In this document: positions 1-44,837 of the stretch, in pieces | Numbering within the stretch: position 1 is the first letter of the stretch | Layout of the letters: each line of letters begins with the position of its first letter | Program-made: the position numbers and the translations under genes | Assembly (NCBI GenBank): GCA_900315125.1 | Contig: OMXT01000069.1 | Coordinates: 1-44,837 of the forward strand | Direction of reading: 5' to 3' | Length of the DNA stretch: 44,837 nt | Source: an uncultured Eubacteriales bacterium | GTDB lineage: Bacteria > Bacillota > Clostridia > Peptostreptococcales > Anaerovoracaceae | The notes under the pieces: model-generated | Database searches by the model: none | The model's input: the letters and a program-made list of their open reading frames with translations, nothing else | Told to the model about the DNA's origin: nothing

Positions 1-2
1 AA

Positions 3-110
3 GAAATCCTCTATGCTAATCCCTATGCAGGAAGATACCTACCGAGGATTGTCAACAAAAAACTCCCTAACAACTTGACACTATCCGATGCTTCCACACG
101 GTTGACATAG
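3..110 (+). other. Possible 3' end of an unrecognised reading frame
   Basis: An open frame runs in from the window edge and stops at TAG 108-110, giving 35 residues that begin EILYANPYAGRYLP. The composition looks protein-like, but I do not recognise it, and 35 codons can stay open by chance. Its last codons overlap the -35 box of the riboswitch promoter. It could be the tail of an upstream gene or a degenerate remnant. Confidence 0.25.
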
Positions 111-130
111 TCTGGCCCTGTTGATATAAT
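102..130 (+). promoter_or_regulatory. Sigma-A promoter of the corrinoid uptake operon
   Basis: TTGACA at 102-107 and TATAAT at 125-130 are both perfect consensus hexamers with a 17-base spacer. The expected transcription start near 137 lies about 20 bases before the riboswitch. Such a strong promoter fits an operon controlled mainly after initiation by a ligand-binding leader. Confidence 0.85.
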
Positions 131-154
131 AACTCTATATAAGAAGATTTCAGT

Positions 155-350
155 CCATACAGTGCCTCTGCGGCTGAGCCGCAGGGATAATAGGGAATCA
201 GGTGCGAGTCCTGAACGATCCGGTCACTGTAATCAGGGAGTGATCCTGCAGGGATCCCATTGGCATGTCACATGTTTCGGGCGGAAATATCGGGCATGCT
301 GAGAAGGGGCAGGGGAGCGCAGATCTGTAAGTCAGGAAACCTGCTGATGG
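155..350 (+). promoter_or_regulatory. Cobalamin riboswitch
   Basis: The conserved parts of the cobalamin aptamer appear in order: a GTGCC-type 5' segment near 162, a GC-rich P2-like hairpin (ctgcggctgagccgcag, 168-184), the core TAGGGAAnnnGGTGnnAnnCC at 191-212, CACTGTAATC at 225-234, and the B12 box GTCAGGAAACCTGC at 331-344. Riboswitches of this class switch off B12 synthesis or transport genes when a cobalamin is bound. The next four genes encode an ABC importer of the BtuFCD type, which agrees. Confidence 0.93.
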
Positions 351-438
351 ATGATTGGCAATGCTTCTGGTGAGAGCAGCAGCCAGTCAGGATTGTTACC
401 GGTCTGCCGACAGGAATCGGGATACCGGTCTATTATGG

Positions 439-500
439 CTGTCTGCGGAGTATATGACTGCAGGCTTTTTTGTTGCCTGCAGGTTTGGATCATCAGACAG
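439..500 (+). promoter_or_regulatory. Long stem-loop, candidate riboswitch expression platform
   Basis: CTGTCTG at 439-445 pairs with CAGACAG at 494-500. Inside it, CTGCAGGC at 458-465 pairs perfectly with GCCTGCAG at 475-482 around a T-rich loop. No clean T-run follows the outer stem, so it is not a textbook terminator. It lies between the aptamer and the first start codon and is the obvious candidate for the switching structure. That role is inferred from position only. Confidence 0.45.
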
Positions 501-561
501 CATTCCATGCAGGATATGGCGAGATAATTATATATGATATAAATAAGAAAGGAAGCGCAGA

Positions 562-3177
562 ATGAACAAGTCAGGAAAAAAGAAACTTCTGATTCTTTCC
601 CTAGTGGTGATGGTGGCATTTGCGATGATGCCGGTTTCATCTTTTGCAACAGAGGCGGTTAGTACGGCTGACCAGCCTGCGGCAGAGCAGCAGGCAGCTC
701 AGGATGAAGCAGAAGCCAAGGCAAAGGAGCAGCAGGCAGAGGAAGAAAAGGCAAAGGAGCAGCAGGCGGCGGAAGAAGCTGCGAAGCAGAAGGCTGCAGC
801 GGAAGAACAGGCACGCCAGGAAGCTGCAAAGCAGGCTGGAGCGGAATCAGAGAACGAGCAGTCATCCGGCGCAGCGAAGGATCCTTCGAAGGAGAATGAT
901 AATGCAGCTGCGGGTGCAGATGATACTGCGGATTACTGGAATTATGAGAATAAGGAAACAAAAACTGTAGACAATTCTGTCTCTATACCTGACGGCAGCT
1001 ATGTTCCGGATTCCTTCAGTTCGTCAAGGCTGAAGGAGGAGTCCAGCCATATTAAGATCACCTGCGACAAAGTAGAAGTCAAGGGAGGGAAGGCATTCGC
1101 CACCGTCACTTTCAGCAGTTCTACATGGACAGATCTTAAGGCAAACGGCGTTTCCGAAGATAATGCATATAAGAAGACGGATTCCGCTGCCGGAACGAGC
1201 AGTTTCACCATTCCTGTTTCTATTGGCGCGGACAATAAGATCGTTGGCTACACTACGTCGATGAAGACGTGGATCGGCTACCGAATCAATGTGCTGATCA
1301 CAGAGAACTCTAAGAAATATACCGGAAAAACCAATACAGGCGGCAATGCATCCAAAGATGATCCGAAGAACGATACTCCTTCGGGAACAAAGAAACTCAA
1401 GGCAGGAAAAACATATAAAGTAAAGGCAAAAACTGATTTCCGCATGCTGAATTTATATCCTGCAGAAGGTACGAAATACGCAATCCTTAAAGTGGCGAAG
1501 GATGGGAGCATGACAGCTACCATCACGCTCACCGGTCAGGGATATAAATATGTTTATATGGGAACGCAGAGTCAGGCGGAGAAAGCAGGAAAATCTGCCT
1601 GGAGCAAGTTCACAGAAGATAAGAAAACCGGGCTCTACTCCTATAATATAAAGGTCTCAGCCACGGATAAGTGGTTGAATATCTGCGGATATTCCAAGAA
1701 GTATTCCAAGTGGTTTGAGGCTCATAAGATCATATTCTATACCAGCGGCGCAAAGGAAGTCAGCGCCGACGCTAAAATCGACACGGGAAAAGCAGGGAAT
1801 AAGAACAGCGGGGCAACATCCGGCAAACAGACGAAATTCCAGAACAACAATAAGAAGGATAAGGTATCACATTCTAATGACGACCGGAGTGCTACGACAC
1901 ATGCGGTCAACAACAGGACAACGCTGAAGGACGGCGTGTATAAACCAGACGCGTTCAGCTGGTCCGGAGGCTCCGGAAGAATGGCTTACATCCGCTGTAA
2001 CAAGCTGACTGTAACCGGCGGCAAAGTCTATGCTACTATAGAATTCGGCAGCCCGAATTACGACTCCCTGAGAGCCAACGGCAGGGTATACAGCAAGTCC
2101 GGAGGCGGTAACTCCAAATTCGTTATTCCCGTCAGCCTGAACCATAACAATATCATTGTCGGACGTACGACAGCCATGTCGCAGCCCCACTGGATAAAAT
2201 ACAGAATCTATATCGCCAAAGCGGTAACGAAGAAACAGGCCGAGAAACTGAAGGAGCAGAAGGCGGAAGAGGCGAAGGCCAAGAAGCAGATCAGTAAGAA
2301 GGCCCCGGAAATCGCCGGTCTGAAAGCGCAGAAAGAAATAAAAGTCAAGTATGCGAAGTATTTCCGCATCTTCCAGTACAGCAAGGGGATCCAGGTGATC
2401 TCCATTGATATCAGCAAGGACACAGCACTCAGGAAGGCATATGCCGCCAACGCGGAGAAGGCAGCGAAGCAGCAGGACAAGGTAGAATACGATGAAGACG
2501 GGAAGCCGATCGCCAAATCTCAGCATGAGATCACTGAGGCCCTGTATAAAAACAGCGTGGTCAATTACCTCCTGGTGCCGAAGGGAACTGAGGTGCCCGC
2601 AGGACTTGACAAGGAATATGTTATTGTGCAGACTCCGGCCAAGAACAGTTTCGTCGGTTCCTACGGCGTACTGTCTTTCCTGGAGGATCTGGACGCACTT
2701 TCTCAGGTAAAAACGCTTGGCTTTATCAATGACAGCAAGCTGACGTCTAAAAAGGTGCTCGGCGCTCTGAAGGATGACAAGCTGATGACGGTCGGAAATT
2801 ATAAGGATCCGAATTATGCGAAGGTCGTTATGGCAAAGACCAAGTTTGCCGTACTGCCGGCTTCCGCTCTTCCAAAGAAGATCACTGCGAAAAAGGGCGT
2901 GCTGAACTCCGATGAATATGATAAGCAGGTCAAGGAGGCAAGGGAACTGAAAAAGCTTCTGGAGACAAGTGAGATGAGATTCACTGCTCTTGACATTCCA
3001 GTAGTCATCGACCGTTCTTCCAATGAAAAGGACGAACTGGCCCAGAAGGAATGGATCAAGGTCTACGGGGCTCTGTACGGCAAGTCCGCTGAAGCAGAAA
3101 AGATCTTCAGCGCTCAGGAAGCAAAGATCAACAAGCAGAAGAAAGCCGATAAGGAGTCATCAGAAGAAAGCCGCTGA
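562..3177 (+). CDS. Riboswitch-controlled secreted multidomain protein with a C-terminal half substrate-binding domain
   Basis: 871 residues; start ATG 562 follows AGGAAG. Residues 1-30 are a signal peptide (KKK, hydrophobic core, ending SSFATEA). Residues 45-100 are an E/K/A/Q coiled coil. Residues 140-249 and 452-555 are two copies of one beta-rich domain (DGSYVPDSFS versus DGVYKPDAFS; both have a KGGK/TGGK strand and a FxIPVS motif). Residues 278-397 form a different domain (LKAGKTYKV, GSMTATITLTGQGYKY, YMGTQSQAEKAG). After a short K/E/A helix at 556-590, residues 592-860 resemble the N-terminal part of the substrate-binding protein encoded next (shared DRSS, EWI, YG, FSAQ). The C-lobe is absent. 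There is no LPXTG, SLH or lipobox. Similar DGxYxPDxF domains occur, as I recall, in clostridial surface proteins near metal or tetrapyrrole importers. A corrinoid-capture role is inferred from the riboswitch and the operon. Confidence 0.8.
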   Translation: MNKSGKKKLLILSLVVMVAFAMMPVSSFATEAVSTADQPAAEQQAAQDEAEAKAKEQQAEEEKAKEQQAAEEAAKQKAAAEEQARQEAAKQAGAESENEQSSGAAKDPSKENDNAAAGADDTADYWNYENKETKTVDNSVSIPDGSYVPDSFSSSRLKEESSHIKITCDKVEVKGGKAFATVTFSSSTWTDLKANGVSEDNAYKKTDSAAGTSSFTIPVSIGADNKIVGYTTSMKTWIGYRINVLITENSKKYTGKTNTGGNASKDDPKNDTPSGTKKLKAGKTYKVKAKTDFRMLNLYPAEGTKYAILKVAKDGSMTATITLTGQGYKYVYMGTQSQAEKAGKSAWSKFTEDKKTGLYSYNIKVSATDKWLNICGYSKKYSKWFEAHKIIFYTSGAKEVSADAKIDTGKAGNKNSGATSGKQTKFQNNNKKDKVSHSNDDRSATTHAVNNRTTLKDGVYKPDAFSWSGGSGRMAYIRCNKLTVTGGKVYATIEFGSPNYDSLRANGRVYSKSGGGNSKFVIPVSLNHNNIIVGRTTAMSQPHWIKYRIYIAKAVTKKQAEKLKEQKAEEAKAKKQISKKAPEIAGLKAQKEIKVKYAKYFRIFQYSKGIQVISIDISKDTALRKAYAANAEKAAKQQDKVEYDEDGKPIAKSQHEITEALYKNSVVNYLLVPKGTEVPAGLDKEYVIVQTPAKNSFVGSYGVLSFLEDLDALSQVKTLGFINDSKLTSKKVLGALKDDKLMTVGNYKDPNYAKVVMAKTKFAVLPASALPKKITAKKGVLNSDEYDKQVKEARELKKLLETSEMRFTALDIPVVIDRSSNEKDELAQKEWIKVYGALYGKSAEAEKIFSAQEAKINKQKKADKESSEESR

Positions 3178-3202
3178 TTGATAGTAACAGAGAGGAAAGA
3201 CA

Positions 3203-4396
3203 TTGAAAAACAGCAAAAGAAAAATCATAATCACTCTGCTGACCGCATTCTGTCTGCTGGCAGTAACGGTACTGACCGGCTGCGGCGGATCTGCCGGCAG
3301 CGGATCGGCTGCAGGAACGTCAGAGAGCAGCAGCTCTGCCCAGAGCAGTGCTCCGGATATCAAAGGGCTGACGTATAAGTCCACCATGGACCTGCAGTAT
3401 GCAAACCAGTTCGCCGTTTACAGCTATGAGGATGGCTATAAGCTGATCGATATTAAGGAAGAAGGTCAGTTCCTGGTCGTTCCGAAGGGAAAAGATGCTC
3501 CCGAAGGACTCAGCAAGGATATCACTGTGCTGAAACAGCCCCTGGACCACATCTATGTAGCAGCCACGGCATCCATGGCTTTGTTCTCATCAATGAACGG
3601 CCTTGACAATGTATCCATGACATCCCTGAAAAAGAACGGATGGTCCTTTGATTCTATAAAGAAAAAAATGGATTCCGGCGACATCGTCTATGCCGGGAAA
3701 TACAACGAACCGGATTACGAGCTTCTCCTGGACAGGAAATGTGATCTGGCGGTAGAGTCTACGATGATTTACCATACGCCGGATGTGCAGGATATGATCA
3801 GCGACCTGAAGATCCCTGTGCTCGTTGACCGCTCCAGCTATGAGACGAATCCTCTGGGAAGAACAGAGTGGATCCGGCTGTACGGCGTGCTGACCGGTCA
3901 TGAAAAAGATGCGGAATCGTTCTTCAGCGCTCAGGTGAAAAAGATCAAGAAACTTGAAGGATTCAAGAATACAGAGAAGACTGTTGCGTTCTTCTACATC
4001 TCTACCGATGGCAAGGCTGTTGTCAGGAGAAGTTCTGACTATGTCCCGACCATGATCGAGATGGCCGGCGGCCGTTACATCTTTAAGAAGCTGGATGATC
4101 CGAACGGAAGGACGTCTGTGCCAATGACGATAGAAAAGTTCTACGATACGGCTGCGGATGCAGATTATGTTGTTTACAACGGGAGCATCGACGGAACGGT
4201 CCACACCAAGGCAGACCTTCTGGCGAAGGATCCTATTATGAAAAAATTTACAGCAGTTAAAGAAGGAAGATGCTACGTGACGGGAGCATCGATGTATCAG
4301 AGAACGGATATCACCGGGGAAATGATACTGGACTTCCATAAACTGCTCACAGAAAAAGACCCGACGGATATGCAGTTCCTTTCGAAATTGGAGTAA
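3203..4396 (+). CDS. btuF: ABC transporter substrate-binding lipoprotein, probable corrinoid binder
   Basis: 397 residues; the start is TTG 3203 behind AGAGAGGAAAG. A lipoprotein signal peptide ends in the lipobox LTGC with Cys27, so the mature protein should be anchored outside the membrane. The remainder fits a class III (BtuF/FhuD/TroA-like) binding protein of two lobes joined by one long helix: N-lobe about residues 55-240, linker helix about 240-255 (FFSAQVKKIKK), C-lobe to 397. The motif VLVDRSSYE is shared with the preceding protein. It should bind a corrinoid and hand it to the permease encoded 4 bases downstream. The riboswitch supports a corrinoid rather than an iron siderophore, but the fold alone does not settle the substrate. 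Confidence 0.85.
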   Translation: MKNSKRKIIITLLTAFCLLAVTVLTGCGGSAGSGSAAGTSESSSSAQSSAPDIKGLTYKSTMDLQYANQFAVYSYEDGYKLIDIKEEGQFLVVPKGKDAPEGLSKDITVLKQPLDHIYVAATASMALFSSMNGLDNVSMTSLKKNGWSFDSIKKKMDSGDIVYAGKYNEPDYELLLDRKCDLAVESTMIYHTPDVQDMISDLKIPVLVDRSSYETNPLGRTEWIRLYGVLTGHEKDAESFFSAQVKKIKKLEGFKNTEKTVAFFYISTDGKAVVRRSSDYVPTMIEMAGGRYIFKKLDDPNGRTSVPMTIEKFYDTAADADYVVYNGSIDGTVHTKADLLAKDPIMKKFTAVKEGRCYVTGASMYQRTDITGEMILDFHKLLTEKDPTDMQFLSKLE

Positions 4397-4399
4397 TGT

Positions 4400-5461
4400 A
4401 TGGCAGCAGAAAATAATCTGATCGCAGAAAGTTATCGCAGCGAGATCATCCGGCGGCGCAGCCGCTGGTTTCTCGTTTTTCTCCTCCTTTTTCTGGGATT
4501 CTGCGTTATCACAGTGATCAACATCAATTCGGGCAACGTACATATTACGCTGAACAGGATCTTCCGCATCATTTTTACCGGACAGGGAGATTTTAAGGAA
4601 GTAAACATTATCTGGAGGATACGGCTTCCCAGGATCCTTACAGCAGCGCTCATGGGAGGAGCGCTGTCCCTTTCAGGATTCCTGCTCCAGACCTTCTTTG
4701 AGAATCCCATCGCCGGGCCTTATGTTCTGGGAATCTCCTCCGGCGCCAAGATGGTCGTCGCCATGGTGATGATCTTCAGCCTGCGTCATATGGTATCTCT
4801 GTCCAGCTATGCAATGATCGGCGCGGCATTCATTGGATCACTCGTCGCCACGGGATTCATCCTGCTGGTTTCACGAAAGATCAAGAATATGGCGGCACTG
4901 CTCGTTGCCGGCATCATGATCGGCTATATCTGTAACGCGCTCACTGATTTTATCATCAATTTTGCATCAGATACAGAAGTGGCAAATCTGCACTACTGGT
5001 CTCAGGGCAGCTTTTCTGGCATGAGCTGGAGCAATGTTTATATCTCAGCCTTTATCGTGCTGATCACATTTGCCGTGACCATGTTTTTTTCCAAGCAGAT
5101 CGGCGCTTATCAGCTGGGTGAATCCTACGCACAGAGCATCGGTGTAAACATCCGCATGTTCCGCGTCATATTGATCCTCCTCTCGAGTATCCTGTCAGCC
5201 ACGGTCACTGCCTTTGCGGGGCCCATATCCTTCGTAGGCATCGCCGTGCCTTTCCTGATAAAAGGCGCTATGGGAACATCCAAACCTCTCGTTGTGATTC
5301 CGGCAACGTTTATCGGCGGAGCAGTGTTCTGCATGTTCTGTGACCTGATCGCCCGTCTGGCCTTTGCGCCGATGGAACTGAATATAAGCACAGTAACATC
5401 GATTTTCGGCGCGCCTGTTGTCATATACATGATGATCCACAGAAGGAGGACCAGAAGATGA
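4400..5461 (+). CDS. btuC: ABC transporter permease, BtuC/FecCD family
   Basis: 353 residues, the usual length for this family. A basic N-terminus (EIIRRRSRW) precedes a first membrane helix, and about ten hydrophobic segments follow. Signature stretches are visible: GGALSLSGFLLQTFFENPIAGP and LGISSGAK near residues 90-115, and GPISFVGIAVPFLIK near 272-287, which matches the family's cytoplasmic ATPase-contact loop. It forms the translocation channel with the ATPase, whose start codon overlaps its stop. Cobalamin is the likely cargo because of the leader riboswitch. Confidence 0.88.
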   Translation: MAAENNLIAESYRSEIIRRRSRWFLVFLLLFLGFCVITVININSGNVHITLNRIFRIIFTGQGDFKEVNIIWRIRLPRILTAALMGGALSLSGFLLQTFFENPIAGPYVLGISSGAKMVVAMVMIFSLRHMVSLSSYAMIGAAFIGSLVATGFILLVSRKIKNMAALLVAGIMIGYICNALTDFIINFASDTEVANLHYWSQGSFSGMSWSNVYISAFIVLITFAVTMFFSKQIGAYQLGESYAQSIGVNIRMFRVILILLSSILSATVTAFAGPISFVGIAVPFLIKGAMGTSKPLVVIPATFIGGAVFCMFCDLIARLAFAPMELNISTVTSIFGAPVVIYMMIHRRRTRR

Positions 5462-6615
5462 GTGATATAGAAAAAAACAGGTCCACAGCTGCGGATCAGG
5501 CTTATTTTAAGATGGATAATCTGAGCGTTGGTTATAATAAACGAACGCTGATCCACGACATATGCATCGATATTAAAAAGGGCGAAATCGTTACACTGAT
5601 CGGACCAAACGGAGCAGGGAAGTCAACCATACTGAAAAGCATTACGAGACAGCTGCAGATCATCGGCGGCCGCGTGATCTTCGATATGTCTGATCTCCAT
5701 TCCATGTCCTTCCGATCCCTGTCTACCAAGATGGCGGTGGTGCTGACGGAGCGCATAAACCCGGAACTTGCCACATGCCACGATATCGTTGCTACGGGGC
5801 GGTATCCCTATACCGGGAGGCTCGGCATTCTGTCCAGGGAAGACGAGGATAAAGTAGATGCTGCCCTTGCCGCAGTCAACGCGAGGGAATTGGGGAACAA
5901 AGACTTTAATGCCATAAGTGACGGACAGCGGCAGCGTATCATGCTTGCCAGGGCCATATGCCAGGAACCGGAGGTCATCATCTTGGATGAACCGACATCT
6001 TTTCTTGATATCCATTTCAAGCTTGAACTGCTCAGCATCCTGCGCAGAATGGCAAAAGAAAACGACATTACAATCATTATGACGCTCCATGAGATCGATC
6101 TGGCTCAGAAGATTTCTGATAAGATCGTCTGCGTCAGCGGCGACCACGTCACGCGATACGGTACTCCCTCAGAAATTTTCCAGTTTGACGTGATCAAAGA
6201 ACTGTACGGCATAAACAACGGTTTTTTTGATCCCGTGTACGGGAACATCGAACTGGCTAAGCCATCAGGGAATGTTCCTGAAGTGTTCGTCATTTCTTCC
6301 GGCGGCGAAGGGATTCCTGTATTCAGGGAACTTCAGAAATCAAATACGCCTTTCGCTGCGGGTATTTTATATAAAAATGATATCGACTACCTCCTGGCCC
6401 GCCTGATGGCCTGCCGGGTGATCACAGAAGAACCCTTTCAGGATATAACGGAAGAGACGCTGAAAGAGGCTATGGACGTTATGGATGAGTGCCGTGAGGT
6501 CATATATACGGGTTATCCTCTGGGAAGGGGGAATGAGCGTATCAACGAGCTTCTGGAGACAGCGTCAAGAGAGAAAAAGCTAAAGGTCCTCATCAACGAA
6601 GAACAGAATATTTAA
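5458..6615 (+). CDS. btuD: ABC transporter ATP-binding protein with a C-terminal extension
   Basis: 385 residues; ATG 5458 overlaps the permease stop by 4 bases. Residues 20-245 are a standard FecE/BtuD-type ATPase: Walker A GPNGAGKST near residue 46, Q-loop region, signature SDGQRQR near 157, Walker B VIILDEPTSFLD near 175 and the switch histidine in TLHEID. Residues about 262-385 form an extra domain beginning NVPEVFVISSGGEGIPVFRE, with alternating strands and helices suggesting a Rossmann-like fold. Typical BtuD proteins (about 250 residues) lack it. I recall similar tails on some clostridial and archaeal importer ATPases; the function is unknown to me. This is the last gene of the operon, followed by a terminator. 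Confidence 0.87.
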   Translation: MSDIEKNRSTAADQAYFKMDNLSVGYNKRTLIHDICIDIKKGEIVTLIGPNGAGKSTILKSITRQLQIIGGRVIFDMSDLHSMSFRSLSTKMAVVLTERINPELATCHDIVATGRYPYTGRLGILSREDEDKVDAALAAVNARELGNKDFNAISDGQRQRIMLARAICQEPEVIILDEPTSFLDIHFKLELLSILRRMAKENDITIIMTLHEIDLAQKISDKIVCVSGDHVTRYGTPSEIFQFDVIKELYGINNGFFDPVYGNIELAKPSGNVPEVFVISSGGEGIPVFRELQKSNTPFAAGILYKNDIDYLLARLMACRVITEEPFQDITEETLKEAMDVMDECREVIYTGYPLGRGNERINELLETASREKKLKVLINEEQNI

Positions 6616-6620
6616 TGGAC

Positions 6621-6660
6621 AGCCGGTTTCTGAAACACGCGTTTGCAGAAGCCGGTTTTT
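6621..6660 (+). terminator. Terminator of the corrinoid uptake operon
   Basis: CCGGTTTCTG pairs with CAGAAGCCGG (one G-U pair), extended inward by AAAC/GTTT, and is followed by TTTTT. It starts 5 bases after the ATPase stop codon. Confidence 0.85.
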
Positions 6661-6715
6661 ATATTATAAAAAAAGTGCTTCGGACACACTTGTAAACATA
6701 CGGTCGAAATAAATC

Positions 6716-6787
6716 AAAACAATTGTTCTAAAACCTCTTGACACGGAACAAACATTCTGGTAACATACAGTTACGAACAAAAGTTCT
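6716..6787 (+). promoter_or_regulatory. Three LexA-like boxes in tandem
   Basis: Three copies of the Gram-positive SOS pattern GAAC-N4-GTTC lie at 6716-6729 (AAAACAATTGTTCT), 6745-6758 (GGAACAAACATTCT) and 6774-6787 (CGAACAAAAGTTCT). The third is nearly perfect. Their centres are exactly 29 bases apart. The middle box lies in the promoter spacer and the third just after the -10, so bound LexA would block initiation. Confidence 0.75.
6738..6766 (+). promoter_or_regulatory. Promoter of the yneA-like gene
   Basis: TTGACA at 6738-6743 and TAACAT at 6761-6766 are separated by 17 bases. The promoter is interleaved with the LexA-like boxes. Confidence 0.75.
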
Positions 6788-6801
6788 GAGAGGTGAGTAA
6801 G

Positions 6802-7098
6802 ATGAAGAAGTTCAGAGTTGTATCCAGAGCGAGATTTACTATATTCCTCGTAATCATATGCCTGCTGGTCTTTGGAATGTTCAGCATGGCAGCCGGCAGC
6901 AGTACCGCCAGCAGCGAGAGCAAGGTCCAGTATCACGCCGTAGAGATCCACAGCGGTGATTCACTCTGGACAATTGCAGAAGATTATAATAAGGAGAATT
7001 TGGATATACGCCAGGTTGTCGCTGACATCTGTGATGTAAATGATATCCGCGCGGATGAGATCCAGCCGGGACAGATGATACTCGTACCAGCATATTGA
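6802..7098 (+). CDS. yneA: YneA-like SOS cell-division inhibitor, LysM protein
   Basis: 98 residues from ATG 6802, which has GAGAGGTGAG 6 bases upstream; an in-frame GTG at 6793 lies inside that binding site and is less likely. Residues about 9-30 are a single membrane helix and residues about 48-96 a LysM domain (HSGDSLWTIAEDY ... IQPGQMILVPAY). In Bacillus subtilis, YneA has this size and layout, is repressed by LexA, and delays septation after DNA damage. The LexA-type operators here support the same role. The lexA and yneB genes usually next to it are not in this window. A plain LysM protein is the alternative. Confidence 0.78.
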   Translation: MKKFRVVSRARFTIFLVIICLLVFGMFSMAAGSSTASSESKVQYHAVEIHSGDSLWTIAEDYNKENLDIRQVVADICDVNDIRADEIQPGQMILVPAY

Positions 7099-7261
7099 TC
7101 CTTTATTAAACGTATATTATTGCGGAGCATGCAGTTAACTTAAGTTCCTAATTCATCCATCACTGCAGCAGATGATCCGCTTTAATATAAATTCCCATTT
7201 CGATTTGATCGGGAGACTCCTGAATCTCATATCAGAATCCTGATCTACTTCCCACATAGCA

Positions 7262-7316
7262 GCCCCGAGTCGCATTCGGCAAACCGCATCACGCCGATTG
7301 CAAAATGGTTCGGGGC
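7262..7316 (+). terminator. Large two-part stem-loop after the yneA-like gene
   Basis: GCCCCGA at 7262-7268 pairs with TCGGGGC at 7310-7316. Inside, GCATTCGGC pairs with GCCGATTGC with one mismatch. GCTTATTTTCGTTT follows on the plus strand, so this is most likely a terminator for plus-strand transcription, about 165 bases after the yneA-like stop. The stretch 7099-7261 before it holds no gene or motif I can identify. Confidence 0.5.
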
Positions 7317-7350
7317 GCTTATTTTCGTTTGCTATACCTGGTTCGGTTCA

Positions 7351-7386
7351 TAACTATTCCCAAAATTATGATTTTAGGAATAGTTA
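7351..7386. repeat. Perfect inverted repeat between convergent genes
   Basis: TAACTATTCC at 7351-7360 pairs perfectly with GGAATAGTTA at 7377-7386, and AAAAT/ATTTT inside extends the stem around the loop TATG. It sits 34 bases past the stop of the minus-strand NlpC/P60-like gene. No T-run follows on either strand. It could be a weak bidirectional terminator or a protein site. Confidence 0.5.
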
Positions 7387-7419
7387 CGGCTCCGCGATTT
7401 CACGTGGTTCTTTCCGCTT

Positions 7420-8811
7420 CTAACGTAACTTTGCGCCCTCTTCTGCCGCTTCCCCCGCCGTACAGCCGGCTGCTGTCAGATGAAGATCTGTCGAAACGAT
7501 AATTTTTTTCAAATAAGCACTGCTGAACACGCATCCCGCAGGAATGTATTTCCCGTCGATCATCAGATCTCTGCTGCAATACCAGCCGTCTGCCGCAGAC
7601 TGTGTTCGTTCATCTGTCATTGTGCAGCCCCTCGGACTGCTGCCTGCAGCAACTTGCTCCCACAGATAGCGGGATTTATAATTCCTGTCTTCAAGCATGA
7701 TCCCCGGAGCTGCGTCATAAGATACTGTGAAAGATTTCCGGAGCATCTGCCGTGGCAGTTCCTGCAGCATTGCCATATTGCCCGCAGATCGTGCGGTGTC
7801 TGGATCTGGCGATAATTCTTCAGTTATATTTTTCACTGCCCGTGATTCTGCAGGAAGATTGTTCTCTGCCTGCGAATCATACGAGTCTGCGGAGATATTT
7901 TCTTCTGCAGCTGGTTCTTCCGGTATATCATCCGTTTCCAGTGCGTCGCCGCCGTCAACATCATAATTCGCATCTGCTGTTTCTGTCTTCTGTGGTATGT
8001 TCTGTTCTACGTTCTGTTCGAGGTCTGTTTCGTTATTCTGTTTCATATTCTGGGTCTGGTTCTGCTTCTGGGTGTTCTGGTTCTGTGTATTTCGTTTACT
8101 GTCTTCTTTTTTACTCTTGTCTTCTCGGTCTGCGCTGCGGCTGCCGCGGCTGCTGCCGTTATAACTGCTTGAATAATCGATTCTGCCGAAGCGTATGACG
8201 CAGCCGATGCGGCGGTCCCTGCGCCAGTGCTTCCCGGTGCCTTTTTTCACAAAACTGGGCCCGTAATCATAAAAAAGGTATTTGCCGTCTTTCACTTTAC
8301 CGGCAAATAATTCGGTATGAGTGGCTAGTGATGTTCGTGATCCGTCATCTCCCTTATAGCGGTAGCCTACAATATCCCCTTTTCGGATGTGACCGCCTTT
8401 TGCTGCATCGCTGATCTTCATTCCGTCATCTCCGCCGATGTTCCAATAACGGAAACCGGCGGATGTCAGCCTGTCACAGTGTACGACCCTGCCATGTCTT
8501 GTATACCAGTGCCCTGTGGGAGCGCCAAGAGCAGCGTATACGTTCCGGCAGAACCCGGCGCAGTCTACCAGCTTTGAACTGTATCCGTATTTAGAACCCT
8601 TCCATCCATACTTCCAATGCTCCCGCGCATATTTACTGTCCAGCGCATCTGCTTTTTCTATTACTGCGTCTGCATGGATCGAATCGGCGCGTGATGCTGC
8701 CCAGACGGGAGCATCTTCCATCATCAGAATAAATAATGCCCCGGTGGTTATGAAAAACAACACCAGGACAAACGGCAGAAATAATTTGATTCGCTGTGAT
8801 CGATCAGACAT
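7420..8811 (-). CDS. Secreted NlpC/P60-like cysteine peptidase with an N/Q-rich linker
   Basis: 463 residues from ATG 8811, which has GGAGGGAACGAG in front; the longer open frame to 8988 runs through a terminator hairpin and is rejected. A membrane or signal helix spans residues 9-31. The catalytic domain at about 45-215 has the candidate Cys in DCAGFCRNVY, His in ATHTELF and DYGP after it, as in NlpC/P60 or CHAP amidases that cut peptidoglycan peptides. A K/E/N/Q linker with repeated NQ-type hexads follows (about 232-275), then an acidic stretch. The last about 100 residues (SFTVSYDAAPGIM ... GWYCSRDLMIDG) form a domain I do not recognise. It is monocistronic with its own promoter. A wall-remodelling role is inferred. 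Confidence 0.72.
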   Translation of the reverse strand: MSDRSQRIKLFLPFVLVLFFITTGALFILMMEDAPVWAASRADSIHADAVIEKADALDSKYAREHWKYGWKGSKYGYSSKLVDCAGFCRNVYAALGAPTGHWYTRHGRVVHCDRLTSAGFRYWNIGGDDGMKISDAAKGGHIRKGDIVGYRYKGDDGSRTSLATHTELFAGKVKDGKYLFYDYGPSFVKKGTGKHWRRDRRIGCVIRFGRIDYSSSYNGSSRGSRSADREDKSKKEDSKRNTQNQNTQKQNQTQNMKQNNETDLEQNVEQNIPQKTETADANYDVDGGDALETDDIPEEPAAEENISADSYDSQAENNLPAESRAVKNITEELSPDPDTARSAGNMAMLQELPRQMLRKSFTVSYDAAPGIMLEDRNYKSRYLWEQVAAGSSPRGCTMTDERTQSAADGWYCSRDLMIDGKYIPAGCVFSSAYLKKIIVSTDLHLTAAGCTAGEAAEEGAKLR

Positions 8812-8920
8812 CTCGTTCCCTCCTTCAATAGCTGTTTGGACGTACAGCCTGTTTGCCCTATTCACCTCCTCTGCAGCCAGGCTGCGGCTGCTGTTTGATG
8901 CGTAATCCGGGAATTTTGGC

Positions 8921-8957
8921 AATAAAAAACAGAGACAACGGTTTATCGTCATCTCTG
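8921..8957 (-). terminator. Terminator-like hairpin in the leader of the NlpC/P60-like gene
   Basis: On the minus strand CAGAGATGAC pairs with GTTGTCTCTG (two wobble pairs) around an 8-base loop and is followed by TTTTTTATTG. It is downstream of the ACT gene, but also downstream of the NlpC/P60 promoter at 8979-9007. It may serve both as operon terminator and as an attenuator. Confidence 0.78.
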
Positions 8958-8978
8958 CTTCCATAGTTTCCCAACTCA

Positions 8979-9007
8979 ATCGTAACATACCTGGAAGAAA
9001 CTGTCAA
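8979..9007 (-). promoter_or_regulatory. Promoter of the NlpC/P60-like gene
   Basis: TTGACA (9007-9002) and TACGAT (8984-8979) are 17 bases apart. The expected start near 8972 gives a leader of about 160 bases that contains the hairpin at 8921-8957. Confidence 0.72.
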
Positions 9008-9075
9008 CGTCAAATCTGCTTTCACTGTTATGGCAGGAAAACAATTATGCCGGGAAAATAATACTGCTGTATCGT

Positions 9076-9510
9076 TTACTGCAGTTTCTCCAGATCCTCC
9101 TGGGTAAGCATGCGGATCCCAGCCTCGGACAAAGCCTTTGTTCCCGCTTTTACATCATCAACGCGAAGGATGATGTATGCTTTTCCCGGAAGCTTGGACG
9201 TAAAGGCATAGGAATAGCTGACGTTGATGCCCACGTTTTCCAGGGCGCTGAGTATGGATACCAGGCTGCCCGGCTTATCCTCGATCTCTACTGCAAGCAC
9301 GGATGTCGTATTGAAGATATAACCTTCGCTCCGCAGCAGCGCAGACAGCTCATAGGTGTCATTAACGATCAGGCGGAGCACGCCGTATTCTGAGATCTCA
9401 GCTAGGCAGAGCGCCCGCATGTTGATATCGTTTTTCTGCAGTAGTTTAGCGAATTCGTTCAGTGCTCCCGGCTTGTTTTCCAGGAATACAGAAATCTGTT
9501 TTACATCCAT
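9076..9510 (-). CDS. Tandem ACT-domain protein
   Basis: 144 residues forming two ACT domains: residues 4-66 (ISVFLENKPGALNEFAKLL) and 70-140 (LAVEIEDKPGSLVSILSAL). The proline-glycine turn KPG-A/S-L is where ACT domains bind amino acids or aromatic ligands. It lies 20 bases after the phenylacetate-CoA ligase homologue and shares its transcript. This pairing recurs in anaerobes and archaea, suggesting allosteric sensing for the ligase or for aromatic amino acid breakdown. No catalytic motif is present. Confidence 0.85.
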   Translation of the reverse strand: MDVKQISVFLENKPGALNEFAKLLQKNDINMRALCLAEISEYGVLRLIVNDTYELSALLRSEGYIFNTTSVLAVEIEDKPGSLVSILSALENVGINVSYSYAFTSKLPGKAYIILRVDDVKAGTKALSEAGIRMLTQEDLEKLQ

Positions 9511-9530
9511 TATTATGTCCCCTTTCTGTA

Positions 9531-10829
9531 TTAGATGCGGCGCTTGTCGATGACTCTCTTGGCTTTGCCCTCGCTGCGCTCGATGGTCTTGGGCGCTACG
9601 AGACGTACGTCAACATAGATGCCGAGCATGGACTTGAGCGCGCTGACCAGTGCCTTCTGGCGTCCTTCCATTTCGGACAGACGGTCGGAGAACATCTCGT
9701 TCGTCATTTCTACCTGGAGCTCCAGTTTGTCGCTGTTGTTCTCTCTTGTAACAGTGATCTGGTAGTTTGCAGGATAGCCCTCGTTCAGGAGCACGGTCTC
9801 GATCTGGCTCGGGAATACGTTGACGCCCTTGACGATGAGCATGTCATCGCTTCTGCCCATGGGCTTGCTCATCTTAACGAACGTTCTGCCGCAGGAGCAT
9901 TTTTCGTGACTTAGGACACAGATATCTCTTGTCCGGTAGCGGAGCAGCGGGAATGCTTCCTTGGTAATGCTGGTAAATACCAGCTCGCCCTTTTCACCGT
10001 CAGGAAGCACCTCGCCCGTATCTGGGTCGATGATCTCAGCAATAAAATTGTCTTCATTAATATGCATTCCGGTCTGTTCTTCGCATTCGAAGGATACACC
10101 GGGGCCGGATATTTCCGTAAGACCGTAGATATCATAGGCTTTGATGCCCAGCTTGTTCTGGATATCCTGGCGCATTTCCTCACTCCAGGCCTCTGCGCCG
10201 AAAATTCCGGCTTTCAGTTTGATCTGGTCTTTCAGTCCCCGCTCGACAATGGATTCAGCCAGATATGCTGCATAAGAAGGGGTGCAGCAGAGAATCGTTG
10301 CCTCGAGGTCGATCATGAACTGCAGCTGGCGGTCTGTATTTCCGGAGGACATGGGCAGTGTCAGACAGCCGACTTTATGGCTGCCGCCGTTGAGCCCGGC
10401 GCCGCCGGTGAAAAGACCGTAGCCGTAGGAGACCTGGCAGACATCATCCTTCGTTCCGCCTGCAGCGACGATCGCACGTGCGCAGCAGGTGTCCCAGATA
10501 TCGATATCATTCTGTGTATAGAATGTTACGACTCTTCTCCCGGTGGTTCCGCTTGTGGACTGGATTCTGACGCAGTTCGACAGCGGCGCTGCCATCAGTC
10601 CGTAGGGATAGGCATCCCGAAGGTCCGCCTTTGTCAGGAACGGGAGCTTGTGAAGATCATCAACACCCTTGATGTCCCCGGGCTCCAGCCCTTTTTCTTT
10701 CATCAGATTCCGGTAATATTCTACATTGTTATAGACCCGGTTTACCGTGTTCACCAGTCGTTCATCCTGCCATGCCCGGATCTGCTCTCTCGATGCAGTC
10801 TCGATCTCTGGCTGATAATAATTACCCAT
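9531..10829 (-). CDS. paaK: Phenylacetate-CoA ligase family protein
   Basis: 432 residues, typical for PaaK. Adenylate-forming motifs are present: STSGTTGRRVVTFYT near residue 92 (phosphate loop), YGLTEISGPGVSFEC near 234, LRYRTRDI near 300 and GRSDDMLIVKGVNVFPSQIE near 326 (hinge region). The enzyme activates an aryl acid to its CoA thioester with ATP. In anaerobes that ferment amino acids, the family usually acts on phenylacetate or indoleacetate made from aromatic amino acids. No ring-degradation genes are nearby, so the substrate is open. The tandem-ACT gene follows in the operon. Confidence 0.86.
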   Translation of the reverse strand: MGNYYQPEIETASREQIRAWQDERLVNTVNRVYNNVEYYRNLMKEKGLEPGDIKGVDDLHKLPFLTKADLRDAYPYGLMAAPLSNCVRIQSTSGTTGRRVVTFYTQNDIDIWDTCCARAIVAAGGTKDDVCQVSYGYGLFTGGAGLNGGSHKVGCLTLPMSSGNTDRQLQFMIDLEATILCCTPSYAAYLAESIVERGLKDQIKLKAGIFGAEAWSEEMRQDIQNKLGIKAYDIYGLTEISGPGVSFECEEQTGMHINEDNFIAEIIDPDTGEVLPDGEKGELVFTSITKEAFPLLRYRTRDICVLSHEKCSCGRTFVKMSKPMGRSDDMLIVKGVNVFPSQIETVLLNEGYPANYQITVTRENNSDKLELQVEMTNEMFSDRLSEMEGRQKALVSALKSMLGIYVDVRLVAPKTIERSEGKAKRVIDKRRI

Positions 10830-10869
10830 AGTTACAGGTTCCTTTCTCCTCTCTCCGTTACCTGCCGAA

Positions 10870-10895
10870 GACAGCCCGGCTATGCCGGGACTGTC
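10870..10895 (-). repeat. GC-rich hairpin between purL and the paaK homologue
   Basis: On the minus strand GACAGTCCCGGCATAGCCGGGCTGTC folds into a stem with one bulged base. Only TT follows, so termination after purL would be weak or factor-dependent. I see no clear promoter for the paaK homologue in 10830-10943. Confidence 0.45.
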
Positions 10896-10943
10896 TCCTT
10901 ACAAATTAGCCTTTGTTCTTTCCTACAAAGCCCGTACCGGCTT

Positions 10944-13900
10944 TTATTTGAAATATTCTACCGCGGAACGGAACATCTGCATATCGTATTCTCCCGGTAC
11001 ATTCTTATACAGATTCGGTCCGATCCTCTCCGCATGACCCATCTTACCTACGATTCTGCCGTCCGGCGACGTAATGCCCTCAATGGCGAAATAGGAGCCG
11101 TTCGGATTATACTGGATATCGTTTGTCACGCATCCGTCAAGATCTACGTACTGAGTCAGGATCTGCCCGTTTTCTGCCAGATCCCGGATCAGTTCTTCCG
11201 GCGCGATGAAACGTCCTTCGCCGTGTGAGATCGGAACGTTGAAGATCTGTCCAGTCTGGACGTTCTTCATCCAGGGCGATTTATTGGATGCCACACGGAC
11301 GCGTACGATCTTGGACTGGTGGCGGTGGATCTCGTTGAATGTCAGTGTAGCGCTTTCCGGCGTTGCCTCGGTGATCTTTCCATAGGGCACGAGTCCCAGT
11401 TTGATCAGCGCCTGGAAGCCGTTGCAGATACCCAGCATCAGACCGCCTCTCTCATCGAGGAGGTCCGCTACCGCGTCGGCGATCTCCGGATTGCGGAAGA
11501 AAGCCGTGATGAACTTTCCGGATCCGTCCGGCTCGTCGCCGCCGGAGAAACCGCCGGGGATCATGATGATCTGAGAGTTCTTGATCTTCTGGGCGAATGT
11601 CTCCACAGATGCGGCAACGGAATCTGCCGTCAGGTTGTTTATCACGAAGATATCCGGCTCAGCCCCTGCATCCCGGAATGCCTTGGCGGAATCATATTCG
11701 CAGTTCGTTCCCGGGAATACGGGGATCAGGACTCTGGGAGCAGCGCCCAGAGACGGTCCCTTGACGATCTCATCTGTGCTGAAATAGAACGTGTCCAGCT
11801 TGCTGGGAGCAGGTTCTATATTGCAGCGGTATATGGGTTCCAGTTTGCTTTCATAAGCGTCGTACAGGAATTCCAGACCGATCTGGTGCTCCTGCCATGT
11901 CAGGACCGGCTCCTCTACGGTGTGCCCAAGTTCCGTGACCTGGACGTTCTTCGCCTTAACTGCCGGCCCGTCGATCTCCAGAATGAAGGATCCGTAGGCG
12001 TAGCCGAAGATATCTTCCATAGAAAGTTCTTTATTATAAGTGAATCCGATCTTGTTGCCCATGGTCATCTTCAGGATGGCCTCGGCGATCCCGCCGTATC
12101 CCGGTGTATAGGCGGCTTTGATCAGTCCCAGGTCTCCCAGCTGTTCTACCACATGATAGAGATTCTTCAGAGATTCTCCTGTGGGCAGGCCGGTGTCGCC
12201 GTATTCCGGGGTAAGCAAGATGACTTTATCATCTGCATCCTTAAATTCCGGTGTGATGATCCGGTCCGCGGAATCCGTAGTTACGGCAAAAGAAATCAGT
12301 GTGGGCGGAACATCGATATTCTCAAAGGTACCGCTCATGGAGTCTTTGCCGCCTATAGCCGCTGCTCCCAGCTCCTTCTGGGCGCGGAATGCGCCGAGCA
12401 CTGCAGCCATGGGTTTGCCCCACCGCTTCGCGCCGGTTCCCGGCTTCTCGAAGTACTCCTGGAAGGAAAGGTATACATCTTTATAAGATGCGCCGGTCGC
12501 GACCAGTTTGCTGATGGATTCTACCACTGCGAGGTAGGCGCCGTGATACGGGCTTGCGCTGGAGATATCCGGGTTGAAGCCCCAGGACATCAGGGAGCAT
12601 GTATCGGTATGCTTTTTCTCTACGCTGATCAGGTTGACCATGGACTGAACCGGCGTCCGCTGGTACTTTCCGCCGAAAGGCATCATGACAGAGCCTGCGC
12701 CGATGGTAGAGTCGAACTCCTCGGAAAGACCGCGCTTGGAGCACACATTCAGATCCGATGCCAGGTTTGTGTATTCCTGAACAAAGTCTTCTCCGACCTT
12801 TTTCTGGAAATCACTGTGCATGGGTATTTCTATATCGATATGCTTCTCTGCGCCGTTTGTGTCCAGGAAAGCGCGGGAAATATTGACGATGGCCTGTCCG
12901 TTCCAGTACTCGCGGAGGTAGGGCTCGTCCTTCACAACAGCGACCTTCGTCGCCTCCAGATTCTCCTGGTAAGCGAGCTCACAGAAGCGGTCCGCATCAT
13001 CGGCGGATACGACGACAGCCATACGTTCCTGAGATTCGGAGATCGCCAGTTCTGTGCCGTCCAGTCCGTCATATTTTCTGGGAACCTTATTGAGATCGAT
13101 ATCAAGACCGTCTGCCAGTTCGCCGATCGCAACGGATACACCGCCGGCGCCAAAGTCATTGCAGCGCTTGATCATGCGGGATGCTTCCGGATTGCGGAAA
13201 AGTCTCTGCAGCTTGCGCTCCTCGGGAGCATTGCCCTTCTGCACTTCTGCTCCGCATGTTTCCAGGGATTCCAGTGTGTGTTTCTTGGAGGAGCCTGTTG
13301 CTCCGCCGCAGCCGTCCCTGCCTGTTCTGCCGCCCAGCAGGATAACGATGTCTGTGGCAGCAGGCCGTTCCCTGCGGACGTTTTCCGCGGGAGCAGCGGC
13401 GATCACCGCGCCGACTTCCATGCGCTTAGCCACATAGCCGGGATGGTAAACCTCGTCGACCTGGCCGGTAGCGAGACCGATCTGATTGCCGTAGGAGCTG
13501 TAACCGTCAGCGGCAGTCGTTACGATCTTCCGCTGGGGCAGTTTCCCTTCCAGAGTCTCAGAGATCGGCGTCAGCGGATCTGCGGCGCCTGTAACACGCA
13601 TGGCGCCGTAAACATAGCTTCTGCCGGAAAGTGGGTCGCGGATAGCGCCTCCGATACATGTGGCGGCGCCGCCGAACGGCTCGATCTCCGTCGGATGGTT
13701 GTGGGTCTCATTCTTAAAGAGAAGCAGCCACTTCTCCGTTTTACCGTCAACGTTCACATCCATTTTAACCGTGCATGCGTTGATTTCTTCGGAAGCGTCC
13801 AGTTTATCCAGCAGTCCCTTTGATTTCAGATATTTGGCAGCCAGGGTGCCGATATCCATCAGGTTGATGGGTTTGGTCCGGTTCAGCTCACTGCGGGTGC

Positions 13901-14651
13901 TGAGGTAATCCTGATAAGTCGCTTCTATTTCCGGATCCTCAAATTTAACGCTGTCGATGGTCGTATTGAACGTGGTATGACGGCAGTGATCGGACCAGTA
14001 AGTATCGATCACGCGGATCTCTGTAATGGTCGGATCCCTTTTCTCTGACCGGAAATAATCCTGGCAGAACCGAAGGTCAGCCACGTCCATGGCAAGACCC
14101 CGGGATGTCAGGAACTCTTCCAGACCTTTTTCGTCCAGTTCGTCGAATCCAGTAATGGTTTCCACTTCTGTGGGAATCTCGTAATTGACTTTCAGTGTAT
14201 CAAAAGGAGCCAGGGAGGCTTCACGGGCTTCCACCGGGTTGATGACGTATTTCTTTACTTCTTCCAGATCATTTTCTGTCAGCTCACCGCTGAGGATATA
14301 GATCCTGGCGCTGCGGATGTCCGGCCGCTCGGATTTGGATATGAGCTGGATGCACTCCGCTGCGGAGGATGCACGGGCGTCAAACTGTCCCGGAAGATAT
14401 TCCACAGCGAATACCTTATCGTTCTCATCGTACTGGAGTTCTCCGGAAGCGATGTCCACCTGCGGCTCGGAAAAGACCGTATCGACGGACTGATTAAAGA
14501 GCTCCTCCGGCAGGTTCTCTGCATCGTAGCGGTTGACGATTCTCAGATGTTTCAGACCGGTCATGCCGAACAGGCTGATCAGCTCTTTTTTCAGGGATTC
14601 TGCTTCACTGGCGAATTCCGCTTTCTTTTCTACATAGATCCTGTATACCAT
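10944..14651 (-). CDS. purL: Phosphoribosylformylglycinamidine synthase, single-chain
   Basis: 1235 residues: the large PurL in which the synthetase is fused to the PurQ-type glutaminase. It makes FGAM from FGAR, glutamine and ATP, the fourth step of purine synthesis. Visible motifs include YWSDHCRHTTF near residue 217, KNETHNHPTEIEPFGGAATC near 290, a second AIRS-type repeat, and a C-terminal amidotransferase with PGGFSGGDEPDG and the nucleophile in GICNGFQALIKLG, followed by ISHGEGRF. This clostridial form is distinct from the PurS/PurQ/PurL set of Bacillus. Two bases separate it from purD. A very long antisense open frame here is a codon-bias shadow. Confidence 0.97.
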   Translation of the reverse strand: MVYRIYVEKKAEFASEAESLKKELISLFGMTGLKHLRIVNRYDAENLPEELFNQSVDTVFSEPQVDIASGELQYDENDKVFAVEYLPGQFDARASSAAECIQLISKSERPDIRSARIYILSGELTENDLEEVKKYVINPVEAREASLAPFDTLKVNYEIPTEVETITGFDELDEKGLEEFLTSRGLAMDVADLRFCQDYFRSEKRDPTITEIRVIDTYWSDHCRHTTFNTTIDSVKFEDPEIEATYQDYLSTRSELNRTKPINLMDIGTLAAKYLKSKGLLDKLDASEEINACTVKMDVNVDGKTEKWLLLFKNETHNHPTEIEPFGGAATCIGGAIRDPLSGRSYVYGAMRVTGAADPLTPISETLEGKLPQRKIVTTAADGYSSYGNQIGLATGQVDEVYHPGYVAKRMEVGAVIAAAPAENVRRERPAATDIVILLGGRTGRDGCGGATGSSKKHTLESLETCGAEVQKGNAPEERKLQRLFRNPEASRMIKRCNDFGAGGVSVAIGELADGLDIDLNKVPRKYDGLDGTELAISESQERMAVVVSADDADRFCELAYQENLEATKVAVVKDEPYLREYWNGQAIVNISRAFLDTNGAEKHIDIEIPMHSDFQKKVGEDFVQEYTNLASDLNVCSKRGLSEEFDSTIGAGSVMMPFGGKYQRTPVQSMVNLISVEKKHTDTCSLMSWGFNPDISSASPYHGAYLAVVESISKLVATGASYKDVYLSFQEYFEKPGTGAKRWGKPMAAVLGAFRAQKELGAAAIGGKDSMSGTFENIDVPPTLISFAVTTDSADRIITPEFKDADDKVILLTPEYGDTGLPTGESLKNLYHVVEQLGDLGLIKAAYTPGYGGIAEAILKMTMGNKIGFTYNKELSMEDIFGYAYGSFILEIDGPAVKAKNVQVTELGHTVEEPVLTWQEHQIGLEFLYDAYESKLEPIYRCNIEPAPSKLDTFYFSTDEIVKGPSLGAAPRVLIPVFPGTNCEYDSAKAFRDAGAEPDIFVINNLTADSVAASVETFAQKIKNSQIIMIPGGFSGGDEPDGSGKFITAFFRNPEIADAVADLLDERGGLMLGICNGFQALIKLGLVPYGKITEATPESATLTFNEIHRHQSKIVRVRVASNKSPWMKNVQTGQIFNVPISHGEGRFIAPEELIRDLAENGQILTQYVDLDGCVTNDIQYNPNGSYFAIEGITSPDGRIVGKMGHAERIGPNLYKNVPGEYDMQMFRSAVEYFK

Positions 14652-14653
14652 TC

Positions 14654-15922
14654 CTAGTCCTCCAATGCTTTCAGTGCCCTTGCCCCGATGTCTTTTCTGT
14701 AAAAGCCGTTTGTAAATGTTATGCGTTTGACAGAAGCATAGGCTTTGTCTATGGCTTCACTGATGCTGCTCCCACGCTCCGTAACGCCGAGGACTCTTCC
14801 TCCGTCGGAATAGAGTCTGCCGTCGTCACCCTTCCGGGCGCCGGCAACATAAACATTTTTCAGGTCATCCGGGATTTCCAGCAGACAGCCCTTCTCGTAA
14901 GAGCGGGGATAGCCCTTGGATGCCATGACAACGCAGCATGCCGCGTCATCGGCAAAGTTTACCTCTGCCTCGTCCAGAGTGCCCTTTGTTACATGCATCA
15001 TGATATCCAGGAGGTCGCTGTCCAGCAGCGGAAGGACAACCTGGGTCTCCGGATCTCCGAAGCGGCAGTTGTATTCTATGACTTTCGGTCCGTCTGCTGT
15101 GATCATCAGGCCAAAGTACAGGCAGCCTTTAAACGTCCGTCCTTCTTTATTCATGGCGATCATTGTGGGCAGGAAGATTTCTTCTCTGCATCGTTCGTCG
15201 ATCTCCGGTGTGTAATAGGGGTTGGGAGCGACGGTGCCCATGCCGCCGGTATTCGGTCCCAGATCGCCGTCCAGGGCTCTCTTGTGATCCATGGAGGAAA
15301 CCATGGGGATCAGCGTCTTGCCGTCGGTAAAGCTGAGAACAGACACTTCCGGTCCTTCCAGAAACTCCTCTATGACGACGCAGCTTCCGCTCTCGCCGAA
15401 AATCCTGTCCTCCATCATGGACGTGACTGCGTCTTTGGCTTCTTCCCGGGTCTGGGCGATGATGACGCCCTTGCCCTTAGCCAGACCGTCTGCCTTGACG
15501 ACAACAGGGATCTTGCATGACTCGACGTAGTTCATGGCGTCCTCTGCGTCTGTAAATATTTCGTATTCCGCGGTGGGAATGCCGTATTTTTTCATCAGTT
15601 CCTTGGAAAATGCCTTGCTTCCCTCGATGATCGCGGCATCTTTGCTGGGTCCGAAGCAGGGGATCCCCTTCTCCGTCAGCCGATCGGCGAGCCCCATGAC
15701 CAGAGGATCGTCCGGCGCGACGATGGCATAATCCACAGGATGGCTCTCGGCAAACGCTACAATCGCATCAAGATCCTCCGCGCCGATAGGCACACACTCT
15801 GCGTCTGCAGCCATGCCGCCGTTGCCCGGCAGCGCATAGATATGATCCGCCAGCGGGCTTTCTTTTATTTTTCGGATGATGGCATGCTCCCGGCCGCCTC
15901 CTCCGATAACCATAATGTTCAT
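14654..15922 (-). CDS. purD: Phosphoribosylamine-glycine ligase
   Basis: 422 residues, normal length. It joins phosphoribosylamine and glycine using ATP, the second purine step. The N-terminal nucleotide fold is marked by MVIGGGGREHAI and the ATP-grasp domain by VVKADGLAKGKGVIIA, GPEVSVLSFTDG, TGGMGTVAP and EYNCRFGDPE. It lies between purH and purL in one transcript, which does not recur in Bacillus order but is common in clostridia. Confidence 0.97.
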   Translation of the reverse strand: MNIMVIGGGGREHAIIRKIKESPLADHIYALPGNGGMAADAECVPIGAEDLDAIVAFAESHPVDYAIVAPDDPLVMGLADRLTEKGIPCFGPSKDAAIIEGSKAFSKELMKKYGIPTAEYEIFTDAEDAMNYVESCKIPVVVKADGLAKGKGVIIAQTREEAKDAVTSMMEDRIFGESGSCVVIEEFLEGPEVSVLSFTDGKTLIPMVSSMDHKRALDGDLGPNTGGMGTVAPNPYYTPEIDERCREEIFLPTMIAMNKEGRTFKGCLYFGLMITADGPKVIEYNCRFGDPETQVVLPLLDSDLLDIMMHVTKGTLDEAEVNFADDAACCVVMASKGYPRSYEKGCLLEIPDDLKNVYVAGARKGDDGRLYSDGGRVLGVTERGSSISEAIDKAYASVKRITFTNGFYRKDIGARALKALED

Positions 15923-15962
15923 ATTTCTGTATCCTTTCTTCTGTACTGCTTATCGGTTTCTC

Positions 15963-17147
15963 TTAGTGATGGAACAGCCGCATCCCTGTGAACGCCATGA
16001 CCATATCATAAGCATCACAGGTATCGATGACATTCTGATCCCGGATAGAACCGCCGGGCTGGGCAACATAGCTTACGCCGCTCTTGTGTGCCCGTTCAAT
16101 ATTGTCTCCGAAGGGGAAGAATGCGTCGCTGCCCAGGGCTACACCGGTGATCCCGGCGAGGTATTCCTTCTGCTCCTGTCTGGTAAAGGGTTTTGGCTGC
16201 TCTGTGAACAGGGTCTGCCATACGCCGTCCTTCAGGACATCCTGATACTCTTCGCCGAGATAAACGTCGATGGTATTGTCGCGGATCGCTCGGCCGATAT
16301 CATCGCGGAACGGAAGATTGATCACACGGTCAGACTGGCGGAGGTGCCAGAAATCCGCCTTGCTTCCGGCAAGTCTCGTGCAGTGGATGCGGGACTGCTG
16401 CCCTGCTCCGACGCCGATGGCCTGTCCGTCCTTAGCATAGGCAACGGAATTGGACTGGGTATATTTCAGCGTGATCAGCGCAATAACCAGGTCTCTGCGG
16501 GCCTCGTCAGACAGGTCTTTGTTCCTGGTGACGATATTCGTAAAATCCTCTTTCTTCACAGAGTAATTGTTTCTGCCCTGCTCAAATGTAACGCCGAATA
16601 CCTGTTTATGTTCCTGGGCTGCAGGGATATAAGCAGGATCGATCTGTATGATGTTATAATTGCCCCTTTTCTTGCCTTTCAGCAGTTCCAGCGCTTCCGG
16701 CGTGTATCCCGGAGCGATGACACCGTCGGAAACCTCCCGCTTGATTATCGTCGCCGTCGTCACGTCGCAGACATCGCTGAGTGCAATCCAGTCGCCGTAG
16801 GAGGACATGCGGTCCGTTCCCCTGGCTCTGGCATAAGCCGTAGCGAGGGGGGAATCATCCAGTCCCTCAATGTCATCAACGAAACATGCCTTTTTCAGGG
16901 TATCGCTCATAGGTACGCCCACGGCGGCGGATGTGGGGCTTACGTGCTTAAAGGAAGTGGCGGCTGTCATATTGAGGCTTTCTTTCAGTTCCTTTACAAG
17001 CTGCCAGCTGTTAAAAGCATCGAGGAAGTTGATATACCCCGGTCTTCCGTTCAGAATCTCTACCGGAAGATCACTGCCGTCATCCATGTAGATGCGGGCA
17101 GGCTTCTGGTTGGGGTTGCATCCGTATTTCAGTTCAAATTCTTTCAT
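15963..17147 (-). CDS. purH: AICAR transformylase without a cyclohydrolase domain
   Basis: 394 residues, short of the about 510 of bifunctional PurH. Only the AICAR transformylase part is present: KYGCNPNQKPA at the start, TSFKHVSPTSAAVG near residue 64 with the catalytic Lys-His pair, QSNSVAYAKDGQAIGVGAGQQSR near 233, and PFGDNIERAHKSGVSYVAQPGGS near the end. It formylates AICAR with formyl-tetrahydrofolate. The MGS-like IMP cyclohydrolase domain is missing and its job falls to the PurO-type protein encoded 2 bases upstream. Confidence 0.93.
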   Translation of the reverse strand: MKEFELKYGCNPNQKPARIYMDDGSDLPVEILNGRPGYINFLDAFNSWQLVKELKESLNMTAATSFKHVSPTSAAVGVPMSDTLKKACFVDDIEGLDDSPLATAYARARGTDRMSSYGDWIALSDVCDVTTATIIKREVSDGVIAPGYTPEALELLKGKKRGNYNIIQIDPAYIPAAQEHKQVFGVTFEQGRNNYSVKKEDFTNIVTRNKDLSDEARRDLVIALITLKYTQSNSVAYAKDGQAIGVGAGQQSRIHCTRLAGSKADFWHLRQSDRVINLPFRDDIGRAIRDNTIDVYLGEEYQDVLKDGVWQTLFTEQPKPFTRQEQKEYLAGITGVALGSDAFFPFGDNIERAHKSGVSYVAQPGGSIRDQNVIDTCDAYDMVMAFTGMRLFHH

Positions 17148-17149
17148 CG

Positions 17150-17881
17150 TCAGTCCTCCAGCTCATGTTTGTTGATAAGACGGTTTTCCACGGTGTCCGT
17201 GAACATGTCATAATAGCGCACATACAGCGATACTTTATTATCCTGATTCAGATTGTTCCAGATATCTTCCGTAAATTCATCGATATCAGAAGGAATGGAA
17301 ATTCTCTCCGGCTCGCCGAGGAATGTGGGAATCGGGGAACCGTCAGTCACATATGTATGGATAAAATGACCGACGCCGGTAAGCGCGGGATATTCAAAGA
17401 AATATCTGCTGCATGCTGTTCCGTCCGGATCTGAGCTCTTCAGGATACTCATCTTATAAGTAAAGGAATCCGCCCCGCCGAAATCGATCATGCCGCTGAT
17501 TCTGGGAGTCCAGTTCGGACCGTCCGGCTCGAACTCCCGGGTGCGCAGTGCTTCTTCAAATGTACCGCCCTGGTTCAGGAAGTCGTTGACGGTATCCGTC
17601 TGGTCGCCGTTTGTTACGATGAGCTTATCGCCGTTTACGCGGATCGGGTAGTAAATGATCAGCGAGGGGTCTTCTACTTTGGACTCATCAAAAGGTTTGA
17701 TCATGAGATCCTTTCCCTGTTCAACAAAGACCCGGTTGCGGCTGTTTTCCGAACGTCCCATGATAAAATAAGCAGTGACCGCCTTCTTTGCGTCATCGGA
17801 ACATCCGATAATTATGCCTCTTCCCACATAGGGATTGCCGGCGATCCGCTGGCCGATCGTTTTCATCTCGTATACATTCAT
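17150..17881 (-). CDS. purO: PurO-type IMP cyclohydrolase
   Basis: 243 residues from ATG 17881, which overlaps the purN stop as ATGA and has GGAGGAAG in front; a longer frame to 17941 only reads over purN. The family is recognised by YVGRGIIIGCSDD near residue 18, AYFIMGRSENSRNRVF near 35, TNGDQTDT near 88, and ISGMIDF near 130. It closes FAICAR to IMP, the last step to IMP. This family is called archaeal-type but also occurs in clostridia that carry a cyclohydrolase-free PurH, exactly as here. Confidence 0.88.
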   Translation of the reverse strand: MNVYEMKTIGQRIAGNPYVGRGIIIGCSDDAKKAVTAYFIMGRSENSRNRVFVEQGKDLMIKPFDESKVEDPSLIIYYPIRVNGDKLIVTNGDQTDTVNDFLNQGGTFEEALRTREFEPDGPNWTPRISGMIDFGGADSFTYKMSILKSSDPDGTACSRYFFEYPALTGVGHFIHTYVTDGSPIPTFLGEPERISIPSDIDEFTEDIWNNLNQDNKVSLYVRYYDMFTDTVENRLINKHELED

Positions 17882-18468
17882 GCGTCTTCCTCCATAATCT
17901 TCCGGCTGACCATTTCTGCGGCCGCAGGAAGGAGTTTCCATTCTGCCTGCTCCATGACTCTGCGCTGCAGCTTTTCCGGCGTATCTCCGTCTTCTACGTC
18001 TACTGCCTTCTGAAAAATGATCTGTCCGCCGTCAGGAATCTCATTAACGTAGTGGACGGTTGCTCCCGTTACCTTTACGCCGTAGGCAAGGGCCTTCTCA
18101 TGAACATGAAGACCGTAGCATCCCTTGCCGCAGAACGAAGGAATGAGGGATGGGTGGACATTGATGATTCGGTTCGGATATTCCCTGATGAATTCCGGGC
18201 TGAGGATCTTCAGGAATCCGGCAAGGATGATGAGCTGGATTCCCCTTTCACGAAAAGACCGGATCAGAGAAGGCTCGTCACTCATGACCATCGTCTCGAT
18301 CCCATTCTGTTCTGCGCGGGTCAGCGCGTAGGCATTGCTGTTGCTGGCAGCCACCAGTACGATCTCACCGCTGTGCAGATCTCCCCGCTTCTGAGCGTCG
18401 ATCAGTGCCTGGAGATTCGTCCCGCCGCCGGAAACCATGACGGCGATCTTCGTTTTCTGTTTCAGCAT
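17878..18468 (-). CDS. purN: Phosphoribosylglycinamide formyltransferase
   Basis: 196 residues, normal for folate-dependent PurN. It formylates GAR. Motifs: [16 protein letters not shown] at the N-terminus, [13 protein letters not shown] near 83, the catalytic region [26 protein letters not shown] near 101-125 (Asn and His), and [19 protein letters not shown] with the catalytic Asp. Its start overlaps the end of purM by 7 bases and its stop overlaps purO. Confidence 0.96.
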
Positions 18469-19502
18469 ATCACTACACTTTCTTCGGAATCTGTCACTTC
18501 TCCCAGGACGTATGCTTCCTCACCGGCTGACTGAAGAACTTCCAGTGCCTTATCGGCATCTTCCGGCGAAACGATGCATGTCATGCCCACACCCATGTTA
18601 TATGTATTGAACATATCTCTCTCAGGGATATTTCCTTCTTTTGCTATGAGATCAAATATGGGCAGTACGCGAACAGCGCTGCGTTCGATGCGGACGCCTT
18701 TCCCTGCGGGAAGGCTCCTGGGAATATTCTCATAAAATCCTCCGCCGGTAATATGGGCGACGGATTTAACCGTTACCGCGTCAAAGAGCTTCAGCATGGG
18801 TTTGACATAGATCTTCGTGGGCGTCAGGAGTGTTTCACCCAGAGAAGCGCCGCCCAGTTCTTCCGGCTTCTGGCTCAGATCCGCATTCTCTACGTCGAAG
18901 ACCTTCCGCACAAGGGAAAATCCATTGGAATGGACACCGGAGGATGGCAGACCGATCAGTACATCGCCGGCGGTGATCGTTTCTTTATTCAGCACCTTGG
19001 ATTTGTCTACGACTCCAACGGCAAATCCCGCAAGGTCGTATTCATCTTCCGGGTAGAAGCCGGGCATCTCTGCCGTTTCGCCTCCGATCAGGGCAGATTC
19101 AGACTGTACGCATCCCTCCGCTACGCCGCTGACAATCTGGGCGATCTTTTCCGGATAATTCTTTCCGCAGGCGATATAGTCCAGGAAGAACAGGGGGCGC
19201 GCTCCTACGCAGATAATATCATTGACGCACATAGCAACGCAGTCGATGCCTACGGTATCGTGCTTGTCTATAAGGAATGCAAGCTTTAATTTGGTGCCTA
19301 CGCCGTCCGTTCCGCTGACAAGGACAGGATCACTGATCCCTGTCATGTCCAGGTGGAACAGGCCGCCGAATCCGCCGATATCCGCCGTGTCGCCAAAGGC
19401 CATCGTCCGGGCAATGTGTTTTTTCATCAGTTCTACGGATTTGTATCCTGCAGTGATATCGACACCTGCAGCCTTGTAACTCTCGCTGAAGCTCTTACTC
19501 AT
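18462..19502 (-). CDS. purM: Phosphoribosylformylglycinamidine cyclo-ligase
   Basis: 346 residues, normal length. It makes AIR from FGAM and ATP. Characteristic segments are [19 protein letters not shown] at the N-terminus, [13 protein letters not shown] near 62, [12 protein letters not shown] near 139, [16 protein letters not shown] near 180 and [13 protein letters not shown] near 240. It follows purE by about 20 bases; in most clostridia purC and purF would sit in that place. Confidence 0.97.
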
Positions 19503-19521
19503 TTCTTCCTCCGCTCTTAAA

Positions 19522-20016
19522 CTAGTGATTATATTCTTCTTCTACGCGTTTGTTCTTCTTAAGAACTTCTGCAGCAGCGTCGCTGCGCTGCTGCTTCAGA
19601 CGCTGGGTCAGGCTGTCATCGCCCAGTGCCAGAATCTGGGCTGCCAGGATCGCTGCGTTCTTGGCGCCGTCAATCGCTACGGTGGCTACTGGAATGCCGC
19701 TGGGCATCTGGACCGTAGAAAGCAGAGAATCCAGGCCATCCATGGTGGATGACTTGATGGGGATCCCGATGACCGGCAGCGTCGTGCAGGAAGCAATGAC
19801 GCCCGCAAGGTGGGCAGCCTTGCCTGCTGCGGCAATGATCACGCCAAATCCGCGATCCGCCGCATTTTCAGCAAAATCTCTTGCTTCTGCCGGTGTACGG
19901 TGAGCCGAGAAAACATGGACCTCATAGGGTACATCGAGCTCATCCAGAGCAAACATTGATTTTTCAACAACAGGAAGATCACTGTCGCTTCCCATAATAA
20001 TTCCGACTTTTTTCAT
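19522..20016 (-). CDS. purE: N5-carboxyaminoimidazole ribonucleotide mutase
   Basis: 164 residues from ATG 20016 behind GGAGGAAATAAC; the longer frame to 20079 starts with a non-conserved run and is rejected. PurE motifs: [30 protein letters not shown] near 40 and [17 protein letters not shown] near 67 with GIPIKSS. It rearranges carboxyaminoimidazole ribonucleotide (class I) or carboxylates AIR directly. No purK is in the window, so the class cannot be settled from context. It is the first gene of the purine cluster; the 85 bases upstream hold only a weak promoter and the palindrome AAAACGTTTT at 20089-20098. Confidence 0.95.
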
Positions 20017-20101
20017 GTTATTTCCTCCGTTTCCAATCCGGGCAGGACCCGGTGATATGATAACCTGATTGAAAGACAATTTGAATTAAAAACGTTTTGA
20101 A

Positions 20102-20527
20102 TTAAAGAGAATCCAGATACGTCTGCAGGATAATGACAGCAGCCTGCTTGTCGATCACCTGCTTCCGTTTTCGGCGGCTCAGGTCTGCCTCGATGAGTAC
20201 GCGCTCCGCCTGGACCGTGGTCAGCCGTTCATCCTGCCAGACAACGTCTATGCCCTTCATGGCGGTGCTTCGCATCTTATTCTCCAGCATCTGGCGGAAA
20301 TCTCTGACCTTCCGCGTCTGTTCGCTGTCATCCCCGTTCATGCTGATGGGCAGACCCACGACGATGGTGTCGCAGTCATATTCACGGACAAGATCCAGTA
20401 CCTTTCCGGCATCCTTCCGTATGCCCACCCGTTCCAGCGTTGTAATTCCCTGGGCTGTCACACCCAGCGGGTCGCTGACTGCAATGCCTATGGTCTTATC
20501 ACCTACGTCCAGGCCGATTTTTCTCAT
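20102..20527 (-). CDS. ruvX: Holliday-junction resolvase-like protein / pre-16S rRNA nuclease
   Basis: 141 residues from ATG 20527 (GAAAGGGA upstream); the frame extends to 20572 only through a terminator, so the short start is preferred. The YqgF/RuvX RNase H-like fold shows IGLDVGDKTIGIAVSD at the start, TIVVGLPISMNG near 53, WQDERLTTVQAE near 88 and DKQAAVIILQTYL at the C-terminus. It processes the 5' end of 16S rRNA in Escherichia coli. It is the last gene of the conserved alaS-ireB-ruvX cluster. Confidence 0.93.
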   Translation of the reverse strand: MRKIGLDVGDKTIGIAVSDPLGVTAQGITTLERVGIRKDAGKVLDLVREYDCDTIVVGLPISMNGDDSEQTRKVRDFRQMLENKMRSTAMKGIDVVWQDERLTTVQAERVLIEADLSRRKRKQVIDKQAAVIILQTYLDSL

Positions 20528-20545
20528 AAAACATGTCCCTTTCAA

Positions 20546-20580
20546 GAAAAAAAGGCAGGTTAAAAAACCCACCTCTTTTA
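20546..20580 (-). terminator. Hairpin terminator between ireB and ruvX
   Basis: On the minus strand AGGTGGGTT pairs with AACCTGCCT (two wobbles) and is followed by TTTTTTT. It lies 8 bases after the ireB stop and directly before ruvX, so it should lower ruvX expression rather than end the cluster. Confidence 0.68.
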
Positions 20581-20587
20581 TTCGCTC

Positions 20588-20833
20588 TTACTTTCTGAGA
20601 TAATCCTTAAGGATCTCTTCCAGAAGGTCATCTCTGTCAATTCGGCTGATCATCAGCCTTGCATTATTGTGACTGGTGATATAGGAAGGGTCGCCGGAAA
20701 GAATATAGCCTACCATCTGGTCGATGCCGTTATATCCTCTTTCCTCCAGAGCCTCATAGACGATCTCCAAAACCTCTCTGGTCGTTCTCTGCTGCGCCTT
20801 GGACGCGTCGAACATAATTGTCTTCTTCTCCAT
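20588..20833 (-). CDS. ireB: IreB family regulatory phosphoprotein
   Basis: 81 residues, formerly UPF0297. The N-terminus FDASKAQQRTTREVLEIVYEAL carries the paired threonines phosphorylated by the PASTA kinase IreK in Enterococcus, where IreB modulates cephalosporin resistance. YNGIDQMVGYILSGDPSYITSH is the family's central signature. It lies between alaS and ruvX as in most Bacillota. The cognate kinase is not in this window. Confidence 0.95.
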   Translation of the reverse strand: MEKKTIMFDASKAQQRTTREVLEIVYEALEERGYNGIDQMVGYILSGDPSYITSHNNARLMISRIDRDDLLEEILKDYLRK

Positions 20834-20881
20834 CTTACGACCTCCTAACTTCCCGACCGACTAGGGTCTGACAATATTATA

Positions 20882-23494
20882 CTATGACAGAAGTTGTTCT
20901 GCAACCATAAATGCATCGGAAATTCCCGCGGGATTTTTGCCTCCAGCCTGCGCCATATCAGCCTTTCCGCCGCCTCCGCCGCCGACTTTTGCCGCGATCT
21001 GCTTTATCATCTTTCCGGCGTGGATCCCCTTCTCTACCAGATCATCGGTGACAGATACGAGCATGGTAACCTTACCCCCGCTGACAGCTGCAAATACCAT
21101 GACAACGCCCTTGTTGTTTTTCTTGATATCGTCAGACAGACTGCGCAGATCGGCGATGTTATAATCCTGGAATTCTTTCGTGATCAGGCGGATATCACCG
21201 ATCGTGCGGGCGGATGTCACAAGCTCATCCGAGGCGGATCCCATGGCCGCCTTCTTGAACTCTTCCAGTTCGTTTTTCGCTTCCTTTAGTTCGTTCATGA
21301 CGGATGCCGCCCGGGTCTCCACATTGTTCGTCTTTGATTTGAGCGAGGCAGAAACATTGGAAATTACCGCATCTGCCTGTTTCGCCGCATCCAGTACGCC
21401 TGTGCCGGTCACTGCAGTGATCCTGCGTGTTCCAGAGGCGACGCCCTGCTCACTGATGATCTTCAGCGAACCAATCTGCCCGATGTTCGCTACATGAGTA
21501 CCGCCGCAGAGTTCGATGCTCCATCCGCCGCAGTCTATGACCCGGACGGTATCACCATATTTTTCTCCGAACAAAGCCATGGCTCCCATTGCTTTCGCCT
21601 CTTCCAGCGATTTCTCGGAAGTTTCCACAGGGATGAAGCGGCAGATCTTGTCGTTGACGATCTGTTCGACCTGTGCAAGTTCCTCAGGCGTTACTGCCTG
21701 GAAGTGATTGAAGTCAAACCGGAGTTCCCTGTCATCGACATAGGAACCTGCCTGTTCCACATGGCCGCCCAGGACCTCCCGCAGCGCCTTCTGAAGGAGA
21801 TGAGTCGCCGTATGGTTGCGGGCAGTCTTATTTCTCCTGACGACATCAATGGCGCAGTGTACGGTATCGTCGCTGTGTACTGTTCCCTGGATCACAGTTC
21901 CTTTATGAGCAAAGATTCCTTTGGATTTTTCCACAGACTTTATCAGTACTTCGCCATTATCGGTTGACATAATTCCTGTATCGTATATCTGACCGCCTCC
22001 TTCTGCGTAAAACGGCGTACGGTCAAGATAAATGATTACATTATCCCCGGCATCGGCAGTTTCTGTCTTTTCCACACCGAGATACATCGCCAGTATCTTA
22101 CCATCGTCCTCGTAATGATCATATCCGGTGAATTCCGTAGGCGGAACATCTGCTGTCACGCCGCCTTCCTCCCAGCTGATATCCTCCGTATTTTTTCTTC
22201 CCCGGCGGGATGTATCCTTCTGCTTCTGCATACAGTCATTAAACCCGTCTGCATCGCAGCTCATGCCGTTTTCTGTAAGGATCTCCTGGGTAAGCTCCAG
22301 CGGGAATCCATAGGTATCATAGAGCTTAAACGCGCGGTCGCCGCTGAGTACGGTGCTGCCGGCCTTCTTCATATCTTCTATATATTCTTCTATGATAGAC
22401 TCTCCCTGGTCCAGGGTCTGGGAGAACTGTTTTTCCTCAGCGGTGATGATATTCTTGATATAATCCTGCTTCTCTACCAGCTCCGGATAAGCTTCACCGG
22501 AAACCTCGATCACCTTGTCCGCCAGACCGGAAAGGAATCCCTGCTGAATGCCGAGCATGCGTCCGTGGCGGGCGGCTCTCCGGATCAGGCGGCGGAGAAC
22601 ATATCCCCTGCCTTCATTAGAAGGCGTGATATTATCTGCGATCATGAAAACAGTGGACCGGAGATGGTCTGTGATAATACGGATCGAAACATTCGCTTTA
22701 TCATTGCCGGACTCATAGGGAACGCCGCACAGTTCAACGACACCGTCCAGAATATGGCGGACAGTATCTACATCAAATATGGACAGTACGCCCTGCATAA
22801 TCCCTGCGATCCGCTCCAGCCCCATGCCGGTATCAATATTCGGATGAGCCAGGTTAGAATAGGATCCGTCCTCTTCTTTGGAAAACTGCGTGAATACATG
22901 GTTCCAGAACTCAATGTACCGGTCAGACTCAACGCCCTCCAGAAAATCATCCGGTCCGTATTCCGGTCCGCGGTCATAGAAAATCTCCGAATCCGGTCCG
23001 CAGGGTCCCAGGCCGATTTCCCAGAAGTTGTCTTCCTTCCCAAGGCGGACGATCCGCTCATCGGGAAGACCAAGGCTGCGCCAGATCTCATAAGCCTGAT
23101 CATCGTCTTTATAAATGGTTGCCCAGATCCGATCTGTGGGCATTTTCAGGACTTCCGTAATGAATTCCCAGCCCCAGGTCAGCGATTCTTTCTTAAAATA
23201 ATCACCAAATGAAAAGTTCCCCAGCATCTCGAAGAATGTTCCGTGTCTGCTGGTCAGACCGACATTGTCGATGTCTCCTGTACGGATACATTTCTGACAT
23301 GTGGTCATTCTCTTGGAAGGAGGAATCTCCTGCCCTGAGAAATACGGTTTGAGAGGCGCCATTCCGGAGTTGATGATCAGCAGGGACTTATCATTTTTGG
23401 GAATCAGCGATGCGCTTTTCCCCGGGTAATGACCCTTGCTCACATAAAAATCACGAAACAGTGTTCTAATTTCGTTTAAACCCAGTTTTTCCAT
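20882..23494 (-). CDS. alaS: Alanine-tRNA ligase
   Basis: 870 residues, normal length. Domains in order: class II catalytic core (ETARTLFRDFY-type start, FFEMLGNFSFGDYF near 86, GMGLERIAGIMQG near 228), tRNA-recognition domain, editing domain with HTATHLLQKAL near 566 and CGGTHV near 667 (zinc-binding His/Cys set), then C-Ala with GGGGGGKADMAQAGG. It charges tRNA-Ala and clears mischarged Ser and Gly. It starts 94 bases after its own promoter; the leader is too short for a T-box. Confidence 0.98.
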   Translation of the reverse strand: MEKLGLNEIRTLFRDFYVSKGHYPGKSASLIPKNDKSLLIINSGMAPLKPYFSGQEIPPSKRMTTCQKCIRTGDIDNVGLTSRHGTFFEMLGNFSFGDYFKKESLTWGWEFITEVLKMPTDRIWATIYKDDDQAYEIWRSLGLPDERIVRLGKEDNFWEIGLGPCGPDSEIFYDRGPEYGPDDFLEGVESDRYIEFWNHVFTQFSKEEDGSYSNLAHPNIDTGMGLERIAGIMQGVLSIFDVDTVRHILDGVVELCGVPYESGNDKANVSIRIITDHLRSTVFMIADNITPSNEGRGYVLRRLIRRAARHGRMLGIQQGFLSGLADKVIEVSGEAYPELVEKQDYIKNIITAEEKQFSQTLDQGESIIEEYIEDMKKAGSTVLSGDRAFKLYDTYGFPLELTQEILTENGMSCDADGFNDCMQKQKDTSRRGRKNTEDISWEEGGVTADVPPTEFTGYDHYEDDGKILAMYLGVEKTETADAGDNVIIYLDRTPFYAEGGGQIYDTGIMSTDNGEVLIKSVEKSKGIFAHKGTVIQGTVHSDDTVHCAIDVVRRNKTARNHTATHLLQKALREVLGGHVEQAGSYVDDRELRFDFNHFQAVTPEELAQVEQIVNDKICRFIPVETSEKSLEEAKAMGAMALFGEKYGDTVRVIDCGGWSIELCGGTHVANIGQIGSLKIISEQGVASGTRRITAVTGTGVLDAAKQADAVISNVSASLKSKTNNVETRAASVMNELKEAKNELEEFKKAAMGSASDELVTSARTIGDIRLITKEFQDYNIADLRSLSDDIKKNNKGVVMVFAAVSGGKVTMLVSVTDDLVEKGIHAGKMIKQIAAKVGGGGGGKADMAQAGGKNPAGISDAFMVAEQLLS

Positions 23495-23587
23495 CGGTGT
23501 AACTACTCCTTTATAATAATCTGTCAGGCGAAACGAGGCTGAATGTTCCTGAATAGTCTCGATATTCGTATGATGCCAATATAAAAT

Positions 23588-23616
23588 ATCATACTACAAA
23601 CCCTGGCTTTGTTCAA
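23588..23616 (-). promoter_or_regulatory. Promoter of alaS-ireB-ruvX
   Basis: TTGAAC (23616-23611) and TATGAT (23593-23588) are 17 bases apart, just after the terminator of the iscSU transcript. Confidence 0.7.
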
Positions 23617-23626
23617 TTCAATACTT

Positions 23627-23663
23627 AAAAAAAGCAGTCTGCGATGGAAACCGCAAACTGCTT
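23627..23663 (-). terminator. Terminator after iscU
   Basis: On the minus strand AAGCAGTTTGCG pairs with CGCAGACTGCTT, followed by TTTTT. It begins 27 bases after the iscU stop. Confidence 0.87.
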
Positions 23664-23689
23664 GATCACTATGTTATCAACTGATCCAG

Positions 23690-24121
23690 TTACTGCTCGT
23701 CGTCATCATCTGCGTCCGGATCAAAACCCTCCAGTCCTTTATATGTCTTGCCGTTTTTCTGGGCATAGTCATAAATTGCGGATTTGATCGCGTGATCTGC
23801 CAGTACAGAACAGTGAAGCTTGACAGCAGGCAATCCGCCCAGTTCGTCAACGATCGTCTTGTTGCTGATCTCGAGAGCTTCCTCAACGGTCTTGCCGATG
23901 ATCATCTCTGTTGCCATGCTGGAAGACGCAATGGCGCTGCCGCAGCCGAACGTCTTAAATTTGGCGTCGGTGATAATATCATCCTTTACCTTGATCTGAA
24001 CCTGCATCATATCGCCGCACACTGGGCTGCCGTAAACGCCGGTTCCGTCCGCGTTCTCGATCTCCCCTACATTTCTAGGGTGCATAAAATGATCCATTAC
24101 TTTATCGTTATATAATCCCAT
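23690..24121 (-). CDS. iscU: Iron-sulfur cluster assembly scaffold protein
   Basis: 143 residues of the NifU N-terminal/IscU family. The three cluster-ligand cysteines are visible in SPVCGDMM, TFGCGSAIASSS and KLHCSVLA, and the conserved Asp follows the first. Clusters are built here from sulfur supplied by the desulfurase encoded 3 bases upstream. The family's LPPVK chaperone motif appears as LPAVK. The C-terminus ends in an acidic tail (DPDADDDDEQ), as in clostridial versions. Confidence 0.95.
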   Translation of the reverse strand: MGLYNDKVMDHFMHPRNVGEIENADGTGVYGSPVCGDMMQVQIKVKDDIITDAKFKTFGCGSAIASSSMATEMIIGKTVEEALEISNKTIVDELGGLPAVKLHCSVLADHAIKSAIYDYAQKNGKTYKGLEGFDPDADDDDEQ

Positions 24122-24124
24122 AGT

Positions 24125-25315
24125 TTACCAACCTTTCTCAGCGCTTACAGATGAGATCTCTCTCAGTCTTGCTACTACGATTCCCAGTTTTTCGACCACA
24201 TAATCGATATCCTCTTTCGTCGTCATATCACCGACAGTGAAGCGGATCGTTCCGTGGATAATATCATCAGAAAGTCCGATGGACGACAGTACATGGGACG
24301 GCTCCAGCGACTTGGAGGAGCATGCGGATCCGGTGGATACCGCGATCCCAAAGCTGTCCAGGAGAAGCAGTATGGATTCTCCCTCGATATATTTAAACGT
24401 GATATTTGCGTTGCCGGGATGACGGCGGCTCATATCCTTCGGCCCGTTGACGACCACATCAGGAATCGTCGCTATAACTCTTTCGATCAGGTAATTCCTG
24501 AGTTCACTGCAGTGCTGGATGTGATGCTCCAGATTCTGCGTCGCAAGCTCTGCCGCTTTTCCGAATCCTACGATACCCGCAAGATTTTCTGTACCTGCCC
24601 GCTTTCCGTTTTCCTGGGCTCCGCCGTGAATAAAGCTGGGGATCCGAATGCCCCTGCGGCAGTACAAAGCGCCCTCTCCCTTCGGACCGTAAATCTTGTG
24701 GGAGGACATGGACATGAGATCGATTCCCATCTCATGAACATCGATCGCCGTATTTCCGATTGCCTGAACCGCGTCTGTGTGGAACAGGATGTTATGTCTG
24801 TGAGCAACCTCAGCGAGTTCCTTTATCGGTTCGATCGTTCCGATCTCGTTATTTATGAACATGATGCTGACCAGGATCGTATCATCCCTGATTGCCTTTT
24901 CCAGATCCTCAGGGGATACAAAGCCTTCTTCATCGACATCCAGATATGTGACGTCGTAGCCGTTCTTCTCCAGGAACTGGCACGTGTATAAAACCGCATG
25001 ATGCTCGATCCTGCTTGTGATGATATGCTTTCCTTTTCCCTTGGCTTTCATATCATTTGCAATGCTTTCCAGAACCCAGTTGTCCGATTCGCTGCCGCCG
25101 CCGGTGAAATATACTTCTGACGGCTTGGCCCCGATCAGCCCTGCAACCTGTTCTCTGGCATGATCGATTGCTGCTTTGGACTCCAGACCGATGGTATATA
25201 AACTCGATGGATTTCCGAAGTTTTCTGTAAAATACGGTATCATCGTATCCAGGACTTCCTTTTTAACAGGTGTAGTCGCTGAATAATCCAGATAGACTCT
25301 TCTGTTGTCACTCAT
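24125..25315 (-). CDS. iscS: Cysteine desulfurase
   Basis: 396 residues, NifS/IscS class. It removes sulfur from cysteine with PLP and passes it to IscU. Visible: YLDYSATTPV at the N-terminus, FTGGGSESDNWVL near 70, HTDAVQAIGN near 175, the PLP lysine in SSHKIYGPKGEGALY near 202, and the catalytic loop STGSACSS near 323. It is the first gene of a two-gene isc transcript. No iscR-like regulator is in the window, but its promoter region contains a palindrome. Confidence 0.95.
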   Translation of the reverse strand: MSDNRRVYLDYSATTPVKKEVLDTMIPYFTENFGNPSSLYTIGLESKAAIDHAREQVAGLIGAKPSEVYFTGGGSESDNWVLESIANDMKAKGKGKHIITSRIEHHAVLYTCQFLEKNGYDVTYLDVDEEGFVSPEDLEKAIRDDTILVSIMFINNEIGTIEPIKELAEVAHRHNILFHTDAVQAIGNTAIDVHEMGIDLMSMSSHKIYGPKGEGALYCRRGIRIPSFIHGGAQENGKRAGTENLAGIVGFGKAAELATQNLEHHIQHCSELRNYLIERVIATIPDVVVNGPKDMSRRHPGNANITFKYIEGESILLLLDSFGIAVSTGSACSSKSLEPSHVLSSIGLSDDIIHGTIRFTVGDMTTKEDIDYVVEKLGIVVARLREISSVSAEKGW

Positions 25316-25380
25316 TGTTACTATTACTCCTTTTATATTATAATGGCCGCTCTCTGAGCTCCATCAACGCTTACGTAGTG

Positions 25381-25410
25381 TTTATACCTTGATAAGGTAA
25401 GTTCAAACAA
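25381..25410 (-). promoter_or_regulatory. Candidate iscSU promoter with a palindromic operator
   Basis: TTGTTT (25410-25405) and TATAAA (25386-25381) are 18 bases apart. The spacer contains the palindrome TACCTTgatAAGGTA at 25385-25399, in the position expected for a repressor site. Rrf2-family regulators commonly control isc genes in Bacillota, but I cannot name the protein. An alternative -10, TATAAT, lies closer to iscS near 25336-25342. Confidence 0.45.
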
Positions 25411-25417
25411 ATAAAGA

Positions 25418-25597
25418 TTACTTTTTTTCATCGACGAATTCTATATTGTCCAGCTGCGCCCGGAGGTTTTCCTTAAATGCGTCGATGTACTCCCTGCGGA
25501 GAGCTGCCTGCTCTTTCAGTTCTTCTGCTGTCAGTTCCGCTTCCTTTGCCTTATGTGCCAGTTCATTGATCCTGTCGATCTTATCCTTCGTAATCAT
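25418..25597 (-). CDS. ynzC: DUF896 (UPF0291, YnzC-like) small protein
   Basis: 59 residues from ATG 25597 with AGGAGACGAGAGC in front; stop TAA at 25418-25420. It begins MITKDKIDRINELAHKAK, then LTAEELKEQAALRREYIDAF, the hallmark of the family: a short helical hairpin with a conserved R-x-EY. The function is unknown. In Bacillus subtilis the homologue YnzC is in the SOS operon with yneA. Here it lies between iscS and a Spo0A-like gene, 18 kb from the yneA homologue, with no LexA box in front. It probably depends on read-through from upstream. Confidence 0.87.
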   Translation of the reverse strand: MITKDKIDRINELAHKAKEAELTAEELKEQAALRREYIDAFKENLRAQLDNIEFVDEKK

Positions 25598-25635
25598 GCT
25601 CTCGTCTCCTGTCCGAAATCCATGCCGATAATAAA

Positions 25636-25678
25636 ATAAAAACTGCGGTCAGTGATTCAAGCCACTGCCGGCGCAGCT
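25636..25678 (-). terminator. Terminator after the Spo0A-like gene
   Basis: On the minus strand CTGCG...GGCAGTG pairs imperfectly with CACTGAC...CGCAG and is followed by TTTTTATTTTATT, starting about 16 bases after the stop at 25694. Confidence 0.75.
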
Positions 25679-25693
25679 TCTATTTTAACAGCC

Positions 25694-26074
25694 TTACTTC
25701 TTTCTTTCAAGAATGATATAGGCGTATACTGAGGCAATAAATTCTATGGTTTTCGGCGGCCTGCTGTTTTCACATATTCCGTAGCCGGCAAATATCTGTT
25801 TCATTTCTTCACTGGGACTGGCCCAGACTGCAGCGATCACTTTACTGAGTCCTTTCTGCACGCTGTTGGATGATACCCCGTTCATTTCCGCGATCGCCGG
25901 ATAAAATTCGTTCGTAGCATTGTAAATAAGATCTATATTCGCGGCAATGAGTATCAGCCCTTCACAAAGGTACTTATAGCCGATAAGAGATTTAGGTATG
26001 CCTAGTCTGCTTGTGACACGGATCACCAGGATAGCCATCTCATTTGCAGTGATATTCTCATTAAAGTAATACAT
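25694..26074 (-). CDS. Free-standing Spo0A C-terminal-domain protein
   Basis: 126 residues, start behind GAGAGGAGAC. The whole protein corresponds to the DNA-binding domain of Spo0A: LGIPKSLIGYKYLCEGL at residues 24-40, IYNATNEFYPAIAEMNGVS at 50-68, the recognition-helix region SSNSVQKGLSKVIAAVW at 68-84, and KTIEFIASVYAYIILE at the end. No receiver domain precedes it, so it cannot be switched by phosphorylation in the usual way. It may be a transcription factor in its own right or modulate Spo0A at 0A boxes. I see no 0A box (TGTCGAA) in the adjacent intergenic DNA. It has its own promoter and terminator. Confidence 0.83.
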   Translation of the reverse strand: MYYFNENITANEMAILVIRVTSRLGIPKSLIGYKYLCEGLILIAANIDLIYNATNEFYPAIAEMNGVSSNSVQKGLSKVIAAVWASPSEEMKQIFAGYGICENSRPPKTIEFIASVYAYIILERKK

Positions 26075-26161
26075 AACCGTCTCCTCTCAAATTAAACTTA
26101 TTGCATTATTTCACATTTATGTATATTTATAATAAATGTCAGAAATAGATAATTTATATGT

Positions 26162-26170
26162 ATTATAGCA
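26162..26170 (-). promoter_or_regulatory. Extended -10 promoter of the Spo0A-like gene
   Basis: TGCTATAAT (26170-26162) is a full extended -10 element; no convincing -35 is seen 17 bases upstream. The transcript would have an AT-rich leader of about 80 bases. Confidence 0.5.
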
Positions 26171-26236
26171 GTAAACAGAATATTTGTATATACACGGAAA
26201 TCAGGTACGGTTTTGACGATCATTATGGAATGAAGT

Positions 26237-26926
26237 CTAAATTGTGATGCTGCTCTTAAGCTTTGCGAAGGTCTTCTCACCGATGCCGCTGACATTCATC
26301 AGATCCTCGATTTTCTGAAAACCGCCGTTCTGTTCGCGATACTCTATGATTTTCTGGGCTGTTACAGGGCCTACGCCGCTGATCTGCTGCAGTGCCGCGC
26401 TGTCCGCAGTATTTATGTTTATCTTTCCCCCGGCGCTTCCGGCGGATGATGCAGAGGAGCCGGCACCGGAGGACGTTCCGGAAGATATAGATGTCTGGGC
26501 GGATGATGCACCGCTTCCTGACTGGCCTGCTTTTCCTTTCCGGGGCACAAAGATCTTCTGTCCGTCTTTCACTCGCTCCGCCTGGTTGATCAGTGATGTA
26601 TCCGCTTTTCCTGTCAGTCCTCCCGCCTTCTCTATGCCGTCGAATACCCGTGCGCCGGCTGGGAGCTCGTAAACACCCGGATCCTTTACTTCACCCCCTA
26701 CATCGACATAAAGGCTGCCGCTGGCTTCATCGGATGGCTGGCTGCTTTCCGCTGAGGAAGATTCCGATGATGCAGCCGATGGCTTGTCGGCTACGGTAAT
26801 TGTGCTGCTTTTCTCAAATGGCCCAAAAATGAAAACTGCGGCGATAATCACGATTATCACCGCAGCTGTATGTATCAGTTTCCTGTTATCTTTCCATTTT
26901 TCAGCCAGCTCATGTAGTTTATCCAT
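26237..26926 (-). CDS. comEA: Competence protein ComEA, DNA receptor
   Basis: 229 residues from ATG 26926, with GGAGG 7 bases ahead; the ATG at 26938 has that site inside the coding sequence. Layout: membrane helix at about 20-40, Ser-rich linker, SLBB domain at about 78-130 (LYVDVGGEVKDPGVYEL), a second Ser/Gly linker, and two helix-hairpin-helix motifs at about 168-228 (ININTADSAALQQISGVGPVTAQKII). ComEA binds incoming double-stranded DNA outside the membrane during transformation. comEC is not adjacent. It follows the radical-SAM pair by about 50 bases. Confidence 0.93.
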   Translation of the reverse strand: MDKLHELAEKWKDNRKLIHTAAVIIVIIAAVFIFGPFEKSSTITVADKPSAASSESSSAESSQPSDEASGSLYVDVGGEVKDPGVYELPAGARVFDGIEKAGGLTGKADTSLINQAERVKDGQKIFVPRKGKAGQSGSGASSAQTSISSGTSSGAGSSASSAGSAGGKININTADSAALQQISGVGPVTAQKIIEYREQNGGFQKIEDLMNVSGIGEKTFAKLKSSITI

Positions 26927-26945
26927 GGTAGCCTCCATTCGTTTG

Positions 26946-26978
26946 GTAAAATATGTAATTAAGATATCGATATTTTAC
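26946..26978. repeat. Inverted repeat upstream of comEA
   Basis: GTAAAATAT at 26946-26954 and ATATTTTAC at 26970-26978 are perfect complements. The repeat overlaps the stop codon of the DUF2344 gene. It is AT-rich, without a T-run, and may be an operator or a weak terminator. Confidence 0.4.
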
Positions 26979-27664
26979 AACAGCTGTATGGAATAGTCAA
27001 CAGGCAATATTAATTTATTTCTGCAGACATCCAGTTCATAGCGTTCGCAGTTGATCGAGGCAAAAGGATCAAATGTGCTTATCACCAGCTCGGGGCTGAG
27101 ATTGGAGGCGCTGCCGCAGTCCAGCTCCATGACCAGACGCAGGTTCTGATTTTCATTCTTAACCGCCTGGATCCTTCGTATTTTGGAACGAATATCGGTT
27201 TCTTTCATCTGCTTCGTCTTCTTCTGGCGCTTAAGAGCCATGATGCTGTCCTGGGCAAGATAAGCCTCAATTACCGGATCCATATCCACAGCATCATAAG
27301 GCAGCGGATAATCGACACTGTATATGGCGCCGTCCACTGACGCTGCCAGAGATTTCTGACCGTCTGCGATCCTTCCGGCGTCAACGATGCGAACGTCCTC
27401 AGGAAGCGCGTCCTGCAGACGTTCTGTCATTCTGCGCCGGCTTACCGGTTCTGATGTTTCCACCTCCAGATATTCCCCCTCCGCATCATATCCAAGGGAC
27501 AGTGGCTGAGCAAATCCCATTTTGGGATGCGGGTTATATCCGTGGCTGTAGGCAAGCTCAATGTCCGCCCTGCGAAAGGCCCGCTTGAACAGCCGGAGCA
27601 TATCCAGGTGGGAAATATAGCGGATCGGTCCGCTCTTAGAGAATGTAACCACATACCTATACAT
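26975..27664 (-). CDS. DUF2344 (TIGR03936) radical-SAM-linked protein
   Basis: 229 residues. The N-terminus RYVVTFSKSGPIRYISHLDMLRLFKRAFRRADI and the segment SHGYNPHPKMGFAQPLSLGYDAEGEY identify the family, which nearly always sits next to or fused to the TIGR03960 radical-SAM protein. Its start overlaps the end of that gene by 8 bases here, so the two are likely coupled and act together. The biochemical role is unknown. In many bacteria the pair lies beside RNase E/G and rplU; here rplU is in the same block but no RNase gene is present. Confidence 0.9.
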   Translation of the reverse strand: MYRYVVTFSKSGPIRYISHLDMLRLFKRAFRRADIELAYSHGYNPHPKMGFAQPLSLGYDAEGEYLEVETSEPVSRRRMTERLQDALPEDVRIVDAGRIADGQKSLAASVDGAIYSVDYPLPYDAVDMDPVIEAYLAQDSIMALKRQKKTKQMKETDIRSKIRRIQAVKNENQNLRLVMELDCGSASNLSPELVISTFDPFASINCERYELDVCRNKLILPVDYSIQLL

Positions 27665-30005
27665 AAATGCCCTCCTGACTGCAGACCGTTCTCTGGTTTA
27701 TACCGCACCCCTCGCATCCTCTGCGGCAGTCCGGCGTTATCTGTGCCTGCATTGCTCTCTTGTTTTCACTCATGAGGAAATCATCACTGACACCGCTGTC
27801 TATGATGCTCCAGGGCAGGATCTCCTCCGTGCTGCGGGCCCGCTGCGTATAGAAGCGGTAATCTATATCCCAGTCCTTCAGAACCTGTTTCCATTTGTCA
27901 CGGTCAAAGTATTCGCTCCAGCCGTCAAAGCGGCATCCGGCATTATGGGCAGCCTCAAGCAGCTCTCCGCAGCGCCGGTCGCCTCTGGCAAATATGGCTT
28001 CACATGTGCTTACCGCATCATTATGATAGCTGAATGTAACCCCCTTTATCTTCAGACGTTCCGTAAGATACTGGTGCTTCCGGCTGAATTCCTCTGTGGA
28101 ATCCTGACCGAACCACTGGAATGGCGTATGAGCCTTGGGAACGAAGTTTGAGATGCTCACCGTAACATTAAACCGGCCTCCCTTACCGGACCGGCGGTGG
28201 ATCGCCACCACGTTACGGGCAATTTCCGCAATACCATCCAGATCTTCATCCGTTTCACCGGGAAGGCCGATCATAAAATACAGTTTGACGTGGCGCCAGC
28301 CCAGTTCTATAGCCTGTTCCACCGCACTGTAGATATCCTGCTCGGTTATGCCTTTGTTGATCACGTCCCTGAGACGCTGTGTGCCTGCCTCCGGTGCAAA
28401 TGTCAGGCCGGATTTCTTATATTTCTGGATCTCGTTAAGGACCTGGAACGAAAAGGAATCCAGTCTCAGCGAAGGAAGGGAAAGTGATACATTGCGGCGG
28501 CTGCAGTATTGCATGAGATCCATCGTCATCCCCTCAAAATCCGAATAATCACTTGTAGAAAGTGAGAGTATGGACAGTTCGTCATGACCTGTTTCAGCCA
28601 GCTGCTGTCTGGCGATGTTCATGATCGATTCCCGGGATCGCTCCCGGACCGGACGGTATATCATTCCTGCCTGGCAGAAACGGCATCCCCGGGTACAGCC
28701 GCGGAACGTTTCCACAACACAGCGGTCATGGACAGTCTCGATCAGAGGCACTATGGTCCTGACCGGAAAATCCGCCTGATCCAGATCCTCGACCAGCGCC
28801 TTTTCCACCCGCGCAGGTACGGCATCCGTCAGCCTGCGGATCTCAGAGATGCTCCCGTCACTTCTGTATACAGGCTCGTAAAACCGGGGAACATACACGC
28901 CCTTTACCGAAGCGATCTTCTGAAGTGTTTCCTCTTTCGACATGCCTTGCTTCCGGGCATCGGCGATCAGGTGAAGCACCTGGGGCAGCATCTCCTCGCC
29001 GTCACCGATGAGAAAGGCATCAATAAAGTCTGCCAGAGGCTCCGGATTGAAAGCACAGGGTCCGCCGGCCAGTACCAGGGGGAACTGTTCTCCCCGGTCG
29101 CAGGCGTGAAGAGGCATATGAGCCAGTTCCAGCATGTTCAGTATGTTGGTAAAGGACATTTCGTACTGCAGCGTGAAACCAACCGCGTCCATTTCCGCGA
29201 CAGGTGTACGGTTCTCCAGGGTGAACAGGGGGTAGCCGGCGTCACGCAGATGCTGCTCCATATCGGGAGCAGGGGCAAAGACTCGCTCGCAACTGAGATC
29301 CGGATCGCTGTTAATAATATGATAAATGATCTGCAGCCCCATATAGGACATGCCGATCTCGTAGAGATCCGGGAACGCGAAAGCAAATCGAAGGCGGACA
29401 TCCCGGGGATCTTTTCTTATGGAATTGATTTCGCCGCCGGTATAACGGGCCGGCTTCTCTACCTGGCGCAGGATATGGTCCATGGATGGCAGAAAAAGGC
29501 TGTCCAGCGGGCACCCGATTTTCTCTTCTATACCGGAGATAAAGCGATGGATTTCCGCCTTCGCCTTTTCCATGTGAGCGATCCGCTCCGGCGTAACGTC
29601 CCGCTTCTTAAGCAGATAGTCAAAACGCCGGTCACAACCTACATAAGTGTGTTCCGTAACCGTACGGTCACCGAGGCATACCATATCCGTTTCACTGTAA
29701 TCATCGCCTTTCGTGAACTGGTAATGCATATGCGCGCGGACGATCGGCGCCTCGTCAATGTAACCGTCCCGCTCCAGCATGTCAGCTGCAGCCTGGTCGT
29801 GATCCTCTGTCTTTCTGCATACATCATGGATCAGTGCAGCATAGCGGATCAGTTCCACATCCAGATCATAGCCATGCCTGTTCAGCTCCTCTGCAATGCG
29901 TACGGCGGTACGGCTTACTGCCATGCAGTGCATGATCACATGGGGCGGCGTGTGATTTTCACGAAAGTAACGATAACATTGTTCCTGATTCAAACGTTTG
30001 TTCAT
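27657..30005 (-). CDS. HD-domain / radical-SAM (TIGR03960) fusion protein
   Basis: 782 residues from ATG 30005, one base after the obgE stop; an upstream ATG at 30044 lies inside obgE. Residues 1-170 hold an HD phosphohydrolase-like domain: H26 in MHCMAV, the HD pair at about 60-61 in ALIHDVCRK, a further His in RAHMHYQF and Asp residues in GDRTVTEHTYVGCD. From about 175 (RQVEKPARYTGGE) the rest is the TIGR03960 radical-SAM protein, with a B12-binding-like region and the [4Fe-4S] motif CTRGCRFC near 436-443. TIGR03960 proteins that I know are about 600 residues and begin at the RxVxKPARY segment, so the HD part is an addition. The substrate is unknown. The partner gene follows immediately. 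Confidence 0.87.
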   Translation of the reverse strand: MNKRLNQEQCYRYFRENHTPPHVIMHCMAVSRTAVRIAEELNRHGYDLDVELIRYAALIHDVCRKTEDHDQAAADMLERDGYIDEAPIVRAHMHYQFTKGDDYSETDMVCLGDRTVTEHTYVGCDRRFDYLLKKRDVTPERIAHMEKAKAEIHRFISGIEEKIGCPLDSLFLPSMDHILRQVEKPARYTGGEINSIRKDPRDVRLRFAFAFPDLYEIGMSYMGLQIIYHIINSDPDLSCERVFAPAPDMEQHLRDAGYPLFTLENRTPVAEMDAVGFTLQYEMSFTNILNMLELAHMPLHACDRGEQFPLVLAGGPCAFNPEPLADFIDAFLIGDGEEMLPQVLHLIADARKQGMSKEETLQKIASVKGVYVPRFYEPVYRSDGSISEIRRLTDAVPARVEKALVEDLDQADFPVRTIVPLIETVHDRCVVETFRGCTRGCRFCQAGMIYRPVRERSRESIMNIARQQLAETGHDELSILSLSTSDYSDFEGMTMDLMQYCSRRNVSLSLPSLRLDSFSFQVLNEIQKYKKSGLTFAPEAGTQRLRDVINKGITEQDIYSAVEQAIELGWRHVKLYFMIGLPGETDEDLDGIAEIARNVVAIHRRSGKGGRFNVTVSISNFVPKAHTPFQWFGQDSTEEFSRKHQYLTERLKIKGVTFSYHNDAVSTCEAIFARGDRRCGELLEAAHNAGCRFDGWSEYFDRDKWKQVLKDWDIDYRFYTQRARSTEEILPWSIIDSGVSDDFLMSENKRAMQAQITPDCRRGCEGCGINQRTVCSQEGIYV

Positions 30006-30006
30006 A

Positions 30007-31329
<1,323 letters not shown>

Positions 31330-31361
31330 TCATCTACATATGAATCAACTATTTCCCTTGA

Positions 31362-31394
31362 TTAAAAAATAAAGCCCCTACTTGCATAGGGGCT
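31362..31394 (-). terminator. Terminator after rpmA
   Basis: On the minus strand AGCCCCTA pairs perfectly with TAGGGGCT, followed by TTATTTTTT. obgE begins about 65 bases further on, so it is either read through at low level or has its own weak promoter. Confidence 0.85.
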
Positions 31395-31407
31395 CCACCG
31401 TGCTGAT

Positions 31408-31668
31408 TTACGCTTCCTTCGGATAGACGCTGACCTGCTTTCTGGTCTTGTCTTTTCTCTCGAACTTTACAGCGCCGTCGATCTTAGCAAACAATGTATC
31501 ATCGCCGCCGATGCCAACATTGTTACCAGGATGGAACTTGGTTCCTCTCTGTCTTACCAAAATGCTGCCTGCTGTAACGAACTGACCGTCACCAGTCTTG
31601 ACGCCTAAACGTTTGGACTCGGACTCACGACCGTTCTTAGAGCTTCCTACACCCTTCTTACTTGCCAT
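31408..31668 (-). CDS. rpmA: Ribosomal protein L27
   Basis: 86 residues beginning [22 protein letters not shown], start ATG 31668 behind AAGGAGGTG. L27 reaches into the peptidyl transferase centre with its N-terminus. In most Bacillota L27 is made with a short extension (about nine residues ending LQFFA) cut off by the Prp protease. Here there is no such extension, as in Gram-negative L27. The ysxB/prp gene usually between rplU and rpmA is also missing; only 34 bases separate the two. Confidence 0.97.
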
Positions 31669-31702
31669 TGTCAGACACCTCCTTTTACTGTGTGACTATC
31701 AA

Positions 31703-32176
31703 TTACTTTTCTGCTTCGGTGATTGCCTCAGCGATCACTGCTTTAGTTGCTTTCTCATCGATCTCGATGCCGTGCTCCTTCGCATACTCGATCATCTCTT
31801 CCTTCTTCATGGAAGCGGAGAATGCCTTGGGGCTCTCGTCAGCTTTGGTATCCGCTGCTGCCGGCGCACCGCCGAGACTCTTGATCTCAACAGCTGTAAA
31901 CGGCTGTCTGTGACCCTGCTTCTTGCGATAGTCCTTCTTGCGCTTATACTTGAAGATCACGACCTTCTGCGCTTTACCGTTCTCTACGACCTCACCTGTT
32001 ACGCAGGCACCCTCGATATAGGGAGCGCCGACCTTCAGCTCTGTGTCATCGTTCAGAACGAGGACCTTATCAAATTCTACTTTCTCACCAGCTTCCAGGC
32101 CAAGCTTCTCTACATTTACAACGTCACCCTCTGTAACGCGGTACTGCTTGCCGCCGGTTTCAATTACTGCATACAT
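31703..32176 (-). CDS. rplU: Ribosomal protein L21 with a C-terminal extension
   Basis: 157 residues against about 103 normally. Residues 1-105 are a standard L21 ([36 protein letters not shown]). An Ala/Asp linker follows and then about 38 residues ([19 protein letters not shown]) resembling HeH/SAP or Rho-N helical motifs that often bind nucleic acid. The start lies behind GAGGAGGTAAAT. The gene has its own promoter and a structured leader. The extension's function is unknown. Confidence 0.95.
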
Positions 32177-32193
32177 TAATATTTACCTCCTCT

Positions 32194-32253
32194 GTACCAG
32201 TCTCGCCATCCCGGGCAGTGCAGCGCACTTTAATAAGCCCTTTCCGAGCGGTC
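32194..32253 (-). ncRNA. Structured leader of the L21 operon
   Basis: On the minus strand, nested pairings CTCG/CGAG, GGGC/GCCC and AGTGC/GCACT build a compact fold between the promoter and the rplU ribosome binding site. Bacillota commonly have an L21 leader RNA here for ribosomal-protein feedback. I assign it from position and pairing, not from a covariance match. Confidence 0.5.
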
Positions 32254-32263
32254 TAACTCAGTT

Positions 32264-32292
32264 ATCTTACCATGGCACACAGGGATTGTCAA
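32264..32292 (-). promoter_or_regulatory. Promoter of rplU-rpmA
   Basis: TTGACA (32292-32287) and TAAGAT (32269-32264) with a 17-base spacer, 30 bases past the recA stop codon. Confidence 0.8.
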
Positions 32293-32321
32293 ACGAAATT
32301 TGGAAATATTCTATGCTGTTT

Positions 32322-33437
32322 TTACTCAATGATCACACCGTCCTCATCGACGTTGAGTCCGGACGCAGCGGCGGGTGCAGCGTTCCCCGGATTGTCCCCG
32401 GATTCTTCAGGCGTTTCGTCCTCCCGTATGCTGTCCAGCACCTTCTGACGGATCTCTTCCAGAAGAGCAGGGTTGGACTCAAGATAATTCTTTACATTCT
32501 CCCTGCCCTGACCGATCCTCTCGCCGTTATAGCTGAACCAGGAACCTGCCTTATTAACAATATTGTTATTCACTGCACAGTCCAGAACATCGCCGGAAAG
32601 CGATATGCCCTTTCCGTACATTATATCAAATTCCGCCGTCTTGAAAGGAGGGGCTACTTTATTCTTGACTACCTTGACCCGGGTCCGGTTGCCCAGGACC
32701 TGATCGCCCTGTTTGATGGACTCGATCCTGCGGACGTCGAAACGCATGGTAGAATAAAACTTGAGCGCACGTCCCCCTGTCGTTACCTCCGGACTGCCGA
32801 ACATTACCCCGACCTTCTCTCTGAGCTGGTTGATGAAAATGACGCAGGTGTTGGACCGGTTAACGGTGCCGGTCAGCTTCCGCAGAGCCTGGGACATCAG
32901 GCGGGCCTGAAGGCCGACATGGGAGTCACCCATCTCACCCTGTATTTCAGCTTTGGGAACCAGAGCAGCGACAGAATCTATTACGATTACATCAATGGCT
33001 CCGCTGCTGGCCAGCATGTCACAGATCTCCAGGGCCTGTTCTCCCGTATCCGGCTGAGAAACAAGCAGATCGTCGATCTGGACACCAAGATTCCTTGCGT
33101 AGACAGGATCCAGAGCATGCTCCGCATCGATGAACGCCGCCTTGCCTCCGGCCTTCTGCGCTTCTGCTACGATATGCAGTGTCAGGGTCGTCTTACCGGA
33201 AGACTCCGGTCCGTAGATCTCTATGACTCTTCCCTTGGGCACGCCACCTACGCCGGTCGCCAGATCGAGGCTCAGCGAGCCGGTAGATATGGTGTCGATC
33301 TGCATAGCAGTAGCGTCCCCGAGCTTCATGATGGCGCCCTGTCCAAACTGTTTCTGGATCTTATTCAGCGCCTCGTCCAGTGCCTTGTCACGGGCATCGG
33401 TATTTCTGTCGTTATCTTTTACTTTGCTTCTTGCCAT
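32322..33437 (-). CDS. recA: Recombinase RecA
   Basis: 371 residues. The core shows [13 protein letters not shown] (Walker A) near 73, [16 protein letters not shown] near 148, the L1/L2 loops around [19 protein letters not shown] and a standard C-terminal domain, then a low-complexity acidic tail. It coats single-stranded DNA for recombination and triggers LexA cleavage. Start ATG 33437 follows ACGGAGGTAAAC. A LexA box overlaps the transcription start, so recA is in the SOS regulon here. Confidence 0.98.
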
Positions 33438-33450
33438 GTTTACCTCCGTA

Positions 33451-33464
33451 CGAACAGATGTTCT
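33451..33464 (-). promoter_or_regulatory. LexA box of recA
   Basis: CGAACAGATGTTCT on the plus strand matches the Gram-positive SOS box CGAAC-N4-GTTCK. It lies between the -10 and the start codon. Confidence 0.88.
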
Positions 33465-33470
33465 ATAATC

Positions 33471-33498
33471 ATTTTACATGATATCAGCAACTTGTCAA
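33471..33498 (-). promoter_or_regulatory. recA promoter
   Basis: TTGACA (33498-33493) and TAAAAT (33476-33471), 16-base spacer, directly upstream of the LexA box. Confidence 0.75.
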
Positions 33499-33510
33499 GG
33501 AATTTGTGCA

Positions 33511-33548
33511 GTAAATAAATGGTAATTAGAGAATACCCTAATTACCAT
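33511..33548 (-). terminator. Terminator after cinA
   Basis: ATGGTAATTAG (33519-33529) and CTAATTACCAT (33538-33548) are perfect complements; on the minus strand the stem is followed by TTTATTTAC. It separates cinA from the recA promoter. Confidence 0.75.
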
Positions 33549-33558
33549 ATAATGTCAA

Positions 33559-34794
33559 TTACTGTTTTATCGATTTATTTACCAGGTCAAGCATGGCAAG
33601 TACTGCATAATGTCGGTTCCAGTCCCGGTTTACATCCCGTCCTCTGTGAAAATGCACTTCTGTTACGCCGGCATGGACAATGCCGATATAGGCGCTTCCG
33701 GGGGGCCGGTCTGAATCGCCTCCCCCCGGACCTGCAATACCGGTAACGGAAATGCAGATACCGCTGCCAGTCTTTCGATAGAGTCCCTCTGCCATCTCGC
33801 GGGCGACCTGTTCGCTGAAAGCACTGTACGTTTCCAGCGTCTCAGGGAGCACACCCAGTTCATCTGTTTTCGCATTCCAGGTATATGTTACGAGACTTCT
33901 GTCAAACACATCAGATATACCGGGAACAGAGACCAGTTCTGATGCGAACATGCCGCCGGTGCAAGACTCCGCGCTGGATATGGTGATGCCCTGCCGGATC
34001 AGTCTTTGTCCTACAACATCCGCGAGATTCTCGTTGTCTTCACTGTAAATGTACTCTCCGATCCGGGCCCGGATCTGCGCAATCATCTGGTCAACTGCGT
34101 CTCTTGCCTCTGAAATGGTCTTTCGCTTTGAGGCTACGCGGACGGAGCATTCTCCCTCGCCGGCATAAGTGGCAATGGTTGGATCGCTCTGGCTGTCTAT
34201 GAGACCGAGGAGGCGGGTCTCCAGGGAGGATTCACCGATTCCAAATGTCCTGACTGTGCGGTAGTAGATCACGCTGTCGCTGAAATGTTCCAGAAACGGC
34301 CGGACCCGGCGCTGGAACATCCGTTTCATTTCCCTGGGCGGTCCTGGCATGCAGATGATGTATTTTCCTCCGTTTTCCAGGGCGAAACCCGGAGCGGTCC
34401 CGGCATCATTATCGAATACCACTGCCCGTGAGGGCATCATAGCCTGTTTGTAGTTATTGGGCGTCAATGCTCTGCCTCGTTCCCGGGCATGCTCTTCCAG
34501 CGCCGTTCGGGAGGGAGCATGCTCCCTCAGTATATCATCCATGACGCGGCATACGGTTTCCTTCGTCATGTCGTCTTCTGTGGGTCCCAGACCTCCTGTG
34601 GCAATGACCAGGTCACAGTCCTGGAAAGCCATCTGGAGGATCTCGCTCAGTCTGCTGTCATTATCGCCCACTGTATAATGATACAGGACGTCGATCCCCA
34701 TAAGATTGAGCTGCTGCGACAGATAAACGGAATTGGTGTTCAGGATCTGTCCGAACAGAATTTCTGTTCCCACACTTAATACTGCGCATTTCAT
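33559..34794 (-). CDS. cinA: CinA-family competence/damage-inducible protein
   Basis: 411 residues from ATG 34794 with AGGTGA upstream; the longer frame to 34860 lacks family similarity at its start. The N-terminal molybdopterin-binding-like domain (VGTEILFGQILNTNS, TGGLGPTEDDMTKE near 70) hydrolyses ADP-ribose in related enzymes. The C-terminal domain (SSAESCTGGMFASELVSVPGISDVF near 258) is the NMN deamidase. In Bacillota it commonly precedes recA and in streptococci brings RecA to the membrane during competence. A terminator and an SOS promoter follow here, so recA is at least partly separate. Confidence 0.95.
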   Translation of the reverse strand: MKCAVLSVGTEILFGQILNTNSVYLSQQLNLMGIDVLYHYTVGDNDSRLSEILQMAFQDCDLVIATGGLGPTEDDMTKETVCRVMDDILREHAPSRTALEEHARERGRALTPNNYKQAMMPSRAVVFDNDAGTAPGFALENGGKYIICMPGPPREMKRMFQRRVRPFLEHFSDSVIYYRTVRTFGIGESSLETRLLGLIDSQSDPTIATYAGEGECSVRVASKRKTISEARDAVDQMIAQIRARIGEYIYSEDNENLADVVGQRLIRQGITISSAESCTGGMFASELVSVPGISDVFDRSLVTYTWNAKTDELGVLPETLETYSAFSEQVAREMAEGLYRKTGSGICISVTGIAGPGGGDSDRPPGSAYIGIVHAGVTEVHFHRGRDVNRDWNRHYAVLAMLDLVNKSIKQ

Positions 34795-34819
34795 GTTTGT
34801 CACCTGCTTTTCTGCCCAT

Positions 34820-35359
34820 CTACGCTCTGAAAACACTGCGGTTTTTGACAATATATTCAATGCCGGAATATACCGTCATGATCAGCGATGCCCACAGGAA
34901 GACCTGGCCGAGTATGGCAACATATTTTCCATACTGCATATTCTGCAAGGCAAGACCCAGCATAAGCAGAGGGACTGCGATCATCTGGAGCACCGTCTTC
35001 GTTTTCCCGCTCATGGCAGCGGCGATGACTATGCCTTCTGAAGCGGCAACAGTTCGCATGCCTGCCACAAGGAATTCTCTGGCCAGGATGATGATCAGCA
35101 TCCACCCCGGTACCGTTCCGTCCGCTACCATCAGGCAGAAGGCGGAATAGACGAGGATCTTGTCAGCGAGGGGATCCATGATTTTCCCGAAATTCGTTAC
35201 AAGACCTCTGGAACGGGCGATCTTCCCGTCCAGCATATCAGTAAAAGACGCAGCGATAAAAATGATCAGAGCGATCACAAAATAGCCTGTCATATACGCG
35301 GCGATAAAAAATGGTACAGCGATGATCCTTCCCATCGTCAGCTTATTTGGCAAATTCAT
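34820..35359 (-). CDS. pgsA: CDP-diacylglycerol-glycerol-3-phosphate 3-phosphatidyltransferase
   Basis: 179 residues, normal length. The CDP-alcohol phosphotransferase motif is visible as DMLDGKIARSRGLVTNFGKIMDPLADK near residues 42-68. Four to six membrane helices surround it. It makes phosphatidylglycerophosphate, the committed step to phosphatidylglycerol. Its start overlaps the rimO stop by 17 bases. Confidence 0.95.
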   Translation of the reverse strand: MNLPNKLTMGRIIAVPFFIAAYMTGYFVIALIIFIAASFTDMLDGKIARSRGLVTNFGKIMDPLADKILVYSAFCLMVADGTVPGWMLIIILAREFLVAGMRTVAASEGIVIAAAMSGKTKTVLQMIAVPLLMLGLALQNMQYGKYVAILGQVFLWASLIMTVYSGIEYIVKNRSVFRA

Positions 35360-36677
35360 TCAGAACCTCCCTCCCCTCCAGGTCATAGTCGAAGGCTTCC
35401 AGTATTTCAACGTTAACGATATCCCCGGGGCTGTGAGGGCGAACAGGAGTGAATATCACAGAATTATCGATTTCCGGCGCGTCATATCTCGTCCTTCCGA
35501 TGCAGAAGCCGTCATCGTCGATCTCGTCGACCATGACTTCTACTGTGCTTCCCACCAGTTCACGATTATGAGCCAGGGATATGGCCATCTGCTCCATCAT
35601 CAGTGCATCCTGCCGCTCCTTACTGACACTCTCAGGAATCTGATCCGCCATGTCTGCCGCCGGTGTGCCCTCCTCCCTTGAGTAGGTAAATACGCCGAGC
35701 CGGGCGAATTTTTCTTTTTCTACAAAGTCCATCAGGACGCTGAAATCATCGTCGGTCTCCCCGGGGAAACCGACGATGAGTGTTGTCCGGATATGGATAT
35801 CCGGAATCGCATCGTGGAGCTTCTTCAGTGTTTCCGTAATAGAACGGCTCGTAGACCGGCGCTTCATCGCCTTCAGGACAGGATCCGCCGTATGCTGGAG
35901 AGGAATATCCAGGTAATTGCAGATCTTATCTTCTTCCGCTATGGTCTGGATCAGTTCGTCAGTGATTTTATCCTCATAGCAGTACAGAAGCCGGATCCAC
36001 TGTATTCCGTCTATGCGGCAGAGCTGCCGCAAAAGCGCGGCAAGCGTCGGCCTGCCGGGCAGATCTATGCCGTAGCAGGTCACATCTTCAGCGATCAGTA
36101 TCAGCTCTTTACATCCCGCCTTCGCGAGAGCCCGGGCTTCTTCCAGAATATCGGCTTCCGTGCGGGAGCGATAAGGACCGCGGATGCTCGGGATCGCGCA
36201 GTATGTGCAGTTGTTATTGCAGCCTTCTGCTATTTTCAGATAGGAGGTGTAGGGATGCTCGCCGAATTTCCGCGCCCGGTTCTCTGAAAGGTCTCTGGGT
36301 GCATCATCATTGGCAAGGAACCTCTGACCATTCTCTTCCAGACTCGTCAGCAGATCCGGGAGTTTTTCGTAATCATTGACGCCCAGAAAACCGTCTGCTT
36401 CCGGTATTTCATTGTATAATTCCTTTGCGTAACGCTGGACCAGGCAGCCGCTGACGATCAGTTTTTTACCCTGCTCCTTATAGTCAGCCATGCTGAAGAT
36501 CTCACTGATCGATTCCTTCTTCGCATCCTCTATAAACCCGCAGGTATTAACTACGATCGCATCCGCTTCCTCCGGCGAGCTGACGATGCTGTGGCCGCAC
36601 TGCTCGAGAAGGCCCATGGCGATCTCGGAATCCGTGATATTCTTGGGACAGCCCAATGTATCAAAATATACTTTCAT
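35343..36677 (-). CDS. rimO: Ribosomal protein S12 methylthiotransferase
   Basis: 444 residues. The N-terminal UPF0004 domain begins YFDTLGCPKNITDSEIAMG and carries the auxiliary cluster cysteines (TLGC, VNTCGF, SGCL). The radical-SAM motif is CNNNCTYCAIPSIRG near 153, and a TRAM domain ends the protein. Asn after Cys-Pro-Lys favours RimO over MiaB. It thiomethylates an aspartate of S12. The gene lies 3 bases after ftsK. Confidence 0.95.
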   Translation of the reverse strand: MKVYFDTLGCPKNITDSEIAMGLLEQCGHSIVSSPEEADAIVVNTCGFIEDAKKESISEIFSMADYKEQGKKLIVSGCLVQRYAKELYNEIPEADGFLGVNDYEKLPDLLTSLEENGQRFLANDDAPRDLSENRARKFGEHPYTSYLKIAEGCNNNCTYCAIPSIRGPYRSRTEADILEEARALAKAGCKELILIAEDVTCYGIDLPGRPTLAALLRQLCRIDGIQWIRLLYCYEDKITDELIQTIAEEDKICNYLDIPLQHTADPVLKAMKRRSTSRSITETLKKLHDAIPDIHIRTTLIVGFPGETDDDFSVLMDFVEKEKFARLGVFTYSREEGTPAADMADQIPESVSKERQDALMMEQMAISLAHNRELVGSTVEVMVDEIDDDGFCIGRTRYDAPEIDNSVIFTPVRPHSPGDIVNVEILEAFDYDLEGREVLNEFAK

Positions 36678-36680
36678 AAA

Positions 36681-39569
36681 TTAAAATTCCTTCGTGTCTT
36701 CCTTGAGCTGCTCCAGCTCTTCTTCTGTCATGAGAACCTGTCTCGGTCTGCTGCCGTCCTGGGGGCCGACGATCCCCCGCTCTTCCATTTCATCCATGAT
36801 CCTGGCAGCCCGGTTATACCCGATGCGGAACCGGCGCTGCAGACTGGATACGGAAGCATGATCCATGGAAACTACCGCTTCTATGGCATCCGGGAGCAGC
36901 TCATCCGCGTCGGACCCGCCGAGGCTCAGCCCGCCGCCGTTCTCGATGGTATCGATAACTTCCTCGGAATAATCTGCTTCCTTCACCTGGTCTTTCACGT
37001 AATTAATGACCCGTTCTACCTCTTCATCAGAAACAAACGTTCCCTGGACACGAATCGGTTTTCCCATTCCGAGGGGATTATAGAGCATGTCCCCCTTGCC
37101 AACGAGTTTCTCCGCTCCGGACGTGTCGAGGATCGTCCGGGAGTCGAACTGCGACGACACGGCGAAGGCAATCCGTGAGGGAATGTTTGCCTTGATCACG
37201 CCGGTAATAATATCTACAGAAGGACGCTGGGTCGCTACAATAAGGTGCATTCCCGCTGCTCTTGCCATCTGCGCAAGACGGCAGATGGATTCTTCCACCT
37301 GGCTGGGCGCAGCCATCATCAGGTCTGCCAGCTCGTCGATGATGATCACGACCTGGGGCATGACCTGATCCGGCAGATGCCCGCTCTGCATCTTTTTGTT
37401 ATAGGATGACAGATCGCGCACCCCCGCGTCCGCAAACATCTTATATCGGTTCGTCATTTCAGCGACTGCCCAGTTAAGCGCCGCCGCCGCCTTGGATGGA
37501 TCTGTAACAACAGGAATCAGAAGATGAGGGATGCCGTTGTAATTGCCCAGTTCGACTACTTTCGGATCGATCAGCACGAGCTTCACCTCATCGGGATTTG
37601 CTTTATACAGGATACTGGTGATGATACTGTTGATGCATACACTCTTTCCGGATCCTGTAGAACCGGCAATCAGCAGATGGGGCATGCTCTTCAGGTCAGC
37701 CACGATCGGTTTGCCGGCGATGTCCTTGCCTACGGCGAATTCTATCTTGGACGGGGCATTGCGAAATTCCCTGGAGTCAATGATTTCCCTCAGGCGCACC
37801 ATGTTTATCTTATCATTTTCCACTTCGATCCCCACGGCAGCCTTGCCGGGGATCGGCGCTTCGATACGGATACTGCGCGCTCTGAGATTCAGGGCGATAT
37901 CGTCTGCCAGACTGCTGATCTTGCTGACCTTGACGCCTACGTTCGGCTGGATCTCATAGCGTGTGACCGCAGGGCCCTGGGTCACCTGGACGACCCTGGC
38001 ATCTACGTTGAAACTCTGAAGTGTATCCTCCAGGAGACGCGCTTTCTTCTTCAGATCCGCATTCAGTCCCCGGGCATCCGGTATTTCCGGGCGGATCAGG
38101 AGATCCACCGGCGGTTTATGATAGGAGTCCAGGCTGTTCTGGTCAGAAGATCTGGTCAGAGCTGCCGTTCCTCCTGCAAGGCCGAGGCCGGCGCCGATCT
38201 CAGCAGCTTCCCGCGCGATTTCTTTCTTTGTTGCCTTCTTTTTCTCACTGCCTGATGCTGCTGCGTTCTCCGTCATATCCGGTTCCGCTTCAGTAAGGGT
38301 GCCGCTCGCATCAGAGCCGTATCCCCTGTCGTCAAGGCCGTACCCCCTGTCATGGGGAAGAGGCGCCTCCAGTCCAGTGGAACCATTCCCATCACTGCGT
38401 CTTCCCATGAACGGATCTTCTGTATTGAGAAAGTCCACCACATTGCTGTGGGAGGCGTCGCGGCCTGCGCCGTCAGACAGAAACGCCGGTTCTGCGCTGA
38501 CAGGATCAGAAGGCGGAATATCTGAGAGACCGCCCCGCTTAAACGGTTCCTCATAGGGCGTGACAATGCGGACATCGCTGTCTCCGGAAGGAAAATCTCC
38601 GGCTGTGAAAGATGACGCAGCGTCCTGGGAAAGCGTATTGTCAGAGAGAAGCCTGCGGCGCCTGCCGAACAAAGGCTTTCTGGACCGGGGGGCGGAATCC
38701 GCGTCTGCCCCAGGCGTTTCCGCATAGTTCAATAAACCTTCCGATTCCGGGATCTCAGCTGCTGCATCGGCGCCCTGTCCGTCCGCGAACGCAGAAATGT
38801 TTCCTTCTGCAGGACGGGCATGCCTGCTGCGCTCAGCTTCCAGGGCTGGATCAATGGAAGAGTCGACGAAGGCTCTGCCCTTCATGATTCTCTTTTCTTC
38901 TCTCCGATCCTGGAAATTTTCTATCGCCCTGTTAAGAGGCGTATTAAACATCAGCAGGAAGCAGATGAGGATCGCAATGATCGAGAACAGGTAAAGACCG
39001 GATATTCCGATGAGATTCGTCAGCAGCGTTCCGATCGACATGCCGAAAAGGCCGCCGCCTTCCAGGGATACCCCCTTCTGGTAAAACTGAATAAACGGAT
39101 AACTCAGATGCTGCGTATCGATAAACCGGGATGAATTCAGGACGCAGAACATCAGGAGCATAAACACACACGCCAAAAAAGACTTCCCTGAAAAATGTGA
39201 AGCCTTGTGTATAACAAGAAGCACACCGAATATGATGAGATACCAGGGGAGAATGATCCCCACCAGGCCAAACACACCCCGCAGGATATCGCCTAATGCA
39301 TTACCGAATTCCCCTGCCTGTTTAAACTGTACTGCGATAAACAGCAGAACCCCGATGCCGATAAAAATAAGTCCGCAGATCAGGTCATTGATCAGCCGGC
39401 TGTTTTTCCGCTGCTGCTGCATTTCACGGATTTCCTCCCGGGCAGCATTCTCTTCCGGTGATTCTTCTTTTTTCTTTTTTTTCTTTGTTTTGTTCTCGGT
39501 ATCCTCGGCAGAATTGCGGCTGTTCTTCCGGCTGTCTGCTTTCGATACGTCGTTCTTCTTTCTTGCCAA
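36681..39569 (-). CDS. ftsK: DNA translocase FtsK/SpoIIIE
   Basis: 962 residues; initiated at TTG 39569 behind AGGGG and TAGGA. A basic/acidic N-terminal tail is followed by four membrane helices at about 58-205, a variable D/G/S/P-rich linker to about 480, the alpha domain, then the RecA-like motor with Walker [10 protein letters not shown] near 633 and Walker [14 protein letters not shown] near 745, and a winged-helix gamma domain at about 890-950 ([21 protein letters not shown]) that reads KOPS/SRS-like sequences. It pumps chromosomal DNA through the closing septum. Confidence 0.96.
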
Positions 39570-39591
39570 CAGATCCTACCCCTCTAACTTA

Positions 39592-39615
39592 CCGGGCCGC
39601 CATGCGGCGGCCCGG
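39592..39615. repeat. Perfect GC-rich hairpin between asd and ftsK
   Basis: CCGGGCCGCC and GGCGGCCCGG pair perfectly (10 bp) around ATGC. No T-run follows on the minus strand; the T-run (TTTTTT) precedes the stem instead. It is not a standard terminator and could stabilise the asd mRNA end or bind a protein. Confidence 0.55.
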
Positions 39616-39625
39616 ATAAAAAACT

Positions 39626-40720
39626 CTACTTTGCGGCAATATAACCCTTTTCAACGAGAGCCTCTGCAGACAATACGCCGCCGCCTGCCGCTCCGCGTAC
39701 CGTGTTATGAGCAAGACCGACGAACTTGTAATCAAAGATCGTGTCCTCGCGCAGTCTGCCCATCGTTACGCCGAAGCCCCGTTCGTAATCTACATCCAGA
39801 GCTACCTGCGGACGGTCATCCTCCTCCAGGTATTTTATGAACTGCTTGGGAGCGCTGGGAAGATCCGCTTCCTGAGGGAATCCTCTGTAACTGTTCAGCA
39901 GGTCTATGAGTTCCTGTTTCGGAGGCTTCTCAGCGAAGCTGATGGAAACAGCCGCGGTATGTCCGTCGAGGACCGGGACCCTGATACACTGGGCAGAAAT
40001 AAGAGGATCCTCGGCATTGACGATCTGGCCGTTTTCAATATGACCGAGGATCTTCAGCGGTTCCAGTTCGCTCTTTGCTTCTTCGCCGGAAATATATGGA
40101 ATAATATTCCCCTTCATCTCCGGCCAGTCTTCGAATGTCTTTCCTGCTCCGGAAATTGCCTGGTATGTGCAGACGACAGCCTTGGTCGGCCGGAACTCTT
40201 TCCATGCGGCAAGAGCCGGAAGATACCCCTGAATAGAGCAATTGGGCTTGACTGCAATAAATCCTCTGGACGTGCCCAGACGCCGGCGCTGATATTCTAT
40301 GATCTCATAATGATCGTCGTTGATCTCCGGAACGACCATCGGTACATCGGGCGTCCAGCGGTGGGCGCTGTTATTCGAAACGACCGGCGTTTCTGTGCGG
40401 GCGTAGGCTTCTTCCACAGCGCGGATCTCATCCTTAGACATATCTACAGCGCTGAATACAAAGTCCACACTGTCCGCTACTTCATTAATGTCGGACACAT
40501 CCTTCACAACGATATTCCGGACAGATTCAGGCATGGGTGTCTGCATCTTCCATCTTCCGTTTATTGCTTCCTCATATGTTTTTCCTTTGCTTCTGCTGCT
40601 GGCAGCAATAGTCGTTACCTCAAACCAGGGATGATTCTCAAGCAAAGTTATAAATCTCTGTCCAACCATACCCGTTCCGCCGAGTATGCCGACCTTGAGC
40701 TTCTTGTCTAAACGTTTCAT
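39626..40720 (-). CDS. asd: Aspartate-semialdehyde dehydrogenase, archaeal/fungal-type branch
   Basis: 364 residues. NADP-binding GILGGTGMVGQRFI at the N-terminus, the catalytic cysteine in AVKPNCSIQGYLPAL near 158, a YQAISGAGKTFED segment near 187, and a His in VPVLDGHTAAVS near 248. It reduces aspartyl phosphate to the semialdehyde for lysine, threonine, methionine and diaminopimelate. The wording of the active site (PNCS, not PNCST/ASGAG) fits the TIGR00978 subgroup. It has its own promoter. Confidence 0.94.
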   Translation of the reverse strand: MKRLDKKLKVGILGGTGMVGQRFITLLENHPWFEVTTIAASSRSKGKTYEEAINGRWKMQTPMPESVRNIVVKDVSDINEVADSVDFVFSAVDMSKDEIRAVEEAYARTETPVVSNNSAHRWTPDVPMVVPEINDDHYEIIEYQRRRLGTSRGFIAVKPNCSIQGYLPALAAWKEFRPTKAVVCTYQAISGAGKTFEDWPEMKGNIIPYISGEEAKSELEPLKILGHIENGQIVNAEDPLISAQCIRVPVLDGHTAAVSISFAEKPPKQELIDLLNSYRGFPQEADLPSAPKQFIKYLEEDDRPQVALDVDYERGFGVTMGRLREDTIFDYKFVGLAHNTVRGAAGGGVLSAEALVEKGYIAAK

Positions 40721-40758
40721 TTCTATCCTCCTGTGTCATAGAATTCCAATGATTTTCT

Positions 40759-40787
40759 ATTGTAACATTATTTCATGCGCTTTTCAA
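40759..40787 (-). promoter_or_regulatory. asd promoter
   Basis: TTGAAA (40787-40782) and TACAAT (40764-40759), 17-base spacer; AGGAGG precedes the asd start codon. No lysine riboswitch fits the short leader. Confidence 0.75.
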
Positions 40788-40803
40788 TATATGGTACACT
40801 GCA

Positions 40804-40847
40804 GAAAAAAAGAGCGTCTCAAAGGTTATCACCTTTTGAGACGCCTC
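40804..40847 (-). terminator. Terminator after rpmF
   Basis: On the minus strand GGCGTCTCAAAAGGT pairs with ACCTTTGAGACGCTC and is followed by TTTTTTT, 20 bases after the rpmF stop. Confidence 0.92.
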
Positions 40848-40867
40848 TGCCTGATCTGAACTCAGCC

Positions 40868-41056
40868 CTATGCCTCTGCGCCGTCTTTCAGGACGCTCTT
40901 TCCATCGTAGTAGTTGCAATTAGGGCATACTCTATGTGGAAGTTTTGGCTGATGACACTGCGGACAAATCGAAAGCCCCGGAGCAGTCATCTTCATGTTA
41001 GCGGACTTTCTCTTGTCTCTTCTGGCTTTAGATGTTTTCCTCTTTGGAACTGCCAT
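40868..41056 (-). CDS. rpmF: Ribosomal protein L32
   Basis: 62 residues beginning [18 protein letters not shown]. The zinc-ribbon cysteines are kept: [17 protein letters not shown] near 32-48, so this is the zinc-binding C+ form. The start lies behind AAGGAGGTG. It has its own promoter and terminator. DUF177 (YlbN), usually encoded directly before rpmF, is not found between tmcAL and rpmF here. Confidence 0.96.
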
Positions 41057-41113
41057 TGTCTACACCTCCTTAACAAATAGTTTATTTCATAGTCAATTTT
41101 CGTCAACTTCTAA

Positions 41114-41142
41114 AGTATATACTTAATCTCAGACCTTGTCAA
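41114..41142 (-). promoter_or_regulatory. rpmF promoter
   Basis: TTGACA (41142-41137) and TATACT (41119-41114), 17-base spacer. Confidence 0.82.
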
Positions 41143-41191
41143 CACCTTTTCTTGCTGATTTTTACAGCTTCCGAACAGATGCCGGCGGTTA

Positions 41192-42307
41192 TCAGAGACC
41201 GATATAAGGTGACTCTATATAATCGGAATAATCGTAAAGATCGTTCCCCGCTATGATGTTGTACAGGTCTGACGAAAGAATATCCTTCTCCAGCGTGGGA
41301 AGAATGTAGGGGTAATCATCCTTCTCCCTGTTTATATTTGTAATAAAGGGAACCGTATTCCGCTCGCTTTTCTTCATATTTTTAATGAACTTCGCTCCCA
41401 CGTCGTCCAGGCCGAGCAGCCGGATATACGGTTTGGCATTTGCGACCGTTTCACTGTCGATTCCAAGAAGCACCTGGGTCAGCAGTCTCGAGATCCTCGT
41501 TCTGGTGTAAGCCTTGGATTTGATCCGCTCTATGAGCTGCTCTGTCGAACTGACGTAGCGAATCTCGTTCTTCATCTTATTACCCAGTCCTTCGCCGGCC
41601 GAGAATATGCTTTCCAGCTCATCATTTCTTGAAGTAAGGATCCGTGCGCTGATCAGCGAAAAATACGCCTGTTCCATAGAACCGTAACGTTCCGGATCAT
41701 TCTCCCGCAGTTCTTCCCGCAGGCGCGTCGCGGATTCGTGGTAACTGTCGCCCCTCCGCTTGATCGTCAGCGGTTTCATCTTTCTCAGGTTCTTCAGGTA
41801 TTCCAGCGCAAGAATATTATTCGGCTGACTGATGAGATCCGAATCAAAGGAAGGATCCAGTTCATGGACCGCAATGGCCCGGGCTTTGGGATAAGAATTG
41901 CCGTGGCGCAGAAGCTCCGCCGTCCGCTGATCGATCTCCTGCTGATGACTGTCCATGAAGGCCCGGGCAGACTGCAGTGCGTCAATATCGCCGCTCTCCG
42001 ATCCGAATGCCAGGTAATCGATACAGCCAAAACCTTCCAGGATCTGAACCGCTCCCCGGGCAAAATACTCCGCATTGTTGCAGGCATAAACAGCCGGGAG
42101 CTCTGCAATAACATTGATCCCGTTCTGCACCGCCGTTTTCGCCCGTTCCCATTTATCGTAAACTGCCGGCGTGCCCCGCTGAGTAAAATCGCCGCTCATG
42201 ACGGAAACTACAACGTCAGCGGATACTTCCTTTGCCGCCTTGTCTATAAGATAGGCGTGACCCTGATGGAATGGATTATACTCGCCGATGATCCCGATGC
42301 TCGTCAT
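41192..42307 (-). CDS. tmcAL: tRNA(Met) cytidine acetate ligase
   Basis: 371 residues from ATG 42307; an in-frame ATG 42319 overlaps the previous gene and is too close to its GGAG. The nucleotidyltransferase motif IGIIGEYNPFHQGHAYLI at the N-terminus contains the HxGH signature, with VSVMSGDFTQRGTPAVYDKW near 40 and an AFGSESGD segment near 115. It activates acetate with ATP and makes N4-acetylcytidine at the wobble position of elongator tRNA-Met. It is the YlbM family, in its usual place near coaD and rpmF. Confidence 0.92.
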   Translation of the reverse strand: MTSIGIIGEYNPFHQGHAYLIDKAAKEVSADVVVSVMSGDFTQRGTPAVYDKWERAKTAVQNGINVIAELPAVYACNNAEYFARGAVQILEGFGCIDYLAFGSESGDIDALQSARAFMDSHQQEIDQRTAELLRHGNSYPKARAIAVHELDPSFDSDLISQPNNILALEYLKNLRKMKPLTIKRRGDSYHESATRLREELRENDPERYGSMEQAYFSLISARILTSRNDELESIFSAGEGLGNKMKNEIRYVSSTEQLIERIKSKAYTRTRISRLLTQVLLGIDSETVANAKPYIRLLGLDDVGAKFIKNMKKSERNTVPFITNINREKDDYPYILPTLEKDILSSDLYNIIAGNDLYDYSDYIESPYIGL

Positions 42308-42311
42308 ATCG

Positions 42312-42839
42312 TCAGTCATCTCCGTTCTTCGTCCGATAAGCCATCTGCTTCAGCTCATTTCGGTTCTGTTCCAGAACCTCGCCCATGTTGTCAAAGGTCT
42401 TTGCCATATAATTGAACAGCTCGTTCAGATATTTACCGTTGAGTTCATCGAATTTGCCCTGCATATCATAGAGGGTCTTGTCCAGATAATCGTAAGTCCC
42501 GATCTTCAGCATCTTCGTGTATTCCTGGGCGCTGCGGACAATTTCGTCCGCCTTCTGCTGGGCCCGCTTCGTGATATCATGGTCTTCTACGAGGTAATCT
42601 GCCTGTTTCTGAGCTTCCGTGATGACCTTCTCATACTGGTCGCGGGCTTCTGCCAGGATCCGGTCCTTCTGTTCTTCTACCCACTTTGCCTGCTGCACAT
42701 CATCGGGCAGGCTCTGGCGAATGTCCTTTACGATTTCCAGAAGTTCATCGCCATCCACCATGATCTTATTCGTCAGGGGTACCGTAGACGCGGAATCTAC
42801 GATTTCTTCAATTTCTTCCAAGAGATCCAGTACTGTCAT
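42312..42839 (-). CDS. DivIVA-like coiled-coil protein
   Basis: 175 residues, predicted almost wholly helical. DLLEEIEEIVDSASTVPL at the start is followed by a long heptad-rich segment (about 55-110: EEQKDRILAEARDQYEKVI, AQQKADEIVRSAQEY) that is often annotated as an ATP-synthase-B/H-like subunit. Clostridia carry this gene between coaD and tmcAL. It probably has a scaffold role in division or envelope growth like DivIVA/SepIVA proteins. I see no enzymatic motif. Confidence 0.8.
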   Translation of the reverse strand: MTVLDLLEEIEEIVDSASTVPLTNKIMVDGDELLEIVKDIRQSLPDDVQQAKWVEEQKDRILAEARDQYEKVITEAQKQADYLVEDHDITKRAQQKADEIVRSAQEYTKMLKIGTYDYLDKTLYDMQGKFDELNGKYLNELFNYMAKTFDNMGEVLEQNRNELKQMAYRTKNGDD

Positions 42840-42852
42840 AGCTATCTCCTAA

Positions 42853-43335
42853 TTATTCCGAATATTTTTCCTTCATTCTTTTCAGGACAGATTCCGGTAC
42901 AAGACCGTCAGCGCATCCCTTCAGTGAAACAACTTCCTTGATCATGCTGGAACTGATGAATGAATACTCCGGATTTGTCATCAGGAATACCGATTCGACC
43001 CCAGGGTTGAACAGCCTGGCATTCATCTGCGCCATGGTGATCTCATATTCAAAATCCGTCGTAATGCGAAGTCCCCGGACGACAGCGTCAAACTGGTTTT
43101 TGTTTACATAGTCCGCCAGCAGTCCCTGAAAACAGTCCACCGTTACGTTCGGAAGACCGCCGGTGATCTCACGGAGCATGTCCACCCGTTCTTCTTTCGT
43201 GAACAAAGGCTTCTTGGACGGGTTCACAATGACGCCCACAACAAGTTCGTCAAACATCCTGGATGCCCTGCATATGATATCCAGATGGCCGTTTGTGACC
43301 GGATCGAAAGATCCTGTATAAAGTGCTTTGCGCAT
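42853..43335 (-). CDS. coaD: Phosphopantetheine adenylyltransferase
   Basis: 160 residues. KALYTGSFDPVTNGHLDII contains the TxGH nucleotidyltransferase motif, and VRGLRITTDFEYE near 88 and YSFISSSMIKEV near 123 are family signatures. It makes dephospho-CoA from phosphopantetheine and ATP. Its start codon overlaps the rsmD stop by one base, in the conserved rsmD-coaD order. Confidence 0.97.
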   Translation of the reverse strand: MRKALYTGSFDPVTNGHLDIICRASRMFDELVVGVIVNPSKKPLFTKEERVDMLREITGGLPNVTVDCFQGLLADYVNKNQFDAVVRGLRITTDFEYEITMAQMNARLFNPGVESVFLMTNPEYSFISSSMIKEVVSLKGCADGLVPESVLKRMKEKYSE

Positions 43336-43913
43336 TATTCTTCCTCCTCAGCCGTGAGAAGTTCCAGATCCTGTTTTCTTCGGTAGAGAGTCAGTGTCGT
43401 TTTACCGTAACGGCGGTCCCTGACCCGCACAAGACTTCCGATTTCTTCAGGAAGTTCCTGCCGGGAGTCGTGTTCCGCTACTATTATACCCATCTCGGCC
43501 AATAAATCAAGCGAATCGATCTGCCCGAGGCACTTTTCATAGAGCCCTCCGCGGTACGGCGGATCCAGCAGGAAAATATCGACTTTCTCGCGAATGCGGG
43601 ACAGACATCTGACATAATCACCCTGCAGTACGACTGCCTTCTCTTCTGCACCAACATGCTTCAGATTGTGGATCGTGAGTCGGATGCTTTCCCTGGAACT
43701 GTCGCAGAAATAACAGCGTTCCGCACCCCGAGAAAGTGCTTCTATGCCCAGGCTGCCGGTTCCGGAAAACAGATCGCAGAACACAGCGCCGTAGGTATCA
43801 TTCATGAGAATGTTAAAAATAGACTCTTTGACTTTATCTGATGTAGGACGAATGTCCCAGCCTTCTGGTGTTTCTAGTTTTCTGCCTTTGTAATCACCGG
43901 TTATAACTCTCAC
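43335..43913 (-). CDS. rsmD: 16S rRNA (guanine-966-N2)-methyltransferase
   Basis: 192 residues. MRVITGDYKGRKL and RPTSDKVKESIFNIL mark RsmD; the SAM-binding loop is CDLFSGTGSLGIEALSRGA near 47 and the catalytic motif is LLDPPYRGG near 115. It modifies G966 of 16S rRNA. Confidence 0.95.
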   Translation of the reverse strand: MRVITGDYKGRKLETPEGWDIRPTSDKVKESIFNILMNDTYGAVFCDLFSGTGSLGIEALSRGAERCYFCDSSRESIRLTIHNLKHVGAEEKAVVLQGDYVRCLSRIREKVDIFLLDPPYRGGLYEKCLGQIDSLDLLAEMGIIVAEHDSRQELPEEIGSLVRVRDRRYGKTTLTLYRRKQDLELLTAEEEE

Positions 43914-43914
43914 T

Positions 43915-44595
43915 TCATTCCCTCCCCTGTCTGTCTTTCAGTACGTCGGCTATGCCGATATCCGCGGTTATCACCTGACCGAGATATTCTGCGGCGCCCG
44001 GCTGGTCATGAACCGTTTTCTTCGCATGGAATGTGATGGTATAATCTGCCCGGACTGCCTGCTGCGGAACATATTCCGGGGTCATATCGCCAGGCAGGCC
44101 GCTGGGGATGTCCAGTGCATATACCTTGGCGCCGCTGCTCCCAAGACTGCCGATCAGCTCTACAGCCTCCAGACCTTCCGTTCGGAGCGATCCGTGAAAT
44201 CCCGTACCGTATATGCTGTCTACTACAGCATCCCAGTGATGCCGGACGGCGTCCTCCGAAGAAATCTCCCCGATCCTGCCCTGGATGAGCTCATAATTTT
44301 TCAGAGCGTCTTCTGTTTTCGGCATTCCCTCAATGAGGATCAGCTTTACATTCCAGCCTTTCTCCTGAAGGATCCTTGCTGCCACAAAGCCGTCTCCGCC
44401 GTTGTTCCCCTTGCCGCAGAGCACCAGGACTTCTGGGGACAAATTCCCTGCCGGCCGATTCTCATCGATCAGCGCCGCTGCCTTTGTACCGGCATTTTCC
44501 ATCATCTGATAATAGGAAAGCCCCGCGTCCGCAGCCATATGTTCCAGTGTTTTCATTTCTGCCGTCGTAACGGTTTCCTTCTCGTATATCTCCAT
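43915..44595 (-). CDS. nnrE: NAD(P)H-hydrate epimerase
   Basis: 226 residues from ATG 44595, with AAGGAGG about 11 bases upstream; a TTG at 44604 is almost on top of that site. This is the YjeF N-terminal domain only: LEHMAADAGLSYYQMMENAG, VLCGKGNNGGDGFVAARIL near 58, VDSIYGTGFHGSL near 107 and ALDIPSGLPGD near 143. It repairs damaged NADHX/NADPHX together with a dehydratase. The dehydratase domain, often fused, is absent here. Confidence 0.92.
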   Translation of the reverse strand: MEIYEKETVTTAEMKTLEHMAADAGLSYYQMMENAGTKAAALIDENRPAGNLSPEVLVLCGKGNNGGDGFVAARILQEKGWNVKLILIEGMPKTEDALKNYELIQGRIGEISSEDAVRHHWDAVVDSIYGTGFHGSLRTEGLEAVELIGSLGSSGAKVYALDIPSGLPGDMTPEYVPQQAVRADYTITFHAKKTVHDQPGAAEYLGQVITADIGIADVLKDRQGRE

Positions 44596-44619
44596 ATTTT
44601 GCAACGCCTCCTTCTGATA

Positions 44620-44837
44620 CTACAGCTCCAGTTTAATGTCATCGCCGAACATCCGGCGTACACGCCGGGAAAGTTCAGCAGTCCCGCGTGAAGAAAGACT
44701 CGGATCCTCTTCCAGTATCTGTACTGCCGCTTCTCTCGCTTTGGAGAGAATATCCGAATGCCGTACGATGTCGCTGATGCGCATTTCAGGAAGTCCGTGC
44801 TGCCTTGTTCCGAATATTTCTCCCGGCCCCCGCAGAT
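44620..44837 (-). CDS. recG: ATP-dependent DNA helicase RecG, C-terminal end
   Basis: 71 residues and the stop TAG (44620-44622) are inside the window; the remainder lies beyond 44837. The visible part begins LRGPGEIFGTRQHGLPE, the conserved RecG motif after helicase motif VI, followed by the family's C-terminal helices (ILSKAREAAVQILEEDP). RecG remodels stalled forks. It precedes nnrE by 24 bases. Confidence 0.92.
   Translation of the reverse strand, partial: LRGPGEIFGTRQHGLPEMRISDIVRHSDILSKAREAAVQILEEDPSLSSRGTAELSRRVRRMFGDDIKLEL

Follow-up and report, generated by a model that had tools for sequence, protein, structure and literature searches.

We found that P0001, the first protein of a predicted operon behind a cobalamin riboswitch, carries three putative NEAT-type domains followed by one lobe of a substrate-binding protein (SBP); it is encoded near the start of the stretch of DNA analysed here (the window, 44,837 nucleotides). 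With moderate confidence, we favour the reading that P0001 is a secreted protein of the NEAT type that captures and relays the ligand of a BtuCDF-type importer under B12-riboswitch control, that this ligand is a tetrapyrrole, most likely a corrinoid, and that the half lobe serves as a scaffold or docking adaptor. The host is a gut bacterium related to Hornefia, and the locus looks like a Gram-positive system that catches B12 or a related ring for the neighbouring importer. The features of the locus are as follows.

102-130, plus strand: sigma-70-type promoter, TTGACA-17-TATAAT with TG before the -10 element (consensus scan 12/12)
134-362, plus strand: cobalamin riboswitch aptamer, RF00174 (cmscan 91.9 bits, E 1.2e-21)
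562-3177, plus strand: P0001, secreted multi-domain NEAT-type/half-lobe protein of 871 residues (open reading frame)
562-651, plus strand: putative signal peptide, residues ~1-30, without lipobox (by eye from the translation)
652-945, plus strand: coiled-coil-like stretch rich in Ala, Glu, Gln and Lys, residues ~31-128 (by eye)
979-1308, plus strand: NEAT-type domain A1, residues 140-249 (same profile as A2, sub-cut-off PF05031 match, predicted fold)
1393-1752, plus strand: NEAT-type domain B, residues 278-397 (hhalign to canonical NEAT and to domain A, model and fold search)
1915-2226, plus strand: NEAT-type domain A2, residues 452-555, with the motif MSQPHWIKY (His543, Tyr547)
2299-3141, plus strand: lone N-lobe and linker helix of a class III SBP, residues 580-860 (BLASTP, model, Foldseek, profile comparison)
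2485-2553, plus strand: conserved core of the half-lobe insert, residues 642-664, not in the lipoprotein (alignments)
2818-2820, plus strand: codon of Ala753, which aligns with the docking glutamate (Glu72 in BtuF, Glu173 in the lipoprotein; alignments)
3203-4396, plus strand: P0002, complete two-lobed substrate-binding lipoprotein, PF01497 (Pfam 1.9e-33; lipobox LTGC by eye)
4400-5461, plus strand: FecCD/BtuC-type permease (PF01032, 1.8e-77; best NCBIfam model BtuC)
5458-6615, plus strand: ABC ATPase of the BtuD/FecE type with a C-terminal extension (PF00005; NCBIfam PRK09536, FecE)

The promoter lies immediately 5' of the riboswitch, and the strong riboswitch match ahead of P0001 bears out the original prediction of a B12-controlled operon. 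Riboswitch, binding protein, FecCD-type permease and ATPase make up the layout of a BtuCDF-type importer within one predicted operon. The permease scored 209 bits against the NCBIfam BtuC model, under its cut-off of 334, and the ATPase scored 199 bits against the corrinoid ABC ATPase model PRK09536, under its cut-off of 537, and 198 bits against FecE. A corrin-ring gene cluster is present in the genome of the window, so an imported corrinoid is not necessarily needed.

The C-terminal part of P0001 had been described as the N-lobe and linker helix of the neighbouring lipoprotein, ending before any C-lobe, and our comparisons confirmed this. By BLASTP, residues 582-858 match lipoprotein residues 51-250 (74.7 bits, E=2e-18, 25% identity), and a profile comparison of the two families gave a probability of 99.94% and E=2.9e-37 (as a single comparison) over 206 columns that span lipoprotein residues 46-251 only; N-lobe and helix align, and the second lobe typical of class III SBPs is absent. 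Chance similarity was ruled out by the profile comparison and by a control in which 1000 shuffles of residues 573-871 reached at best 26.6 bits, whereas the real sequence scored 75.5. A frameshift or pseudogene was also ruled out: relatives share the same end point, and a full-length binding-protein gene comes next. When the model of residues 440-871 was searched with Foldseek, class III binding proteins, and not an unrelated fold, ranked first (CeuE, E 3.0e-4; YclQ, 3.7e-4), with two matches at E up to 0.001 and V. cholerae BtuF at E 0.0054. Coverage was ~160-180 columns and the TM-score by target ~0.3-0.4, corresponding to roughly half a binding protein. Pfam detected PF01497 in two of ten half-lobe proteins (best E 0.0021).

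While the core and the linker-helix motif are retained, only 23 of the 63 residues that are invariant across nine lipoproteins (P0002 and eight relatives) persist in the half lobe; the 40 residues not kept in 8/10 half lobes include those of the loops 120-125 and 185-193, although Ala120 is kept in 7/10. With the pocket-lining SBP loops presumed from the class III fold, most of the presumed pocket-lining residues appear to have been lost. Relative to the lipoprotein, the half lobe carries inserts, net ~48 residues within 613-670 and ~27 within 770-807, and the insert region at residues 642-674 has a mean pairwise identity of 66%.

Glu72 and Glu202 of BtuF are, we take it, the residues that dock onto BtuC. 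In a MAFFT alignment these two and Phe162 fall on residues invariant in 9/9 lipoproteins, while Trp66, Trp85 and Trp196 align with an invariant Tyr, a Ser and a gap, respectively. The position of Glu72 is occupied by Glu in BtuF and 9/9 lipoproteins and by Ala, Ser, Arg, Lys or Gln in 19/19 half lobes, a correspondence that rests on the MAFFT alignment and on the docking role ascribed to Glu72 and Glu202. When BtuF was aligned to the lipoprotein profile with HMMER, no meaningful match resulted, and a PDB sequence search with this profile returned one chain, Lmo2184, matched in its C-lobe. Canonical docking of the half lobe onto the permease is disfavoured because the docking glutamate is absent in 19/19.

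The original prediction had also offered a lobe swap, in which the half lobe pairs with the lipoprotein C-lobe to make a second kind of binding protein. The N-lobe homology is clear, but all nine aligned binding proteins, and those encoded at 25/25 readable loci, have their full length, only a minority of the lipoprotein-invariant residues is kept in the half lobe, and the docking glutamate is gone; we therefore consider the swap highly improbable. That the half lobe is decaying, with no function left, also seems improbable. It is more variable than NEAT-A2 (mean pairwise identity 45%, against 73% over 19 NEAT-A2 sequences) and its presumed pocket residues are lost, but half-lobe matches of at least 120 bits occur in seven genera of the family, 30 columns are invariant over ten half-lobe sequences, the new insert is conserved, and the fold is predicted with high confidence.

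Predicted models span residues 132-402 and 440-871 of P0001. The model of NEAT-A2 with the half lobe reached a pTM of 0.88, as compared to 0.52 for A1 with B, and the half lobe is predicted to pack firmly, as one unit, with this last NEAT domain. The two adjoin in 18/18 loci where the stretch was readable, and they stand nearly alone in L081, a 373-residue paralogue with one NEAT-A domain and a weak half-lobe match. NEAT-A2 might thus replace the missing C-lobe and enclose the ligand together with the half lobe, like a two-lobed binding protein; the confident joint model, the constant pairing and the higher conservation of NEAT-A2 and the insert than of the half lobe overall are consistent with such a clamp. 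However, most presumed N-lobe pocket residues are not kept, and we regard it as rather unlikely.

Profiles and models indicate that all three beta domains are of a divergent NEAT type, with the fold of the Isd haem chaperones. In hhalign comparisons with 19 canonical NEAT domains from four genomes, the NEAT-A family gave E 5.4e-9 (probability 95.9%) and the NEAT-B family E 1.7e-11 (probability 97.3%). A Foldseek search with the A1+B model returned NEAT proteins as all of its top seven matches (E 1.1e-4 to 0.039), led by IsdH-N2N3 (E 1.1e-4) and IsdB (2.3e-4), and the predicted fold of A1 matches IsdH, IsdB, IsdX1 and Shp. At the level of single sequences, A1 matches PF05031 at 1069-1236 (E 2.3e-4) with 22.5 bits, under the Pfam cut-off of 32.8. 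The A2 and B domains of the window alone gave no Pfam NEAT match at E up to 0.1 and are not among the 7/19 NEAT-A and 10/17 NEAT-B members with weak matches at that level. Because these scores are below the cut-off, we term the domains NEAT-type and do not file them as members of PF05031. Pfam on P0001 itself yielded nothing at E up to 1, and NCBIfam matches were compositional and far under cut-off. In PDB sequence searches, wider domain profiles gave weak NEAT matches to 3sik (E 0.0011, first half of the domain only) and 4h8p (E 0.014, whole domain), and the half-lobe profile and the two first domain profiles gave nothing relevant. The profile search suggested with the original prediction brought out a NEAT-type identity that had not been foreseen. 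Of the two copies and one distinct domain originally described, A1 and A2 indeed share one profile, whereas B is a remote homologue of both (hhalign probability 84%, E=7.7e-6).

According to the excerpt of PMC7815599, the NEAT domains whose function is known have haem or haemoglobin as their ligand; chlorophyll uptake is proposed there for some, so other rings have already been considered. The first Tyr of a YXXXY motif on the last NEAT strand ligates the haem iron, and clostridial NEAT domains without this motif are described (PMC4143258, excerpt), so the absence of the Tyr is compatible with haem binding. With the register anchored on the second Tyr, at a spot that hhalign gaps, none of 19 diverse NEAT-A sequences has a Tyr four residues before the last-strand Tyr (14 His, 3 Thr, 2 Val), as compared to YXXXY in 14/19 canonical domains. 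A1 has Thr instead of His at this position, and HWxxY is found in 19/19 NEAT-A2 sequences.

The capture role proposed for the beta domains is plausible; since they appear to be NEAT-type, binding of haem only is a real risk. More generally, their ligand may be haem or a different tetrapyrrole that is not a corrin (sirohydrochlorin, cobalt-sirohydrochlorin or porphyrin), and the operon would then import a ring that feeds or competes with corrin synthesis, hence the B12 control. Haem chaperones are the top structural matches, and corrin-ring genes are present in the genome of the window. The half lobe occurs in 10/17 genomes of the genus, and a CbiK chelatase gene is found in 9/10 of these versus 0/7 without it (Fisher p 0.0004, kinship ignored); by eye, several of them begin with a signal-like or lipobox-like sequence, and some have NEAT-B-like stretches. 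However, a search for CbiK alone gave no match in the genome of the window, the riboswitch is cobalamin-specific, and the haem-ligand Tyr is missing from all 19 of the diverse NEAT-A sequences. We consider a non-corrin ring somewhat unlikely, and a corrinoid remains our preferred ligand.

The genomic survey for half lobes beside cobalamin riboswitches, also suggested beforehand, was positive at 23/26 distinct loci, where a riboswitch lies upstream on the same strand. Fifteen loci belong to the family (the window, L023-L031, L034, L075, L076, L077 and L079), and the other 11 (L035-L037, L039, L043-L048 and L050) are on MAG contigs labelled Clostridiales, Bacillota/Firmicutes, Eubacterium or Peptostreptococcaceae; contigs taken as second copies because of their equal length (L033, L038, L040, L041, L042, L049, L051 and L080), a second half-lobe gene in the L026 genome (L081) and a contig cut before the half-lobe gene (L078) were left out. 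The riboswitch is directly ahead (<0.3 kb) at four loci (the window, L023, L024 and L034) and 1.3-5.1 kb upstream at the other 19. At 18 of these 19, same-strand ORFs occupy 83-95% of the gap, and no ORF was found in that of L044. The riboswitch of L030 is weak (49 bits), and none was found at L028 (also as L038), at L035 and L037, where the contig stops at the gene or close to it, or on the stretch of L081. A full-length binding-protein gene is next at 25/26 loci, the 25 being all those where the next gene was readable. In other clostridial families, gene clusters with a B12 riboswitch encode the NEAT-A type in small proteins next to binding proteins; among eight NEAT-A loci outside the family, a binding protein is adjacent or fused in 7/8 and a riboswitch present in 6/8.

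For the ligand, its binding, the hand-off and the docking place, we infer the following scheme. Low cellular cobalamin would permit expression, as expected from the riboswitch class, and the NEAT-type domains of secreted P0001 would bind a tetrapyrrole, most likely a corrinoid, and pass it to the complete lipoprotein P0002 and on to the permease and ATPase. In this scheme the half lobe arose by duplication of the N-lobe of a lipoprotein of this kind, losing most presumed pocket residues and the docking Glu and gaining a conserved insert. Firmly packed with the last NEAT domain, it would most likely position this domain against the lipoprotein so that the ligand can be handed over. Docking to P0002 and corrinoid delivery by P0001 are possible. 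Only tentatively do we extend this scheme to an "Isd for vitamin B12" of the Clostridia: NEAT domains may have become corrinoid-binding domains that carry a His (MSxxHxxxY) at the site of the haem Tyr, and in Anaerovoracaceae the last NEAT domain and the lone N-lobe may form a hybrid two-lobed clamp or a loading dock.

Extracellular corrinoid capture by Gram-positive gut bacteria is poorly known. If the NEAT-type domains bind corrinoid, a haem family gains a second natural tetrapyrrole, and the His-for-Tyr change would be a testable basis of corrinoid binding. The half lobe would exemplify how the binding protein of a transporter can be reduced to a single lobe and put to new use, as scaffold or loading dock. 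Should the ligand be haem or sirohydrochlorin instead, a B12 riboswitch would govern the uptake of a different ring, and this too is unexpected.

Our literature search found no B12-linked NEAT protein and, in agreement with the original prediction, no described Gram-positive corrinoid system built like P0001. A close arrangement in our survey is that of L067 (Clostridia), where the same NEAT type is fused ahead of the same binding-protein family, beside permease-like and ATPase-like genes (by eye); in contrast to the half-lobe proteins, L067 has both lobes, and no riboswitch was found on its 15-kb stretch. BtuF and other class III SBPs (PF01497) share with the half lobe the fold and the linker-helix motif DR...E.......EW...Y, whereas the half lobe has one lobe only, has lost the docking Glu and most presumed pocket residues, and carries the net ~48-residue insert. 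The Bacteroides surface corrinoid lipoproteins BtuG and BtuH are likewise extracellular accessory proteins of gut-bacterial B12 import. BtuG is a seven-bladed beta-propeller lipoprotein that works with an outer-membrane receptor (PMC6143338, excerpt), while P0001 comes from a Gram-positive and its models match NEAT and SBP folds and not a propeller. The Isd relay of Staphylococcus aureus (IsdB/H-IsdA-IsdC to the IsdE lipoprotein and IsdF permease; in part after PMC7815599) has in common with the P0001 locus extracellular NEAT-type domains beside a binding lipoprotein and permease, and a layout of capture, relay and import. Isd is under iron control, however, whereas the P0001 locus has a cobalamin riboswitch; the C-terminal end of P0001 shows no LPXTG-like sortase motif by eye, its haem-tyrosine position is not Tyr, and its NEAT array is fused to one lobe of a binding protein.

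The operon encodes a secreted multi-domain protein (P0001), a complete substrate-binding lipoprotein and an importer, arranged in the window as follows.

102-130: promoter, perfect consensus
134-362: cobalamin riboswitch, 91.9 bits
562-3177: gene for P0001, 871 residues
3203-4396: gene for the substrate-binding lipoprotein, next after P0001 (PF01497, 1.9e-33)
4400-5461: FecCD-type permease, downstream of the lipoprotein gene
5458-6615: ABC ATPase, downstream of the permease

The top NCBIfam model was the B12 permease BtuC for the permease and a corrinoid ATPase for the ATPase, both scoring well under the cut-offs. Between riboswitch and start codon, a short inverted repeat at 458-482, seen by eye (CTGCAGGC ... 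GCCTGCAG), flanks a T-run and is possibly part of the riboswitch expression platform. A small LysM protein (PF01476) is encoded 3' of the importer genes at 6793-7098; ORFs with starts that resemble it by eye also follow the importer in the half-lobe loci L023, L024, and L028. The window genome belongs to the family Anaerovoracaceae, and we infer that its genus is the one containing Hornefia butyriciproducens and Aminicella lysinilytica.

The original prediction that P0001 ends in a half lobe, resembling the N-lobe and linker helix of the neighbouring lipoprotein, was borne out. Residues 582-858 matched the lipoprotein at E=2e-18 in BLASTP, the real sequence scoring 75.5 bits against a top score of 26.6 bits among 1000 shuffles. 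The family-to-family comparison gave a probability of 99.94% (E=2.9e-37), with the match ending at lipoprotein residue 251, past the linker helix. Structure prediction agreed: the AlphaFold model of residues 440-871 (19 sequences; mean pLDDT 89.9, pTM 0.88) placed class III binding proteins at the top of the Foldseek list, over ~160-180 columns and with two at E <=0.001, while BtuF was matched at E 0.0054 for Vibrio cholerae and 0.03 or worse for E. coli.

The beta domains in front of the half lobe are divergent NEAT-type domains. Two copies of one domain had been predicted, and 140-249 (A1) and 452-555 (A2) indeed share one common profile (NEAT-A); the supposedly distinct third domain, 278-397 (NEAT-B), turned out to be a remote match to this profile (hhalign probability 84%, E=7.7e-6). 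The NEAT-type relation emerged from family comparison with 19 canonical NEAT domains (four Bacillota genomes, 17/19 domains from two of them), in which one comparison each gave E=5.4e-9 for NEAT-A and E=1.7e-11 for NEAT-B. For the model of residues 132-402 (pLDDT 85.8), the top seven Foldseek matches were IsdH-N2N3, IsdB, IsdX1 with haem, IsdX1, IsdB-NEAT2, Shp, and haem-bound IsdB-N2, at E values from 1.1e-4 to 0.039. We use the label "divergent" because Pfam NEAT matches were weak or absent: at E <=0.1 they were found in 7/19 NEAT-A members (best 5e-7) and 10/17 NEAT-B members (best 1.2e-5), window A2 and B searched singly gave none at this threshold, and A1, at 22.5 bits, fell short of the 32.8-bit cut-off.

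In canonical NEAT domains, according to PMC4143258 and PMC7815599, the haem iron is ligated by the first Tyr of YXXXY, a motif present in 14/19 of the canonical domains used here. Across 19 diverse NEAT-A domains, the aligned position holds His 14 times, Thr three times (including window A1), Val twice, and Tyr not once, with the register fixed on the second tyrosine, at a spot where hhalign puts a gap. NEAT-A2 domains adjoining half lobes carry HWxxY in 19/19 cases. The haem tyrosine is not retained in NEAT-A, but this is only suggestive because a clostridial NEAT group is reported in PMC4143258 to have no YXXXY at all.

Among 63 aligned positions that are invariant across nine lipoproteins, 23 are retained in at least eight of 10 half lobes; these are core residues and the linker-region Asp209, Arg210, Glu214, Glu222, Trp223, and Tyr227. 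Below this level are the positions of loop 120-125 (Ala120 in 7/10, the rest in fewer) and loop 185-193, as well as Lys166, Tyr167, and Glu173. MAFFT aligns the BtuC-docking residues of E. coli BtuF, Glu72 and Glu202, with glutamates invariant in 9/9 lipoproteins, and the B12-pocket residue Trp66 with a Tyr invariant in the nine. The Glu72 place is occupied by Ala, Ser, Arg, Lys or Gln in 19 half lobes. Given the lost loop positions and these substitutions, the half lobe resembles neither a usual half-site nor a usual dock for the permease. Between positions 613 and 670 it has gained a net 48 residues, and mean identity is 66% in part of this insert (642-674), 45% over the whole half lobe, and 73% in NEAT-A2.

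Three observations suggest that NEAT-A2 and the half lobe form the functional unit, namely a pTM of 0.88 for this pair as compared to 0.52 for A1 with B, their adjacency in 18/18 named loci covering that stretch, and a minimal 373-aa paralogue (L081:6598-7719, minus strand) that has one NEAT-A and matches the half lobe weakly (41 and 13 bits). This paralogue adjoins a CbiD gene in the genome that also holds locus L026, and a riboswitch search of its stretch found none. The pair could be either a hybrid clamp or a loading dock.

The half lobe is conserved and, in the genome samples, taxonomically restricted. It is present in 10/17 genomes of the genus and, among the matches listed in the family search, reaches at least 120 bits in 24/296 genomes from seven genera, one of the 24 (G271) being 8% contaminated; a weaker candidate in genome G222 would add an eighth genus. 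The other matching genomes, again among the matches listed, have a binding protein, as judged from ~400-residue open frames and match range. Matches at E <=1e-18 occurred in 25 genomes of an order sample of 393 (20 half lobe, five binding protein only) and in four of a class sample of 391 (two and two), all in the same family. In the survey of loci, which took in 19 named ones, a cobalamin riboswitch lies upstream of the half-lobe gene on the same strand in 23/26 distinct loci: directly in front in four, across a gap that is 83-95% same-strand ORF in 18, and across a gap free of detected ORFs in L044. A full-length binding-protein gene follows immediately in 25/26 loci, the remaining one (L037) stopping at the contig end. 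In L039, the 5.1-kb gap between riboswitch and half-lobe gene is taken up by an ORF of 1595 residues on the same strand, whose start is signal-like. L076 (contig C124 of genome G288) holds the half-lobe locus twice, in mirror image with paired riboswitches on a single short contig, which is perhaps an assembly artefact.

NEAT-A was found in 10/196 genomes of a class sample, seven of them outside the family, and all eight places listed for these seven genomes were taken in (L067-L074). NEAT-A is a small separate protein directly adjoining a binding-protein gene in 6/8 of these loci. In another clostridial family it is N-terminal to a complete two-lobed binding protein in one 500-aa fusion (L067:6264-7766, minus strand), and in L073 it lies, without a binding protein, next to tetrapyrrole-type genes identified by eye. 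Riboswitches were found on 6/8 loci, with none on L067 and L073. NEAT-B is a separate small protein in five clusters (L068, L069, L071, L072, and L074). NEAT-B and NEAT-A also occur once each within single proteins (L113:10899-12071, minus; L114:16838-17998, plus; L025:10833-12014, plus), which lie near genes named by eye as haem/tetrapyrrole-synthesis and ABC-export-like.

We favour a corrinoid as the ligand, based on the riboswitch, the importer type and the neighbouring corrin genes. On contig C86, the window genome has a corrin-ring cluster in which the CbiD, CbiL, CbiF, CbiH, CbiJ, CbiE/CbiT, CbiA, and CbiP types pass at least one cut-off and the CbiG and CbiC types fall short. This cluster, together with the distribution and architecture of the chelatase CbiK, therefore makes a non-corrin tetrapyrrole the strongest rival. 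Within the genus, CbiK is present in 9/10 half-lobe genomes versus 0/7 others (Fisher p 0.0004, kinship ignored), although the single half-lobe genome without a match is the window's own; CbiD is present in 10/10 versus 2/7 (p 0.003). Several CbiK-domain proteins begin, by eye, with a signal or lipobox-like stretch; some of them contain NEAT-B-like or fn3 stretches, and they are apparently extracellular cobalt chelatases.

L027:8800-10761, minus strand: NEAT-B-like stretch
L029:9351-11234, minus strand: fn3 stretch
L110:5171-7336, plus strand: NEAT-B-like and fn3 stretches
L112:5889-7532, plus strand: NEAT-B-like stretch
L113:4152-5438, minus strand: CbiK domain and start
L114:4975-6225, plus strand: CbiK domain and start

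In L027 and L029, the CbiK-protein gene sits between riboswitch and half-lobe gene.

Among the open-licence papers listed, titles and abstract starts yielded no paper on NEAT domains with cobalamin or vitamin B12, a corrinoid hemophore, or Gram-positive corrinoid surface proteins, in keeping with the original statement that no described Gram-positive corrinoid system of this build was known. One of the papers pairing the terms NEAT domain and cobalamin/vitamin B12, PMC7299338, concerns, in its covered part, ECF and Isd haem uptake. In PMC4143258 and PMC7815599, "cobal" had no match, and the sole "B12", in the latter, is a reference label.

For the favoured corrinoid, the simplest reading is a relay in which the NEAT domains would capture the ligand, the last of them, held by the half lobe, would present it, and the lipoprotein would accept it before import by the permease. 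Such a relay would resemble the Isd system, but for a B12-type ligand.
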